DNA from: Anaerolineales bacterium
GTDB lineage: Bacteria; Chloroflexota; Anaerolineae; Anaerolineales; Villigracilaceae
Assembly: GCA_013140605.1 (NCBI GenBank)
Contig: JABFSL010000045.1
Coordinates: 1-42,863 of the forward strand
Direction: 5' to 3'
Length of the DNA: 42,863 nucleotides
Shown here: positions 1 through 42,863 of the stretch, piece after piece
How positions within the stretch are numbered: position 1 is the first letter of the stretch
Layout: each line of letters starts with the position of its first letter
The notes under the pieces: model-generated
Told to the model about the DNA's origin: nothing
The model's database searches: none
Seen by the model: the letters and a program-made list of their open reading frames with translations, nothing else
Translations under genes and position numbers: made by a program

Positions 1-31
1 TCCAAGTACGATAGGTCTCGTTGATCGGCAT
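1..31 (-). CDS. Start of an unidentified leftward gene (partial)
   Basis: An ATG on the minus strand at 31 begins the peptide MPINETYRTW and runs off the window edge. A GGAGG sits on the minus strand at 37-41, five bases before the ATG, which is good ribosome-binding-site spacing. Only ten codons are visible, so no family can be named. The call rests on the start signal alone. Confidence 0.35.
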   Translation of the reverse strand, partial: MPINETYRTW

Positions 32-94
32 CCGAACCTCCAGGCAAAGTGGTTTGTGGTAAAACAACTTTACCCGGTTTCCTTGCCGATCAAC
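20..94. repeat. 11-bp inverted repeat with 53-bp spacer
   Basis: GTTGATCGGCA at 20-30 is matched perfectly by TGCCGATCAAC at 84-94. The left arm overlaps the first codons of the leftward partial gene. The right arm ends just before the open frame of the WYL-type remnant. It could be an operator pair, an old insertion footprint or chance. Confidence 0.4.
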
Positions 95-101
95 TTCTTA
101 T

Positions 102-365
102 TTGTTAAAGTGTCAGGTGACTAGAAAAGTGATTGAGATCAAAATCCGTTTTGCAGCGGGTGTTGTGCGTTGGGTGCGCGAGCGGCAGCATTATGGTTTT
201 CAAAGCGAAGAAAACAATGCCGTGATGATTTATCATGTGGAAGATGTTTCAGAGATCAGGGCATGGATTCTTAGCTGGGGCGATGCGGCTGAAGTTCTTT
301 CGCCAAAAGAACTGCGAAAAAGTATGCGCGAAACTGCTTTAAAACTAGCAAACATGTTGACATAG
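102..365 (+). pseudogene. C-terminal remnant of a WYL-domain (YafY-type) regulator
   Basis: The 87-residue frame reads like the WCX end of WYL-domain transcription factors: IKIRFAAGVVRWVRERQHYG, then IRAWILSWGDAAEVLSPKELR and a final helix. Full proteins of this family are about 300 residues, with an N-terminal winged helix and a WYL core. Neither is encoded upstream: the frame closes at 60-62, and the other frames of 1-101 show no WYL sequence. The only start is a TTG at 102. I read it as a decayed gene, although a short free-standing protein cannot be excluded. Its stop codon lies inside the 358-373 dyad, as expected for a regulator next to its own target site. Confidence 0.6.
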
Positions 366-390
366 GGTTGTCACATCCACCTTTTAGAAT
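357..390 (+). promoter_or_regulatory. Promoter/operator, copy 1 (TGACA-n6-TGTCA dyad)
   Basis: TGACA at 358-362 and TGTCA at 369-373 form a dyad with a six-base centre. A -10-like TAGAAT lies at 385-390. The same arrangement, including 22 bases between TTGACA and the -10-like hexamer, is repeated at 2484-2517 before another gene. Conservation of the block in two places supports a real operator/promoter. That it is bound by the lost WYL regulator is inference. Confidence 0.6.
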
Positions 391-421
391 ATGGGGGAAT
401 TCAATGAGAAAGGTTTCCAAA

Positions 422-856
422 ATGAATAAAAATCTCGTAATGAAAACTGTATCGCAAAAGATGGGCGTCAAAGAAGGAATGCGAGCATTCTTTGTGAATG
501 TCCCGCAGTCCGCGCTGGAGGACATAAACCTGCCGAGCCTTGATATTGGTTCAGAACTCCGAGGGGAGTTCGACTATCTTCATTTCTTTGTGACCACTCA
601 GTCCGAGATGGACGATATATTTCCCAAACTCAAACGCCATCTTAAGCCGAGGGGAATGCTCTGGGTTTCGTGGCCAAAGAGCAAACAGCTAAACACCGAT
701 CTCGTCCTTGATAAAGTTATCCACATCGGCTACAGCCATGGACTCGTGGAAAGCATTTGCCTGAGTGTGGACGCCACCTGGGCTGGTATTAAATTTACGC
801 ACCCCAAGAAAGGCAAGGTTTATCACAATAGCCACGGACAACTTCCCATTGTCTGA
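422..856 (+). CDS. DUF3052 family protein
   Basis: This 144-residue protein has the usual DUF3052 pattern: a short QKMGVKEGMRAFFVN beginning, a middle LHFFVTTQSEMDDIFPKLKRHLKPRGMLWVSWPK, and an end with GLVESICLSVDATWAGIKF. The family is small, soluble and of unknown function. The start at 422 (MNKNLVMK) is chosen over in-frame 368 and 404 because AGAAAGG at 407-413 lies eight bases upstream. The aligned second copy of this leader (before 2551) also starts with MNKN, while its counterpart of the 404 ATG is ACG. The gene stands alone behind the dyad promoter at 357-390. Confidence 0.85.
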   Translation: MNKNLVMKTVSQKMGVKEGMRAFFVNVPQSALEDINLPSLDIGSELRGEFDYLHFFVTTQSEMDDIFPKLKRHLKPRGMLWVSWPKSKQLNTDLVLDKVIHIGYSHGLVESICLSVDATWAGIKFTHPKKGKVYHNSHGQLPIV

Positions 857-875
857 GCGCGTGACAAATGTTCAT

Positions 876-1301
876 TTAGATGTCTTTGTCAATATAAGTG
901 ATGTCACTAAACTGCTTCAGAAGGCGTTGTTGCAACCCCGCCTCGTCTCGTTTAAGTTCCTGCATGACTGGAATATTCATATCTGTATTTGGATTGTATT
1001 TAAGCCCCCAGTGCATTATGGCAAATATTGCAGGAAGCAGGTCCAGCGCTTTTTGCGTTGGTCGGTATTTTGTCTGGGCACGGTTTGATTTTTCTGTTTT
1101 GGTAAGAAGACCTGCTTCGGTGAGCGATTGGAGTCGCGCACTTAAAATATTGGTTGAAATATGCTCTCGCGAAGCAAGAAACTCGCGATAATACCGCTTA
1201 TTGTGAATAAGAACATCACGAAGAATAATCAGGCTCCAGGGATCACCCCATATATCCAAAGAATATACTATCGGACAAACTGATGTTGTTCGTTTTTTCA
1301 T
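876..1301 (-). CDS. HxlR-family transcriptional regulator
   Basis: This 141-residue winged-helix protein has the HxlR signature: CPIVYSLDIWGDPWSLIILRDVL, then ISTNILSARLQSLTEAGLL (recognition helix) and a TKYRPTQKALDLLPAIFAIMHWG wing/dimer helix. HxlR proteins are dimeric MarR-like sensors of redox or electrophile stress. An N-terminal Cys, here residue 9, is the sensing residue in members such as YodB and HypR. The ATG at 1301 is used; the frame continues upstream only because it runs through the palindrome at 1345-1391. It is divergent from two SRPBCC genes across two copies of a TTGCA dyad, the classic layout of an autorepressed regulator and its targets. Confidence 0.9.
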   Translation of the reverse strand: MKKRTTSVCPIVYSLDIWGDPWSLIILRDVLIHNKRYYREFLASREHISTNILSARLQSLTEAGLLTKTEKSNRAQTKYRPTQKALDLLPAIFAIMHWGLKYNPNTDMNIPVMQELKRDEAGLQQRLLKQFSDITYIDKDI

Positions 1302-1308
1302 AGAAGTG

Positions 1309-1340
1309 ATTATAGTATTTGCACTTGCATTTTGCAAGTG
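1309..1340 (-). promoter_or_regulatory. HxlR gene promoter with overlapping operator
   Basis: On the minus strand TTGCAA (1337-1332), a 17-base spacer and TATAAT (1314-1309) make a near-consensus promoter. The -35 hexamer is inside a dyad, CACTTGCA-TTT-TGCAAGTG (1322-1340), so a bound dimer would block it. Transcription should begin about 1302, right at the ATG at 1301, suggesting a leaderless or nearly leaderless message. Confidence 0.65.
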
Positions 1341-1344
1341 GTTG

Positions 1345-1391
1345 ATGTAGAATACTCGTACTTGCATTTTGCAAGTACGAGTATTCTACAT
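1345..1391. promoter_or_regulatory. 47-bp perfect palindrome containing a second HxlR-type operator
   Basis: Arms 1345-1366 and 1370-1391 are perfect 22-bp inverted copies around TTT. The inner part, ACTTGCATTTTGCAAGT (1360-1376), is identical to the operator core at 1323-1339, with centres 37 bp apart. The outer part carries ATTCTAC on both sides. Because of the symmetry, frames leaving it in either direction begin with the same MQVRVFYI peptide, which is why those upstream starts are not used. Confidence 0.8.
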
Positions 1392-1410
1392 AGTTAAAAA
1401 GGAGAAAATT

Positions 1411-1890
1411 ATGAATGACAAAAATTTTACAACTAGCTTTACAGTAGATCGAACTCCCGAAGAAGCCTTCGCCGCCATCAATAACCCTCGCGGATGGTGG
1501 TCGGAAGAAATCGAAGGTGGCACCGACATACTTGGCGCCGAGTTCAAGTACCACTTTCAGGACCTCCACCGATGCACAATGAAGGTAACAGAACTGGTTC
1601 CTGGCAAAAAAGTTGTTTGGCATGTTTTAGACAACTACTTTAGTTTTACCAAGGACAAAACCGAATGGAAGGACACAGACATTACCTTTGAAATCACTAA
1701 ACACGGTGATAAAACCGAAGTCCACTTCACTCACGTAGGCTTAGTCCCCGAATATGAATGCTACAGTGCCTGTTCAGACGGATGGAGCACTTATATAAAC
1801 GGCAGTTTGCAGAGTTTGATTACTACAGGTAAAGGACAGCCCAACGTCGGGCAAGCCATCACTGATAGTGAGCAGGCGCTTACTAAGTAA
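1411..1890 (+). CDS. SRPBCC (AHSA1-like) domain protein 1
   Basis: This 159-residue protein is a single SRPBCC/AHSA1 domain: TTSFTVDRTPEEAFAAIN at the start, PRGWWSEEIEGGTD, then VTELVPGKKVVWHVL and ITFEITKHGDKTEVHFTHVGL. The fold forms a hydrophobic ligand cavity; the ligand is unknown. AAAAAGGAG at 1396-1404 precedes the ATG by six bases. It is followed 30 bases later by a second copy of the gene and lies divergent to an HxlR regulator across twin operators. A role in a stress or detoxification response under that regulator is likely but not shown. Confidence 0.88.
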   Translation: MNDKNFTTSFTVDRTPEEAFAAINNPRGWWSEEIEGGTDILGAEFKYHFQDLHRCTMKVTELVPGKKVVWHVLDNYFSFTKDKTEWKDTDITFEITKHGDKTEVHFTHVGLVPEYECYSACSDGWSTYINGSLQSLITTGKGQPNVGQAITDSEQALTK

Positions 1891-1920
1891 TTCTTGCAGT
1901 TTCTCAAGGAACCACACACC

Positions 1921-2367
1921 ATGAATAATCAAAATTACACCACTGCCTTCACCGTAGACCAAACCCCGGAAGAAGCCTTCGCTGCCATCAATAATGTCCG
2001 TGGATGGTGGTCAGGAAATCTAGAAGGCAACACCGACAAGCTCGGTGATGAGTTTACTTATCGTCACGAAGACATCCATTACAGCAAACAGAAGATAACA
2101 GAACTAATTCCTGGCAAAAAAGTCGTTTGGCATGTTTTAGAGGCCAACCTTAATTTTGTTGAAGACAAAAGCGAATGGACAGGCACAGATATTACTTTTG
2201 AAATCTCTAAAAAGAGTGACAAAACCGAAGTCCGCTTCACCCACGTAGGCTTGGTTGCCGACCGTGAATGTTATGGCGAATGCTCAGATGCATGGGGCTA
2301 TTATATTAACGGTTGTTTGCGGAACTTGATTGCTACCGGTAAAGGCCAGCCCGACGAGAAAGAATAA
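1921..2367 (+). CDS. SRPBCC (AHSA1-like) domain protein 2
   Basis: This 148-residue tandem paralogue of the preceding gene shares TPEEAFAAIN, RGWWS, PGKKVVWHVL, GTDITFEI and the FTHVGLV end almost unchanged. It lacks the last dozen residues of its neighbour. AAGGA at 1909-1913 is seven bases before the ATG. The short gap and shared orientation suggest co-transcription from the HxlR-controlled promoter. Differences are concentrated in the cavity-lining middle part, which fits divergence of ligand after duplication (inference). Confidence 0.87.
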   Translation: MNNQNYTTAFTVDQTPEEAFAAINNVRGWWSGNLEGNTDKLGDEFTYRHEDIHYSKQKITELIPGKKVVWHVLEANLNFVEDKSEWTGTDITFEISKKSDKTEVRFTHVGLVADRECYGECSDAWGYYINGCLRNLIATGKGQPDEKE

Positions 2368-2414
2368 GTGACGGCAAGGACAGGTTCTCTATGATAAAAA
2401 GCCTGTCCGAAAAA

Positions 2415-2455
2415 CTCTGGCTGAAATTCTTTTGGCAAAAGAATTTCAGCCAGAG
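2415..2455. repeat. 41-bp perfect palindrome (20-bp arms, 1-base centre)
   Basis: Arms 2415-2434 and 2436-2455 are exact inverted copies around G2435. The left part still resembles the WYL-remnant coding sequence at 290-325 (GCTGAAGTTCTTTCGCCAAAAGAACT). The right part has become the exact mirror of the left, so this is a rewritten quasi-palindrome. It could act as a terminator stem for the SRPBCC operon, but no T-run follows. Confidence 0.75.
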
Positions 2456-2483
2456 CGAAACTGCTTAAAAACTGGCAAACTTG

Positions 2484-2517
2484 TTGACATAGGGTTGTCA
2501 CACCTGTTTTGTACAAT
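2484..2517 (+). promoter_or_regulatory. Promoter/operator, copy 2 (TGACA-n6-TGTCA dyad)
   Basis: TTGACA at 2484-2489, the dyad TGACA/TGTCA at 2485-2500 and TACAAT at 2512-2517 repeat the arrangement at 357-390 with the same spacing. Similarity to copy 1 extends over about 100 bases, from the end of the WYL frame to the next start codon. The gene at 2551 should share its regulator with the DUF3052 gene. Confidence 0.6.
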
Positions 2518-2550
2518 ATGGGGAAATTCAACGAAAAGAGGATTTACACA

Positions 2551-2877
2551 ATGAACAAAAATCAAGTCATCGAATGGGCTCCCTTCAAACTTGCGGAGGG
2601 AGTGGATGAAGCCGCGCTGTTAGCCGCATCGGAAGCATTGCAAACTGGATTTATCAGCAAGCAGAAAGGCTATGTCAAACGCGAACTGGCGAAAACCGCA
2701 GATGGTCAATGGGTGGACGTGATCCATTGGGATAGCGCCGAAAGCGCGGAAAAAGCCATGCAGAACGCGGCAGAGAATCCCATCTGCTTCAAATATTTCT
2801 CGCTGTTGTCCGGTCCCGATCACAACGACCCATCGATGGGCGTCACGCACTTAAGCGTGGTGAAATCTTATTCGTAG
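2551..2877 (+). CDS. ABM-like (dimeric alpha/beta barrel) protein
   Basis: This 108-residue protein matches the antibiotic-biosynthesis-monooxygenase-like dimeric barrel fold: IEWAPFKLAEGVDEAALLAAS, a GYVKRELAKTADGQWVDVIHW central strand pair and AESAEKAMQNAAENP. Members range from haem- or quinol-handling monooxygenases to ligand-binding proteins, so the reaction cannot be read from sequence. The ATG at 2551 is chosen because AAAAGAGG at 2534-2541 precedes it and the leader aligns with that of the DUF3052 gene. The next gene starts seven bases after its stop, so the two probably form an operon. Confidence 0.78.
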   Translation: MNKNQVIEWAPFKLAEGVDEAALLAASEALQTGFISKQKGYVKRELAKTADGQWVDVIHWDSAESAEKAMQNAAENPICFKYFSLLSGPDHNDPSMGVTHLSVVKSYS

Positions 2878-2883
2878 AAAAAG

Positions 2884-4116
2884 ATGGAACAAAATTTTCA
2901 AGTCAGAGATGTGTTTAACGAAAAGGTTGTAAATCAACTTGCCGCAAATCTGGCGGGCGTGTGGAGCAACTTCGACGCCAACGGATTCAGTCGCACGGTC
3001 AATTCACAGTTGAATCCGCTGAGTTTCAGCGAACGCGCCGCATTGATCCGCGATAGTCTTTGGGAGTATCTTCCCAAAGACTATCTGCGAGCGCTGGAAA
3101 TTATTTTGAAGACATTGCCGCCTGAACTCAGTGAAAACGAAATCGCTGGCTATGATGGCTTCATCGTCATGCCGCAGAATGACTTCGTGGCAAAGTACGG
3201 GCTTGACCATTACGAGCTCTCAATGCAGGCGTTGTACCAGATGACAAAACGTTTCACCGCCGAGGGAGCGATTCGGGCATTCATTCTCAAATATCCCGAG
3301 AGGACGCTTGCCATCCTTTCAGAGTGGGCGGAGGATGAAAATCCCCACATCAGACGGTTGGCTTCCGAGGGAACGCGTCCGCGTCTGCCCTGGACGATGC
3401 AACTGAAACCGTTCATCGAGGATCCGCGTTCTGTTTTGCAGTTGCTCGAAAAATTGAAGACCGATCCCGAATTGATGGTACGCCGCTCGGTGGCAAACAA
3501 CTTGAACGACATCGCCAAGGACAACCCCGATCTTGTCGTGAAGACCCTGCAACGCTGGAGGAAGATTGATAACGAAGGCACGCAATGGCTGATTCGTCAC
3601 GCATCCCGCACGTTGGTCAAACAGGGAAACAAGGAAACGATTGCGCTTTTAGGATATTCATCCGATGTGGCGATCACCGTCTCAAAACTGGAACTGGATA
3701 AGGCAATCGTCTCAATAGGCTCTGAATTCAAGTTTGAGTTTGAGATCAAGTCAATATCCGATCAAGCCCAAAACCTTGTAATTGACTATGTAATCCATCA
3801 CGTCAAGGCAAATGGAAAACTTAAGCCGAAGGTGTTCAAGCTCGCAAAGAAGAAATTGCAGGCAGGTGAAACGCTGCACATTTCAAAAAAGCATTCGCTA
3901 CGCCTCATTAGTACCCGTAAATATTACGCGGGCGGACACCTGCTTGAAATTCAAGTAAATGGAATAGTATATAAGCAAGCAAAATTTGAACTAAGATGCC
4001 CCCCCGCACAAGAGGCCTCGAGTTCTTCAAGAACTCGAGGCCTGCACATAGAACTTACCAATCGTTATTTTTCTCGTAGCCCAATTCCACCAGCAAATTT
4101 CCCGCAGCGTCCTTGA
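2884..4116 (+). CDS. AlkC-like DNA alkylation repair protein with Ig-like tail
   Basis: This 410-residue protein has two parts. About residues 1-250 are helical HEAT-like repeats typical of the AlkC/AlkD glycosylase fold, including GYDGFIVMPQNDFVAKYG, NPHIRRLASEGTRPRLPW and LMVRRSVANNLNDIAKDNP. About 255-375 is a beta-rich Ig-like domain (KAIVSIGSEFKFEFEIKS to GIVYKQAKFELR), as in AlkC proteins. The family excises N3-alkylated purines by cradling the duplex. After FELR the frame runs through a C7 tract and the 4013-4043 palindrome into the 3' end of the opposing gene. The last 35 or so residues look like read-through and the native stop was probably near 3996. It is likely co-transcribed with the ABM-like gene. 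Confidence 0.85.
   Translation: MEQNFQVRDVFNEKVVNQLAANLAGVWSNFDANGFSRTVNSQLNPLSFSERAALIRDSLWEYLPKDYLRALEIILKTLPPELSENEIAGYDGFIVMPQNDFVAKYGLDHYELSMQALYQMTKRFTAEGAIRAFILKYPERTLAILSEWAEDENPHIRRLASEGTRPRLPWTMQLKPFIEDPRSVLQLLEKLKTDPELMVRRSVANNLNDIAKDNPDLVVKTLQRWRKIDNEGTQWLIRHASRTLVKQGNKETIALLGYSSDVAITVSKLELDKAIVSIGSEFKFEFEIKSISDQAQNLVIDYVIHHVKANGKLKPKVFKLAKKKLQAGETLHISKKHSLRLISTRKYYAGGHLLEIQVNGIVYKQAKFELRCPPAQEASSSSRTRGLHIELTNRYFSRSPIPPANFPQRP
4013..4043. repeat. 31-bp perfect palindrome between convergent genes
   Basis: Arms AGGCCTCGAGTTCTT (4013-4027) and AAGAACTCGAGGCCT (4029-4043) mirror each other around a single C. It lies at the junction of the convergent AlkC-like and sulfotransferase genes. 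It could end transcription from both sides, but there is no clear T-tract. Its one-base centre matches the elements at 2415, 5913 and 7175. Confidence 0.7.
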
Positions 4117-4924
4117 ACATCTTCTTGTGTTCTTCTGTGAAATGGCTGCGCCAATCACCAGTGCGCCCGCCGCGGAAGGTATGTGACTTCCTCGGCTGGA
4201 TGGCTTTTACCAAAATGGGAATGGCCTCACTGCGCGGCGTGGGAATTTTATAGCCAGTGCTATTCTCAATATAATCGAGCATGCCGTTCAACGTGGACTC
4301 GCGGTTATTGATCAGATCCTCGAAGCGCAGACACATCACATTGCCTGTATCCAGCCAGCGGAAGACGGCATCGTACCGTCCTCTCACACCGACCATTCGC
4401 ATACCATCCCGGTCAATTCCATTGATGGCAACTTTCAATCTTGAGCCGAAATCTGGCAGGGAATTATAGAGTTCGTGCAATTGATGCAGTGGATGCATAT
4501 CGGTCGCATAGAAAACATGCGAGACCAATACATCACGCGGATCACGGTAATTAAAGAAGTTGACTCGGCCCGGCTGATTAAGGAACTTGAGATTCTCCGG
4601 CGTGGCTTCGATATATCCCCAACCAAGGACGCCTTTTGGAATCGCATTCAAATCCGCGCTGATCTCTTCCTGAGTTCTTTTTCCGCCAAAATATCGGATC
4701 GTCCGAATCGGTTCTGCCTGTGTGTAGGCATACGGCATGATCTGTGTAAAACCGTTCAACACCTGCAACAGCAAATGGGAGCCGCTCTTCGGCTTGGAGT
4801 TACCAAAAATGGGCGGCGCTTCGTTAAAGGTCAACCGCTTCCAGCGCCACATGGATTCCAATGTTTTGCGCGCGGGACGCGTAGTTCGATTATCGATCTT
4901 CTTTATGATGGTTATTAAATTCAT
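4055..4924 (-). CDS. PAPS-dependent sulfotransferase
   Basis: This 289-residue protein has the three marks of cytosolic-type sulfotransferases. The 5'-phosphosulfate loop is NSKPKSGSHLL (residues 42-52), the 3'-phosphate site is YRDPRDVLVSH (126-136), and the closing loop is RGGRTGDWRSHFT (251-263). The enzyme moves sulfate from PAPS to a hydroxyl or amine. In this cluster the likely acceptor is a surface glycan. It is the last gene of the leftward cluster and has its own promoter region, with a dyad at 4968-4984 shared with the PAPS synthase gene at 9737. An AGGTGA lies six bases before the ATG. Confidence 0.88.
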   Translation of the reverse strand: MNLITIIKKIDNRTTRPARKTLESMWRWKRLTFNEAPPIFGNSKPKSGSHLLLQVLNGFTQIMPYAYTQAEPIRTIRYFGGKRTQEEISADLNAIPKGVLGWGYIEATPENLKFLNQPGRVNFFNYRDPRDVLVSHVFYATDMHPLHQLHELYNSLPDFGSRLKVAINGIDRDGMRMVGVRGRYDAVFRWLDTGNVMCLRFEDLINNRESTLNGMLDYIENSTGYKIPTPRSEAIPILVKAIQPRKSHTFRGGRTGDWRSHFTEEHKKMFKDAAGNLLVELGYEKNNDW

Positions 4925-4957
4925 TGTTTCACCTGTTATGTTAAAAACATCAAAATT

Positions 4958-4984
4958 AGTATATCATAATTCAGTGACTGAATA
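4958..4984 (-). promoter_or_regulatory. Sulfotransferase promoter with AATTCAGT dyad
   Basis: AATTCAGTGACTGAATA (4968-4984) is a dyad with 7-bp perfect arms. On the minus strand a TATACT -10 (4963-4958) follows it. The same 17-mer, with one terminal difference, lies at the EPS regulator gene (34870-34886). A related one lies before the PAPS synthase gene (11548-11564). Confidence 0.65.
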
Positions 4985-5010
4985 TTGGATGTTCCGCTGT
5001 GCCCCTACGC

Positions 5011-5892
5011 CTATTCACTCACAACGCGGCGGAGTTTCTTCATGGAACCCTTTTCGGATTCGTAGACTTTCTTCACGCCGTCGCCGAGGCCAGCTTCAGT
5101 CACGCGGATATATTTCACCAATCGCTCAAAACCGCCCGGCTCAACCGAAGCAGCCTGATCACTGCCCCACATGGCGCGGTCCAATGTGATGTGGCGCTCT
5201 ATCGAGGTTGCGCCCAACGCAATTGCAACCGCTGAAGGCACAAGTCCGACTTCGTGACCGGAATATCCAATGGGATTGTTCGGGAATTCCTTGCGAAGAG
5301 TTTCGATCATCCGAAGATTCAATTCCTCAGGTTCGCATGGATAGGTGCTGGTGCAGTGCATGATGACAAGATTATCCTCACCAACAGCATTCACGCCGGT
5401 ATGGATCTGCTCCATTGTGGACATGCCGGTTGAAATAATGATCGGCTTGCCAGTCTTGCGGACGTACTTCAACAAGTTATGATCGGTCAACGAAGCGGAG
5501 GGAACCTTATAGGCAGGAGTATCAAACTTCTCCATGAAATCAACCGAAGGTTCATCCCACACAGAAACCATCCAGTCAATTTTCTTTTCCTTGCAGTGGC
5601 GATCAATCTCGCGATACTGCTCTTCATTGAATTCAACTTTATAACGATAATCCAAATACGTGATATACCCCCACGGCGTCTCGCGCATTTGTTTTTGTTG
5701 ATCGAGCGGCGTGCAGACTTCGGGCGTGCGCTTCTGGAACTTCACGGCATCCGCACCGGCATGAGCGGCGGCATCAATAATTTTCTTGGCAATTTCAAGA
5801 TCGCCATTGTGATTGATTCCCACCTCTGCAATGACATAAGCGGGATGACCATCACCCATCATCCGATTTCCAAATTTAATTTCACGAGCCAT
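5011..5892 (-). CDS. neuB: NeuB-family nonulosonate (sialic-acid-like) synthase, short form
   Basis: This 293-residue TIM-barrel synthase condenses phosphoenolpyruvate with a hexosamine to make a nine-carbon sugar acid. Motifs: IAEVGINHNGD (21-31), KFQKR (51-55), STGMS (154-158), HCTSTYPC (179-186), GYSGHE (209-214) and IERHITLDR (231-239). The usual NeuB is about 340-350 residues with a C-terminal antifreeze-like SAF domain that caps the partner active site. This one stops right after the barrel and lacks it. It follows the CMP-transferase/phosphatase fusion gene by 34 bases, which supplies the next two steps. AAAGGAG lies before the ATG. Confidence 0.88.
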   Translation of the reverse strand: MAREIKFGNRMMGDGHPAYVIAEVGINHNGDLEIAKKIIDAAAHAGADAVKFQKRTPEVCTPLDQQKQMRETPWGYITYLDYRYKVEFNEEQYREIDRHCKEKKIDWMVSVWDEPSVDFMEKFDTPAYKVPSASLTDHNLLKYVRKTGKPIIISTGMSTMEQIHTGVNAVGEDNLVIMHCTSTYPCEPEELNLRMIETLRKEFPNNPIGYSGHEVGLVPSAVAIALGATSIERHITLDRAMWGSDQAASVEPGGFERLVKYIRVTEAGLGDGVKKVYESEKGSMKKLRRVVSE

Positions 5893-5912
5893 TTTTATTT
5901 TCTCCTTTAATG

Positions 5913-5945
5913 AGACCCTAAAGGTCTTAAAGACCTTTAGGGTCT
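5913..5945. repeat. 33-bp perfect palindrome overlapping a stop codon
   Basis: AGACCCTAAAGGTCTT (5913-5928) and its mirror (5930-5945) surround a single A. The left-reading gene upstream ends inside it: its last residues DPKGL and its TAA are encoded by the palindrome. Its placement at a gene end and odd centre match other elements in this window. Confidence 0.75.
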
Positions 5946-7165
5946 ATATATTTTAAAATTAACTCACACAATTCACGGATCGCTCCGTGACCGCCAGTTT
6001 TCGTCAACACATGGTCCGCCGCGCGGATCACTTCAGGATACGCATCCGCGACCGCCACAGACCAGCCCGCGATCTCAAAGCATGGAAGGTCATTCAGGTC
6101 ATTACCAACATAGACGACATTCTCCGCTTTGACATTTTTCTGCTCGAGGACTTCGCGCATCACACGCCCTTTGTCCTGCATCCCAATCCCGTGCATTGCC
6201 TCCACCCCCATCTTTTTCGCGCGCGCCATCACAACAGGATTCGGTTCCGAGGAGAGGATCATCACTTCGATTCCCTTTTCACGCAGAGTCTTAATGTGCA
6301 TACTATCACTGCGTGAAGCTGTGACCGATTCCTTTCCATCCTGATCGGTGATGACAAGGTTATCCGTCACCACGCCGTCAAAATCACAGATGATCATTCT
6401 GATAGTTTCAGGCATGGAGCGGCGCGACTTGCCGGGAGAAACCATTTCCAGGCCACTGTATACCAGCGCTTCATATTTCGCCCAATCAGGCAGGGTATCA
6501 ATATCCACAGTATATTTTGGGTCGATCAACAATGGATAAATAACATCGCCTGTTAACGATTTCTTGTTGACAATCGTGGAAACACGGATCGCGTCAATGT
6601 GACCCGTTTGCCAGTAGACAGGCGGCAGGATCTGGCGCGGCGCGTTGTAGGGTTCGGCGATCCCGTCCACCTCAAGCAATGGATTCAACGGTTTGCCTTC
6701 GCCATTGAAACGCCACATCTTGAATGGGTTTTGCCCTGCTGGCACAACTCCGCGCACACAATCGGCATCGTCATGTTCAAGCAAAATACGAATGGCATTG
6801 TCCACCATTGTCTGTGGGCGGATGGGAGATGTTGGGCGCAATTGAATCACGACATCCGGACGATATCCTTCGACACGCTCCGCGTCCAGCCATTTGAGCG
6901 CGTGCTCAAAGACAGGCAGATCAGTGGTTTTATCCTGCGCAAATTCAGAAGGACGCAGGAAAGGAGTTTCGGCTCCCCATTCACGCGCAACTGCCGCGAT
7001 CTCTTCATCATCTGTCGAGACGATAATGCGCGTGACCAAAGCCGACTGTTTGGCGGCGGCAATACTCCACGCAATCAGCGGATAGCCCGCGAACGAGCGG
7101 ATATTTTTACGGGGGATTCCTTTTGAACCACCGCGAGCGGGGATGAGGGCGAGGATTTCAGTCAT
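5927..7165 (-). CDS. neuA: CMP-nonulosonate cytidylyltransferase fused to HAD (KdsC-like) phosphatase
   Basis: This is a 412-residue two-domain protein. Residues 1-240 are a NeuA/KdsB-type cytidylyltransferase: IPARGGSKGIPRKN at the start, VSTDDEEIA, and QLRPTSPIRP, which bind CTP and the sugar acid. Residues 257-412 are a HAD phosphatase of the KdsC/YrbI type: DFDGVVTDN (catalytic Asp 261 and 263), ILSSEPN, and VGNDLNDLPCFEIAG. The pair would remove the 9-phosphate and activate the sugar, the steps flanking NeuB chemistry. A similar order of domains is known in animal CMAS. GGAGA precedes the ATG. The C-terminal residues come from the palindrome at 5913. Confidence 0.88.
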   Translation of the reverse strand: MTEILALIPARGGSKGIPRKNIRSFAGYPLIAWSIAAAKQSALVTRIIVSTDDEEIAAVAREWGAETPFLRPSEFAQDKTTDLPVFEHALKWLDAERVEGYRPDVVIQLRPTSPIRPQTMVDNAIRILLEHDDADCVRGVVPAGQNPFKMWRFNGEGKPLNPLLEVDGIAEPYNAPRQILPPVYWQTGHIDAIRVSTIVNKKSLTGDVIYPLLIDPKYTVDIDTLPDWAKYEALVYSGLEMVSPGKSRRSMPETIRMIICDFDGVVTDNLVITDQDGKESVTASRSDSMHIKTLREKGIEVMILSSEPNPVVMARAKKMGVEAMHGIGMQDKGRVMREVLEQKNVKAENVVYVGNDLNDLPCFEIAGWSVAVADAYPEVIRAADHVLTKTGGHGAIRELCELILKYIDPKGL

Positions 7166-7174
7166 TCATTCTCC

Positions 7175-7201
7175 GTAGGGGCGGGGTAACCCCGCCCCTA
7201 C
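7175..7201. repeat. GTAGGGGC palindrome (single unit)
   Basis: GTAGGGGCGGGGT (7175-7187) and ACCCCGCCCCTAC (7189-7201) mirror each other around one A. It has the same GTAG/CTAC ends and G-rich stem as the 47-bp paired elements at 17780, 21084 and 28329, and lies just upstream of a gene start in the same cluster. Confidence 0.75.
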
Positions 7202-7214
7202 ATGATTTATATAA

Positions 7215-8042
7215 TTACCACGCCGTCCAACCGCCATCCACAATGACATTATTTCCTGTCATATAAGAAGATGCATCGGAAGCGAGGAATAATAACGCGC
7301 CGTTCATTTCATCCTTCTTTGCCATGCGGCCGAGGATGGTTTTGGCTGAATAATTCTTCACAAAATATTCTTCGTGATTATTGAACACGCCGCCGGGCGT
7401 CAATGCGTTCACGCGGATCTCTGTCTCGGCGTAATAGGCGGCGAGATATTTGGTAAATCCCATCACGCCGGCTTTGGTGGTGGTGTAATAAACAGGTTTG
7501 AATGCCACGCGCTTGCCGTCTTTGATGTAGATGCGCTGGTCGGGGCCGTTCAATCCATACGTGGAGCAGATGTTGATGATGCTGCCCTTCTTGCCCTGCG
7601 CGATCATTTGCTTTACGCAAGCTTGAGTAACAAGAAAGATGCCTGTGAGGTTTACGTTCAACGCAGCGTTCCATTGATCCAGCGGATAATCTTCAAACGC
7701 GCCGGGTGCGATTCCTTTGGAAGCGGCATCGGGATCGAATTTGGGATCAAGCGCGGCGCTATTGACGAGAATGTCGAGGCGGCCAAATTGCTTTGTTGTC
7801 TCAGCAACCAGTTCTCGGGTCGATTCGATGCGGGTGACATCGAGCGGGAAAGCAATCGCAGAGTAGCCGGATTCGGTTAAGCGGGCGGCTGTCTGGGTGG
7901 CGAGATCCATATTCAGATCTGCCGCTACAACAGCCGCGCCGGCTTCGGCAAGCGATTTGCAAAACTCAAATCCCAGTTGACCACCGCCACCTGTGACAAT
8001 GGCTACGCGGTCTTTTAAATTAAATTTATCCAGAACTGTCAT
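7215..8042 (-). CDS. Short-chain dehydrogenase/reductase (SDR)
   Basis: This 275-residue classical SDR has the nucleotide-binding TGGGGQLG near residue 18, an aspartate (AADLNMD) suggesting NAD preference, LVNSAA, the catalytic Ser in ICSTYG, YYTTTKAG (Tyr/Lys pair) and the usual end LASDASSYMTGNNVIVDGGWTAW. It sits upstream of the CMP-transferase fusion and short NeuB genes, so it probably modifies a sugar precursor of that branch. The substrate is not readable. AAAAGGAG lies before the ATG. Confidence 0.85.
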   Translation of the reverse strand: MTVLDKFNLKDRVAIVTGGGGQLGFEFCKSLAEAGAAVVAADLNMDLATQTAARLTESGYSAIAFPLDVTRIESTRELVAETTKQFGRLDILVNSAALDPKFDPDAASKGIAPGAFEDYPLDQWNAALNVNLTGIFLVTQACVKQMIAQGKKGSIINICSTYGLNGPDQRIYIKDGKRVAFKPVYYTTTKAGVMGFTKYLAAYYAETEIRVNALTPGGVFNNHEEYFVKNYSAKTILGRMAKKDEMNGALLFLASDASSYMTGNNVIVDGGWTAW

Positions 8043-8054
8043 GTTGTTCTCCTT

Positions 8055-9659
8055 TTATGGAAAGGCTGTATAAATCGTGTCGCCGTGTGTGTCATGCGCA
8101 AGATACAAACCATCGGCGAGTTGTTGATAAACAGATTGCACATCTTCATCCTCCGCGCCAGCTTTGAAGAGCGCGAGCACAGCATTACCCGAAAGGACAT
8201 CTTCCTGCAATGCCGCAATGCCTTCGACAAATCTTTCACGTGGCAGCCCGGTCACCGGGTCCACGAGATCGGGCAAAACATAGCTGGGACGGTTTGTATA
8301 TAAATAAACAGGGCCAGGCTCATTGGTATAAATGCGCGTACTCTCGGGAAGTTTGCTGATGAAATCCATCGCCTGCGAATCATACCATTGGAAGGAAGCA
8401 TAGCCCTGCCCGCCCTTATGGAGCGTTGCCACGACATCGGCAGTATCGTACAGGGAAAGCACAAGAATCACAAAAGTGGAAAAGACCACAAATCCGCGCC
8501 AAAAGATTGCGCGCTTCTGCCATAGCCAATACCCGAGAAAAACAAGCAACACAAGTAATGCAACATACACCGGCGAGAGAATGCGGAGCCTGAATTTTGT
8601 ACTGGCATCGAACAGCATCATGGATGAAACAATGGATGCAAGATAGCCAAAGATATAAAGCGCATTGGTGAAGGATAGAATTTCAGGCTGTTGAGTGGCG
8701 GGCCGAAGGAATTTTTTCAAACCTTTGTAGACCACCCAAATAAGCAGGATTAATGCGATCAAGGACAATAGCACGACAAAGAAGTTTGGGATTCTGATCA
8801 GCGCGCGCCGCCATGTTTCAACTGGAATAAAAAATTCGGAGAAGTTGAAAATACCTATATTAATATTTTCAACAGTGAGCGGATGCCAGACCAGCGTGCG
8901 ATTGGTGGCATTATCCGCGACGAGTTTGTTGCGAATGCTCCAGCCAATCAGGAGCGGAACGGCACCGGCAAGAAAGATACCCGCGCTGGTCAATTTTTTT
9001 CTCCAGGTATCTTGAAGCAGGATGAGCGCGACGAGAAATGTCGCGAGTAGTGCGAGTCCAGCATAACGGGTGAGGTAGGCAAATGCGGTGAAGATGCCTG
9101 TTGCGATCAGCCATATGTTTTTTTCTGGAGCGCGGGAGCTTGCTGCCGACTGTGGATCAGCAAGCTGATCCACTCCAGAGTGGGAAAACGTAAGGAACGC
9201 GGCGAGACTAAAGAAAATATAAAGCGGTTCGCTCATCGCAACAGCATGAGCATTAAGCAGTGAAGCATTGACCGCGAACAGCAAAGCCAGCACCACGCCC
9301 GCAAACTGTGATCTGGTCATACGCCAGCCGAGAATGCCAAGCAAAAACGCGTTCCCGCCAAATAGAAGGGAATTAATAAAACGCGTGCCGCGTAAAGGAT
9401 CAAGCCCGCTCAGGCCGATCAACGCAAGTATGGATGAGAAAGCGGGGGGAAAATGTGTAACGGGTTGATTGGATGCAAGCCAGGCTTCGCGATAGCCTTG
9501 TCCACTTAGAATGCTGCGCGCGCCGGCGATGTAGGCAATCGAGTCATCTGAAAGCCCAAGTCCCTGAGGGGTGCTGTAAAGCACAACACCCACTGAGCTT
9601 AGGGCGATCACGCCAAGAGCAAGCAGAAAAACAAGTTGAGACTTTAAAAAGGGTTTCAT
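8055..9659 (-). CDS. Polytopic GT39/ArnT-like membrane glycosyltransferase
   Basis: This 534-residue protein has about ten hydrophobic segments. An early periplasmic loop carries an acidic pair (GLSDDSIAYIAGARSILSGQGY), as in GT-C enzymes that use lipid-linked sugar donors. A soluble C-terminal domain of about 130 residues follows (KLPESTRIYTNEPGPVYLYTNRP). ATG 9659 is chosen because it begins directly with MKPFLKSQLVFLLALGV; the upstream in-frame start adds a non-hydrophobic tail. A 54-bp palindromic element is inserted in frame in the coding region (9125-9178, about residues 161-178). It falls in a loop between membrane segments and so is tolerated. Confidence 0.75.
   Translation of the reverse strand: MKPFLKSQLVFLLALGVIALSSVGVVLYSTPQGLGLSDDSIAYIAGARSILSGQGYREAWLASNQPVTHFPPAFSSILALIGLSGLDPLRGTRFINSLLFGGNAFLLGILGWRMTRSQFAGVVLALLFAVNASLLNAHAVAMSEPLYIFFSLAAFLTFSHSGVDQLADPQSAASSRAPEKNIWLIATGIFTAFAYLTRYAGLALLATFLVALILLQDTWRKKLTSAGIFLAGAVPLLIGWSIRNKLVADNATNRTLVWHPLTVENINIGIFNFSEFFIPVETWRRALIRIPNFFVVLLSLIALILLIWVVYKGLKKFLRPATQQPEILSFTNALYIFGYLASIVSSMMLFDASTKFRLRILSPVYVALLVLLVFLGYWLWQKRAIFWRGFVVFSTFVILVLSLYDTADVVATLHKGGQGYASFQWYDSQAMDFISKLPESTRIYTNEPGPVYLYTNRPSYVLPDLVDPVTGLPRERFVEGIAALQEDVLSGNAVLALFKAGAEDEDVQSVYQQLADGLYLAHDTHGDTIYTAFP
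9125..9178. repeat. 54-bp in-frame coding palindromic element, copy 1
   Basis: The outer arms CTGGAG/CTCCAG (9125-9130, 9173-9178) enclose two inner hairpins carrying AGCTTGCTG (9137-9145) and CAGCAAGCT (9158-9166), giving a three-way-junction shape. It is exactly 18 codons long and is translated as GVDQLADPQSAASSRAPE within a membrane protein. A same-length relative lies at 18400-18453. Confidence 0.75.
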
Positions 9660-9736
9660 TTGATAACTTGCGAAGAACAGGGTACGTCCGTATTTTCCCG
9701 GCGTACCCCGTATCTTCACAGAAAAATCAACTACTG

Positions 9737-11452
9737 CTATTTTGCGATATAGCCTTGTTCTTCAAGATAAGTAAGGATCTTGCGGGCATTTTGTTCCGGG
9801 GTTGAATCAAAACCCTTGAGCGTAATTTCAGGTTCGATCGGCGGTTCGTAGGGATCATCCACACCGGTAAAGCCCATAGGCTTGCCATCGATCATCGCCT
9901 GGCGAGCCTTGGCATACAAGCCTTTTACATCACGCTGCTCGCAGACTTCAACAGGGGTATCCATGTATATTTCGATAAAGTTCTCGCCGACCATCTTGCG
10001 GGCTTCTGCGCGTGTGGCACGGTACGGGCTGATAGCCGCGCAGATCACCGCGCCGCTGGCGTGGACAATTTCACCAGCCACGAATCCGATGCGGATAATG
10101 TTGGTGTCGCGGTCTTCCTTGCTAAAGCCAAGTCCCTTGGAGAGATGTGTGCGAACCACATCACCATCAAGGATGGCGGTCTCACGTCCGCGCTCAAGCA
10201 GCAGCGTCGTAAGCACTTCGGATGTGGCGCTCTTGCCTGAACCGCTCAGGCCTGTGAACCAAATACAAAAACCCTGTTTGTGGCGCGGCGGGTACATCTC
10301 GCGCAGAATCTCGGCGGTCTCATGCCGTGTGAACCATTCAGGTAACAACTTGCCCTTGGCAAGATAATCATCACGGACTTGCGTGCCGGAGATATTGGCC
10401 GTCTTCGCGCCTGCGGGCACATCCTTCCCTTCCACATAGCGCTCTTCATCGGGAAGATAGACAAGCATCTCGAACGGAACCATCTTGACGCCGAGTTCGG
10501 CTTCGTACTTGGTCATCATTTCCTGCGCATCATACGGACCGTAGAACGGTTTGCCGCTCGCATCATTTCCCGGCCCTGCGTGATCGCGGCCCACAATAAA
10601 GTGATTCGCGCCGTGGTTGCGGCGGATAATGGCATGCAGCACCGCTTCCTTCGGGCCAGCCATGCGCATGGCCAATGGAAGCAGGCTGAGCATGGTATTG
10701 CTTTTATCATAATGATGATCCACCAACGCCTTGTAGGTGCGGACGCGGGTGTAGTGATCCACATCGCCGGGCTTGGTCATACCGACCACGGGATGAATGA
10801 TCAAAGAACCTTTGACTTCCGCAGCGGCGCGTTTGGTGAGTTCTTCGTGGATGCGATGCAGGGGATTACGAGTCTGGAAAGCGACTACATTATCATGTCC
10901 CATCTCTTCAAGCATGGCGCGCACCTGCGCGGGTGTATGACGTAAATTTACAAAGTCATAATACTTGGGCAGGTTGATAACTTTCAACGGACCGGAGATG
11001 CATACCTTGTTCCAGCGCTCCATCTCGGAAACCATCGGATGCTTGGAGTCAGTTGTGCCATAAGCCAGTGTGGCTTCGGTCTCCGCATCCCAGTGAAAGA
11101 CTTCATTAATTGTCATCACTGCGATCAGATCGAAATTTGCGCTGCGCAATGCCAGGTCTTCGCCCACTGTCGGCAGTTCTTTAGGATCAGCTGTCAGGGT
11201 GATGGGAAGCGGGAAGAGGGTTCCATCCGCAAGACGCATTTCCTTGAGCACACGATCATAATCCGCTTTGCCCATGAAAGTTGTCAGCGGCGAAAATCCG
11301 CCAGTGGCGATCAATTCAAGATCGCACATGTTGCGCATGGTGATTTTGATGGAAGGCAATTTCCCGGCGTGGGCGAGCAATTCTTCACGTTCCTTGCCCT
11401 CAGCAACCAGGTTAACTAATTTTCCACCATAGGGGGGGATCAACTTTGTCAT
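9737..11452 (-). CDS. sat: Bifunctional sulfate adenylyltransferase / APS kinase (PAPS synthase)
   Basis: This is a 571-residue protein. Residues 1-385 are an ATP sulfurylase: the catalytic QTRNPLHR (193-200) and GRDHAGPG (288-295), and an N-terminal PUA-like part. Residues 392-571 are an APS kinase: P-loop GLSGSGKS (401-408) and DGDVVRTHLSKGLGFSKEDRDTNI. Together they turn sulfate and ATP into PAPS, the donor for the sulfotransferase at 4055. No sulfate-reduction genes are nearby, which points to sulfation rather than assimilation. The start is the ATG at 11452, five bases after GGAG; a GTG two codons earlier is less likely. A strong dyad promoter lies upstream. Confidence 0.93.
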   Translation of the reverse strand: MTKLIPPYGGKLVNLVAEGKEREELLAHAGKLPSIKITMRNMCDLELIATGGFSPLTTFMGKADYDRVLKEMRLADGTLFPLPITLTADPKELPTVGEDLALRSANFDLIAVMTINEVFHWDAETEATLAYGTTDSKHPMVSEMERWNKVCISGPLKVINLPKYYDFVNLRHTPAQVRAMLEEMGHDNVVAFQTRNPLHRIHEELTKRAAAEVKGSLIIHPVVGMTKPGDVDHYTRVRTYKALVDHHYDKSNTMLSLLPLAMRMAGPKEAVLHAIIRRNHGANHFIVGRDHAGPGNDASGKPFYGPYDAQEMMTKYEAELGVKMVPFEMLVYLPDEERYVEGKDVPAGAKTANISGTQVRDDYLAKGKLLPEWFTRHETAEILREMYPPRHKQGFCIWFTGLSGSGKSATSEVLTTLLLERGRETAILDGDVVRTHLSKGLGFSKEDRDTNIIRIGFVAGEIVHASGAVICAAISPYRATRAEARKMVGENFIEIYMDTPVEVCEQRDVKGLYAKARQAMIDGKPMGFTGVDDPYEPPIEPEITLKGFDSTPEQNARKILTYLEEQGYIAK

Positions 11453-11535
11453 TTTCACTCCAATTGATTGATAAAGCAGAGGCAGTTCAGGCTTTTACTC
11501 GCCCGCCGTGCCCCTGCAAATTTACACAAGCGCAA

Positions 11536-11574
11536 ATTATACTCCAAAATTCAGTCGGTGAATTTTGGAGTATA
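11536..11574 (-). promoter_or_regulatory. PAPS synthase promoter with long dyad
   Basis: Arms 11538-11553 and 11559-11574 (16 bp, TATACTCCAAAATTCA and mirror) surround GTCGG. The centre, AATTCAGTCGGTGAATT (11548-11564), matches the 17-mer at 34870 and 4968 except at three middle positions. On the minus strand TATAAT lies at 11541-11536, downstream of the dyad. About 85 bases of leader separate it from the start codon. Confidence 0.7.
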
Positions 11575-11599
11575 GGAAATAATCGCGGATTTTTCTTTT

Positions 11600-12634
11600 C
11601 TACTTGAGTGATATTAACTGCCCTGTTTTCTGCGATTCATGGACAGCGGAAATCAACTTCATCACGCGCACACCATCATCCAGTGTGCAAGTTGGTTCGG
11701 CTTCGCCGTGAACGACTGCAACGAAATGTTTCATCTGTTCGAGGAACATGACATTCCGCTCCCAATTCTCTGGAAGTGGATACGCTTCCCATTCGCCCCC
11801 GGACTTGATCCCCATTCCTGTGGAAGTTGCCAGCGATTCGGCAGAGGCGCGATAAATGCGCGTCGCGCCGTCGGAGAGATCCCATTTTAATGAGCCTTTG
11901 GTTCCGATAATTTCGAAACGATGCGCGGGCGGCTGTTGGTTGAAATCCAGATGCAAGTTGCCCAGCGCCCCGCTCTCGAAACGCAGACCGATCTCAGCCG
12001 TGTCTTCCACGTCGACTTCGAGGTCGCTCAACTTGGCGGTAAATCCCCAGGCTGATTCAACTTTCCCCGCCAGCCACGGAAGGTAATCCAGCGAGTGACA
12101 TTGAGTCAGCACCACGCCGCCGCCCATATCGGCGCGCGCCGCGTAGCCTTGGCGATAATCCTCCCACGGATGCCACGCGGGCAGATACTCACCAAAATGC
12201 ACATGCGCGGAGATGACTCGTCCGATCTCGCCATCGGAGATCAACTGTTTGGCGCGCATCAACCCCGGATGAAAACGGAATTGAAAAGCGACCAATACTT
12301 TTGCTCCGCTTTTCTTTACAGCGGATTCGAGTTGACCTAATCTTTCGGTTGAATTTGAAATTGGCTTTTCAAGCAAAATAGCGCAGCCCGCTTCGGCGGC
12401 GGGAATGGCAATATCCAAATGCATGGATGTTGGATTTCCAACAATGACAGCATCAGGCTTATGTTTCTTTAGCGCTTCCTGCAAATCGGTTTCAACGGGA
12501 AAGCCTGCCAGCTCATCTTCAGGCATTGTCGCTTTGCGTGTGCGGAAGAGGACAATATCCTTCTCACCCAACGCGATCAAATTCCGCATATGGCGGCGGC
12601 CAATGGAGCCAAGTCCGGCGATTAGATATTTCAT
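11600..12634 (-). CDS. Gfo/Idh/MocA-family sugar oxidoreductase
   Basis: This 344-residue protein begins with a Rossmann motif, IAGLGSIGRRHMRNL, and has the family LLEKPISNS (with the conserved EKP) near residue 93. A C-terminal beta-sheet domain follows, with ADMGGGVVLTQCHSLDYLPWLAG including the conserved His. Such enzymes oxidise or reduce nucleotide sugars with NAD(P). The gene is followed downstream by the PAPS synthase and lies in the nonulosonate part of the cluster, so a sugar-precursor role is likely. AAAGGAT precedes the ATG. Confidence 0.88.
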   Translation of the reverse strand: MKYLIAGLGSIGRRHMRNLIALGEKDIVLFRTRKATMPEDELAGFPVETDLQEALKKHKPDAVIVGNPTSMHLDIAIPAAEAGCAILLEKPISNSTERLGQLESAVKKSGAKVLVAFQFRFHPGLMRAKQLISDGEIGRVISAHVHFGEYLPAWHPWEDYRQGYAARADMGGGVVLTQCHSLDYLPWLAGKVESAWGFTAKLSDLEVDVEDTAEIGLRFESGALGNLHLDFNQQPPAHRFEIIGTKGSLKWDLSDGATRIYRASAESLATSTGMGIKSGGEWEAYPLPENWERNVMFLEQMKHFVAVVHGEAEPTCTLDDGVRVMKLISAVHESQKTGQLISLK

Positions 12635-12647
12635 AACAAGTTATCCT

Positions 12648-13091
12648 TTACCTCTTCCAATTCAGCATGACCAATCCAATTAAACATACAAAAATTCCAA
12701 CGATATTGACCCACGAGATTTTATCTTTGAAAAAGTAAACCGCCACGGGGAGCAAGATCAGCGAGGCTACGACATTGGTCAATACTGCGGCGATTCCCAA
12801 ATTCCAGCCTGCGCGATAGACGAGCAGGAAGCCAAACTCGATCCCGACCACCGCAATGGCGAGTCCAATGCTGGCCCAGTTGAGTTGTTTGAGTTCAGCC
12901 ACAACTCCGTTTTTGGCGGGGAAAAAGAAAAATGTGAAAAGGGTCACTGTAAACGCAACGGCATACGTCACCAGAAGGGACACAGTGAAATTCACATTCG
13001 ACGGCGTGCTCTTGGCGACAAAATGATACAGCGCACTGGAGCAAATCGCGAGGGTGATGGAGAAGTAGAAGAGAGGCATGGGTTTGGTCAT
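12648..13091 (-). CDS. EamA/DMT-type small membrane transporter
   Basis: This is about 147 residues with four to five hydrophobic segments. It ends in LGIAAVLTNVVASLILLPVAVYFFKDKISWVNIVGIFVCLIGLVMLN, the usual end of an EamA half-repeat. Full DMT exporters have ten segments in two repeats; this is a single repeat, like the EmrE-sized forms that work as dimers. The start is uncertain: ATG 13091, ATG 13079 and TTG 13115 are all in frame and none has a good ribosome site. It lies 13 bases before the oxidoreductase. Possible cargo is a lipid-linked sugar or metabolite; unknown. Confidence 0.7.
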   Translation of the reverse strand: MTKPMPLFYFSITLAICSSALYHFVAKSTPSNVNFTVSLLVTYAVAFTVTLFTFFFFPAKNGVVAELKQLNWASIGLAIAVVGIEFGFLLVYRAGWNLGIAAVLTNVVASLILLPVAVYFFKDKISWVNIVGIFVCLIGLVMLNWKR

Positions 13092-13174
13092 GTAGTCTGC
13101 TGGTTCATTAGTCAAGTAGTCATTCGCCTGACTATTGTAATTACGAATGATGAGGGGTGAAATCTGAAATTAGT

Positions 13175-13260
13175 ATGTCGTTGCGAGGGCGATGGTTTTC
13201 GCCCGAAGCAATCCCCCTGAGCATTGGAGATTGCTTCGCAAATGACGCTCGCAACGACAT
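13175..13260. repeat. GTCRTTGCGAG palindromic element, copy 1
   Basis: Terminal arms ATGTCGTTGCGAG (13175-13187) and CTCGCAACGACAT (13248-13260) are exact mirrors. Inside, CGAAGCAATC (13204-13213) pairs with GATTGCTTCG (13229-13238). Relatives lie at 18790 and 33245. The right end touches the stop codon of the next gene. The type is a widespread dispersed palindromic repeat in bacteria (general knowledge). Confidence 0.85.
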
Positions 13261-14705
13261 TAGGAATTCAACACTTTCAAAATAAACTCTGCCGTTCGCT
13301 TGCCAGACATTCCATCCGTAGATGTGATCTCATCCTCGATAAACTTACGGCGTTCAGGATAATCAAGGGACGGATTTTTCAAGTACGCATTCAACATGGA
13401 ACGCAACTCCTTCTCAGTAGTTGCTACTCGTCCCGCCTTGGCCTCGCGGAAACGTTTGTGGGTGGGCCAGTTGCCGATTTCTTTGAGGGACAGAGAAAAT
13501 TTCTTCGGCTTGTTCCACCCGCCAGGAGTATCAATTGTTGCGGCGATCATTGGCGTGTCGTGGACAGCGGTCTCGACCAGCATGGTGGAATAAACAGTCA
13601 CCACCACATCGGAGTACGCCATCATGGAGGATTTCTCGTCCATATCTTCGCCGCCGTAGTAGCCGAGTGAACCGCCCAATGCAACGGGCTGGACGACATG
13701 CACGTTGGGATATTTCTTCTCCAACTCAAAAACTTGCGCGCGTTCGTCTGCAAAGATTTTCGGCTTATCCTGAAAATGACTCGGGTGCAAGCGGATCAAC
13801 AACTGCGAAGGCTCAGCCAATGCATCAGAAGAAACCAATTTCGCCAGCGCTTCGATGTTGGGGAAGTTCGGTGCAAAATGGACAAAACTGCTGGCGTATG
13901 AAATTAATTTACGTTGCGGGTGGAGCCCGTGCAGCTTGAAATATTCGTCACGCGGCATGAGCCACTGCTTGCGAAAATATCCGTCATACGAGGGGATGCC
14001 GCCCACATGCACATGCTCGGGGTTCCAATCTGAACCTTTGACGAGTTCCTCTTTTTGCAACTCAGACCAACACGTCGCCCATTGCACGTCTGCGCCAGAG
14101 ACGTTGTATGACGATGAATTGTCCCAGCCGACAATGACGGTCATGTTCGGGATTCCGCGCTTGGCAGATTCGCGCAGGAGGTAACGGTCCATGCGCCAGC
14201 CTGGAGTTGAAGCGATGACCATGTCGGGTTGATATTTGTCAAAAAGGTCAGTATACAGGCCCGGGGTAGGCGTGAAGCGGTTTTGCATCCGAATTAAAAA
14301 TTTGCGGGCAAAGGAAAAATTCCGCAGGAGGGGAATCATCAGCGCGGAGGGCATCCAAATGCCCAAACGGAATTTCCAGCCGTTCTCGCCCCACACTTCC
14401 CAAATGTGGCTGTCCATGGCTTCGGTGTTGATGCGGCGCGAGCCGCCCACACGGCGTAGGTAGGTGAGCAGCCATTGCCAGCGCGGGCTGACTTTTTTAG
14501 CGTAGTCATTGGCTTGCTTCAAACGCAAGCCTTCAAAAGTGAGTCCAGGTTGCGTGAAACGTGACGCGATCTTTTCTTTGGTGTCATCGTCGGTGAGGAC
14601 GACGACTTCAACGCCCGCAGCAAGCAGCGTCGAGACAACGTCGCTTTGCAAGAAGTAGATGATTGCCATGCCGTGGTCGGCGGAGATGAAGATACGTTTG
14701 GTCAC
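13260..14705 (-). CDS. GT-B-fold transferase (CDP-glycerophosphotransferase-like)
   Basis: This is a 481-residue soluble protein. It starts with MTKRIFISADHGMAIIYFLQSDVVSTLLAAGVEVVVLT, a Rossmann-like half typical of GT-B enzymes. Its second half has RLHPSHFQDKP and YSDVVVTVYSTMLVETAVHDTPMIAA, the arrangement seen in CDP-glycerol glycerophosphotransferases and capsule GT-B transferases. It has no clear membrane segment. Donor and acceptor are unknown; a role in assembling the cluster glycan fits. Its first 15 codons are duplicated at 14878-14922, showing that a paralogue once stood upstream. Confidence 0.72.
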   Translation of the reverse strand: MTKRIFISADHGMAIIYFLQSDVVSTLLAAGVEVVVLTDDDTKEKIASRFTQPGLTFEGLRLKQANDYAKKVSPRWQWLLTYLRRVGGSRRINTEAMDSHIWEVWGENGWKFRLGIWMPSALMIPLLRNFSFARKFLIRMQNRFTPTPGLYTDLFDKYQPDMVIASTPGWRMDRYLLRESAKRGIPNMTVIVGWDNSSSYNVSGADVQWATCWSELQKEELVKGSDWNPEHVHVGGIPSYDGYFRKQWLMPRDEYFKLHGLHPQRKLISYASSFVHFAPNFPNIEALAKLVSSDALAEPSQLLIRLHPSHFQDKPKIFADERAQVFELEKKYPNVHVVQPVALGGSLGYYGGEDMDEKSSMMAYSDVVVTVYSTMLVETAVHDTPMIAATIDTPGGWNKPKKFSLSLKEIGNWPTHKRFREAKAGRVATTEKELRSMLNAYLKNPSLDYPERRKFIEDEITSTDGMSGKRTAEFILKVLNS

Positions 14706-14768
14706 TATGCTTCTTTCTTAATTGTGAGTTGATTCTGTTTCGATGGATTTTATCTCACCGTCAACACC

Positions 14769-14803
14769 GCCCGACGATTAACCGTCGGGCTATTTTTACA
14801 AAG
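14769..14803 (-). repeat. REP-like hairpin a (RAYT island)
   Basis: GCCCGACG (14769-14776) pairs with CGTCGGGC (14783-14790), followed by TATTTTTACAAAGG. Read on the minus strand, this is a CTTTGTAAAAATAGC head followed by a hairpin, the same plan as four other copies in this island. The T-run gives it a terminator look on the plus strand, but no plus-strand gene precedes it. Confidence 0.65.
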
Positions 14804-14820
14804 GACGCTGGAAACGCCCT

Positions 14821-14872
14821 AGCCGACTTTCAGTCGGCTTCGTATGTATAGCACGGACGTTAACGTCCGTGC
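14821..14872 (+). repeat. REP-like hairpins b (RAYT island)
   Basis: AGCCGACT-TTC-AGTCGGCT (14821-14839) is followed by the head CTTCGTATGTATA and the fully palindromic GCACGGACGTTAACGTCCGTGC core (14851-14872). The core and head match hairpin d at 15927. A weaker AGGACGC/GCGTTTCC-type hairpin precedes it at 14802-14820. Confidence 0.65.
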
Positions 14873-14877
14873 GGTGA

Positions 14878-14922
14878 TTGCCATGCCGTGGTCGGCGGAG
14901 ATGAAGATTCGTTTGGTCATGA
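14878..14922 (-). pseudogene. Remnant of a second GT-B transferase gene (first 15 codons)
   Basis: The minus strand from 14922 reads MTKRIFISADHGMAI, identical in protein to the start of the intact gene at 14705, with a few silent base differences. It then runs straight into the hairpins at 14872. The following upstream bases also resemble those before the intact gene (GAAGTTGGTTCTGTTT against GAGTTGATTCTGTTT). A paralogue was therefore present and has been lost except for its 5' end. Confidence 0.8.
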
Positions 14923-14988
14923 GTCCTTATTGAATAAAGTATCTGCTTCATACGTGACTGGAAGTTGGTTCTGTTTAATAGGCTTGAT

Positions 14989-15366
14989 CTAGCCTGAGGG
15001 CGTTCCACCGCCAGGATCACCACATGAAGGCCATGGCTCACAGGGATTTCCACTATTTCCGCCACCATTTCCACCATCATTTTCCTTTGGCTTTTTCGTC
15101 GCTGTCCACAATGGGGCAAGTGTGTTCGTGGCGGTGAATGTGGGTGTGAAGGTTGGAGTAAAAGTTGGTGTTTGCGAAGCAGTCATTGTTGGGGTTCGCG
15201 AAGCGGTAGCAATTGCAGTTGATGTGTTCGTGGGTGTGGAGGTATTGGTTAGAGTTGGCGTTGGCGCGCGGAAGAGTCCGCCGAGGTTTTGGGAGTCCGC
15301 GAGGAGAAAGAGGACGAATGCAATTAGCAATACACCAATGATTGAAAGAATAATTTTTATATTCAT
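14989..15366 (-). CDS. Membrane-anchored Thr/Pro-rich stalk protein
   Basis: This 125-residue protein has an N-terminal hydrophobic anchor (MNIKIILSIIGVLLIAFVLFLL). A mucin-like stretch follows (TPTLTNTSTPTNTS, TPTFTPTFTPTFTATNT), then a Gly/Asn/Pro-rich end with two Cys (NPCEPWPSCGDPGGG). Such stalks hold domains away from the membrane and are often glycosylated. No catalytic domain is present. The start at 15366 follows AAAGGGA; an in-frame TTG six codons earlier is unlikely. The Thr-Pro codon repeats make length changes likely. It lies within the repeat island and its function is unknown. Confidence 0.65.
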   Translation of the reverse strand: MNIKIILSIIGVLLIAFVLFLLADSQNLGGLFRAPTPTLTNTSTPTNTSTAIATASRTPTMTASQTPTFTPTFTPTFTATNTLAPLWTATKKPKENDGGNGGGNSGNPCEPWPSCGDPGGGTPSG

Positions 15367-15425
15367 ATGAATATTCCCTTTCAATGCAACTCTGTTTCTA
15401 GAGGCATTTTACCCGCTTCGGACTC

Positions 15426-15463
15426 GCACGGGGATAAAATCGTCCGTGCTATTTTTACGAAGC
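15426..15463 (-). repeat. REP-like hairpin c, 3' side of RAYT gene
   Basis: GCACGG (15426-15431) and CCGTGC (15444-15449) form the stem, followed by TATTTTTACGAAGCC. On the minus strand it reads GGCTTCGTAAAAATAGC, then the hairpin. It stands just beyond the 3' end of the transposase gene. A GGCATTTTACCCGCTTCGG block before it is repeated, with changes, before hairpin e. Confidence 0.7.
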
Positions 15464-15488
15464 CGCTTCGGCAGGCTCAGCACGCCGC

Positions 15489-15896
15489 CTACGGGCTTAC
15501 TTGCTCCAATTGTGATTGCACTGTTCCATCCGCATGATGTTGTTTTTGGTTGTGAATGTATTTCACAATTGCAGAAAGATTTTTCTCGCCAAACGATAGT
15601 ACACCATATTCTTCCTGCCAGTAAAATTCAAAATCTGGTTTGATGACATGATTAACAAAATGCGATGTATTTCCTTTGACCTCACCTATAAATCTCGATA
15701 ATGCTATTTTCGGGGGGACGCTGACCGCGACATGAACGTGGTCTTCAATGCCGCCAATCGCGTAAATGAAACCTTCCAGTTCAATGGATTTTGCGGCAAT
15801 TGCGCGGTGCAAATCGGATTCAAATTCAGGCAGGATGATGGGCAACCGATTTTTCGTTCCCCAGATGAAATGATAGTAGAGTTTGTGGAATGACAT
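15489..15896 (-). CDS. REP-associated Y1 tyrosine transposase (RAYT, IS200/IS605 TnpA-like)
   Basis: This 135-residue protein has the HUH nuclease motif EDHVHVAV (His 53, His 55) and the catalytic tyrosine in VKYIHNQKQHH (Tyr 113). YHFIWGTKNRLPI at the start and WQEEYGVLSFGE before the tyrosine helix are typical of the domesticated Y1 transposases that act on single-stranded REP hairpins. ATG 15896 follows AAGGGAG at good spacing. No TnpB partner is present. Hairpins of one family stand on both sides in opposite orientation (15426 and 15927), the usual RAYT layout. The C-terminus is short after the tyrosine helix; it could be slightly truncated but the active site is complete. Confidence 0.9.
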   Translation of the reverse strand: MSFHKLYYHFIWGTKNRLPIILPEFESDLHRAIAAKSIELEGFIYAIGGIEDHVHVAVSVPPKIALSRFIGEVKGNTSHFVNHVIKPDFEFYWQEEYGVLSFGEKNLSAIVKYIHNQKQHHADGTVQSQLEQVSP

Positions 15897-15926
15897 AAAA
15901 CTCCCTTGCGAGGTCAGGTCGAAGAC

Positions 15927-15963
15927 CTTTGTACGAATAGCACGGACGTTCACGTCCGTTGCG
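15927..15963 (+). repeat. REP-like hairpin d, 5' side of RAYT gene
   Basis: The head CTTTGTACGAATA is followed by GCACGGACGT-TC-ACGTCCGT (15940-15959). The head and stem are nearly those of hairpin b, with one loop change and an extra T in the right arm. It is inverted relative to hairpin c across the transposase gene. Confidence 0.7.
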
Positions 15964-16194
15964 GGGCATGAGCGTGGATAAATCCTATCGGGCAGGATTT
16001 ATTTCCAGAGGCGCGGTGTTGCGGCTAGATGTGGCGCGAGTCGAAAGGCATTTTTCTGTTTCGATTGGCATTTTCCACACTTCGGATTCGCACAAGGTGC
16101 ATTATCCCGTTTCGATAAACATTCGCGGCATCTGCTAATCCGCACGGGGATAAATCACCCGTGCTATTTTTACGAAGCCCTACGGGCTATTCCT
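15964..16194. other. Non-coding repeat island segment with hairpin e
   Basis: No gene is supported here. ATAAATCCT/AGGATTTAT (15978-15986, 15994-16002) is a hairpin. CTGTTTCGATTGGCATTTTCC (16051-) repeats blocks found near 14737 and 15392. GCACGGG/CCCGTGC (16142-16148, 16158-16164) plus TATTTTTACGAAG is REP-like hairpin e, in minus orientation. AGCCC/GGGCT follows at 16176-16188. Confidence 0.6.
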
Positions 16195-16232
16195 GTTACG
16201 AATAATACCAACTGAAAATCTTGTTATATATG
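16195..16232 (-). pseudogene. Remnant of a second GT2 gene (last codons)
   Basis: The minus strand reads PIYNKIFSWYYS and a TAA stop. The intact GT2 gene at 16815 ends VYNKIFNWYYS-TAA. The base differences are mostly silent or conservative, as between true paralogues. The remnant is cut off upstream exactly where the palindrome at 16233 begins. Confidence 0.75.
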
Positions 16233-16279
16233 GGTGGTTTCGATACGGGCGAGAAGAACACTCGCCCTACTCAACCACC
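16233..16279. repeat. TTTCGATAC/CTCAACC palindrome E1
   Basis: GGTGGTT (16233-16239) and AACCACC (16273-16279) are the outer arms. GGGCGAG (16247-16253) and CTCGCCC (16261-16267) form the inner stem. The unpaired sides TCGATAC and TACTC are conserved in the other copies. The stop codon of the GIY-YIG gene (TGA on the minus strand, 16271-16273) and its last two Gly codons lie in its right arm. Confidence 0.8.
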
Positions 16280-16600
16280 GAGTTCACCATCTACCAAAAC
16301 TACATTATCAATTTTACTTCTATAAAAGACCTTCTTGGCGAGCACAGGCAAAAGTTGCGAATCGCCGTTTATCAGTGCTTCCCGTTTTGCCCTTCGCCAG
16401 CCTTGAACTTGCTTCTCTCTATAAAACGCGTCGGCAACGCGCTCGTACTCTTCACAATAAACCAGTTTCACTGGCAATCGGCGCGTTGTATATCTTGCGC
16501 CTAATCCTTCTTGATGTTCAGAGAGTCGGCGCCCCAGATTCTTGGTCGAGCCGACGTAATATGAATTATCACAACATTCAAGAATATACATCCATGCCAT
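16271..16600 (-). CDS. GIY-YIG nuclease family protein (UPF0213-like)
   Basis: This 109-residue protein has MYILECCDNSYYVGSTKNLGRRLSEH (GIY-YIG core with the conserved Arg in GRRL), then RYTTRRLPVKLVYCEEY and FYREKQVQGWRRAKREALI, the helix with the metal-binding Glu. The C-terminal 30 residues are extra. Relatives are small single-domain nucleases with unclear roles. It is bracketed by inverted palindromes E1 and E2 and ends inside E1 (DGELGG-stop). It is divorced from the surrounding glycan genes, so a mobile origin is likely. The ATG at 16600 has no strong ribosome site (AGAGAGTTTTT precedes it). Confidence 0.85.
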   Translation of the reverse strand: MAWMYILECCDNSYYVGSTKNLGRRLSEHQEGLGARYTTRRLPVKLVYCEEYERVADAFYREKQVQGWRRAKREALINGDSQLLPVLAKKVFYRSKIDNVVLVDGELGG

Positions 16601-16620
16601 AAAAACTCTCTATCCCATAC

Positions 16621-16667
16621 GGTGGTTGAGTAGCCCTGCGTGTTCGTCGCAGGGCGTATCGAAACCA
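16621..16667. repeat. TTTCGATAC/CTCAACC palindrome E2 (inverted)
   Basis: GGTGGTTGAGTA, stem GCCCTGCG, loop TGTTCGT, stem CGCAGGGC, then GTATCGAAACCAC. The element is in the opposite orientation to E1, so the two bracket the GIY-YIG gene as inverted copies. Stem sequences differ, but the ends and a GAACA loop core are kept. Confidence 0.8.
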
Positions 16668-16697
16668 CACCTCTGAATTTCAAGTTTACTTTTCATT

Positions 16698-16802
16698 GCT
16701 GGTTTCGACACCCGCACTTGCGTGCTGGTGCAAGTGTACGGGCGGCGGTGGTTGAGTAGCCGTGCAACGGCGTATCGAAACCCGCCGCCCTACTCAACCA
16801 GC
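16698..16802. repeat. Nested TTTCGATAC/CTCAACC palindromes E3
   Basis: The outer unit has GCTGGTTTCGACAC (16698-16711) and TACTCAACCAGC (16791-16802), with GGGCGGCGG (16740-16748) and CCGCCGCCC (16782-16790) as its stem. Its loop holds a complete inner unit in the other orientation (GGTTGAGTAGCCGT... to CGTATCGAAACC, 16749-16780). Another hairpin, CACTTGC/GCAAGTG, lies at 16715-16736. This is one element inside another. Confidence 0.75.
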
Positions 16803-16814
16803 GGAATATGTTTG

Positions 16815-17768
16815 TTACGAATAATACCAATTAAATATTTTGTTATACACCGCCAACAAAATCTTCTTGATAAACCCAATTTCCAACACACGCTTGCCTA
16901 AACTCACTTTCTTCTTACTCGTTACTCGTCCCTTCCCCAATTCCCCGCGCAAATAACCCAGTGTATTGGACATATTCATCGCCAGCGGATCGGAGACCAT
17001 CAGCCGCAGTAATCCCGCGTCGTTCATGCGCTTATCCAACTGGCGGACTTGCCCCATCGGCTTGTCCATGTCAAAGGGCAGGAATTGTCCCAGCGTGGAT
17101 TTGTATGCCGTGAACTGCCAGTGCGAAGCACCCGCAAGCGCGGTTACGTCTTTGTAGACTATTCTCCAGTCACTAGTCTCTGCATATACTTTCTTATTCT
17201 CTTCTTCAGTCTGCCCGAGCGAGAGATTGAATTCAAGGAAAGTTTCCCACGGAATGAATTGACCTTCATCCAATGTCGCGTTCTTTTTTGCCCACTCCAA
17301 CGTTGACGAATATAACTCCGGCGAAGTACGGTACGGACGAGCCGTCACCATGCCCACGTTCGGGAAGGTTTCGAGAAGCTCCACAGAACGCGAAAGCCAG
17401 TTCGGGGAAAACAACACGTCCGCATCGGTGTAGGCAATGATCTCACCCGGCGCGCCCGTCAGCATCACATTCCATGCGCCACCCTTGCCCATGTTCTTTT
17501 CAGAGAGAATCAAATATTGAATCCGCCCCTCTTCTTTTTCTTTCACTAGATACTCGCGCACTTCGGGGCACGAGCCATTATCGAAGACCATCAAGTCGAA
17601 CGGCAGTCCCGCATCCTTGCGCATGGATTCCAAACTTACTTTTAATACATCCAATGTCTCAGCGTAAAATCCGCTCAAAAACGGAATGTAATTTAATAAC
17701 GCAACAGTCACCCGCTCAGGGCGGGCTACGTCTTTAACGAACTTGGCGGGGTTTTGGCCTTTACGCAT
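16815..17768 (-). CDS. GT2-family glycosyltransferase
   Basis: This is a 317-residue GT-A enzyme. Motifs: VTVALLNYIPFLSGFYAETLDVLKVSL at the start, FDNGSCPEVREYL, NMGKGGAWN, and the metal-binding YTDADVLFSPNW. It adds a sugar from a nucleotide donor during glycan assembly at the cytoplasmic face; the sugar is unknown. The C-terminus is basic and amphipathic (KKILLAVYNKIFNWYYS), a possible membrane contact. AAGGA precedes the ATG. A remnant of a paralogue's 3' end survives at 16195. Confidence 0.85.
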   Translation of the reverse strand: MRKGQNPAKFVKDVARPERVTVALLNYIPFLSGFYAETLDVLKVSLESMRKDAGLPFDLMVFDNGSCPEVREYLVKEKEEGRIQYLILSEKNMGKGGAWNVMLTGAPGEIIAYTDADVLFSPNWLSRSVELLETFPNVGMVTARPYRTSPELYSSTLEWAKKNATLDEGQFIPWETFLEFNLSLGQTEEENKKVYAETSDWRIVYKDVTALAGASHWQFTAYKSTLGQFLPFDMDKPMGQVRQLDKRMNDAGLLRLMVSDPLAMNMSNTLGYLRGELGKGRVTSKKKVSLGKRVLEIGFIKKILLAVYNKIFNWYYS

Positions 17769-17779
17769 TTATATTCCTT

Positions 17780-17826
17780 GTAGGGGCAGGGTCTCCCTGC
17801 CCAGGGCGGCGAGACGCCGCCCCTAC
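17780..17826. repeat. 47-bp paired hairpin (GTAG...CTAC), copy 1
   Basis: GTAG, stem GGGCAGGG-TCT-CCCTGCCC (17784-17802), A, stem GGGCGGCG-AGA-CGCCGCCC (17804-17822), CTAC. Each half is a GTAG head plus an 8-bp hairpin with three-base loop, the two halves facing each other as in BIME-type REP pairs. Same-length copies lie at 21084 and 28329. Confidence 0.85.
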
Positions 17827-17829
17827 GCG

Positions 17830-18765
17830 TTATTTGAATAATTTCTTAAATCGCTTCTTCCATCTCTTCGGCCTTGCGATATTTTCAATCGACTTCTCAG
17901 GCAGGAAGAAAAATATCGCGCGCAGGAACAACTCCACGCCGCGCATGAATCGCAGATAAGATAATCGCGGGCGGGCAAGTTTACCATCTACAAGGCGATG
18001 AGTTGAATCCAAAATCGTATAGCGGATGTTCGCCTGTCCACCCGCGAGGCGGATATTCTCATTTGTATCAGGATGTTCGTAATGCGACTTCCCACCAGGC
18101 AGATGGCTGTAATCATGGTTCTGATGCACGATCATCACCGACGGCGTGCAGTCGATCACCGGCCATTTTTCACTGCGTGCCTTGTAGATCATCCAATTAT
18201 CCCAACCTGCACGGCCGATGATAAAGTTCGGGATGTCTTGATAGCAGGATTTTGGAAAAAGGAAAAAATCGCTTCCAGCAGGACGGTGAAGCTGATTCTG
18301 TTTTCTGACAGATTCCCTCAGGCCTGACTCCCACCCTGCGGCGAAATCCAGCGGAGTGGCAATGTCATAATCCCAACGCTGACTCAACAACACAAATCTC
18401 TGGAGTCCGACAGCTTGCTGTCGGTTGTTTAGCAGCAAGCTGCTGGACTCCAGAGCGACATCTACAAAATCAGGCATGAGAATCATGTCCGCGTTGATGA
18501 TACACAGTAATTCGCTATCACTATTTTCTCTCGCCAATTGAAACATGGACGAGATCAACGGCGTGCCAGTTTCATTCCGTGCCACATTCGGCAAATGCAT
18601 CACACCAAGTTCTTTGGCGGCTTCGGCAAGTCCCATCTCTTCGCCAAGCAAAATGACTTCGACGTTAGGAAGCAAAGTCCACGAGTGGATCGCGTTGCGT
18701 TGAATCATCGCAATGTGCGGATTTGTAAAAGGCTTGGGGGCGGAGAAGAGAGTTATCAGTTGCAT
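17830..18765 (-). CDS. GT-A-like glycosyltransferase
   Basis: This 311-residue protein starts MQLITLFSAPKPF. It has the acidic metal-site-like INADMILMPDFV near residue 90 and RPAGSDFFLFPK and GWDNWMIYKA in the acceptor half, as in GT2-like enzymes. It is basic at the C-terminus (RPKRWKKRFKKLFK), as many membrane-associated transferases are. A 54-bp palindromic element is inserted in frame after INADMILMPDFVDVA (18400-18453, about residues 105-122). It must form a surface loop close to the metal site. The ribosome site is weak. Activity is likely but the insert makes it less certain. Confidence 0.72.
   Translation of the reverse strand: MQLITLFSAPKPFTNPHIAMIQRNAIHSWTLLPNVEVILLGEEMGLAEAAKELGVMHLPNVARNETGTPLISSMFQLARENSDSELLCIINADMILMPDFVDVALESSSLLLNNRQQAVGLQRFVLLSQRWDYDIATPLDFAAGWESGLRESVRKQNQLHRPAGSDFFLFPKSCYQDIPNFIIGRAGWDNWMIYKARSEKWPVIDCTPSVMIVHQNHDYSHLPGGKSHYEHPDTNENIRLAGGQANIRYTILDSTHRLVDGKLARPRLSYLRFMRGVELFLRAIFFFLPEKSIENIARPKRWKKRFKKLFK
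18400..18453. repeat. 54-bp in-frame coding palindromic element, copy 2
   Basis: CTGGAGTCC (18400-18408) and GGACTCCAG (18445-18453) are the outer arms, extended to CTCTGGAG/CTCCAGAG in context. The inner hairpins are GACAG-CTTG-CTGTC and GCAGC-AA-GCTGC. Length and the AGCTTGCTG/CAGCAAGCT positions match the copy at 9125. It is translated in a different phase here (LESSSLLLNNRQQAVGLQ) and is stop-free in both. Confidence 0.8.
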
Positions 18766-18789
18766 GAGAAATCAGTTATCAGTAAGTCC

Positions 18790-18880
18790 CCGTCATTGCG
18801 AGGCGGTGTTCTTCCGCCGAAGCAATCCCCTCGCGATGGTGGAGATTGCTTCGACCACTTCGTAGGTCTCGCAATGACGG
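18790..18880. repeat. GTCATTGCGAG palindromic element, copy 2
   Basis: The arms CCGTCATTGCGAG (18790-18802) and CTCGCAATGACGG (18868-18880) are perfect mirrors. The inside has CGAAGCAATC (18818-18827) and GATTGCTTCG (18844-18853). It ends two bases before the stop codon of the next gene, like the copy at 13175. Confidence 0.87.
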
Positions 18881-18882
18881 AA

Positions 18883-19695
18883 TTATTTAAGTGCGCGCTT
18901 ATCAATATCCTTGAGAGTCTTGTGTTCCACACCTGCATTGATTTCCATCAACCTAGGTTCATCGTGAACTAAATCCAAAACTTCTTTCCATGTGAAATCA
19001 TCTCGTCCATTGAAGCGGGAATATACCTCTCGCATGAACTCTAAATCTTCAGGGGTATCCACCGTCCAGCGGTAATCTCCAAAATCGGTGGTGTGGTGGA
19101 GAAGGGCAATGTTGAATCCGCGCGGGGAAAGGCCAATTTGCAGTTGGCGGTTGATAGTATTTAGTTGTACGCCTTCGTAAAAATATGGCATGGCGTGTTC
19201 GCGGTGTTGCGGTTCTTTGGCTTCCTTCCATGCTTTCTTCAACACTTTGAAAGTACAGGCTTCCACATCCAAACCAATGGGATAGGTACGAGTCCGCGGA
19301 GGTGGAAGGCGATTACAGACGAAATCGTATTCATCTTCGAGCAAGGTATTTACAACATTATCTATTAATTCAGGATCAATCACTGGGCAATCCGCCGTGA
19401 TGCGCACAACCACATCAGCCTTCGCTTGCAATGCGGCTTGATAATAACGATCCAGCACATCGAACAAACTGCCTCGGGTGTAGGGAATGCCGCTAAAGTC
19501 GCAGTACTCAGCTACCGGGTCGTCTGATGCGTCTGTCGTCGTGGCGAAGATGACTTCGTCCAGAGTCCGCGCCCGCGAAGTGCGCGTGTAAACGCGAGTC
19601 AACATCGGCTGACCTGCGATGTCTGCAAGGATTTTTCCCGGCAAACGGGAGGAGGACATGCGTCCTTGAATGATGGCTACTACTTTTTGGGTCAT
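18883..19695 (-). CDS. spsF: SpsF-like cytidylyltransferase
   Basis: This is a 270-residue nucleotidyltransferase with IIQGRMSSSRLPGKIL (residues 6-21), FATTTDASDD, RGSLFDVLDRYYQAA, RITADCPVIDPELID and DYRWTVDTPEDL, the SpsF/PseF-like pattern of CMP-sugar synthases. It would activate the product of the second NeuB-type synthase at 23507, as SpsE and SpsF pair elsewhere. ATG 19695 starts the conserved MTQKVVAIIQGRMS; the upstream extension runs through the paired hairpin at 19704 and is not used. The last codons adjoin the palindrome at 18790. Confidence 0.87.
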   Translation of the reverse strand: MTQKVVAIIQGRMSSSRLPGKILADIAGQPMLTRVYTRTSRARTLDEVIFATTTDASDDPVAEYCDFSGIPYTRGSLFDVLDRYYQAALQAKADVVVRITADCPVIDPELIDNVVNTLLEDEYDFVCNRLPPPRTRTYPIGLDVEACTFKVLKKAWKEAKEPQHREHAMPYFYEGVQLNTINRQLQIGLSPRGFNIALLHHTTDFGDYRWTVDTPEDLEFMREVYSRFNGRDDFTWKEVLDLVHDEPRLMEINAGVEHKTLKDIDKRALK

Positions 19696-19703
19696 ATCAT
19701 CTC

Positions 19704-19749
19704 GTAGGTCACGCTTGTAGCGTGACGTCACGTTACAAACGTGACCTAC
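19704..19749. repeat. 46-bp paired hairpin (GTAGGTCACG type), copy 1
   Basis: GTAG, GTCACGC-TTGTA-GCGTGAC (19708-19726), GTCACGT-TACAA-ACGTGAC (19727-19745), CTAC. It has the same GTAG-hairpin-hairpin-CTAC plan as the G-rich family but different stems. The CTA at 19746-19748 is the minus-strand TAG stop of the DUF4910 gene. Confidence 0.82.
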
Positions 19750-21071
19750 CCTATTTGCGCCTCGGATGGAATTGGCCCGGCGGTTACAAATCCCTTCGCG
19801 CGGAATTTTTCGATGTAGTCGCGCACCATCCAATAATCAAGGCCAACTTGTTCGGCGATCTCAAACACGGACAAGTCACCTTCGAAGCGCATCATGATCT
19901 TTTCGATGGCGCGGTTGAGCGCCCAATTCTCGCGCCAATCAACCCACAGGCCGTTGCCGCTTAGGAAAACAGGTCCACGGAAGGTGCGCTTCGGAATGTA
20001 ATTCGTGGCATAGATGCGGATGATCTGCTCAGCAGTCTCCGCCGCACCAACCAGCATATCATCGTGCATGATGTCGAGATTATCGTCAGTGGTGTGATAC
20101 TCGTCATAAGGCCAGCGGTTGATCGAAATACACGGCACGTTGACTCCGGGGCCGTTGATGACACGTTCGTCATTGGCGGGAGCTGCGGCGAAGTCACGCT
20201 CATCGTGAGCGACATTGCGTAATTGGTAATTGGTAATTTTATCGAGCAGATGCGTGTGCTGGCGGGTATGATGCCAGGCAATCTTATTCTTATTGCCGGT
20301 CATCTCCATAAAAATGCCGCCGCGTAAGTTTCGAATCAGATGTTCGTTGTGCGAAAGATAAACAATCGTACCAATGGTCTCAGGCCCAAACCAAAAGCGG
20401 ACGCTCATCGAGCCAGCAGGCAATGGCTTTTCGGCGAGTCGGCGCGCCAACTCAATGGTACTGACCACACCCGCGCCATCGTCATTGGCTTGCATTGGGT
20501 GACAGGTATGCGCCTGCACGATGATCTCGCCCGCTGACGCACTCGCTCCGCCCACGGGATGGATGACGGCGGTCGCCATTTTGAATCCCTGCTTCGGGTC
20601 GGTGATGAATTCAGATTTAATAACTGCTCTATATTTCTTATCACGCGGAAGTTTGTCAAAAATATTCTTCGGTAAGCAGAATCCCCAATCGCGATCATAA
20701 TATTTGAAGACCCACGGAATGGCGTGCGGACGTTTCTCGTTGAAATACAAATGCGGTTGAAGTTCTTCAAAAGAAAGAGTCTTATCAACAGGCAGGGAAT
20801 ATGAAACGAGATGAAGCGGGTTATTCTTGAAGTCCACCACACGCTCACCGCCTTCAATTTCCAAATACGCTTCGTGAACTATATATCTTTCGGGCACGTA
20901 CCATGTCCATGCTTTTTCGAGCGGAGTATAAGTCTCGATGGTGTAGTTGGATGAATCAGGCATGTACGAGCCGATAATTTCAAGAGTCTTATCGTGATCG
21001 TCAGATGCGAGAGTCCGATGCAACGGAAAGAATTCAGCGAGGATGGATTTCAAAGATGTATAAGATTTCAT
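19746..21071 (-). CDS. DUF4910 (M28-like aminopeptidase fold) protein with winged-helix tail
   Basis: This 441-residue protein has zinc-peptidase-like ligands: AHTCHPMQANDDGAG (His, Asp), FGPETIG (Glu), FMEMTG and YDEYHTTDDN (His). The C-terminal 65 residues (GDLSVFEIAEQVGLDYWMVRDYIEKFRAKGFV) look like a winged helix. Such proteins recur in polysaccharide clusters, often beside an AAC(3)-like protein as here; a deacylase or peptidase-like role on an amino sugar or lipid-linked intermediate is possible but unproven. ATG 21071 is preferred to 21083 (MVII...) since it begins the conserved part. Its stop codon is provided by the repeat at 19704. Confidence 0.82.
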   Translation of the reverse strand: MKSYTSLKSILAEFFPLHRTLASDDHDKTLEIIGSYMPDSSNYTIETYTPLEKAWTWYVPERYIVHEAYLEIEGGERVVDFKNNPLHLVSYSLPVDKTLSFEELQPHLYFNEKRPHAIPWVFKYYDRDWGFCLPKNIFDKLPRDKKYRAVIKSEFITDPKQGFKMATAVIHPVGGASASAGEIIVQAHTCHPMQANDDGAGVVSTIELARRLAEKPLPAGSMSVRFWFGPETIGTIVYLSHNEHLIRNLRGGIFMEMTGNKNKIAWHHTRQHTHLLDKITNYQLRNVAHDERDFAAAPANDERVINGPGVNVPCISINRWPYDEYHTTDDNLDIMHDDMLVGAAETAEQIIRIYATNYIPKRTFRGPVFLSGNGLWVDWRENWALNRAIEKIMMRFEGDLSVFEIAEQVGLDYWMVRDYIEKFRAKGFVTAGPIPSEAQIG

Positions 21072-21083
21072 AATTATCACCAT

Positions 21084-21130
21084 GTAGGGGCGGGGTCTCC
21101 CCGCCCTGGGCGGCGAAACGCCGCCCCTAC
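21084..21130. repeat. 47-bp paired hairpin (GTAG...CTAC), copy 2
   Basis: GTAG, GGGCGGGG-TCT-CCCCGCCC, T, GGGCGGCG-AAA-CGCCGCCC, CTAC. The right half has the same stem as in copies 1 and 3. It lies between the AAC(3)-like gene and the DUF4910 gene. Confidence 0.87.
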
Positions 21131-21139
21131 GTCACATAA

Positions 21140-21901
21140 TTAATATTTCGGCTCTTCAATATAATGCAATTTCTCAGGGTGCTCGCGCACAATGACCGAC
21201 ATGTTATCGTAAAAATCGTTAGCCGTTGCAAAATGTACTTTCGCCGCGCCGACTTGAACTTCTTTAATAACGCCTGCATGAAGCAGATCATTCATACCGG
21301 GCACAATGTAAGTCTTCACACGTTCATTCTTGCGGACAAACATCGAATAAGTTTTGATGCGCGGTACACGGTCATAACCAACATAGATTCCAGAGAACTC
21401 TTTCACACGGCGATAGTCACAGCCGTTGTTGAACTCCACATAATGATGCAATGAAAACGTGCTGTTGAAATCCAAGCCGATACTCACAATGGTTCCATTC
21501 GTTTTGTGGAACAACGCAAAAACCGAGTTCGGGCCGTACGCTTCCACATCGTCGGTCTTGGAGAATTCGTCAGCGCGCGCGCCCCAAACGGAGAAACTGT
21601 AAATCGGATGCGGAGTCCGCTTCGCGTCAGGTCTGATGCGCGCGAGTTCGGTAATCATGCCCATCTTCGACGGCGTCTCCAGCACATCCCAATAATGCGT
21701 CTCCGTCCACGATTGAAAATTGAACGCAGGGAACATCACCGTGCCCGTCGGCCCAACCAGCTCGCGCATCGCATCGATCACCGTCTCCGCGCCGCCTTCC
21801 ACGCCGCCCAGCGATTTATACGATGTATGCACAATGATCGTCTCACCCGGCTTGACACTCGTCTGGCGAAATCCATCCAACAATTCTTTTTTATTGAGCA
21901 T
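21140..21901 (-). CDS. AAC(3)-like N-acetyltransferase
   Basis: This 253-residue protein matches the Antibiotic_NAT fold: IIVHTSYKSLGGVEGGAETVIDAMRELVGPTGTVMFPAFNF, then TPHPIYSFSVWGARADEF and FHKTNGTIVSIGLDFNSTFSLHHYVE. Members acetylate amino groups of aminoglycosides, but many sit in glycan clusters and probably act on amino sugars using acetyl-CoA. Context (nonulosonate and amino sugar genes) favours the second role. It ends 68 bases before the DUF4910 start, with only the paired hairpin between. GGAGAA precedes the ATG. I would not call it a resistance gene. Confidence 0.85.
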   Translation of the reverse strand: MLNKKELLDGFRQTSVKPGETIIVHTSYKSLGGVEGGAETVIDAMRELVGPTGTVMFPAFNFQSWTETHYWDVLETPSKMGMITELARIRPDAKRTPHPIYSFSVWGARADEFSKTDDVEAYGPNSVFALFHKTNGTIVSIGLDFNSTFSLHHYVEFNNGCDYRRVKEFSGIYVGYDRVPRIKTYSMFVRKNERVKTYIVPGMNDLLHAGVIKEVQVGAAKVHFATANDFYDNMSVIVREHPEKLHYIEEPKY

Positions 21902-21903
21902 GA

Positions 21904-22992
21904 TTATTCTCCAAGGCTTCGATAGACATTCATCAACACTTCGGCATTCTTTTTCCAGTCCGCGCGCATCTCAGCGGACCTGCGGCTTGCTCTGCCGATC
22001 TCGGGCAGATTCTCCCTTTGAGAGATCGCCGAAAGAATCTTCTCCGCAAGATGATTCGCATCGCCATCGCGGAAGAGCCAGCCGTTCTCATTTTCAACTA
22101 TCCATTCCTTGTTCGCAGGAATATCCGAAACGAGGCAGGGGAGCCCGCAGGCTAGCGCTTCCATCAACGACACGGAGGAACCGTCCACATGCGAGGGTGA
22201 AATATAAATATCGGCCATATGATACCAGTTTGGCAAATCAGTTTGCGAAATTTGTCCGCCAAAAGTGACTCGATCCAGCACGCCGCCGCTCTGCAATAGC
22301 TGGCGAATATGCGCGCCCTGTGAGCCGCCGTTCAAAAGAATCAAACCGACATCCTCACGCTGTTGAGCTACCATCACAAATGCGCGAGCCAGCACATCCA
22401 CTCCATAGCGGGTTTCCCACGAGCGATTACAGAACAGCATAAACCCTGCTTTGCTTCTGCCTTCCGCATTCCGCATTCTGAAATGCTCCAAATCAACACC
22501 CCAGGGGAAGACAACTGTTTTATTCGCATCCATCCCATACTTGACAGCCATGTTACAAGTCACATTCGCATCACTCGTAAAAAATGTGGATCGTTTCAAC
22601 GTGTAACGCGTAACCCATTCCCACCATTTATTTTTATGGACATCATCCATCAGATCAAATCCCCATGACATGGTGAGGATGGGACGGAATCCGCTCAACA
22701 CAGCGATGAACGCGCAGGTTTGAATGGGGCCTGCATGAATCAAATCAGGTTTGATTTCTCGAGTCAAACGCCGAAAGTCGAAGGTCAACTTTGCGAGATT
22801 GCCCCAGCGAAACGGTTCACGTCCGCCTTTCCAAATGACCATGCTCACATTTTCGGGCACAGGGCGGGATTCCACTTGCCTCTGATTCCCTTCCAGTTGA
22901 ACAAAGAAGACTTCATGCCCGCCTTCTGAAATGGATTTTAGGAATCGATAATCGTGTGTGCAATAGCCGAGGGAGAAATAAAGGACTTTCAA
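21904..22992 (-). CDS. GT4-family glycosyltransferase
   Basis: This GT-B enzyme of about 362 residues has the retaining signature VDGSSVSLMEALACGLPCLVSDIPANKEWI (E-x7-E-like) in the C-terminal half and SDANVTCNMAVKYGMDANKTVVFPWGVDLEHF at the domain junction. It moves a sugar from a nucleotide donor in glycan assembly. No ATG exists in the first 60 codons. TTG at 22992 gives the family-like MKVLYFSLGY; another TTG at 23007 adds five residues. The heptamer array at 22992-23026 begins exactly here, so the original ATG was probably replaced when it arrived. The stop overlaps the following gene's leader by a short gap of two bases. Confidence 0.82.
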   Translation of the reverse strand: MKVLYFSLGYCTHDYRFLKSISEGGHEVFFVQLEGNQRQVESRPVPENVSMVIWKGGREPFRWGNLAKLTFDFRRLTREIKPDLIHAGPIQTCAFIAVLSGFRPILTMSWGFDLMDDVHKNKWWEWVTRYTLKRSTFFTSDANVTCNMAVKYGMDANKTVVFPWGVDLEHFRMRNAEGRSKAGFMLFCNRSWETRYGVDVLARAFVMVAQQREDVGLILLNGGSQGAHIRQLLQSGGVLDRVTFGGQISQTDLPNWYHMADIYISPSHVDGSSVSLMEALACGLPCLVSDIPANKEWIVENENGWLFRDGDANHLAEKILSAISQRENLPEIGRASRRSAEMRADWKKNAEVLMNVYRSLGE

Positions 22993-23026
22993 AGTTCCAG
23001 GTTCCAAGTTTCAGGTTTCAAGATTA
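22992..23026 (+). repeat. Heptamer array, left (AAGTTCC-type)
   Basis: AAGTTCC, AGGTTCC, AAGTTTC and AGGTTTC stand in perfect 7-bp register from 22992 to 23019, followed by the decayed AAGATTA. Their reverse complements make up the array at 23468-23509 on the other side of the four-helix-bundle gene. Confidence 0.75.
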
Positions 23027-23422
23027 GGAAGAGGTTGAGGGTTTTGCGGGGCGATGGGGATTTTTTAGAATGGCTTTCTTCAATCCACCAATAATAGCCT
23101 TGGTCTTTTTTGCCTGATCATAACAAGTTTGAAAAACATCCTCAGTGATGTGTTTTACATCCATCGCTGCATAACACAGCGACTGAACTTCAACGGACGA
23201 ACGGCGAGCCATGCCGAGAAAACGAGCAAATTCGATGGACGATTCGTTATCAAAGCCTTCTGCGATATTTGTCATTGCGGAAAGAGCCGCCGCTCGGAGC
23301 TGATCTCTCATTTCGAAATCTTTTGCGAACGAACCTTCCGATGTAACCGCATATGCCAATTGTGTTAACTTCCGCGCTTCCTGCCAGGCAATCAAATCCT
23401 CAAACCTTGTGATAGCTGTCAT
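23024..23422 (-). CDS. Four-helix-bundle protein (23S rRNA IVP family)
   Basis: This 132-residue protein has the family pattern: FEDLIAWQEARKLTQLAYAV (helix 1), MRDQLRAAALSAMTNIAEGFDNES (helix 2), EFARFLGMARRSSVEVQSLCYAAMDV (helix 3), and a Lys-rich helix 4. It is named after proteins encoded in intervening sequences of 23S rRNA and resembles the Avd accessory protein of diversity-generating retroelements. It has no known enzymatic activity; the fold oligomerises and binds nucleic acid. AAAAGGAAAA precedes the ATG. It separates two glycan genes but is unrelated to them, and is enclosed by inverted heptamer arrays. Confidence 0.88.
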   Translation of the reverse strand: MTAITRFEDLIAWQEARKLTQLAYAVTSEGSFAKDFEMRDQLRAAALSAMTNIAEGFDNESSIEFARFLGMARRSSVEVQSLCYAAMDVKHITEDVFQTCYDQAKKTKAIIGGLKKAILKNPHRPAKPSTSS

Positions 23423-23467
23423 ATTGTTTTCCTTTTCATTTCACATTTTAGAATTTCGAGTAATCAG

Positions 23468-23509
23468 GAACATCCAACATGGAACCTGAAACATGGAACA
23501 TGGAACTTA
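23468..23509 (-). repeat. Heptamer array, right (GGAACAT-type)
   Basis: GGAACAT, CCAACAT, GGAACCT, GAAACAT, GGAACAT and GGAACTT stand in 7-bp register. Relative to the left array they are inverted. The last unit overlaps the stop codon region of the NeuB-type gene (23507). Confidence 0.75.
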
Positions 23510-24577
23510 TAACCCCAAATCCGTCCAGCGCAATTCTTTTCCGAGGGGCATATCAATAAGTGCTTTTGTGCCGATCACATTTTGGATCTGGTCAGGCTTA
23601 ATCGCGCCTCGTGTGGCGGGACGCAGCACATCGATCATGTCACGGGTGAAAGTCTCACCTACTTTGATTTCACGCGCCGCACGCAGACAACGTCGTTGGA
23701 CGATCTGCGTTTCCTCTTCATTCTCTGCGATGAATTTATCCGAACTGCCCAACGAGCGTTCGAGCAGACGAGTCTCTTCGACCATCTTTGCCCAATTCTC
23801 AGGGTTCATTGCGAATTTATGGTCTGGTCCTTCGCGGTCATTGCTGTCAGTAAAATGACGCTCGATCACGCGCGCGCCCAATGTCACTGCACCGAGAACA
23901 GGCGCGACTGAATGAGTGTGGTCGGACAATCCCAAAATGACATCAGGGAACATCGTCCCAAAAGTTTTCAGAACATTTAAATGCAAGTGATCGTAGTTTT
24001 TCGGGCTGGCGGTGTAATTGGTATTGCATTGCATCAACACCAGTTGTTTGTTGATCTTCAAAATCGCATGGACAGCCTTTTGCACTTCGCCAATATTGGA
24101 TGCGCCTGTGGCGATAAAGAACGGCTTGCCTTTACTCGCCATTCGTTCCAATGCTTCGATCCAGTCAATTTCACCGGAGCCAGCCTTGTACACTTCCACA
24201 TATTGGTCGAGAAAATCAATCGCTTCGAAATCATAAGGCGAGGAGAAATAATCTATACCGACTTCTTTGCATTCCTCAACCAAAGTCATCGACCAGTCAA
24301 ATGGAATGGACGCGCCTTTGTAAACCTCAAATACAGACTTCTTCCAACTTGCCTGATGTGAAACCTGCCCGCCATTCATGGCTTTGAAGCCATAATCAGA
24401 GACGATCTTCGGGGCGTCAAAATTCTGGAACTTAGCCGCATCCGCGCCTGCTTCTTTGGCAAGACGAATCAATTGTTTGGCGCGATTCATGTCACCGTCA
24501 TGGTTGGCGGCGATGTCCGCAATGAAATAAGTGGGGTGATTTAAGCCTATTGTTCGATTTCCGAATTTAATGTCCAT
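23507..24577 (-). CDS. neuB: NeuB/SpsE-family nonulosonate synthase with SAF domain
   Basis: This is a 356-residue synthase. The barrel (about 1-285) carries FIADIAANHDGD, AKFQNF, YKAGSGEID, ATGASN, MQCNTNYTA, LGLSDHTHS and RVIERHFTD. The C-terminal antifreeze-like SAF domain (about 295-356) has GETFTRDMIDVLRPATRGAIKPDQIQNVIGTKAL. It condenses phosphoenolpyruvate with an amino sugar. ATG 24577 is chosen by homology, since upstream frame residues come from the box-rich leader. It complements, rather than copies, the short NeuB at 5011: motifs differ (NHDGD against NHNGD). Partners likely include SpsF at 18883 and PseB at 25631. Confidence 0.88.
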   Translation of the reverse strand: MDIKFGNRTIGLNHPTYFIADIAANHDGDMNRAKQLIRLAKEAGADAAKFQNFDAPKIVSDYGFKAMNGGQVSHQASWKKSVFEVYKGASIPFDWSMTLVEECKEVGIDYFSSPYDFEAIDFLDQYVEVYKAGSGEIDWIEALERMASKGKPFFIATGASNIGEVQKAVHAILKINKQLVLMQCNTNYTASPKNYDHLHLNVLKTFGTMFPDVILGLSDHTHSVAPVLGAVTLGARVIERHFTDSNDREGPDHKFAMNPENWAKMVEETRLLERSLGSSDKFIAENEEETQIVQRRCLRAAREIKVGETFTRDMIDVLRPATRGAIKPDQIQNVIGTKALIDMPLGKELRWTDLGL

Positions 24578-24612
24578 AAATCCTCTGTTTCTGTGGGTTG
24601 CGAAGCGTATCC

Positions 24613-24827
24613 TGTGGAAAAAAGTAGCTGAATCTGTGGATAACTGAGGTCTGCCTGTGGATAACTTAGGCTCTTTGGAGTACTTGGGCGGGAAAACCCC
24701 GTCCCTAGAGTGCATAACTGCGGATTTTCTGTGGAAAACCCTGCTTGTATTGGGTGTAAAACTCATCCAAACCTGTGGAGAACTCGGGGAGTGCTTCACC
24801 CAGATCTGTGGATAACTTGTGGATGGA
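24613..24827 (+). promoter_or_regulatory. Cluster of DnaA-box-like TGTGGATAA sites
   Basis: Perfect TGTGGATAA (complement TTATCCACA, the DnaA box) occurs at 24635-24643, 24656-24664 and 24807-24815, all in the same direction. Near matches lie at 24613 and 24730 (TGTGGAAAA), 24774 (TGTGGAGAA) and 24819 (TGTGGATGG). The first two perfect sites are 21 bp apart. Part of the cluster is in the non-coding gap 24578-24704, part within the end of the RmlD-like gene. No dnaA, dnaN or AT-rich block adjoins. Confidence 0.55.
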
Positions 24828-25622
24828 AAGCGCTACATTGTGGGCACGACGTGCGGTAAGGCTGGAAGTAAGGATGGATTTGGGAGAAATCTCACTTTCC
24901 TGAAGGCTGAATTTTCGGGCGATCTCCACACCAAATTGATATTTGCTCATGGCTTGTGTGCCAACCAGATGATACAAACCATTCAGATCTTTTTCAAGCA
25001 TTTTTATTAAAGTCCGCGCGGTGTGATTGACAAACATCGGGCAAAAGATCACATCCGTAAAACCGCTCATGCTTTTATTGTTGGTGAGATTATGATGGAA
25101 GAATTCGGCAAGGCTACGTTTCCCGCTTAAACTCCAGCCGTAAAAATTAACACGCGCCACAATGGCATTTTTATTTTCATCCAGCACCGCGCGTTCGCCA
25201 TCCAACTTTGTCTGTGAGTAAACGCCCAGTGGATTGGGAGAATCGGCCTCAGTATAGAAGCCGTCTTTTTCACCGTCGAAAACTGAATCGGTTGAAATAT
25301 GCGCAAATGAAATGCCCCGCGTTCTGCAAGCCTTTGCCATCCAGGCTGGCAGGTCAGTGTTCAGGGCACGGGCAAGGTATGGGGCGTTGTCGCAGGCTTC
25401 AAGGTCAGCAAGAGCCGCGCAGTTGATCAACCAGTTGGGACGCACAGAATTGAGCATGGCGTCCACTGCCCCAGCGTCCAGCAGATCCGCTTTCCAAATT
25501 TTGAAAGGCGCATTGACCAGTTTTCCGCGATCCACTCCGACAATATCATACGCACGCATCGTTTCATGCGCGAGATTAATGCCAAGCAAACCGCTGACTC
25601 CCGTAACGAGAATGCGCGTCAT
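24705..25622 (-). CDS. RmlD-like NAD(P)-dependent sugar reductase
   Basis: This is a 305-residue extended SDR: ILVTGVSGLLGINLA (Rossmann), LINCAALADLEACDN, FAHISTDSVFDGEKDGFYTEADSPNPLGVYSQTKLDGERAV with the YxxxK catalytic pair, as in dTDP-4-dehydrorhamnose reductase. No RmlA-C genes are near, so the substrate may be another 4-keto sugar, perhaps made by the PseB-type dehydratase directly upstream (eight bases away). The last 35 residues are encoded across TGTGGATAA-type boxes but still fit the family pattern (EFSTGLDEFYTQYKQGFP). Confidence 0.83.
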   Translation of the reverse strand: MTRILVTGVSGLLGINLAHETMRAYDIVGVDRGKLVNAPFKIWKADLLDAGAVDAMLNSVRPNWLINCAALADLEACDNAPYLARALNTDLPAWMAKACRTRGISFAHISTDSVFDGEKDGFYTEADSPNPLGVYSQTKLDGERAVLDENKNAIVARVNFYGWSLSGKRSLAEFFHHNLTNNKSMSGFTDVIFCPMFVNHTARTLIKMLEKDLNGLYHLVGTQAMSKYQFGVEIARKFSLQESEISPKSILTSSLTARRAHNVALSIHKLSTDLGEALPEFSTGLDEFYTQYKQGFPQKIRSYAL

Positions 25623-25630
25623 GACCGAGT

Positions 25631-26641
25631 TTATCCTTCGAGCTTGCCTTGTGTAAATAATTCTTCGAAAGGTGCGATATATTTTTTAATGCCGTCCACA
25701 TCAAGCCATTCGGAATTATTATCGCTGGAATAAACAAAGCCTTCGTTAAGCGGTTTGCCTTTACTCTGCCATGAATAACCAAACCAGGTGGCTTCGGCGG
25801 GCTGAACAACAAACATGTTGTCAACTTCAATGGTATGGCGAGCCTCATCTTCAGATATCAGAACTTCATGCAGTTTCTCGCCGGGGCGAATACCGATCAT
25901 ATTGATCTCTGCATTCGGCGCGATGGCTTTTGCAAGGTCAACGACTTTCGTGCTTGGGATCTTGGGGACAAAAACTTCGCCGCCTTCCATTTGCTCAATG
26001 CAGGTGATCACAAAGCGGACGCCTTGATCCAGTGAAAGCCAGAAGCGCGTCATGCGATCATCCGTGACGGTGATCCTGCCACTTGCGCGTTGATTTAGAA
26101 ATAGCGGAACGATCGAGCCGCGCGAACCGACGACATTCCCGTATCGGACGCACGAAAATCTGGTTGCTGAACCCCCGGCATAGGCGTTGCTTTGAATCGT
26201 TAACTTCTCCCCGGCCAGTTTCGTGGCCCCATACAAATTCGCCGGGCTGACAGCTTTATCGGTGCTGACCATCAACACTTTTTTCACACCCGCATCCAGC
26301 GCAGCTTCGACCACGTTCGCCGTTCCCATGATGTTGGTCTTGATCGCTTCCATCGGATTGTATTCGCAGGCCGGGACTTGCTTAAGAGCCGCCGCGTGTA
26401 CAACAATATCCACGCCATGCATGGCGCGCAGGAGTCTCTCGCGGTCGCGGATGTCGCCAATAAAATAACGCAGACGTGAATCGTTGTATCCGCCCACCTG
26501 CATTTCATGTTGTTTCAATTCATCGCGGCTGAAGATGATGATCTTCTTCGGCTGTTTTTCTTCAAGCAGAATTTTTGTGAATTTTTTACCGAATGAACCT
26601 GTGCCACCGGTGATAAGTACAACTTGATTTTTCCAGTCCAT
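25631..26641 (-). CDS. pseB: UDP-N-acetylglucosamine 4,6-dehydratase (PseB/FlaA1-like)
   Basis: This 336-residue extended SDR has VLITGGTGSFGKKFTKILLEE, GDIRDRERLLRAM, VHAAALKQVPACEYNPMEAIKTNIMGTANVVEAA and MVSTDKAVSPANLYGATKLAGE with Met/Lys at the Tyr position of the usual YxxxK, as in the soluble PseB group. It begins pseudaminic acid-type biosynthesis by 4,6-dehydration and C5 inversion of UDP-GlcNAc. The next enzyme, a PseC aminotransferase, is not in this window. GGAGAA precedes the ATG. The gene is next to RmlD-like and NeuB genes. Confidence 0.9.
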   Translation of the reverse strand: MDWKNQVVLITGGTGSFGKKFTKILLEEKQPKKIIIFSRDELKQHEMQVGGYNDSRLRYFIGDIRDRERLLRAMHGVDIVVHAAALKQVPACEYNPMEAIKTNIMGTANVVEAALDAGVKKVLMVSTDKAVSPANLYGATKLAGEKLTIQSNAYAGGSATRFSCVRYGNVVGSRGSIVPLFLNQRASGRITVTDDRMTRFWLSLDQGVRFVITCIEQMEGGEVFVPKIPSTKVVDLAKAIAPNAEINMIGIRPGEKLHEVLISEDEARHTIEVDNMFVVQPAEATWFGYSWQSKGKPLNEGFVYSSDNNSEWLDVDGIKKYIAPFEELFTQGKLEG

Positions 26642-26697
26642 GAGTTCTCCTTGTTATCTGTTTGGCGGGTTGGCAACCTGCCAAGCATGTCTACGGT

Positions 26698-27495
26698 TTA
26701 TTTCGATGCTTTGAACAATACTGCGGCTTTCTCAATAAAGATATCGCCGTTCTGTTTCATTGTCTCCGTGAGTTCCCGCTCAATGGATCGAAACATATCC
26801 TCCTGAAAGTCTGCGGTGGATGCCATCGAGCGGATATATGCCATCATCGCGGAAACATCCGTCACTCGCAGGTTGTCGAGGTAATGGGACAATTCTATAT
26901 GCGGAAAAAATTCCTGTATTTGTTCCTTCCCATTTTCGAGCGTGAAAGCCGAAGTAACTATATATCTTTTGACGCTGCCCGCGCGTTCGAGCCAATCCCA
27001 CATCTCACGCATGTGATTCTTCCCGAGAGTGGAGGCAAACAGGACGCCTTCATCCTTCAAGACACGCCGCACTTCCTTCAACGCCCGCCTTCGGTCAGGG
27101 ACATGATAGAGCATGTGGTTGGCGATGACCGCGTCGAAGGTTCCGTCCACGTAGGGAATGGATTGCGCGTCGATTCTCTCGAACTTGAAACTGCGTCCCG
27201 TAACGACCAGATTCCGCCACGCTGAATCAAGCATCCCGTTGGAAAGATCCGAGAGGGTGATGGTCCAGCCTGCGGGGATACGCTTTGCAACTTCCTTCCA
27301 CAAGACGCCTGAGCCGCATCCCAATTCCAGGATATTCGCATTGTCCGGGAGTTGAAGCAGTTGGTCAAATACCCAGTTGGTCCAGCCATGAGGATTTGTG
27401 CTGAATTTTTGATGAAGCGTAATCCGCGCATCCAGGTTGGAAGAATCCTTGTATTGATTCTGGGTAAGATATTTTGGGTCGGTAAACTTGGACAT
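26698..27495 (-). CDS. Class I SAM methyltransferase A
   Basis: This 265-residue protein has motif I ILELGCGSGVLWKEV, an acidic ITLSDLSNGMLDSA, IPYVDGTFDAVIANHMLYHVPDRRRALKEVRRVLKDEGVL (motifs II-III), the Methyltransf_11 pattern. ATG 27495 starts one base after the stop of the preceding methyltransferase gene, so the two are translationally coupled. It may methylate a sugar or lipid carrier of the glycan, or a small metabolite; target unknown. Confidence 0.85.
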   Translation of the reverse strand: MSKFTDPKYLTQNQYKDSSNLDARITLHQKFSTNPHGWTNWVFDQLLQLPDNANILELGCGSGVLWKEVAKRIPAGWTITLSDLSNGMLDSAWRNLVVTGRSFKFERIDAQSIPYVDGTFDAVIANHMLYHVPDRRRALKEVRRVLKDEGVLFASTLGKNHMREMWDWLERAGSVKRYIVTSAFTLENGKEQIQEFFPHIELSHYLDNLRVTDVSAMMAYIRSMASTADFQEDMFRSIERELTETMKQNGDIFIEKAAVLFKASK

Positions 27496-27496
27496 T

Positions 27497-28318
27497 TTAT
27501 TTTTTGATCACGATCAACGGATACTGTCCATTCTCGGCAAAGAATTTCGGGAAGCGCTCTTCCAGCCAATATACAAATCTCAGGAAGGCTTTCCCGCCAA
27601 ACGGTCGGATGAACCAGCGCAAAAGCTGAGTACTCATACTGCGCCAGGGTTTGATCTCAATGTTCATCTTCGAACCGATCTCGCGCGTAAGCCATTCAGG
27701 CGTCATTTTTTGAACGAACGTCCCTTTGGCGTTTTCTTCCTTCAGCCATTCTTTTTTCTTTTTTACAGGCAGACCCGCCAGCTTACGCCTGAGAGCGATC
27801 AACGGTTCAAGCGCCAGGATTAATCGCGGTTCATGCCAGCCGTTGACAATGGCTGCGGTGCGACCATTAGCCAGCACGCGATGGATCTCATTGTACGCGC
27901 GCGGATGTTCCGTCAGCGCGAGGTGATGAATGGCGTGCATGGAAACCGCGCCATCAAAAGATTCTGGTCTAAACGGCAAATTGGCAAGATCACCAACCAC
28001 GAATAATCCATGATCGCCGATGCGAGTCCGCGCTTCTTTTAATGCCTGAATGGAAATGTCCAAACACACACGCTTCTGGTATCCCTGCGAATAGACTTTA
28101 TATTCTTCATATTGCACGGGACCAGAACCAGCATCTAAAAGAAATTTACCGGTTGGGACAAGTCCATTCATCACGCGCAAACGTGTCTTGTGGATATATT
28201 CGCGCGAAACGGGACGCAGGTCTTCGTAACGGGCGTTTTGATACAACCCGTTATCTTCCTGCTGCCAGCCGACTTCATCGTAGAATTCGCGTACTTTTTG
28301 TTTGGTTTCGTTTGTCAT
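27497..28318 (-). CDS. Class I SAM methyltransferase B
   Basis: This 273-residue protein has FLLDAGSGPVQYEEY (motif I), VCLDISIQALKEAR, LPFRPESFDGAVSMHAIHHL (motif II) and EIHRVLANGRTAAIVNGW (motif III). A long Lys-rich linker and hydrophobic C-terminus follow, compatible with membrane association. It overlaps nothing but is one base from the next gene. AAACAA precedes the ATG without a clear ribosome site. Confidence 0.84.
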   Translation of the reverse strand: MTNETKQKVREFYDEVGWQQEDNGLYQNARYEDLRPVSREYIHKTRLRVMNGLVPTGKFLLDAGSGPVQYEEYKVYSQGYQKRVCLDISIQALKEARTRIGDHGLFVVGDLANLPFRPESFDGAVSMHAIHHLALTEHPRAYNEIHRVLANGRTAAIVNGWHEPRLILALEPLIALRRKLAGLPVKKKKEWLKEENAKGTFVQKMTPEWLTREIGSKMNIEIKPWRSMSTQLLRWFIRPFGGKAFLRFVYWLEERFPKFFAENGQYPLIVIKK

Positions 28319-28328
28319 TTGTTTATCC

Positions 28329-28375
28329 GTAGGGGCGGGGTTTCCCCGCCCAGGGCGGCAAGACGCCGCCCCTAC
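28329..28375. repeat. 47-bp paired hairpin (GTAG...CTAC), copy 3
   Basis: GTAG, GGGCGGGG-TTT-CCCCGCCC, A, GGGCGGCA-AGA-CGCCGCCC (one mismatch), CTAC. The CTA at 28372-28374 is the minus-strand TAG stop of the capsule-type transferase gene, as in the copy at 19704. Confidence 0.87.
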
Positions 28376-29982
28376 AATTTATTCTTCCACGTAAAAGGTT
28401 CGTTCACCAAAAAATCAAACGTATCTTTAAATTGCGCCAGACCTTCTTCGCTCAACACTCTCTCCAAAGGCCAGATTTCGAGATCGTCCCAGAAGTTCAT
28501 CAAGCGCCAGGGGAATGGGCGTGGATATTCGAAGAAGAAACGATAAGCGTAATTCCATGCAAATTCGGTTTGTTTCTCATCCAATTGATGGGCGGGAATA
28601 TCCGCCAAAACTTTTTCGAGGGTGGCGTAGTATTCATCCCATGTGTTTGGGTCAAGTGTGAAGCCGCGTCCGCGATAATGGGTCTCGCCGCAGGAGATGA
28701 CGGGGCGGCCGTTCATCGCTGTTTCGAGTCCGACTGTGGTGGTGTACGCAAGGCCAACATCCGCGATTTCGATCAAGTCATACGTGTTGATCTTGTCCAA
28801 CGCGCCAATGACATGGATATGGTTGGGGAGTTCAGGTAACGCTTCCCGCACAACCGTTCCCATTGATTTGGCCTGCGGGACAAGTCTTTCACCGGGATGA
28901 ACGCGGATGACCATTTGCACATCAGTCCACTTTGCAAAATATTGAACGGTCTTCGTGATCCATTCGGTCATGGATGATGCAAAGATGTCACGTCCCAAAG
29001 TAAGGCTGTCGCCTAAAACATTTGCGGCGAGCATCACCACGGGACGGTCATCGAGATTAAGCAATTTACGAGTCTCTTGCGCGCCCTGCGAAGAGACGTA
29101 TTGCCAGAGTCGTTTTGATTTGCCCCACACGCGAGCGCCGCGGCGGGCGTTTTCCAAATCGGCTAAACGTTCGAACATTGCTTCGGTCATCGGCAGATGA
29201 CAGCGCGCATTCACAATGTAATCGGTATCCTGTTTCATAATTGACGAATTTTGCGCGAGCCAAATCTGTTCGCGCTGGTCGTTGAATTCGTAGGTGACAG
29301 CATCAATGTTCAAGTAGCGCGCCACGCGGAAGAAAATCCCCATTTCGAGAATCAATCCGTTTGGAATTAATACAACATCAGGTTTATTGGATTGCAAATA
29401 TTCAAATGCGGCTTTGGCGGCGAATGTGTTGCGCTGAATCCGCAAGTCATATAACGCGCGGTCGCCTGCGTTGTTCATGTCCACTTCTTCGCGCATCAGG
29501 GTATATTGCACATCCCAGAGCGAGATCTCTTTTACATCAGCTTGGAGAATGTTTGGGAGAGCAGAATCAGGCTTGAGGTCAAGAAGAGAGGCGTGTTCGA
29601 TTAATGGGGATAATGCCGAAAGGGCATCGCGTGTGTGAAGGATGCGCTGACGCTGTGTGAAGTTATCCTTTTGCTTGTGCCACTCGGAGTAGGGCAAAGT
29701 CAACAATGTGACTTTATGTCCGAGACCGGCAAGAGTCAAACCAAGATAAGCAGATTGCTCGATCCAGTAATGAAGCGTGGCGAAGAATAAAACTTTTTTT
29801 CCGCGCTTCGCGTTTTTTGTAAACGGCTCAACAACCGCGCGCGCCACCGGCAGGGAATTTTGCAAACGATCCAAATTGAAATGATCTTTGCGCGGACGAT
29901 TCCTGGAGCGAAGCATCCAATCGATTTCAGCAGTGAAGGGCAGGTCGCCCATTAGTTCCCGGAGGGTGGTTTTATTTGACAT
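28372..29982 (-). CDS. Capsule-type GT-B glycosyltransferase
   Basis: This 536-residue protein has VLFFATLHYWIEQSAYLGLTLAGLGHKVTLL in the first GT-B half and MVIRVHPGERLVPQAKSMG plus ADVGLAYTTTVGLETAMNGRPVISCGETHYRGRGFTLDP in the second. These match the capsule_synth/LipB-type transferases, which act at the base or repeat of capsular glycans. ATG 29982 follows GGGA at good spacing; a TTG one codon earlier is less likely. The gene follows the Wzt gene downstream of a paired hairpin. Confidence 0.82.
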   Translation of the reverse strand: MSNKTTLRELMGDLPFTAEIDWMLRSRNRPRKDHFNLDRLQNSLPVARAVVEPFTKNAKRGKKVLFFATLHYWIEQSAYLGLTLAGLGHKVTLLTLPYSEWHKQKDNFTQRQRILHTRDALSALSPLIEHASLLDLKPDSALPNILQADVKEISLWDVQYTLMREEVDMNNAGDRALYDLRIQRNTFAAKAAFEYLQSNKPDVVLIPNGLILEMGIFFRVARYLNIDAVTYEFNDQREQIWLAQNSSIMKQDTDYIVNARCHLPMTEAMFERLADLENARRGARVWGKSKRLWQYVSSQGAQETRKLLNLDDRPVVMLAANVLGDSLTLGRDIFASSMTEWITKTVQYFAKWTDVQMVIRVHPGERLVPQAKSMGTVVREALPELPNHIHVIGALDKINTYDLIEIADVGLAYTTTVGLETAMNGRPVISCGETHYRGRGFTLDPNTWDEYYATLEKVLADIPAHQLDEKQTEFAWNYAYRFFFEYPRPFPWRLMNFWDDLEIWPLERVLSEEGLAQFKDTFDFLVNEPFTWKNKL

Positions 29983-29992
29983 CAAAATTCCC

Positions 29993-30039
29993 GTAGGTCA
30001 CGCTTGCAGCGTGACTGTCACGTTAAAAACGTGACCTAC
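29993..30039. repeat. 47-bp paired hairpin (GTAGGTCACG type), copy 2
   Basis: GTAG, GTCACGC-TTGCA-GCGTGAC (29997-30015), T, GTCACGT-TAAAA-ACGTGAC (30017-30035), CTAC. It differs from the 19704 copy in loop bases and by one extra base between the stems. It lies three bases from the Wzt stop codon. Confidence 0.83.
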
Positions 30040-30042
30040 GCA

Positions 30043-31335
30043 TTAATCCAGTTTCTCGATCTTCCAATTTAAACGCGGGCGGACAGGCCCTACACGCGGC
30101 TCGCCCCATTGCGTGCCGGGCGCGCCGGAAATATCCACGTTGAACGCGAGGGCATTCTCGTCCATGAAGTAGCGGCGCACGCCAAACGAACTCGCGTTCA
30201 CGCCGAGGCTGTAACGACCTTCGTTGAAAATATCCGCGGGAATTTCAGCGCGGCTGACAAAACGCCCCGACTTGCGCGAATCAAATTTATCGAACATCTC
30301 CGCGTCATCGGTATCGAACGACGCGAGCACATATTCGCCGCGCATGGTGCTGAGATACAACCCGATCCGCAGACCAGTGATGGGCGCATCGAGTTGATAT
30401 TCAAATTCAATGTGGACTGGTTCTGTGGAGCGGACAGTATCGACAACTTTCCCGCTTCTATCTTTAACCTTCAAGCTGATCGGCCTAAATGGAGCACTCG
30501 CCGCCGGAACATCTTCCGCATCCCAAACCTGCTCACCCGCCTGTGACTGTCCCGATGAAAGGTAAAAATCAACAGCCTCCTGCGTAGGCGCGCGCATAAT
30601 AAGTTGACCTTTGTTCAAAACGATCGCTTCCTGTGTCAGGCGCAAAATTGCAGACATGTTATGACTGACGAATAAAACCGTGCGCCCCTGCTGAGCCACA
30701 TCACCCATTTTTCCAAGACATTTGCGCTGGAACTCCGCATCGCCCACCGCGAGAACTTCATCCACAACAAGGATTTCAGGTTCAAGGTGAGCGGCAACCG
30801 CAAACGCCAAACGCAAATACATGCCTGATGAATATCTCTTCACGGGCGTATCAATGAATTGACTGACTTCGGAGAAATCCACGATCTCATCGAATTTGGA
30901 TTCGATTTCGGCATTCTTCATGCCAAGGATCGCGCCATTCATGAAAATATTTTCGCGGCCTGTCAGTTCAGGATGAAAGCCTGTACCCACTTCGAGGAGC
31001 GAGCCAACCCGTCCGCGCACAGAGACCGTGCCGACAGTTGGTTCTGTAACGCGCGAGAGGATCTTTAGCAGGGTGCTTTTCCCCGCGCCATTTCTTCCGA
31101 CAATCCCAAGCACGCTCCCCTCTTCCACATCGAAGGAGACATCCTTCAACGCCCAAAAAGATGATGTATTGGTCGTACCGCGCGCGCCCTGACCAGTCAG
31201 CGCCTTATACATGCGGACGGGCATCATGGCCGCGTCCACAAGCACTTCGCGCAACATGCCATATTTGAACTTGGTCTGCGCCGCGCCGATGCGGTATTGT
31301 TTGCCGATATTTTTTACGCTGATTGCAGTTGTCAT
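30043..31335 (-). CDS. wzt: ABC exporter ATP-binding protein (Wzt-like)
   Basis: This is a 430-residue protein. Its N-terminal ATPase (about 1-250) has Walker A GRNGAGKST, signature YSSGMYLRLAFAVAAH and Walker B LVVDEVLAVGD. About residues 285-430 are a beta-sandwich like the Wzt carbohydrate-binding domain, which in such exporters recognises the glycan end. It energises export of the undecaprenyl-linked polymer with the permease directly upstream (two bases apart). ATG 31335 begins the conserved MTTAISVKNIGKQY; the frame upstream lies within the permease gene. Confidence 0.93.
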   Translation of the reverse strand: MTTAISVKNIGKQYRIGAAQTKFKYGMLREVLVDAAMMPVRMYKALTGQGARGTTNTSSFWALKDVSFDVEEGSVLGIVGRNGAGKSTLLKILSRVTEPTVGTVSVRGRVGSLLEVGTGFHPELTGRENIFMNGAILGMKNAEIESKFDEIVDFSEVSQFIDTPVKRYSSGMYLRLAFAVAAHLEPEILVVDEVLAVGDAEFQRKCLGKMGDVAQQGRTVLFVSHNMSAILRLTQEAIVLNKGQLIMRAPTQEAVDFYLSSGQSQAGEQVWDAEDVPAASAPFRPISLKVKDRSGKVVDTVRSTEPVHIEFEYQLDAPITGLRIGLYLSTMRGEYVLASFDTDDAEMFDKFDSRKSGRFVSRAEIPADIFNEGRYSLGVNASSFGVRRYFMDENALAFNVDISGAPGTQWGEPRVGPVRPRLNWKIEKLD

Positions 31336-31337
31336 AA

Positions 31338-32186
31338 TTAAATCGTATCCGCGAATGTCTTTTCCATATTGCGGAAATAGAACAATCCGCCAAAGAGAAC
31401 AAGGAAGGAAATTGCAACCGAAACCCATAGCGAAGCATCCGGTCCAGTGCCTGAGCCGAGCAATGCCCAACGGAAACCATTGACCACACCCGCCATCGGA
31501 TTCAAGGAATACGCGAGGCGCATTTTCTCGGAAAATCCAGAGGAAGAATAAATCACAGGTGTAATGAACAGCCAGAACTGAGTCAGGAACGGAAGCGCGT
31601 AGTTCACATCACGATACTGGACGTTAATCGCAGAAAGCCAGAGCGCCACGCCCAAGGCTGTGACAATCGCAAGAAGCAGGAAAAGTGGCAGAGTCCAAAG
31701 TACGCTCCACGCCGGGCTGACTTTGAAATAGATCATCATGCCGATCAACACAATGAACGCGATCACAAAATCCACCAGCCCGCCGAGCACCGAAGCGACC
31801 GGTAGGATAAGGCGCGGAAAATATATCTTGGTAATCATATTGTGATTGGATGTCAGCGAACGGCTGGCTTGATTCAGCGCCGCAACGAACAATCCCCACG
31901 GCAGAAGCCCGGTGTACGAAAAGATCGGGTACGGAATTCCGTCAGACTGAACGTTTAGCACGCCTCTATTCAACAGGAAGTTGAAAACGAGCATTGTCAA
32001 AATAGGCTGAATGATGGCCCAGAGCGCACCAAGCATGGTCTGCTTATAGCGGACTTTGATGTCGCGCCAGATCATAAAGAAGACCAATTCGCGATACACC
32101 CAAAGGTCGCGCAAATTTAGGGCGGCGAATCCTTTGGATGGCTTGATATAAATTGTGGTTGGTTCGTGCTTTGTAATTTCAGTCAT
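31338..32186 (-). CDS. wzm: ABC-2 type permease (Wzm-like)
   Basis: This 282-residue protein has six hydrophobic segments. Its ABC-2 signature includes VFFMIWRDIKVRYKQTMLGALWAIIQPI at the amphipathic N-terminal helix and FWLFITPVIYSSSGFSEKMRLAYSLNPMAGVVNGFRWALLG. It forms the membrane channel with Wzt. ATG 32186 is chosen because GGGAAGC precedes it and the upstream frame is made of the hairpin at 32200. The two genes are tightly coupled. Confidence 0.92.
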   Translation of the reverse strand: MTEITKHEPTTIYIKPSKGFAALNLRDLWVYRELVFFMIWRDIKVRYKQTMLGALWAIIQPILTMLVFNFLLNRGVLNVQSDGIPYPIFSYTGLLPWGLFVAALNQASRSLTSNHNMITKIYFPRLILPVASVLGGLVDFVIAFIVLIGMMIYFKVSPAWSVLWTLPLFLLLAIVTALGVALWLSAINVQYRDVNYALPFLTQFWLFITPVIYSSSGFSEKMRLAYSLNPMAGVVNGFRWALLGSGTGPDASLWVSVAISFLVLFGGLFYFRNMEKTFADTI

Positions 32187-32199
32187 AGCTTCCCGGATC

Positions 32200-32247
32200 G
32201 CGGACTTTAGTCCGCTTTTGTTCAATAAGTTGCGGACTGAAGTCCGC
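32200..32247. repeat. Double hairpin (GCGGACT type)
   Basis: GCGGACT-TT-AGTCCGC (32200-32215) and GCGGACT-GA-AGTCCGC (32232-32247) stand 16 bases apart. Both stems are identical and only the loops differ. It fills the gap between the fucose synthase and permease genes. No GTAG ends are visible. Confidence 0.8.
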
Positions 32248-32254
32248 AGTCCGT

Positions 32255-33226
32255 TTATTTAATTTTGTCTCGATTTGCTTTGAACCATTCGATCGTGCGC
32301 TTCATGCCTTCTTCAAAAGAGACTTGCGCGCCCCAGCCGAACAATTCCTTCGCGCGGGAGACGTCCAGTCCGCGGCGGGGCTGGCCATTTGGTTTATCGG
32401 TCTGCCAGGCAAGTTTGCCTTCGAAGCCTGTTAATCTCACGATCATTTCGCTGAGGTCTTTGATGGAAATTTCGTATCCAGAACCGAGGTTCACAGGCAG
32501 GTCGCCATTGTAATTTTCGGCGGCAGATACAATGCCATAAGCGGCGTCTTCAACATATAGAAATTCTCGCGTCGGAGAACCATCGCCCCAGACTTGCAAC
32601 TCTTTATCCCCACGCTCATCTGCTTCCACAGCCTTGCGGATGAGAGCGGGAATCACGTGCGAAGTTGCCAAATTGAAGTTGTCTCGCGGACCATACAAAT
32701 TCACTGGCAAAAGGAAAATAGTGTTGAAGCCATATTGCTGGCGATAGGCTTGCGCCTGTACCAACATCATCTTCTTGGCGAGGCCGTATGGCGCGTTGGT
32801 CTCTTCGGGATAGCCGATCCATAAGTCATCTTCCCTGAAAGGAACCGGTGTGAATTTGGGATAAGCGCAAACCGTACCAATGGCAACGAATTTCCCGATG
32901 CCATTCTTGTATCCCTGATGGATCATCTCCACCCCCATCATCAGATTATCGTAGAAGAAATCCGCGGGATGTTCGCGGTTCGCGCCAATTCCGCCCACAT
33001 TCGCGGCGAGATGAATGACCACGATGTTCTTCGGGTCAACGTCTTTGAGTGTATCTGCATACAAACGCTTAATATCATTCGGGTCAACGAGGTTGTAGTT
33101 CTCGATGCGCGGAATGAAAATATCAGTCGCGCCGCGCTGCTTTAGTTTTTCAATAACGAACGAACCAAGAAAGCCCGCGCCGCCGGTGACGATTACTTTT
33201 TTGTTTTGCCAAAAGGTTTCTGTCAT
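32255..33226 (-). CDS. fcl: GDP-L-fucose synthase-like epimerase/reductase
   Basis: This 323-residue extended SDR has [63 protein letters not shown] and [23 protein letters not shown] (YxxxK), the full GDP-fucose synthase pattern. It turns GDP-4-keto-6-deoxymannose into GDP-fucose. No GDP-mannose dehydratase is in the window, so the precursor must come from elsewhere. GAGGAGA is seven bases before the ATG. A palindromic element (33245-33362) lies directly upstream. Confidence 0.9.
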
Positions 33227-33244
33227 GTATGTCTCCTCGTTTTC

Positions 33245-33362
33245 GTCATTGCGAGGGTGGTGTTCTTCCGCCCGACACTTGCGCCGCGCGCCAGTGCGGT
33301 GAGCAATCTCAAGGTTAGCTGCGAGATTGCTTCGTCGGGAAAAGCACCCTCCTCGCAATGAC
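33245..33362. repeat. GTCATTGCGAGG palindromic element, copy 3 (expanded)
   Basis: The arms GTCATTGCGAGG (33245-33256) and CCTCGCAATGAC (33351-33362) are mirrored. Inside lie GAGCAATCTC and GAGATTGCTTCG, plus an extra GCGCCGCGCGCCAGTGCGG stretch not in copies 1 and 2. It lies between the epimerase stop (33368) and the fucose synthase start. Confidence 0.82.
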
Positions 33363-33367
33363 ATGAT

Positions 33368-34378
33368 TTATTGCACTATAAACTGAGCATTCCTATATTT
33401 ATCATCAGTAGGGTTGCGGATCAAACCAGATTTCAAAGCAAATAAAACTTCACGCACGCCGTCATCAACATTCAAAGTCGTATCAAAGCCAAGCACGCGT
33501 TTGATCTTCTCAAAAGAAACCGTGATGTCGCGCATGTCGCCGCCGAAGGTCAGGTCTTTAAACTCAACAACCGTTTCGGGCATACGCTTGAGCACAAGCT
33601 GCACAATATCATTCTTTGAATAATTTCCGTTATCAGTTCCGAGGTTGAAGATTTGTCCGCGCACTTTTTCTTTTTCGGCTTCCAGCCCCATCATCACGCC
33701 GCGCACCACATCGCGGATATGCACGAACGAACGCGAGTATCCGCGTTGATAAATGATCAGCGAACGTTTCGTGAACGCTTCCAACACGAATTGATTCACG
33801 ATCAAGTCAAAACGTGTGCGCGGAGAAATGCCGTATAAAGTTGCAAAGCGAAATAACAACGGCGCGCAGGCTGATCCTTTTTGTGAGAGCAAAAATTCTT
33901 CAGCCGCGATCTTTGTCTCTGCATATAGGGATTGCGGATTTAATGGGGATTCTTCGGTCACGGGCAAACCATCAGTGGACATGCCATAGTTGCTGTATGT
34001 GGATGCGAACACGAATCTTTCCACGCCCAAATCTGCTGACTGACCATAGACATTTTTCGTGGCTTCGACATTGTACTTCCACGACACCTGCTTCCCCACT
34101 GCCTGACAGGCGGGAAAGCCTACAATCGCCGCCAAGTGGATCACCGCATCCGGCTTCGGCCAATTCCCTTTGAGCGCGTCGCGGACGGTACGCGGTTCAG
34201 TCACATCTGCTTTGACAAAGTGGAAGTTGGGATGACTCAGAAACGGGACAATGCTCTCGCCGCCGAACAGTAAACTGTCCAGGACGGTGACTCTGTAATT
34301 TGCGCGGAGCAGTTCCGAGGTCAGGAGTGAACCGATATACCCGGCGCCGCCGGTAATAACCACGTGTCGATCCGTCAT
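33368..34378 (-). CDS. NAD-dependent nucleotide-sugar epimerase/dehydratase
   Basis: This 336-residue extended SDR has VVITGGAGYIGSLLTSELL, DVTEPRTVRDAL, VIHLAAIVGFPACQAV, FASTYSNYG and SLYAETKIAAEEFLL (YxxxK). It is a broad epimerase family member and substrate assignment is not possible. Its ATG overlaps the regulator's stop codon (ATGA, 34375-34378), so it is the first structural gene of the cluster, translated with its regulator. Confidence 0.87.
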   Translation of the reverse strand: MTDRHVVITGGAGYIGSLLTSELLRANYRVTVLDSLLFGGESIVPFLSHPNFHFVKADVTEPRTVRDALKGNWPKPDAVIHLAAIVGFPACQAVGKQVSWKYNVEATKNVYGQSADLGVERFVFASTYSNYGMSTDGLPVTEESPLNPQSLYAETKIAAEEFLLSQKGSACAPLLFRFATLYGISPRTRFDLIVNQFVLEAFTKRSLIIYQRGYSRSFVHIRDVVRGVMMGLEAEKEKVRGQIFNLGTDNGNYSKNDIVQLVLKRMPETVVEFKDLTFGGDMRDITVSFEKIKRVLGFDTTLNVDDGVREVLFALKSGLIRNPTDDKYRNAQFIVQ

Positions 34379-34851
34379 TCCAGACCCTCCAATCTAATCT
34401 TGTATCCATCCAACACCAACGCGGGCACAGACGCGGAGCGATCATTCACAACAGAAATGCCTTGTTCAAGGCAGGTGAGTTTGCAAATATCCGCGACATC
34501 GCCGGAACCGACGATACGAACACGGTCAAACCCCGCATTCCGAATCTTCGTAATGTGATCCTTCACGCGCTGACGCGTGCGGCGATAAACGGAAAAGGAA
34601 CGCTCAACATAATCCACTGCAAGGCGGGCGCGCAGGGCAAGTCCTTCCGGCGTGATGATATAACGTAGTTTTTTGCGCTCAGCGCGCGAGACCTTGACCG
34701 CACCTTTTGCAATGAGACGTTTTAAATGCCAATTGACCGTCCCAACTGCAACACCAAGTTGTGTGGCAAGCGTGGACTGGTTTACGTTTGGGTCGCTTTC
34801 GATCTGCTCAAGCAGAGAAAGCTCACGGATTTCGTCGTTTGTTGATTCCAT
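34375..34851 (-). CDS. EPS-type MarR/winged-helix regulator with extra C-terminal domain
   Basis: This 158-residue protein begins LSLLEQIESDPNVNQSTLATQLGVAVGTVNWHLKRLIAKGAVKVSR, the winged helix of EPS-associated regulators, followed by the wing RYIITPEGLALRAR. Beyond it an extra 60 residues look like a small Rossmann-type element (RVRIVGSGDVADICKLTCLEQGISVVND), perhaps a sensor for a nucleotide sugar. It heads the leftward cluster, with its own promoter and dyad (34870) upstream. Together with dyads at 4968 and 11548 this suggests autoregulation and control of the sulfation genes. Confidence 0.87.
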   Translation of the reverse strand: MESTNDEIRELSLLEQIESDPNVNQSTLATQLGVAVGTVNWHLKRLIAKGAVKVSRAERKKLRYIITPEGLALRARLAVDYVERSFSVYRRTRQRVKDHITKIRNAGFDRVRIVGSGDVADICKLTCLEQGISVVNDRSASVPALVLDGYKIRLEGLE

Positions 34852-34869
34852 AGTTTATTTTCAATTCAA

Positions 34870-34889
34870 AATTCAGTGACTGAATTATA
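34870..34889 (-). promoter_or_regulatory. Regulator promoter with AATTCAGT dyad
   Basis: AATTCAGTGACTGAATT (34870-34886) has perfect 8-bp arms around G. A minus-strand TATAAT (34889-34884) overlaps its upstream end by three bases, so binding would block the polymerase. It lies 19 bases before the ATG at 34851. Another small inverted repeat, CAGATT/AATCTG, is at 34891-34913. Confidence 0.75.
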
Positions 34890-34941
34890 ACAGATTTACA
34901 AGATGTTAATCTGCTGTTCTCCCCCATTTTGTATGAAAAGA

Positions 34942-36540
34942 TTAGGGGATGCTGGTTTTTAGACGGTAAATATCATAACCGTTGACGCTCTCAATTCGAA
35001 CATAGTTCTGCTCGATAAAATCCAAAGTATCCTGCAAGTTGGGAGCCAGAACAACTTCCTTGCGCTTTATTTTATATTCCTTGCGGACAATCGGGTCAAG
35101 ATCGGGGATGCGTTCCCTATCGGCAGGCTCGATCACGTTCACGATCAACGCTGGTGGGTCTGTCGTAAGCTGGGAATAAAACTGATCCGCCCAATGATTC
35201 CCCAGGGGAGTATCCACATGAATAAGCGGATACGGAAGGAAGGACACTGGCGATTCTCTGCTGGATACAAAATTGATGATCGGGCGGAATCCCCAAACAA
35301 ATACTTTATCCTGTGGCGATGTGTTTTCCATAATGTATGAAGCAACCGGGTCACGATAATCCAATTCGGAATTTGGAGAAGACCTCATCTGCGCAAGGAC
35401 AGCGCTGTAATTTTTCCAAACGGTCCTATTGCTGACCGGAGTTACAACAACTAACGCAAGAAGAACAAAAATGGAATATTTATCGGAGTTTGGAGCAAAC
35501 CGGCGCAACAACAAATAAACCGTATAGCCACATAACAATCCCACGTACGGCGCCCATCCAATAAAATAATGCAGATAATTTCTGCCGGATAGCGCACTTA
35601 ATATCGCTTCGATAGGCCAGCCTATCAATAAGATCAAAAGGAATTTTCCTAATGAGGCATTGAACCTATTCTTTATCAAATACCACAAAGAGAAAGCATA
35701 TCCGAGAATCGCAATCGCCACGTATATGACTCCAATGGCGAGCGATGCGCTCTTCAAGCCATCCAAAACTCCAACCAGGTTGAAACCGTCACTATATTGA
35801 AAATTAAACACAAGCACCACATTGATCATTTCGGTCAACGCGCCTTGCGCAGAGAAATACAAAACAACCGGGACAATGACAACAAGTACGCCGATCGCAT
35901 ACCAAAGGACGCGTTTGAAGAATATCCGCCATTCCTTTGAAAACAGAGTCAGAATAAAGTACGTGCCAGCGGCCCCAGCCTGCATACTGATATTGTTTGG
36001 CCGCAGCAGGATATTTAATCCCAGCGAAATGCCAACCAGCAGAACATAAAAGTTCTTCTGCGGATGCTCCAAACTTTTCCAAAAGCCGAATATTGCGATA
36101 AAGCTAAATAACAGTGAATATTCCTCTGAAAAATTTCCTCCCTGCAACACATTCCCTGCCGTGATGATCCAGACAAGCGTCCCAGCCAATGCGGGGATCA
36201 CACCCATCAGACGTTTGATCACAATATAACCAATCACGCCCGCACAAAAAAAGAATAGAAATTCCAAAAACCAAATTCCCCAACGGGAGCCGCCGGACAG
36301 AGCCAGTCCGAGCGCATTAATATAAAAAACAAGCGGACCTTTATTCTCCCAAACTTCCAAGTACGGAATTCTGCCCTTTAAAATCAGCGAGCCAACGTAT
36401 AGAAAAATCCCGCCGTCACGGCCTGGATATGAAAAAAACGGATTGGACAATATTCCCATTGCCAGCAATCCCATCCAAAGAAATGTGATCACTCTGGACA
36501 GGGACTCGGAACGAAAACGCGATGACAATTGAGTAAGCAT
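34942..36540 (-). CDS. Polytopic GT39-like membrane protein
   Basis: This 532-residue protein has about eleven hydrophobic segments and a long C-terminal soluble part. The first large loop carries acidic residues and EVWENKGPLVFYINALG, typical of the GT-C PMT/ArnT superfamily that uses lipid-linked donors. Its C-terminal part (VFVWGFRPIINFVSSRESPVSFLPYP) is like that of related proteins in this window. It lies upstream of the regulator in the same direction but has its own divergent promoter region (36541-36616). Confidence 0.75.
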   Translation of the reverse strand: MLTQLSSRFRSESLSRVITFLWMGLLAMGILSNPFFSYPGRDGGIFLYVGSLILKGRIPYLEVWENKGPLVFYINALGLALSGGSRWGIWFLEFLFFFCAGVIGYIVIKRLMGVIPALAGTLVWIITAGNVLQGGNFSEEYSLLFSFIAIFGFWKSLEHPQKNFYVLLVGISLGLNILLRPNNISMQAGAAGTYFILTLFSKEWRIFFKRVLWYAIGVLVVIVPVVLYFSAQGALTEMINVVLVFNFQYSDGFNLVGVLDGLKSASLAIGVIYVAIAILGYAFSLWYLIKNRFNASLGKFLLILLIGWPIEAILSALSGRNYLHYFIGWAPYVGLLCGYTVYLLLRRFAPNSDKYSIFVLLALVVVTPVSNRTVWKNYSAVLAQMRSSPNSELDYRDPVASYIMENTSPQDKVFVWGFRPIINFVSSRESPVSFLPYPLIHVDTPLGNHWADQFYSQLTTDPPALIVNVIEPADRERIPDLDPIVRKEYKIKRKEVVLAPNLQDTLDFIEQNYVRIESVNGYDIYRLKTSIP

Positions 36541-36562
36541 CTATAACACCTGACTTCTGAAC

Positions 36563-36589
36563 TTGAAGGAAAGAAAAACCAATTATAAT
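36563..36589 (+). promoter_or_regulatory. Candidate promoter of the methyltransferase-GT2 gene
   Basis: TTGAAG (36563-36568), a 15-base spacer and a perfect TATAAT (36584-36589) lie between the divergent genes. The spacer is two bases short of ideal. Translation starts 28 bases downstream. Confidence 0.5.
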
Positions 36590-36616
36590 CTCGACGACTA
36601 AAAGCAAAGGATGTTC

Positions 36617-38020
36617 ATGGAAACTTATCAACAGACACGCCAATCTCACTGGGATTCAATTGCACAAAAACGCGACAACTGGCGCGGCATGGGTAAATGG
36701 TATCACCGTCGCCTGATCGAGATCTATCAATATCTTGTCAGCCCAAATCAACGCGTATTGGAGATTGGCTGCGGCATGGGCAGTCTGCTTGCGCATCTGA
36801 AGCCGTCATATGGCGTGGGCATTGATTTCTCCGAGGAAATGATCGCGCGCGCAAAACAGCGCCACCCTGAACTCGAATACCTGCAAATGGACGCACATGA
36901 TCTTTCCAGCCTTGAAGGCAAATTCGATGTCATCATCTTTTCTGACACCGTCAACGATCTATGGGATGTGCAGCGCGCGCTCGAACAAACAAAAAGATTA
37001 TGCACTCCGCACACACGGCTGATCTTAAATTTCTATAATCACTTGTGGCAACTCCCCCTTACCATCGCACAAAATTTAAACCTCGCGGCGCCCATGCTCA
37101 ACCAAAACTGGTTGACCCCGGAAGATGTCGACAATATGCTTCACCTCGCCGGCTTTGAAAGCATTCAGTTCACACATGAGGTATTATGGCCGCTGCCATT
37201 GGGCGGATTCGCGAACCGCTATCTCGTCAAACTATGGCCATTTCATAACTTCGCTCTTTCCAACTTTGTGATCGCACGCCCTTCCCCACAACCGGAAAAC
37301 TCATCAAGTGTGTCCGTGGTCATCGCGGCGCGCAATGAAGCAGGCAATATCAAATCGATTTTCGAGCGTGTGCCAAAGATGGGAAGCGGGACTGAGATCG
37401 TCTTCGTGGAAGGACACTCACACGACAATACCTACGAAACCATAGCGGATGAAATTCCGCTTCACCCCTCAACCCCGAGCCTGCTCTTCCGTCAACCGGG
37501 CATTGGCAAAGCTGACGCAATTCGACTCGGCTTCGAGAAATCCACTGGCGACATCCTCATGATCCTCGACGCAGACCTGACCGTCCCGCCCGAAGACCTG
37601 CCGCGTTTTTATGACGCGATCGTTTCTGGTAAAGGTGAATTCGTCAACGGTGTGCGTTTGGTCTATCCAATGGAAAAAGAAGCCATGCGCACGCTGAATT
37701 TCATCGGCAATAAATTATTCAGCATGTCATTCTCATGGCTGCTGGGACAACCCATCAAGGATACATTGTGCGGTACAAAAGTAATGTGGCGTGAAGATTA
37801 CGAAAAGATCGCCGCGAACCGTTCCTACTTTGGAGATTTCGATCCCTTCGGCGATTTTGACCTGATCTTTGGCGCGGCAAAGTTGAACCGAAAGATCGTT
37901 GACCTCCCCATCCGCTACCGTGAACGCACCTATGGAACCACCAACATCTCGCGCTGGAAACACGGATTGCTCCTATTAAGAATGGTGGCTTTTGCCGCAA
38001 GAAGAATCAAATTTGTATAA
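36617..38020 (+). CDS. Methyltransferase-GT2 glycosyltransferase fusion
   Basis: This 467-residue protein joins two activities. About residues 1-225 are a class I methyltransferase: VLEIGCGMGSLLAHL, GVGIDFSEEMIARAKQR and a HEVLWPLPLGG end. About 232-467 are a GT2 of the DPM1 type: VSVVIAARNEAGNIKSI, EIVFVEGHSHDN and MILDADLTVPPEDL (metal site), with GDFDPFGDFDLIFGAA late. It may make or modify a polyprenyl-linked sugar. ATG 36617 is used since AAAGG is six bases before it; ATG 36611 abuts the same site. It is followed by another methyltransferase ten bases on. Confidence 0.87.
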   Translation: METYQQTRQSHWDSIAQKRDNWRGMGKWYHRRLIEIYQYLVSPNQRVLEIGCGMGSLLAHLKPSYGVGIDFSEEMIARAKQRHPELEYLQMDAHDLSSLEGKFDVIIFSDTVNDLWDVQRALEQTKRLCTPHTRLILNFYNHLWQLPLTIAQNLNLAAPMLNQNWLTPEDVDNMLHLAGFESIQFTHEVLWPLPLGGFANRYLVKLWPFHNFALSNFVIARPSPQPENSSSVSVVIAARNEAGNIKSIFERVPKMGSGTEIVFVEGHSHDNTYETIADEIPLHPSTPSLLFRQPGIGKADAIRLGFEKSTGDILMILDADLTVPPEDLPRFYDAIVSGKGEFVNGVRLVYPMEKEAMRTLNFIGNKLFSMSFSWLLGQPIKDTLCGTKVMWREDYEKIAANRSYFGDFDPFGDFDLIFGAAKLNRKIVDLPIRYRERTYGTTNISRWKHGLLLLRMVAFAARRIKFV

Positions 38021-38029
38021 GGAACCTGC

Positions 38030-38671
38030 ATGTCTTCAAAACTAAAATTATTACCCGCTGAACAGTACAAAGGTGTCAATCAATACGACCCGATCAAATA
38101 TTATTACTGGCCCATCTTTGGCCCCATGTATCGCCGCCGCGTGGAATTGGCTCTGGATGAATGTACAGGCGGAGAGCGCATCCTGGAGGTCGGTTTTGGG
38201 ACGGGGCTCGCCTTCCCCAACCTGCACGATACGTACAAGGAAATTCACGGCATCGACCTGACAGCCGATATTCATGCCGTCAAATCCGTTTTTGAGCCGC
38301 TGAATATTCCGCTTTTCCTTGAGAGAGGCGACGTTTTAAAAATGCCGTATGAGGATAATTTTTTCGACACGGTACTGCTGGTCAGCATATTGGAACACTT
38401 AAAGCCCATTGAGCTGGAGCAGGCTTTCGTCGAGGTGAGACGCGTGCTCAAGCCTGGCGGGCAGATGGTCTACGGCACGCCCGTCGAAAAGCCGTTCATG
38501 GTATTCATGTTCCGCATGTTGGGACATGATATTCGTGACGAACATTTTTCAACTGAAAAGGAAATTGCCACCGCGGCGCACAGGATTTTTTCAAAGGGGC
38601 ATGTCATTGGAATGAAAAGTACACCGCCCATTGCAGGCACGGTGTACACAGTCGGAAATTTCATAAAATAA
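38030..38671 (+). CDS. Class I SAM methyltransferase C
   Basis: This 213-residue protein has ILEVGFGTGLAFPNL (motif I), HGIDLTADIHAV, MPYEDNFFDTVLLVSILEHL (motif II) and EVRRVLKPGGQMVYGTPV (motif III). It forms an operon with the preceding fusion gene (gap nine bases) and is closed by a strong bidirectional terminator. The acceptor is unknown. Confidence 0.86.
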   Translation: MSSKLKLLPAEQYKGVNQYDPIKYYYWPIFGPMYRRRVELALDECTGGERILEVGFGTGLAFPNLHDTYKEIHGIDLTADIHAVKSVFEPLNIPLFLERGDVLKMPYEDNFFDTVLLVSILEHLKPIELEQAFVEVRRVLKPGGQMVYGTPVEKPFMVFMFRMLGHDIRDEHFSTEKEIATAAHRIFSKGHVIGMKSTPPIAGTVYTVGNFIK

Positions 38672-38707
38672 AAAATGGCGGTCACACTTGAGGTGACCGC
38701 CATTTTT
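38671..38707. terminator. Bidirectional intrinsic terminator
   Basis: AAAAATGGCGGTCAC (38671-38685) pairs perfectly with GTGACCGCCATTTTT (38693-38707) around ACTTGAG. The GC stem is flanked by A and T tracts on both sides. It lies exactly between two convergent genes and overlaps both stop codons by a base or so. Confidence 0.9.
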
Positions 38708-40341
38708 TATTTTACACGTTCATAAATACGAATTTCTGGATTAACCGCTGTCACAGTCAATTGCGGCAAATAGGGCGGCAGGGAATAAGTAAAGTCTTCC
38801 ATCAAACGAAACGATGTAATTTCACCCGCAAGCAATCTCTTGAAAAAATCACACTCCACTGGATTTGTTTCGCAGATGGAGTCATTATAAAGCCGCGAAT
38901 AGGTAAACGAATCAATCACAAAGTAATCCACATTACGTTCGATCAATCCCTGCTCACCTTGATTATATTCAAATCGTCCGCCGGTTGGCACAATATCGTT
39001 TGGATATTTAACAAAGTAGATCGGGTAATTACGCGCCGCTCCATAAAACTGTTTCTTGTCCACGATCGGCGGATACAGAGTGTACTCAATGGTTTTCTTA
39101 TATCCACGAAACGTTGAAATATATTCACTGGCGGGTATGCGCGCGTCATTCATAAAAAGCAAAGCCGTGCTCACCAAACGCAGCATTGAGTAGGAAATCC
39201 CAAAAACAAGCAGAAGAGTTACACCAGCGGGCACAAATCTCCAGCCTTTGTTCTTCGCCAAATCAATAATCTCATTTATGAACAGCGCGCCAAGAATGGA
39301 CAGAAACGGCACGAAGGGAATGAAGTAGCGCGGAATGTAATTGATCGATGCCAGGAACGGCAGATCAAAAATAAGTATCGTAACAAGCAGGATCATGATA
39401 GCTTGAGCCTGCTTATCATCCATATGGGTCTTTCCAAACCGGCGCAGAATCAACCGAGCTGTGAACCAGATAAAGCAAAGAACAAACAGATAATAAGCAA
39501 ATGTGCCCACAGCGGATTCAAAGACGCTCCACTGGCCATACAACCCGATTTGGCTTCCAGAATTAAATCCATATTGCGGATAACGCTGAAGGGCAGGAAT
39601 CACATTTTTGAAATAAGCCAAAAAATATAAGGCTTTTGGAGTCCCTGCAACATATCCAGCAAAACTGAGCAGGCCGCCGAGCAACAAAACCACAAAAGAT
39701 CGAAACCAGTTCTTTCGCAGATCACTCCAATTCATAACGATCAGGATAAATAAAGGCACGAGCAAAAGGCTTCCACCTGTATATTTGCTGGAAGCCGCAA
39801 GTCCCACCGCGAAAAATGAAGCGTAAATCCAACGGTTTAATTTTGTGAATTGATACTTGATTGAAAAATAAACGCAGAGAATGGTAAAGAATTGCAGATA
39901 CAGGTCATTATGCGCGAATCGGCCATTCGCAACCGCCACCCCGCTGGAAATATATAACAAGCCTGCCAGCATAGAAATTGACTTGCCTGCCCCGATCATG
40001 CGCGCCAAATAATAAATGAGAACGCCGCTTAATGCCCCAAGCAAGGCAGAGAAACCACGCGCCGCAATAATAAACTTCGAAGTTGAATATCCCAACGCGT
40101 AAACAACTTTACCGATCCCAAACATCACATACTTTGGCAGAGACGGATAATTGTAATCAGGCTCCGTCTCATCGAACACCATTTCACCTTCCAAGGCGCT
40201 GCCCGCGCGCCAAACAAGTTCATCCGGATTCCAAAGCGCAGGTACGCCCCAGTCCACGCCGGGCAGGGATGCGGCGAGGAATAGCAAAAAAATTAATAAA
40301 GGCAGAAGAATTTCTTTATTTATGATTAATTTCTGTCTCAA
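38707..40341 (-). CDS. Polytopic GT39-like membrane glycosyltransferase
   Basis: This 544-residue protein has ten or more hydrophobic segments. LPGVDWGVPALWNPDELVWRAGSALEGE has the acidic pair of GT-C enzymes in the first periplasmic loop, and RFAHNDLYLQFFTIL a second conserved loop. A soluble domain of about 130 residues ends the protein. The start is TTG at 40341, since GGTGGAG stands about ten bases before it and no ATG is close. It follows the next membrane protein by 20 bases. Confidence 0.78.
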   Translation of the reverse strand: MRQKLIINKEILLPLLIFLLFLAASLPGVDWGVPALWNPDELVWRAGSALEGEMVFDETEPDYNYPSLPKYVMFGIGKVVYALGYSTSKFIIAARGFSALLGALSGVLIYYLARMIGAGKSISMLAGLLYISSGVAVANGRFAHNDLYLQFFTILCVYFSIKYQFTKLNRWIYASFFAVGLAASSKYTGGSLLLVPLFILIVMNWSDLRKNWFRSFVVLLLGGLLSFAGYVAGTPKALYFLAYFKNVIPALQRYPQYGFNSGSQIGLYGQWSVFESAVGTFAYYLFVLCFIWFTARLILRRFGKTHMDDKQAQAIMILLVTILIFDLPFLASINYIPRYFIPFVPFLSILGALFINEIIDLAKNKGWRFVPAGVTLLLVFGISYSMLRLVSTALLFMNDARIPASEYISTFRGYKKTIEYTLYPPIVDKKQFYGAARNYPIYFVKYPNDIVPTGGRFEYNQGEQGLIERNVDYFVIDSFTYSRLYNDSICETNPVECDFFKRLLAGEITSFRLMEDFTYSLPPYLPQLTVTAVNPEIRIYERVK

Positions 40342-40361
40342 GGAAAAATCTCCACCGATAA

Positions 40362-42458
40362 TTAAGGCAATCGATCAGAACAATCCACCTGCCCGCTTTT
40401 CGGAACAAGCAATTGAATACCAATTTCTTTTACAGTTATCTTTTCTTCATAAAAGCATAAGATCGGATTGGCAACCCAGGTCACCCAGGCGTTATTCTCT
40501 TCGCCAAACTCAAAGGAACTATCCTTGATCGGCGTGAACAACCGCTCGCTTACGATCAGGGAAAATCTGCGCGCGGCCAGGTCTTCATAAAAACTTTGGA
40601 AATATTCGGCATTTGCGCTCAAAGCCTCATTCATCAAAACTTTCTTTTCATATTCAGGCACCAGTGGGACATCCGTGATATAGCCAAAAGTTAATAACTG
40701 ACGCTGGTCCAGAAAAAGCACTTCGCCCACATCTTTTGCAACCGCAACTTCACCTTGAACTTTCTCCAAAGCGCGATTTACTTTTTCATCGGAAGGTAGC
40801 AGGTCGAGGGATTTTTCATCAGGCGCATCGGTCAATGTAACAAGAGCGGATGCCTGTTCTGCGTATTGATGGGAACGCATCTGCCGCCACGGTACAACGG
40901 CAGGGATGACCAGGGAGGCGATGACAACGATCTTCATCCAAACTGGGAGCTGATTCGGGTTTAGGATGGATTCTCTTCCGCCGTTATACCAGGCAATGAC
41001 CGCAGTGAATGCAAGCCCGATCAAAAACATATCCATATTATGCAAGTCGCCGCCACCGCCGATCTTGGTGCTTGCGACCAAACCGACGATAAGGAACGCC
41101 AGCAACGAACCGATCAAAGCCAGTTTCTGCCAGATATTCAAGACCCATTTTTTGGTAATGGCAAGCCAGAATAAAATAATCAGCAATGGCGCAACTGCGA
41201 TCAACAAACCAGCCAGGATGCCGCTTCCATAGGTGGAGTTGGGGAATAAGCGATACCAAAGCAAAGGCTGACGCGACACTTCGCCAGCAATGCCTTCAGC
41301 AGTAAACCCGGAGTTTGCGATCTGTTCACCGACATTTTCAATACTTACACTTCTTTCAAGCAGGGGAAGTATCTTTGGCAGAAGATAGCCACCGAATACG
41401 CCGGCAATCCCCAAAGCGATTGCGCGTGTCCATTGAGACCCGACCAGCTTCCCGTTACGAAGGGAAGCGCCTGCCAATTCCAGCATACCGATCCAAATGC
41501 CGGGGGCAAACATCCAGGTATAACGACTGGTTTGGGCGAAGTATCCAGCAAGAATAACCAGGGGAATCGAGATCCACAGACTTCTACCCCAAATCAAAAT
41601 CGTTAATGCCGCACATAAAACAAGTGGAATATGAATAGGCCCTTGTTTTAGGAAAAGAAAGATCCAAAGAACAATAAAGAACCAGTGACGATTACTTCTG
41701 TCCAAACTTCGGAACGCTGCGATCCCAATTAGAAAATAAGGGACAACCAGTGTAAGCCCAACCCACAGCCTTGCCATTTCAATTGTTAACCCCGGGATCA
41801 GGAATGGAAGCCCGCCAACCCATAACCTGCCGCGATCCAATAAAACATAAATGTTCTGGTCGGCTGGATATTTGTATAAAGAGCGTCCAAAGAGCGTGGA
41901 ATAATCCCACAGACGGTTTCCCTCGGACCAACCAAGTGAGAATGGATAATCAGTAACGCCTTGAAGTGAAACTGCAATTGAAAAAGCGCTGGCGGTAAGA
42001 ACGAACGCGCCAAGTACTTCCTTCCAACCAAACAGGGTATCTTCTTTGCTTGCAAGAAACGCAACGATAAGAACAACCACGATCCAGATCAACGAACGAA
42101 TAAAGAATCCTTGAAAAACAATTCCCCATTTTGTATATTGTAAAAACCAGACAGGAAAGGCAAGGATAAGAATTGCAAATATCCAGCGCAAAAGAAACCA
42201 CATTCCATTTCGATACGAAACCAGCCTCATTGAGACGGCAGATAAAGTACCGCGTTGCCAGAAAACAGTCACAACAAACAAAGCGAAGCTGAATATAACA
42301 AAAGCAGAAAATAAAATGAGCCATGTAAGAGAAAAATCGCCAACAGCCTCCCCCGTCCCTGAGGCAACATGAAAAAACTCCGTGCATGCGCCAATTAATA
42401 AAATAGCGGTGCTCAGGAGAATTAATATATCTTTGATCTGTTTATCAGTACGATTCAT
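40362..42458 (-). CDS. Large polytopic membrane protein (GT-C-like)
   Basis: This 698-residue protein has about 14 hydrophobic segments and a large C-terminal soluble region (ALVTLTDAPDEKSLDLLP, VAVAKDVGEVLFLDQRQLLTFGYI). The loop FSLGWSEGNRLWDYSTLFGRSLYKYPADQN is like those of GT-C transferases. A specific enzyme cannot be named. The gene is one of a leftward trio with the GT4 gene upstream and the GT39-like gene downstream. Confidence 0.7.
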   Translation of the reverse strand: MNRTDKQIKDILILLSTAILLIGACTEFFHVASGTGEAVGDFSLTWLILFSAFVIFSFALFVVTVFWQRGTLSAVSMRLVSYRNGMWFLLRWIFAILILAFPVWFLQYTKWGIVFQGFFIRSLIWIVVVLIVAFLASKEDTLFGWKEVLGAFVLTASAFSIAVSLQGVTDYPFSLGWSEGNRLWDYSTLFGRSLYKYPADQNIYVLLDRGRLWVGGLPFLIPGLTIEMARLWVGLTLVVPYFLIGIAAFRSLDRSNRHWFFIVLWIFLFLKQGPIHIPLVLCAALTILIWGRSLWISIPLVILAGYFAQTSRYTWMFAPGIWIGMLELAGASLRNGKLVGSQWTRAIALGIAGVFGGYLLPKILPLLERSVSIENVGEQIANSGFTAEGIAGEVSRQPLLWYRLFPNSTYGSGILAGLLIAVAPLLIILFWLAITKKWVLNIWQKLALIGSLLAFLIVGLVASTKIGGGGDLHNMDMFLIGLAFTAVIAWYNGGRESILNPNQLPVWMKIVVIASLVIPAVVPWRQMRSHQYAEQASALVTLTDAPDEKSLDLLPSDEKVNRALEKVQGEVAVAKDVGEVLFLDQRQLLTFGYITDVPLVPEYEKKVLMNEALSANAEYFQSFYEDLAARRFSLIVSERLFTPIKDSSFEFGEENNAWVTWVANPILCFYEEKITVKEIGIQLLVPKSGQVDCSDRLP

Positions 42459-42482
42459 CTTGAAGTCTCTACTTAATTCGCA

Positions 42483-42863
42483 TTACCTATTTTCATTCAG
42501 GCTTAACATAAGCTCCAGATATTGCTCACACATGCGGTCAACCGTGTATTTTGTGGAAATATGCAATCTAGCCGCCGCACCCATTCTGCTTCTGGCCTGT
42601 GGGTCGCGCAGTAATTGTAATATAGCTTGAGCCAACGCTTGCGGGTTCTCAACTGGCACAAACAATCCATGCTCGCCTTCTAAAAGCACTTCATCCACAC
42701 CTTCCACTTTTGTGGCAACCGATGGCAGACCTGTGCTCATGGCTTCCAATAACGCAATCGGTAAACCTTCCCAGCGTGAAGGCATAACGAAAACATCCGC
42801 GCTGGCAAGATATCGGGCTATCTGATCTGTTTTTCCCGGCAGTTTTACCGAATTTGATAAACC
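42483..42863 (-). CDS. GT4-family glycosyltransferase, C-terminal part
   Basis: The frame is open from the window edge to 42483 and gives about 126 residues. It carries the GT4 signature VFVMPSRWEGLPIALLEAMSTGLPSVATKVEGVDEVL (E-x7-E type) and the final helices QYLELMLSLNENR. The N-terminal half lies outside the window. It would transfer a sugar from a nucleotide donor and belongs with the leftward membrane-protein genes. Confidence 0.85.
   Translation of the reverse strand, partial: GLSNSVKLPGKTDQIARYLASADVFVMPSRWEGLPIALLEAMSTGLPSVATKVEGVDEVLLEGEHGLFVPVENPQALAQAILQLLRDPQARSRMGAAARLHISTKYTVDRMCEQYLELMLSLNENR

Follow-up and report, generated by a model that had tools for sequence, protein, structure and literature searches.

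Short palindromic repeats are common in the intergenic DNA of many bacteria, and many families of them have no known agent of spread. The question is raised by a contig of an Anaerolineales bacterium (JABFSL010000045.1, assembly GCA_013140605.1), the whole 42,863-nucleotide stretch of which is called the window here: a small gene for a GIY-YIG nuclease stands in it between two such palindromes. Is this nuclease the enzyme that moves the repeats around it?

The nuclease gene occupies positions 16271-16600 on the minus strand and, according to the list of open reading frames and Pfam, encodes a protein of 109 amino acid residues. A Pfam profile search matches this protein to PF01541 (GIY-YIG; E 2.1e-17, 63.6 bits), and it carries the signature (...REKQVQGWRRAKREALI) of what is termed class I below. 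The domain is present together with the catalytic Tyr, Arg, His and Glu positions, which we take to be those assigned from I-TevI. Among the matches listed, its closest named relatives come from Anaerolineales and Chloroflexi MAGs. Palindrome E1 (16233-16279, plus strand) is characterized by the form GGTGGTTTCGATAC-hairpin-CTACTCAACCACC, that is GGTGGTT-TCGATAC-hairpin-CTACTC-AACCACC, and E2 (16621-16668, minus strand) is an inverted repeat of the E1 type situated 20 bases upstream of the nuclease start codon; the two hairpins have the outer arm and the core in common. The bracketing of the gene by inverted palindromes, proposed in a preliminary description made from the sequence alone, is therefore real at this locus. 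The same description had the stop codon supplied by the repeat, and the gene does end in CTC GGT GGT TGA (Leu-Gly-Gly-stop) within E1; because these last codons are read from the repeat, the gene shares 9 bases with E1. Folded as single-stranded DNA and compared with shuffled sequences, E1 and E2 give z values of -5.4 and -4.9, with 0/200 shuffles as good in either case, and the third element, E3, gives -3.1 (2/200).

E3 (16700-16801, plus strand) had been taken for a copy of the unit from which the gene is missing; its partnership with E2 and a copy nested in it lead us to reject this reading. The two are the left (E2) and right (E3) halves of one REPIN-like pair, consisting of a minus copy, a 31-base spacer and a plus copy, an arrangement that recurs in this genome. 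The spacer (16669-16699, to which no strand is assigned) resembles those of REPINs elsewhere in the genome, with BLAST matches at C45:6111-6216, C45:6266-6358 and C106:2596-2703. E3 contains a further palindrome, a complete minus copy (16750-16782) nested within the loop of GGGCGGCGG...CCGCCGCCC. Across the 3.93-Mb source genome the pattern GGTTTCGATAC-N5..35-CTACTCAACC is found 38 times, the reversed control giving 0, and a scan of 30 loci reveals 12 inverted pairs of 109-145 bp that end in CGGTGGTTGAG...CTCAACCACCG or near variants. The palindromes thus resemble REPINs in being multicopy (38 exact copies) and in forming inverted pairs (12). The GAACA loop, which had been given as a feature of the elements, is present in 12 of the 38 copies by our own count. 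Two further repeats of the window may be mentioned. Another family, GTAGGGGCGGGG...CCGCCCCTAC, occurs at 7169-7204, 17778-17834, 21083-21138 and 28328-28383, and a 45-bp direct repeat of 98% identity at 14660-14704 and 14875-14919 represents a partial duplication, one copy of which stands at the beginning of an ORF (13260-14705).

The whole unit of the window is flanked by a direct repeat (D8; 46 nt, 80% identity between the copies). Its left copy (16183-16228) is a duplicate of the 3′-end of a neighbouring gene, and its right, native copy (16802-16847) holds the last codons of that gene, the ORF at 16815-17768, which on our reading of its sequence is a putative glycosyltransferase. In three relatives that have no nuclease gene here (L265, L267 and L268), both copies match one single place. 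In a search of the genus covering 57 genomes, at least three besides the source genome (G243, G207 and G222) have the unit where the window has it, and at 17 of 19 relatives' loci the neighbouring glycosyltransferase gene is present with no GIY-YIG match in the flank covered. As the left flanks differ among the relatives, the intergenic stretch of the window itself provides no clean empty site. Several sites in this one genus carry the nuclease gene.

Elsewhere, genome G236 possesses a unit of about 610 bp, built as repeat pair-gene-repeat pair, which is absent from G235 and G240; in its place these two hold another palindrome, about 80 bp long, and G237 a different insert of 1.1 kb. A REPIN of G236 (L310) is likewise absent from G237, where flanks of 95 and 100% identity enclose another palindrome instead. 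The preliminary description had called for a comparison of empty with filled sites, and both a REPIN and a repeat-gene-repeat unit are thus present or absent at orthologous sites, one site each, with the differences ending at the outer arms. The comparison genomes hold other palindromes at both empty sites, as judged by eye, which points to replacements rather than clean insertions; in these few cases, two in number, new copies seem to replace older hairpins. As regards the short target-site duplication of classical insertion sequences, the window unit has the long 46-nt direct repeat around it, and no direct repeat was seen by eye at these two insertions. The further paired stretches of G236 and G237 include one shared REPIN and one rearranged place, and the others have no overlap. 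As a separate observation, the G237 insert (G237:C1, about 3295530-3296670; L296, L301) contains an ORF between palindromes TTAACCGCGAAGC...CTTGGCGGTTAA. By our own reading this ORF resembles a gene for a PD-(D/E)XK-type nuclease, and the insert is possibly another nuclease-repeat pair.

Five of the six nearest non-self matches to the window protein (L066-L071) are surrounded by GGTTTCGATAC/CTACTCAACC repeats or by the GGTC variant of these; at the remaining one, L071, different palindromes occur on one side. More distant homologs adjoin other repeats, such as GCATCCT-TCGATAC...CTACTC-AGGATGC and GCATCCT-TCGACT...CGCTC-AGGATGC, and the flanks of some (L078, L079 and L081) contain no repeat by the formula given next. 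The repeats next to such genes in several phyla have the form X-TCG-N-CTC-X′, where X′ is the reverse complement of X; X differs from clade to clade and TCG...CTC stays constant. In scanning for this formula, X was set to at least 5 bases and N to 2-70. The window protein was used to search a class sample of 199 genomes, with matches in 89, and 80 named loci were taken from genome_contigs as the best 80 of at least 534 confirmed relatives, six of them being loci already examined. The flanks of the 80 loci vary from group to group; in 31 loci that were inspected, the repeats we recognised fit X-TCG-N-CTC-X′.

The association is far above chance. The core TCGA...CTC has 212 matches no more than 300 bp away from one of the 80 genes (4.44/kb, compared with 0.064/kb beyond 1.5 kb), and 71 permuted cores have 0-4 near matches each. 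A TCG...CTC copy is found within 350 bp at 74 of the 80 loci and on both sides at 49, where 500 random placements of the same boxes in the same DNA give means of 5.4 and 0.11 and maxima of 13 and 2, respectively. With phylum groups assigned by hand from the record titles, loci with a copy comprise 19/22 in Chloroflexota, 23/25 in Bacteroidota, 20/20 in Cyanobacteria, 7/8 in Proteobacteria/Desulfobacterota and 5/5 in five other groups. The density of the formula falls from 6.57/kb at 0-250 bp from the gene to 0.09/kb beyond 5 kb, a background which is mostly coding DNA, so that the fold change relative to intergenic DNA alone would be smaller. Since the formula was derived from part of these loci, the count was redone on previously unexamined ones: a copy is near 39/42 and on both sides of 27/42, and outside Chloroflexota the corresponding values are 30/30 and 20/30. 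The preliminary description would have fallen had such palindromes proved unlinked to GIY-YIG genes elsewhere; the link extends through several phyla.

Two other features of the window are not general. Around 111 class I genes, which include some duplicate loci, the nearest repeats are oriented (-,+) in 23, (+,-) in 21, (+,+) in 18 and (-,-) in 6; 34 genes have a repeat on one side only and nine have none by the strict formula. A fixed inverted orientation is thereby ruled out, and of the proposed unit with inverted ends it is the bracketing at the window locus that stands. The repeat-supplied stop, true of the window gene, is likewise rejected as a trait of the system, since GGTTGAG provides the stop in 6/111 genes, a count that covers GGTTGAG-supplied stops only.

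Which nucleases have repeats can be read from a tree of 185 GIY-YIG proteins (179 unique), to which 60 regions of other GIY-YIG matches from the class sample were added. The best-separating branch (support 93) has a repeat at 102/116 genes on one side and at 2/63 on the other (Fisher 1.8e-31, a value in which relatedness and the choice of branch are unaccounted for). The linked side, where 14/116 genes lack a strict motif, comprises class I, the window type, and a second type, class III; the fewest changes of the repeat label on the tree amount to 11. The 63 unlinked genes, which include one of the source genome's own (L002), are of like size and fold and so serve as a built-in negative control. 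An assignment of classes by regular expression was rejected in favour of the tree, as it mislabelled L074 and placed the unlinked-looking L225 and L241 in class I. Among the 30 best loci for L216, a class III query, a copy is near 20 and on both sides of 11, with 60 near matches as against at most 6 for permuted cores. The source genome possesses a class III gene of its own (L001), its second small GIY-YIG gene; at that locus (G000:C132, 1320-1850) the gene is flanked by GTCATTGCGAGG...GAAGCAATC palindromes, whose sequence conforms to X-TTCG...CTC-X′ (X = ATTGC).

Conservation of the catalytic positions extends across class I, class III and the unlinked clade; within class I, each of Y5, Y15, R25, H29 and E62 is missing from one row at most among those having a letter there. 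Other residues follow the repeats. In class I, K63, W68 and K72 hardly vary (110/110 for both W68 and K72); they are frequent in class III (W68 in 8/11) and occur in a minority of the unlinked proteins (W68 in 9/63, K72 in 14/63). The arm X also follows the nuclease: when the four core-proximal bases of X are compared on the tree, genes with the same X encode closer nucleases to a degree that 0/1000 shuffles reach (n=102), and this applies within Chloroflexota alone as well (n=48). The co-variation does not fully separate descent of the nuclease from that of the host. All 14 further copies examined in the genus have repeats of GGTT/GGTC type on both sides, eight with GGTC arms only, two with both and four (L292-L295) with GGTT arms only; the proteins of the last four are 76-79% identical to that of the window.

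The exact GGTT pattern occurs in 6/7 genomes that have a homolog of at least 57% identity and in 15/192 others, part of the 6/7 being trivial because copies beside the gene count, and at least 20 copies are found in 3/7 versus 4/192. Among the 15, four genomes are rich in repeats with no close nuclease detected (G087, 82 copies; G108, 50; G097, 31; and G128, 25), which counts against the nuclease as their agent, some genomes being incomplete and G097 having a nuclease match of 22 residues. A count of 5/5 genomes with a GGTT-type nuclease having the repeat, against 16/194, was not used as evidence, being circular because the nuclease type had been set by the flanking repeats. A tblastn search of viral contigs with query A1 found no relative. 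Plasmids provided 38 records with matches (best 50% identity), three of which were examined: a Sphingomonas plasmid (L355) has one repeat at the 3′-end of its GIY-YIG gene, a Methylobacterium plasmid (L356) has no repeat at its gene, and neither does Bacillus yazA in a plasmid record (L357), which is of the unlinked type by our own reading. Outside Chloroflexota, many class I genes (in L121-L180, for instance L136 at 10001-10267) adjoin type I restriction genes, frequently between hsdM and hsdS and on the same strand. An HsdM or HsdS match lies within 1.5 kb in 25/80 loci, all queries being from Microcystis; of these 25, L130 belongs to Chloroflexota.

How, then, do the repeats spread? One possibility is that they are GTAG-tagged REPs of the usual kind, that a Y1/HUH transposase moves them and that the GIY-YIG gene is a passenger. 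GTAG does stand beside the stem in the Anaerolineae form of the repeat, as in RAYT-linked REPs, and the window has an IS200-like Y1_Tnp gene (15489-15953) about 280 bp from E1. Y1_Tnp genes are present in 21/21 repeat-bearing genomes of the class sample and in 119/178 others (p 6e-4), so presence as such leaves room for a transposase. Adjacency makes it unlikely as the agent: a Y1-like gene lies within 2 kb in 1/94 class I loci (90 distinct; five query proteins were used, which may miss distant ones), of the source genome's seven Y1 loci, six lack such repeats to a distance of about 1.5 kb, the window's being the only exception, and the Flavobacteria and cyanobacteria forms examined have no GTAG beside a stem. 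The Y1 gene of the window is moreover flanked by other repeats, and taken as a whole the passenger account seems to us quite improbable. The Y1_Tnp gene has direct repeats of its own (CGTGCTATTTTTACGAAGCC, at 15437-15464 and 16152-16179) and a GCACGGACGTTCACGTCCGT palindrome beside it; with these it likely forms a separate RAYT-like unit.

GIY-YIG domains are known in homing endonucleases, and the gene itself might be the selfish party, the palindromes being its landing or recognition sites and owing their own spread to host repair, replication slippage or a transposase. Its occurrence at several sites within one genus, the repeats in genomes with no close gene detected and their mixed orientation would all suit such a guest. 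The shift of X with the nuclease clade speaks against it, as does the fact that E1 and E2 are each whole palindromes, which means that the gene interrupts no single site, and we consider a homing-type guest rather unlikely. Alternatively, the repeats could be operators, or RNA or DNA structures that regulate the nuclease or are checked by it, for example through trimming of extruded hairpins, and would spread independently of it. Tight linkage, a conserved active site and a covarying X would follow from this too, and the two compared sites are intergenic, where terminators would be. In some genomes, however, tens of further copies lie at a distance from the gene, and these, like presence or absence between relatives, need a process of spreading; this explanation appears improbable. 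Finally, palindrome-rich intergenic DNA around small mobile genes might produce the association by chance or through annotation. The background densities do come from all DNA, and the intergenic background is higher than stated; the permuted cores, the random boxes, the unlinked GIY-YIG genes and the unseen loci contradict this account, which is scarcely credible.

The explanation that we favour, if with some reserve, is a REPIN-like system whose dedicated enzyme is the small GIY-YIG nuclease in place of a RAYT transposase. Linkage and co-variation of repeats and nuclease we regard as established. That the nuclease acts on the repeats is very probable; that it drives their spread is rather likely. 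The repeats would be palindromes X-TCG-N-CTC-X′ able to form hairpins, in the source genome often as inverted pairs of about 110-145 bp, with the nuclease gene inside a cluster of them. The nuclease would recognise X and the TCG/CTC core of an extruded or single-stranded hairpin and nick or cut there, and repair would copy the REPIN, or now and then the repeat-gene-repeat unit, to an intergenic position elsewhere. This site may already hold a palindrome, a preference suggested by the two sites compared. In its widest form, the proposal is that GIY-YIG nucleases of two clades mobilise a superfamily of X-TCG-N-CTC-X′ palindromes in a transposase-free manner, each reading its own X, perhaps via the segment EKQ-x-x-GW-x-R-x-K; here we regard the arguments for and against as evenly balanced. 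If true, it would explain many so far unexplained palindromes between the genes of Chloroflexota, Cyanobacteria, Bacteroidota, Proteobacteria and other groups. One formula and a linked nuclease would give many palindrome families a common origin, and the question of what moves them would become a test of one small enzyme and one hairpin. A transposase-free GIY-YIG nuclease would be added to the ways in which DNA spreads, and, if the arm X that a nuclease prefers can be read from its own genome, enzymes and sites would be at hand as matched pairs. Among the papers listed in a literature search of titles and the beginnings of abstracts, with subscription papers and preprints outside its scope, none links a GIY-YIG gene to such repeats.

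Comparison with known systems helps to place this one. Classical insertion sequences have terminal inverted repeats in a fixed orientation, and here the orientations are mixed. GIY-YIG homing endonucleases, whether in group I introns or free-standing, spread by cutting according to the usual model and have the GIY-YIG catalytic core in common with the window protein. The gene lies neither in an intron nor in a split site, there being whole palindromes on both sides; Rfam at gathering scores gave no family match in the window and no intron was found, and the protein reaches 19.2 bits against the NCBIfam model grpIintron_endo, the cut-off of which is 56.05. The UPF0213 or small GIY-YIG proteins 1zg2 and 1ywl are of the same domain kind and size (E 2.4e-11 and 1.1e-9); we know of no link to repeats for these structures. 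The GTAG- and CGTC-tagged REPs are hairpin repeats of several phyla that form dimers and lie in intergenic DNA (PMC3733652). Their formula differs from X-TCG...CTC-X′, and the passages of that article available to us, in the text of which "nuclease" occurs five times, mention no GIY-YIG link (PMC3733652). The closest likeness is to REPIN/RAYT systems, in which the palindromes are likewise short, frequently paired in inverted orientation and present in numerous non-coding copies, and flank a linked nuclease gene. In those systems the enzyme is a Y1/HUH tyrosine transposase and here it is a GIY-YIG nuclease; the repeats here have outer arms X with a TCG/CTC core, and GTAG, which adjoins the stem in the window form, is not constant. 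As the linked gene is not the Y1 transposase that defines REPIN/RAYT, we do not file the present system there, though the two would work alike.
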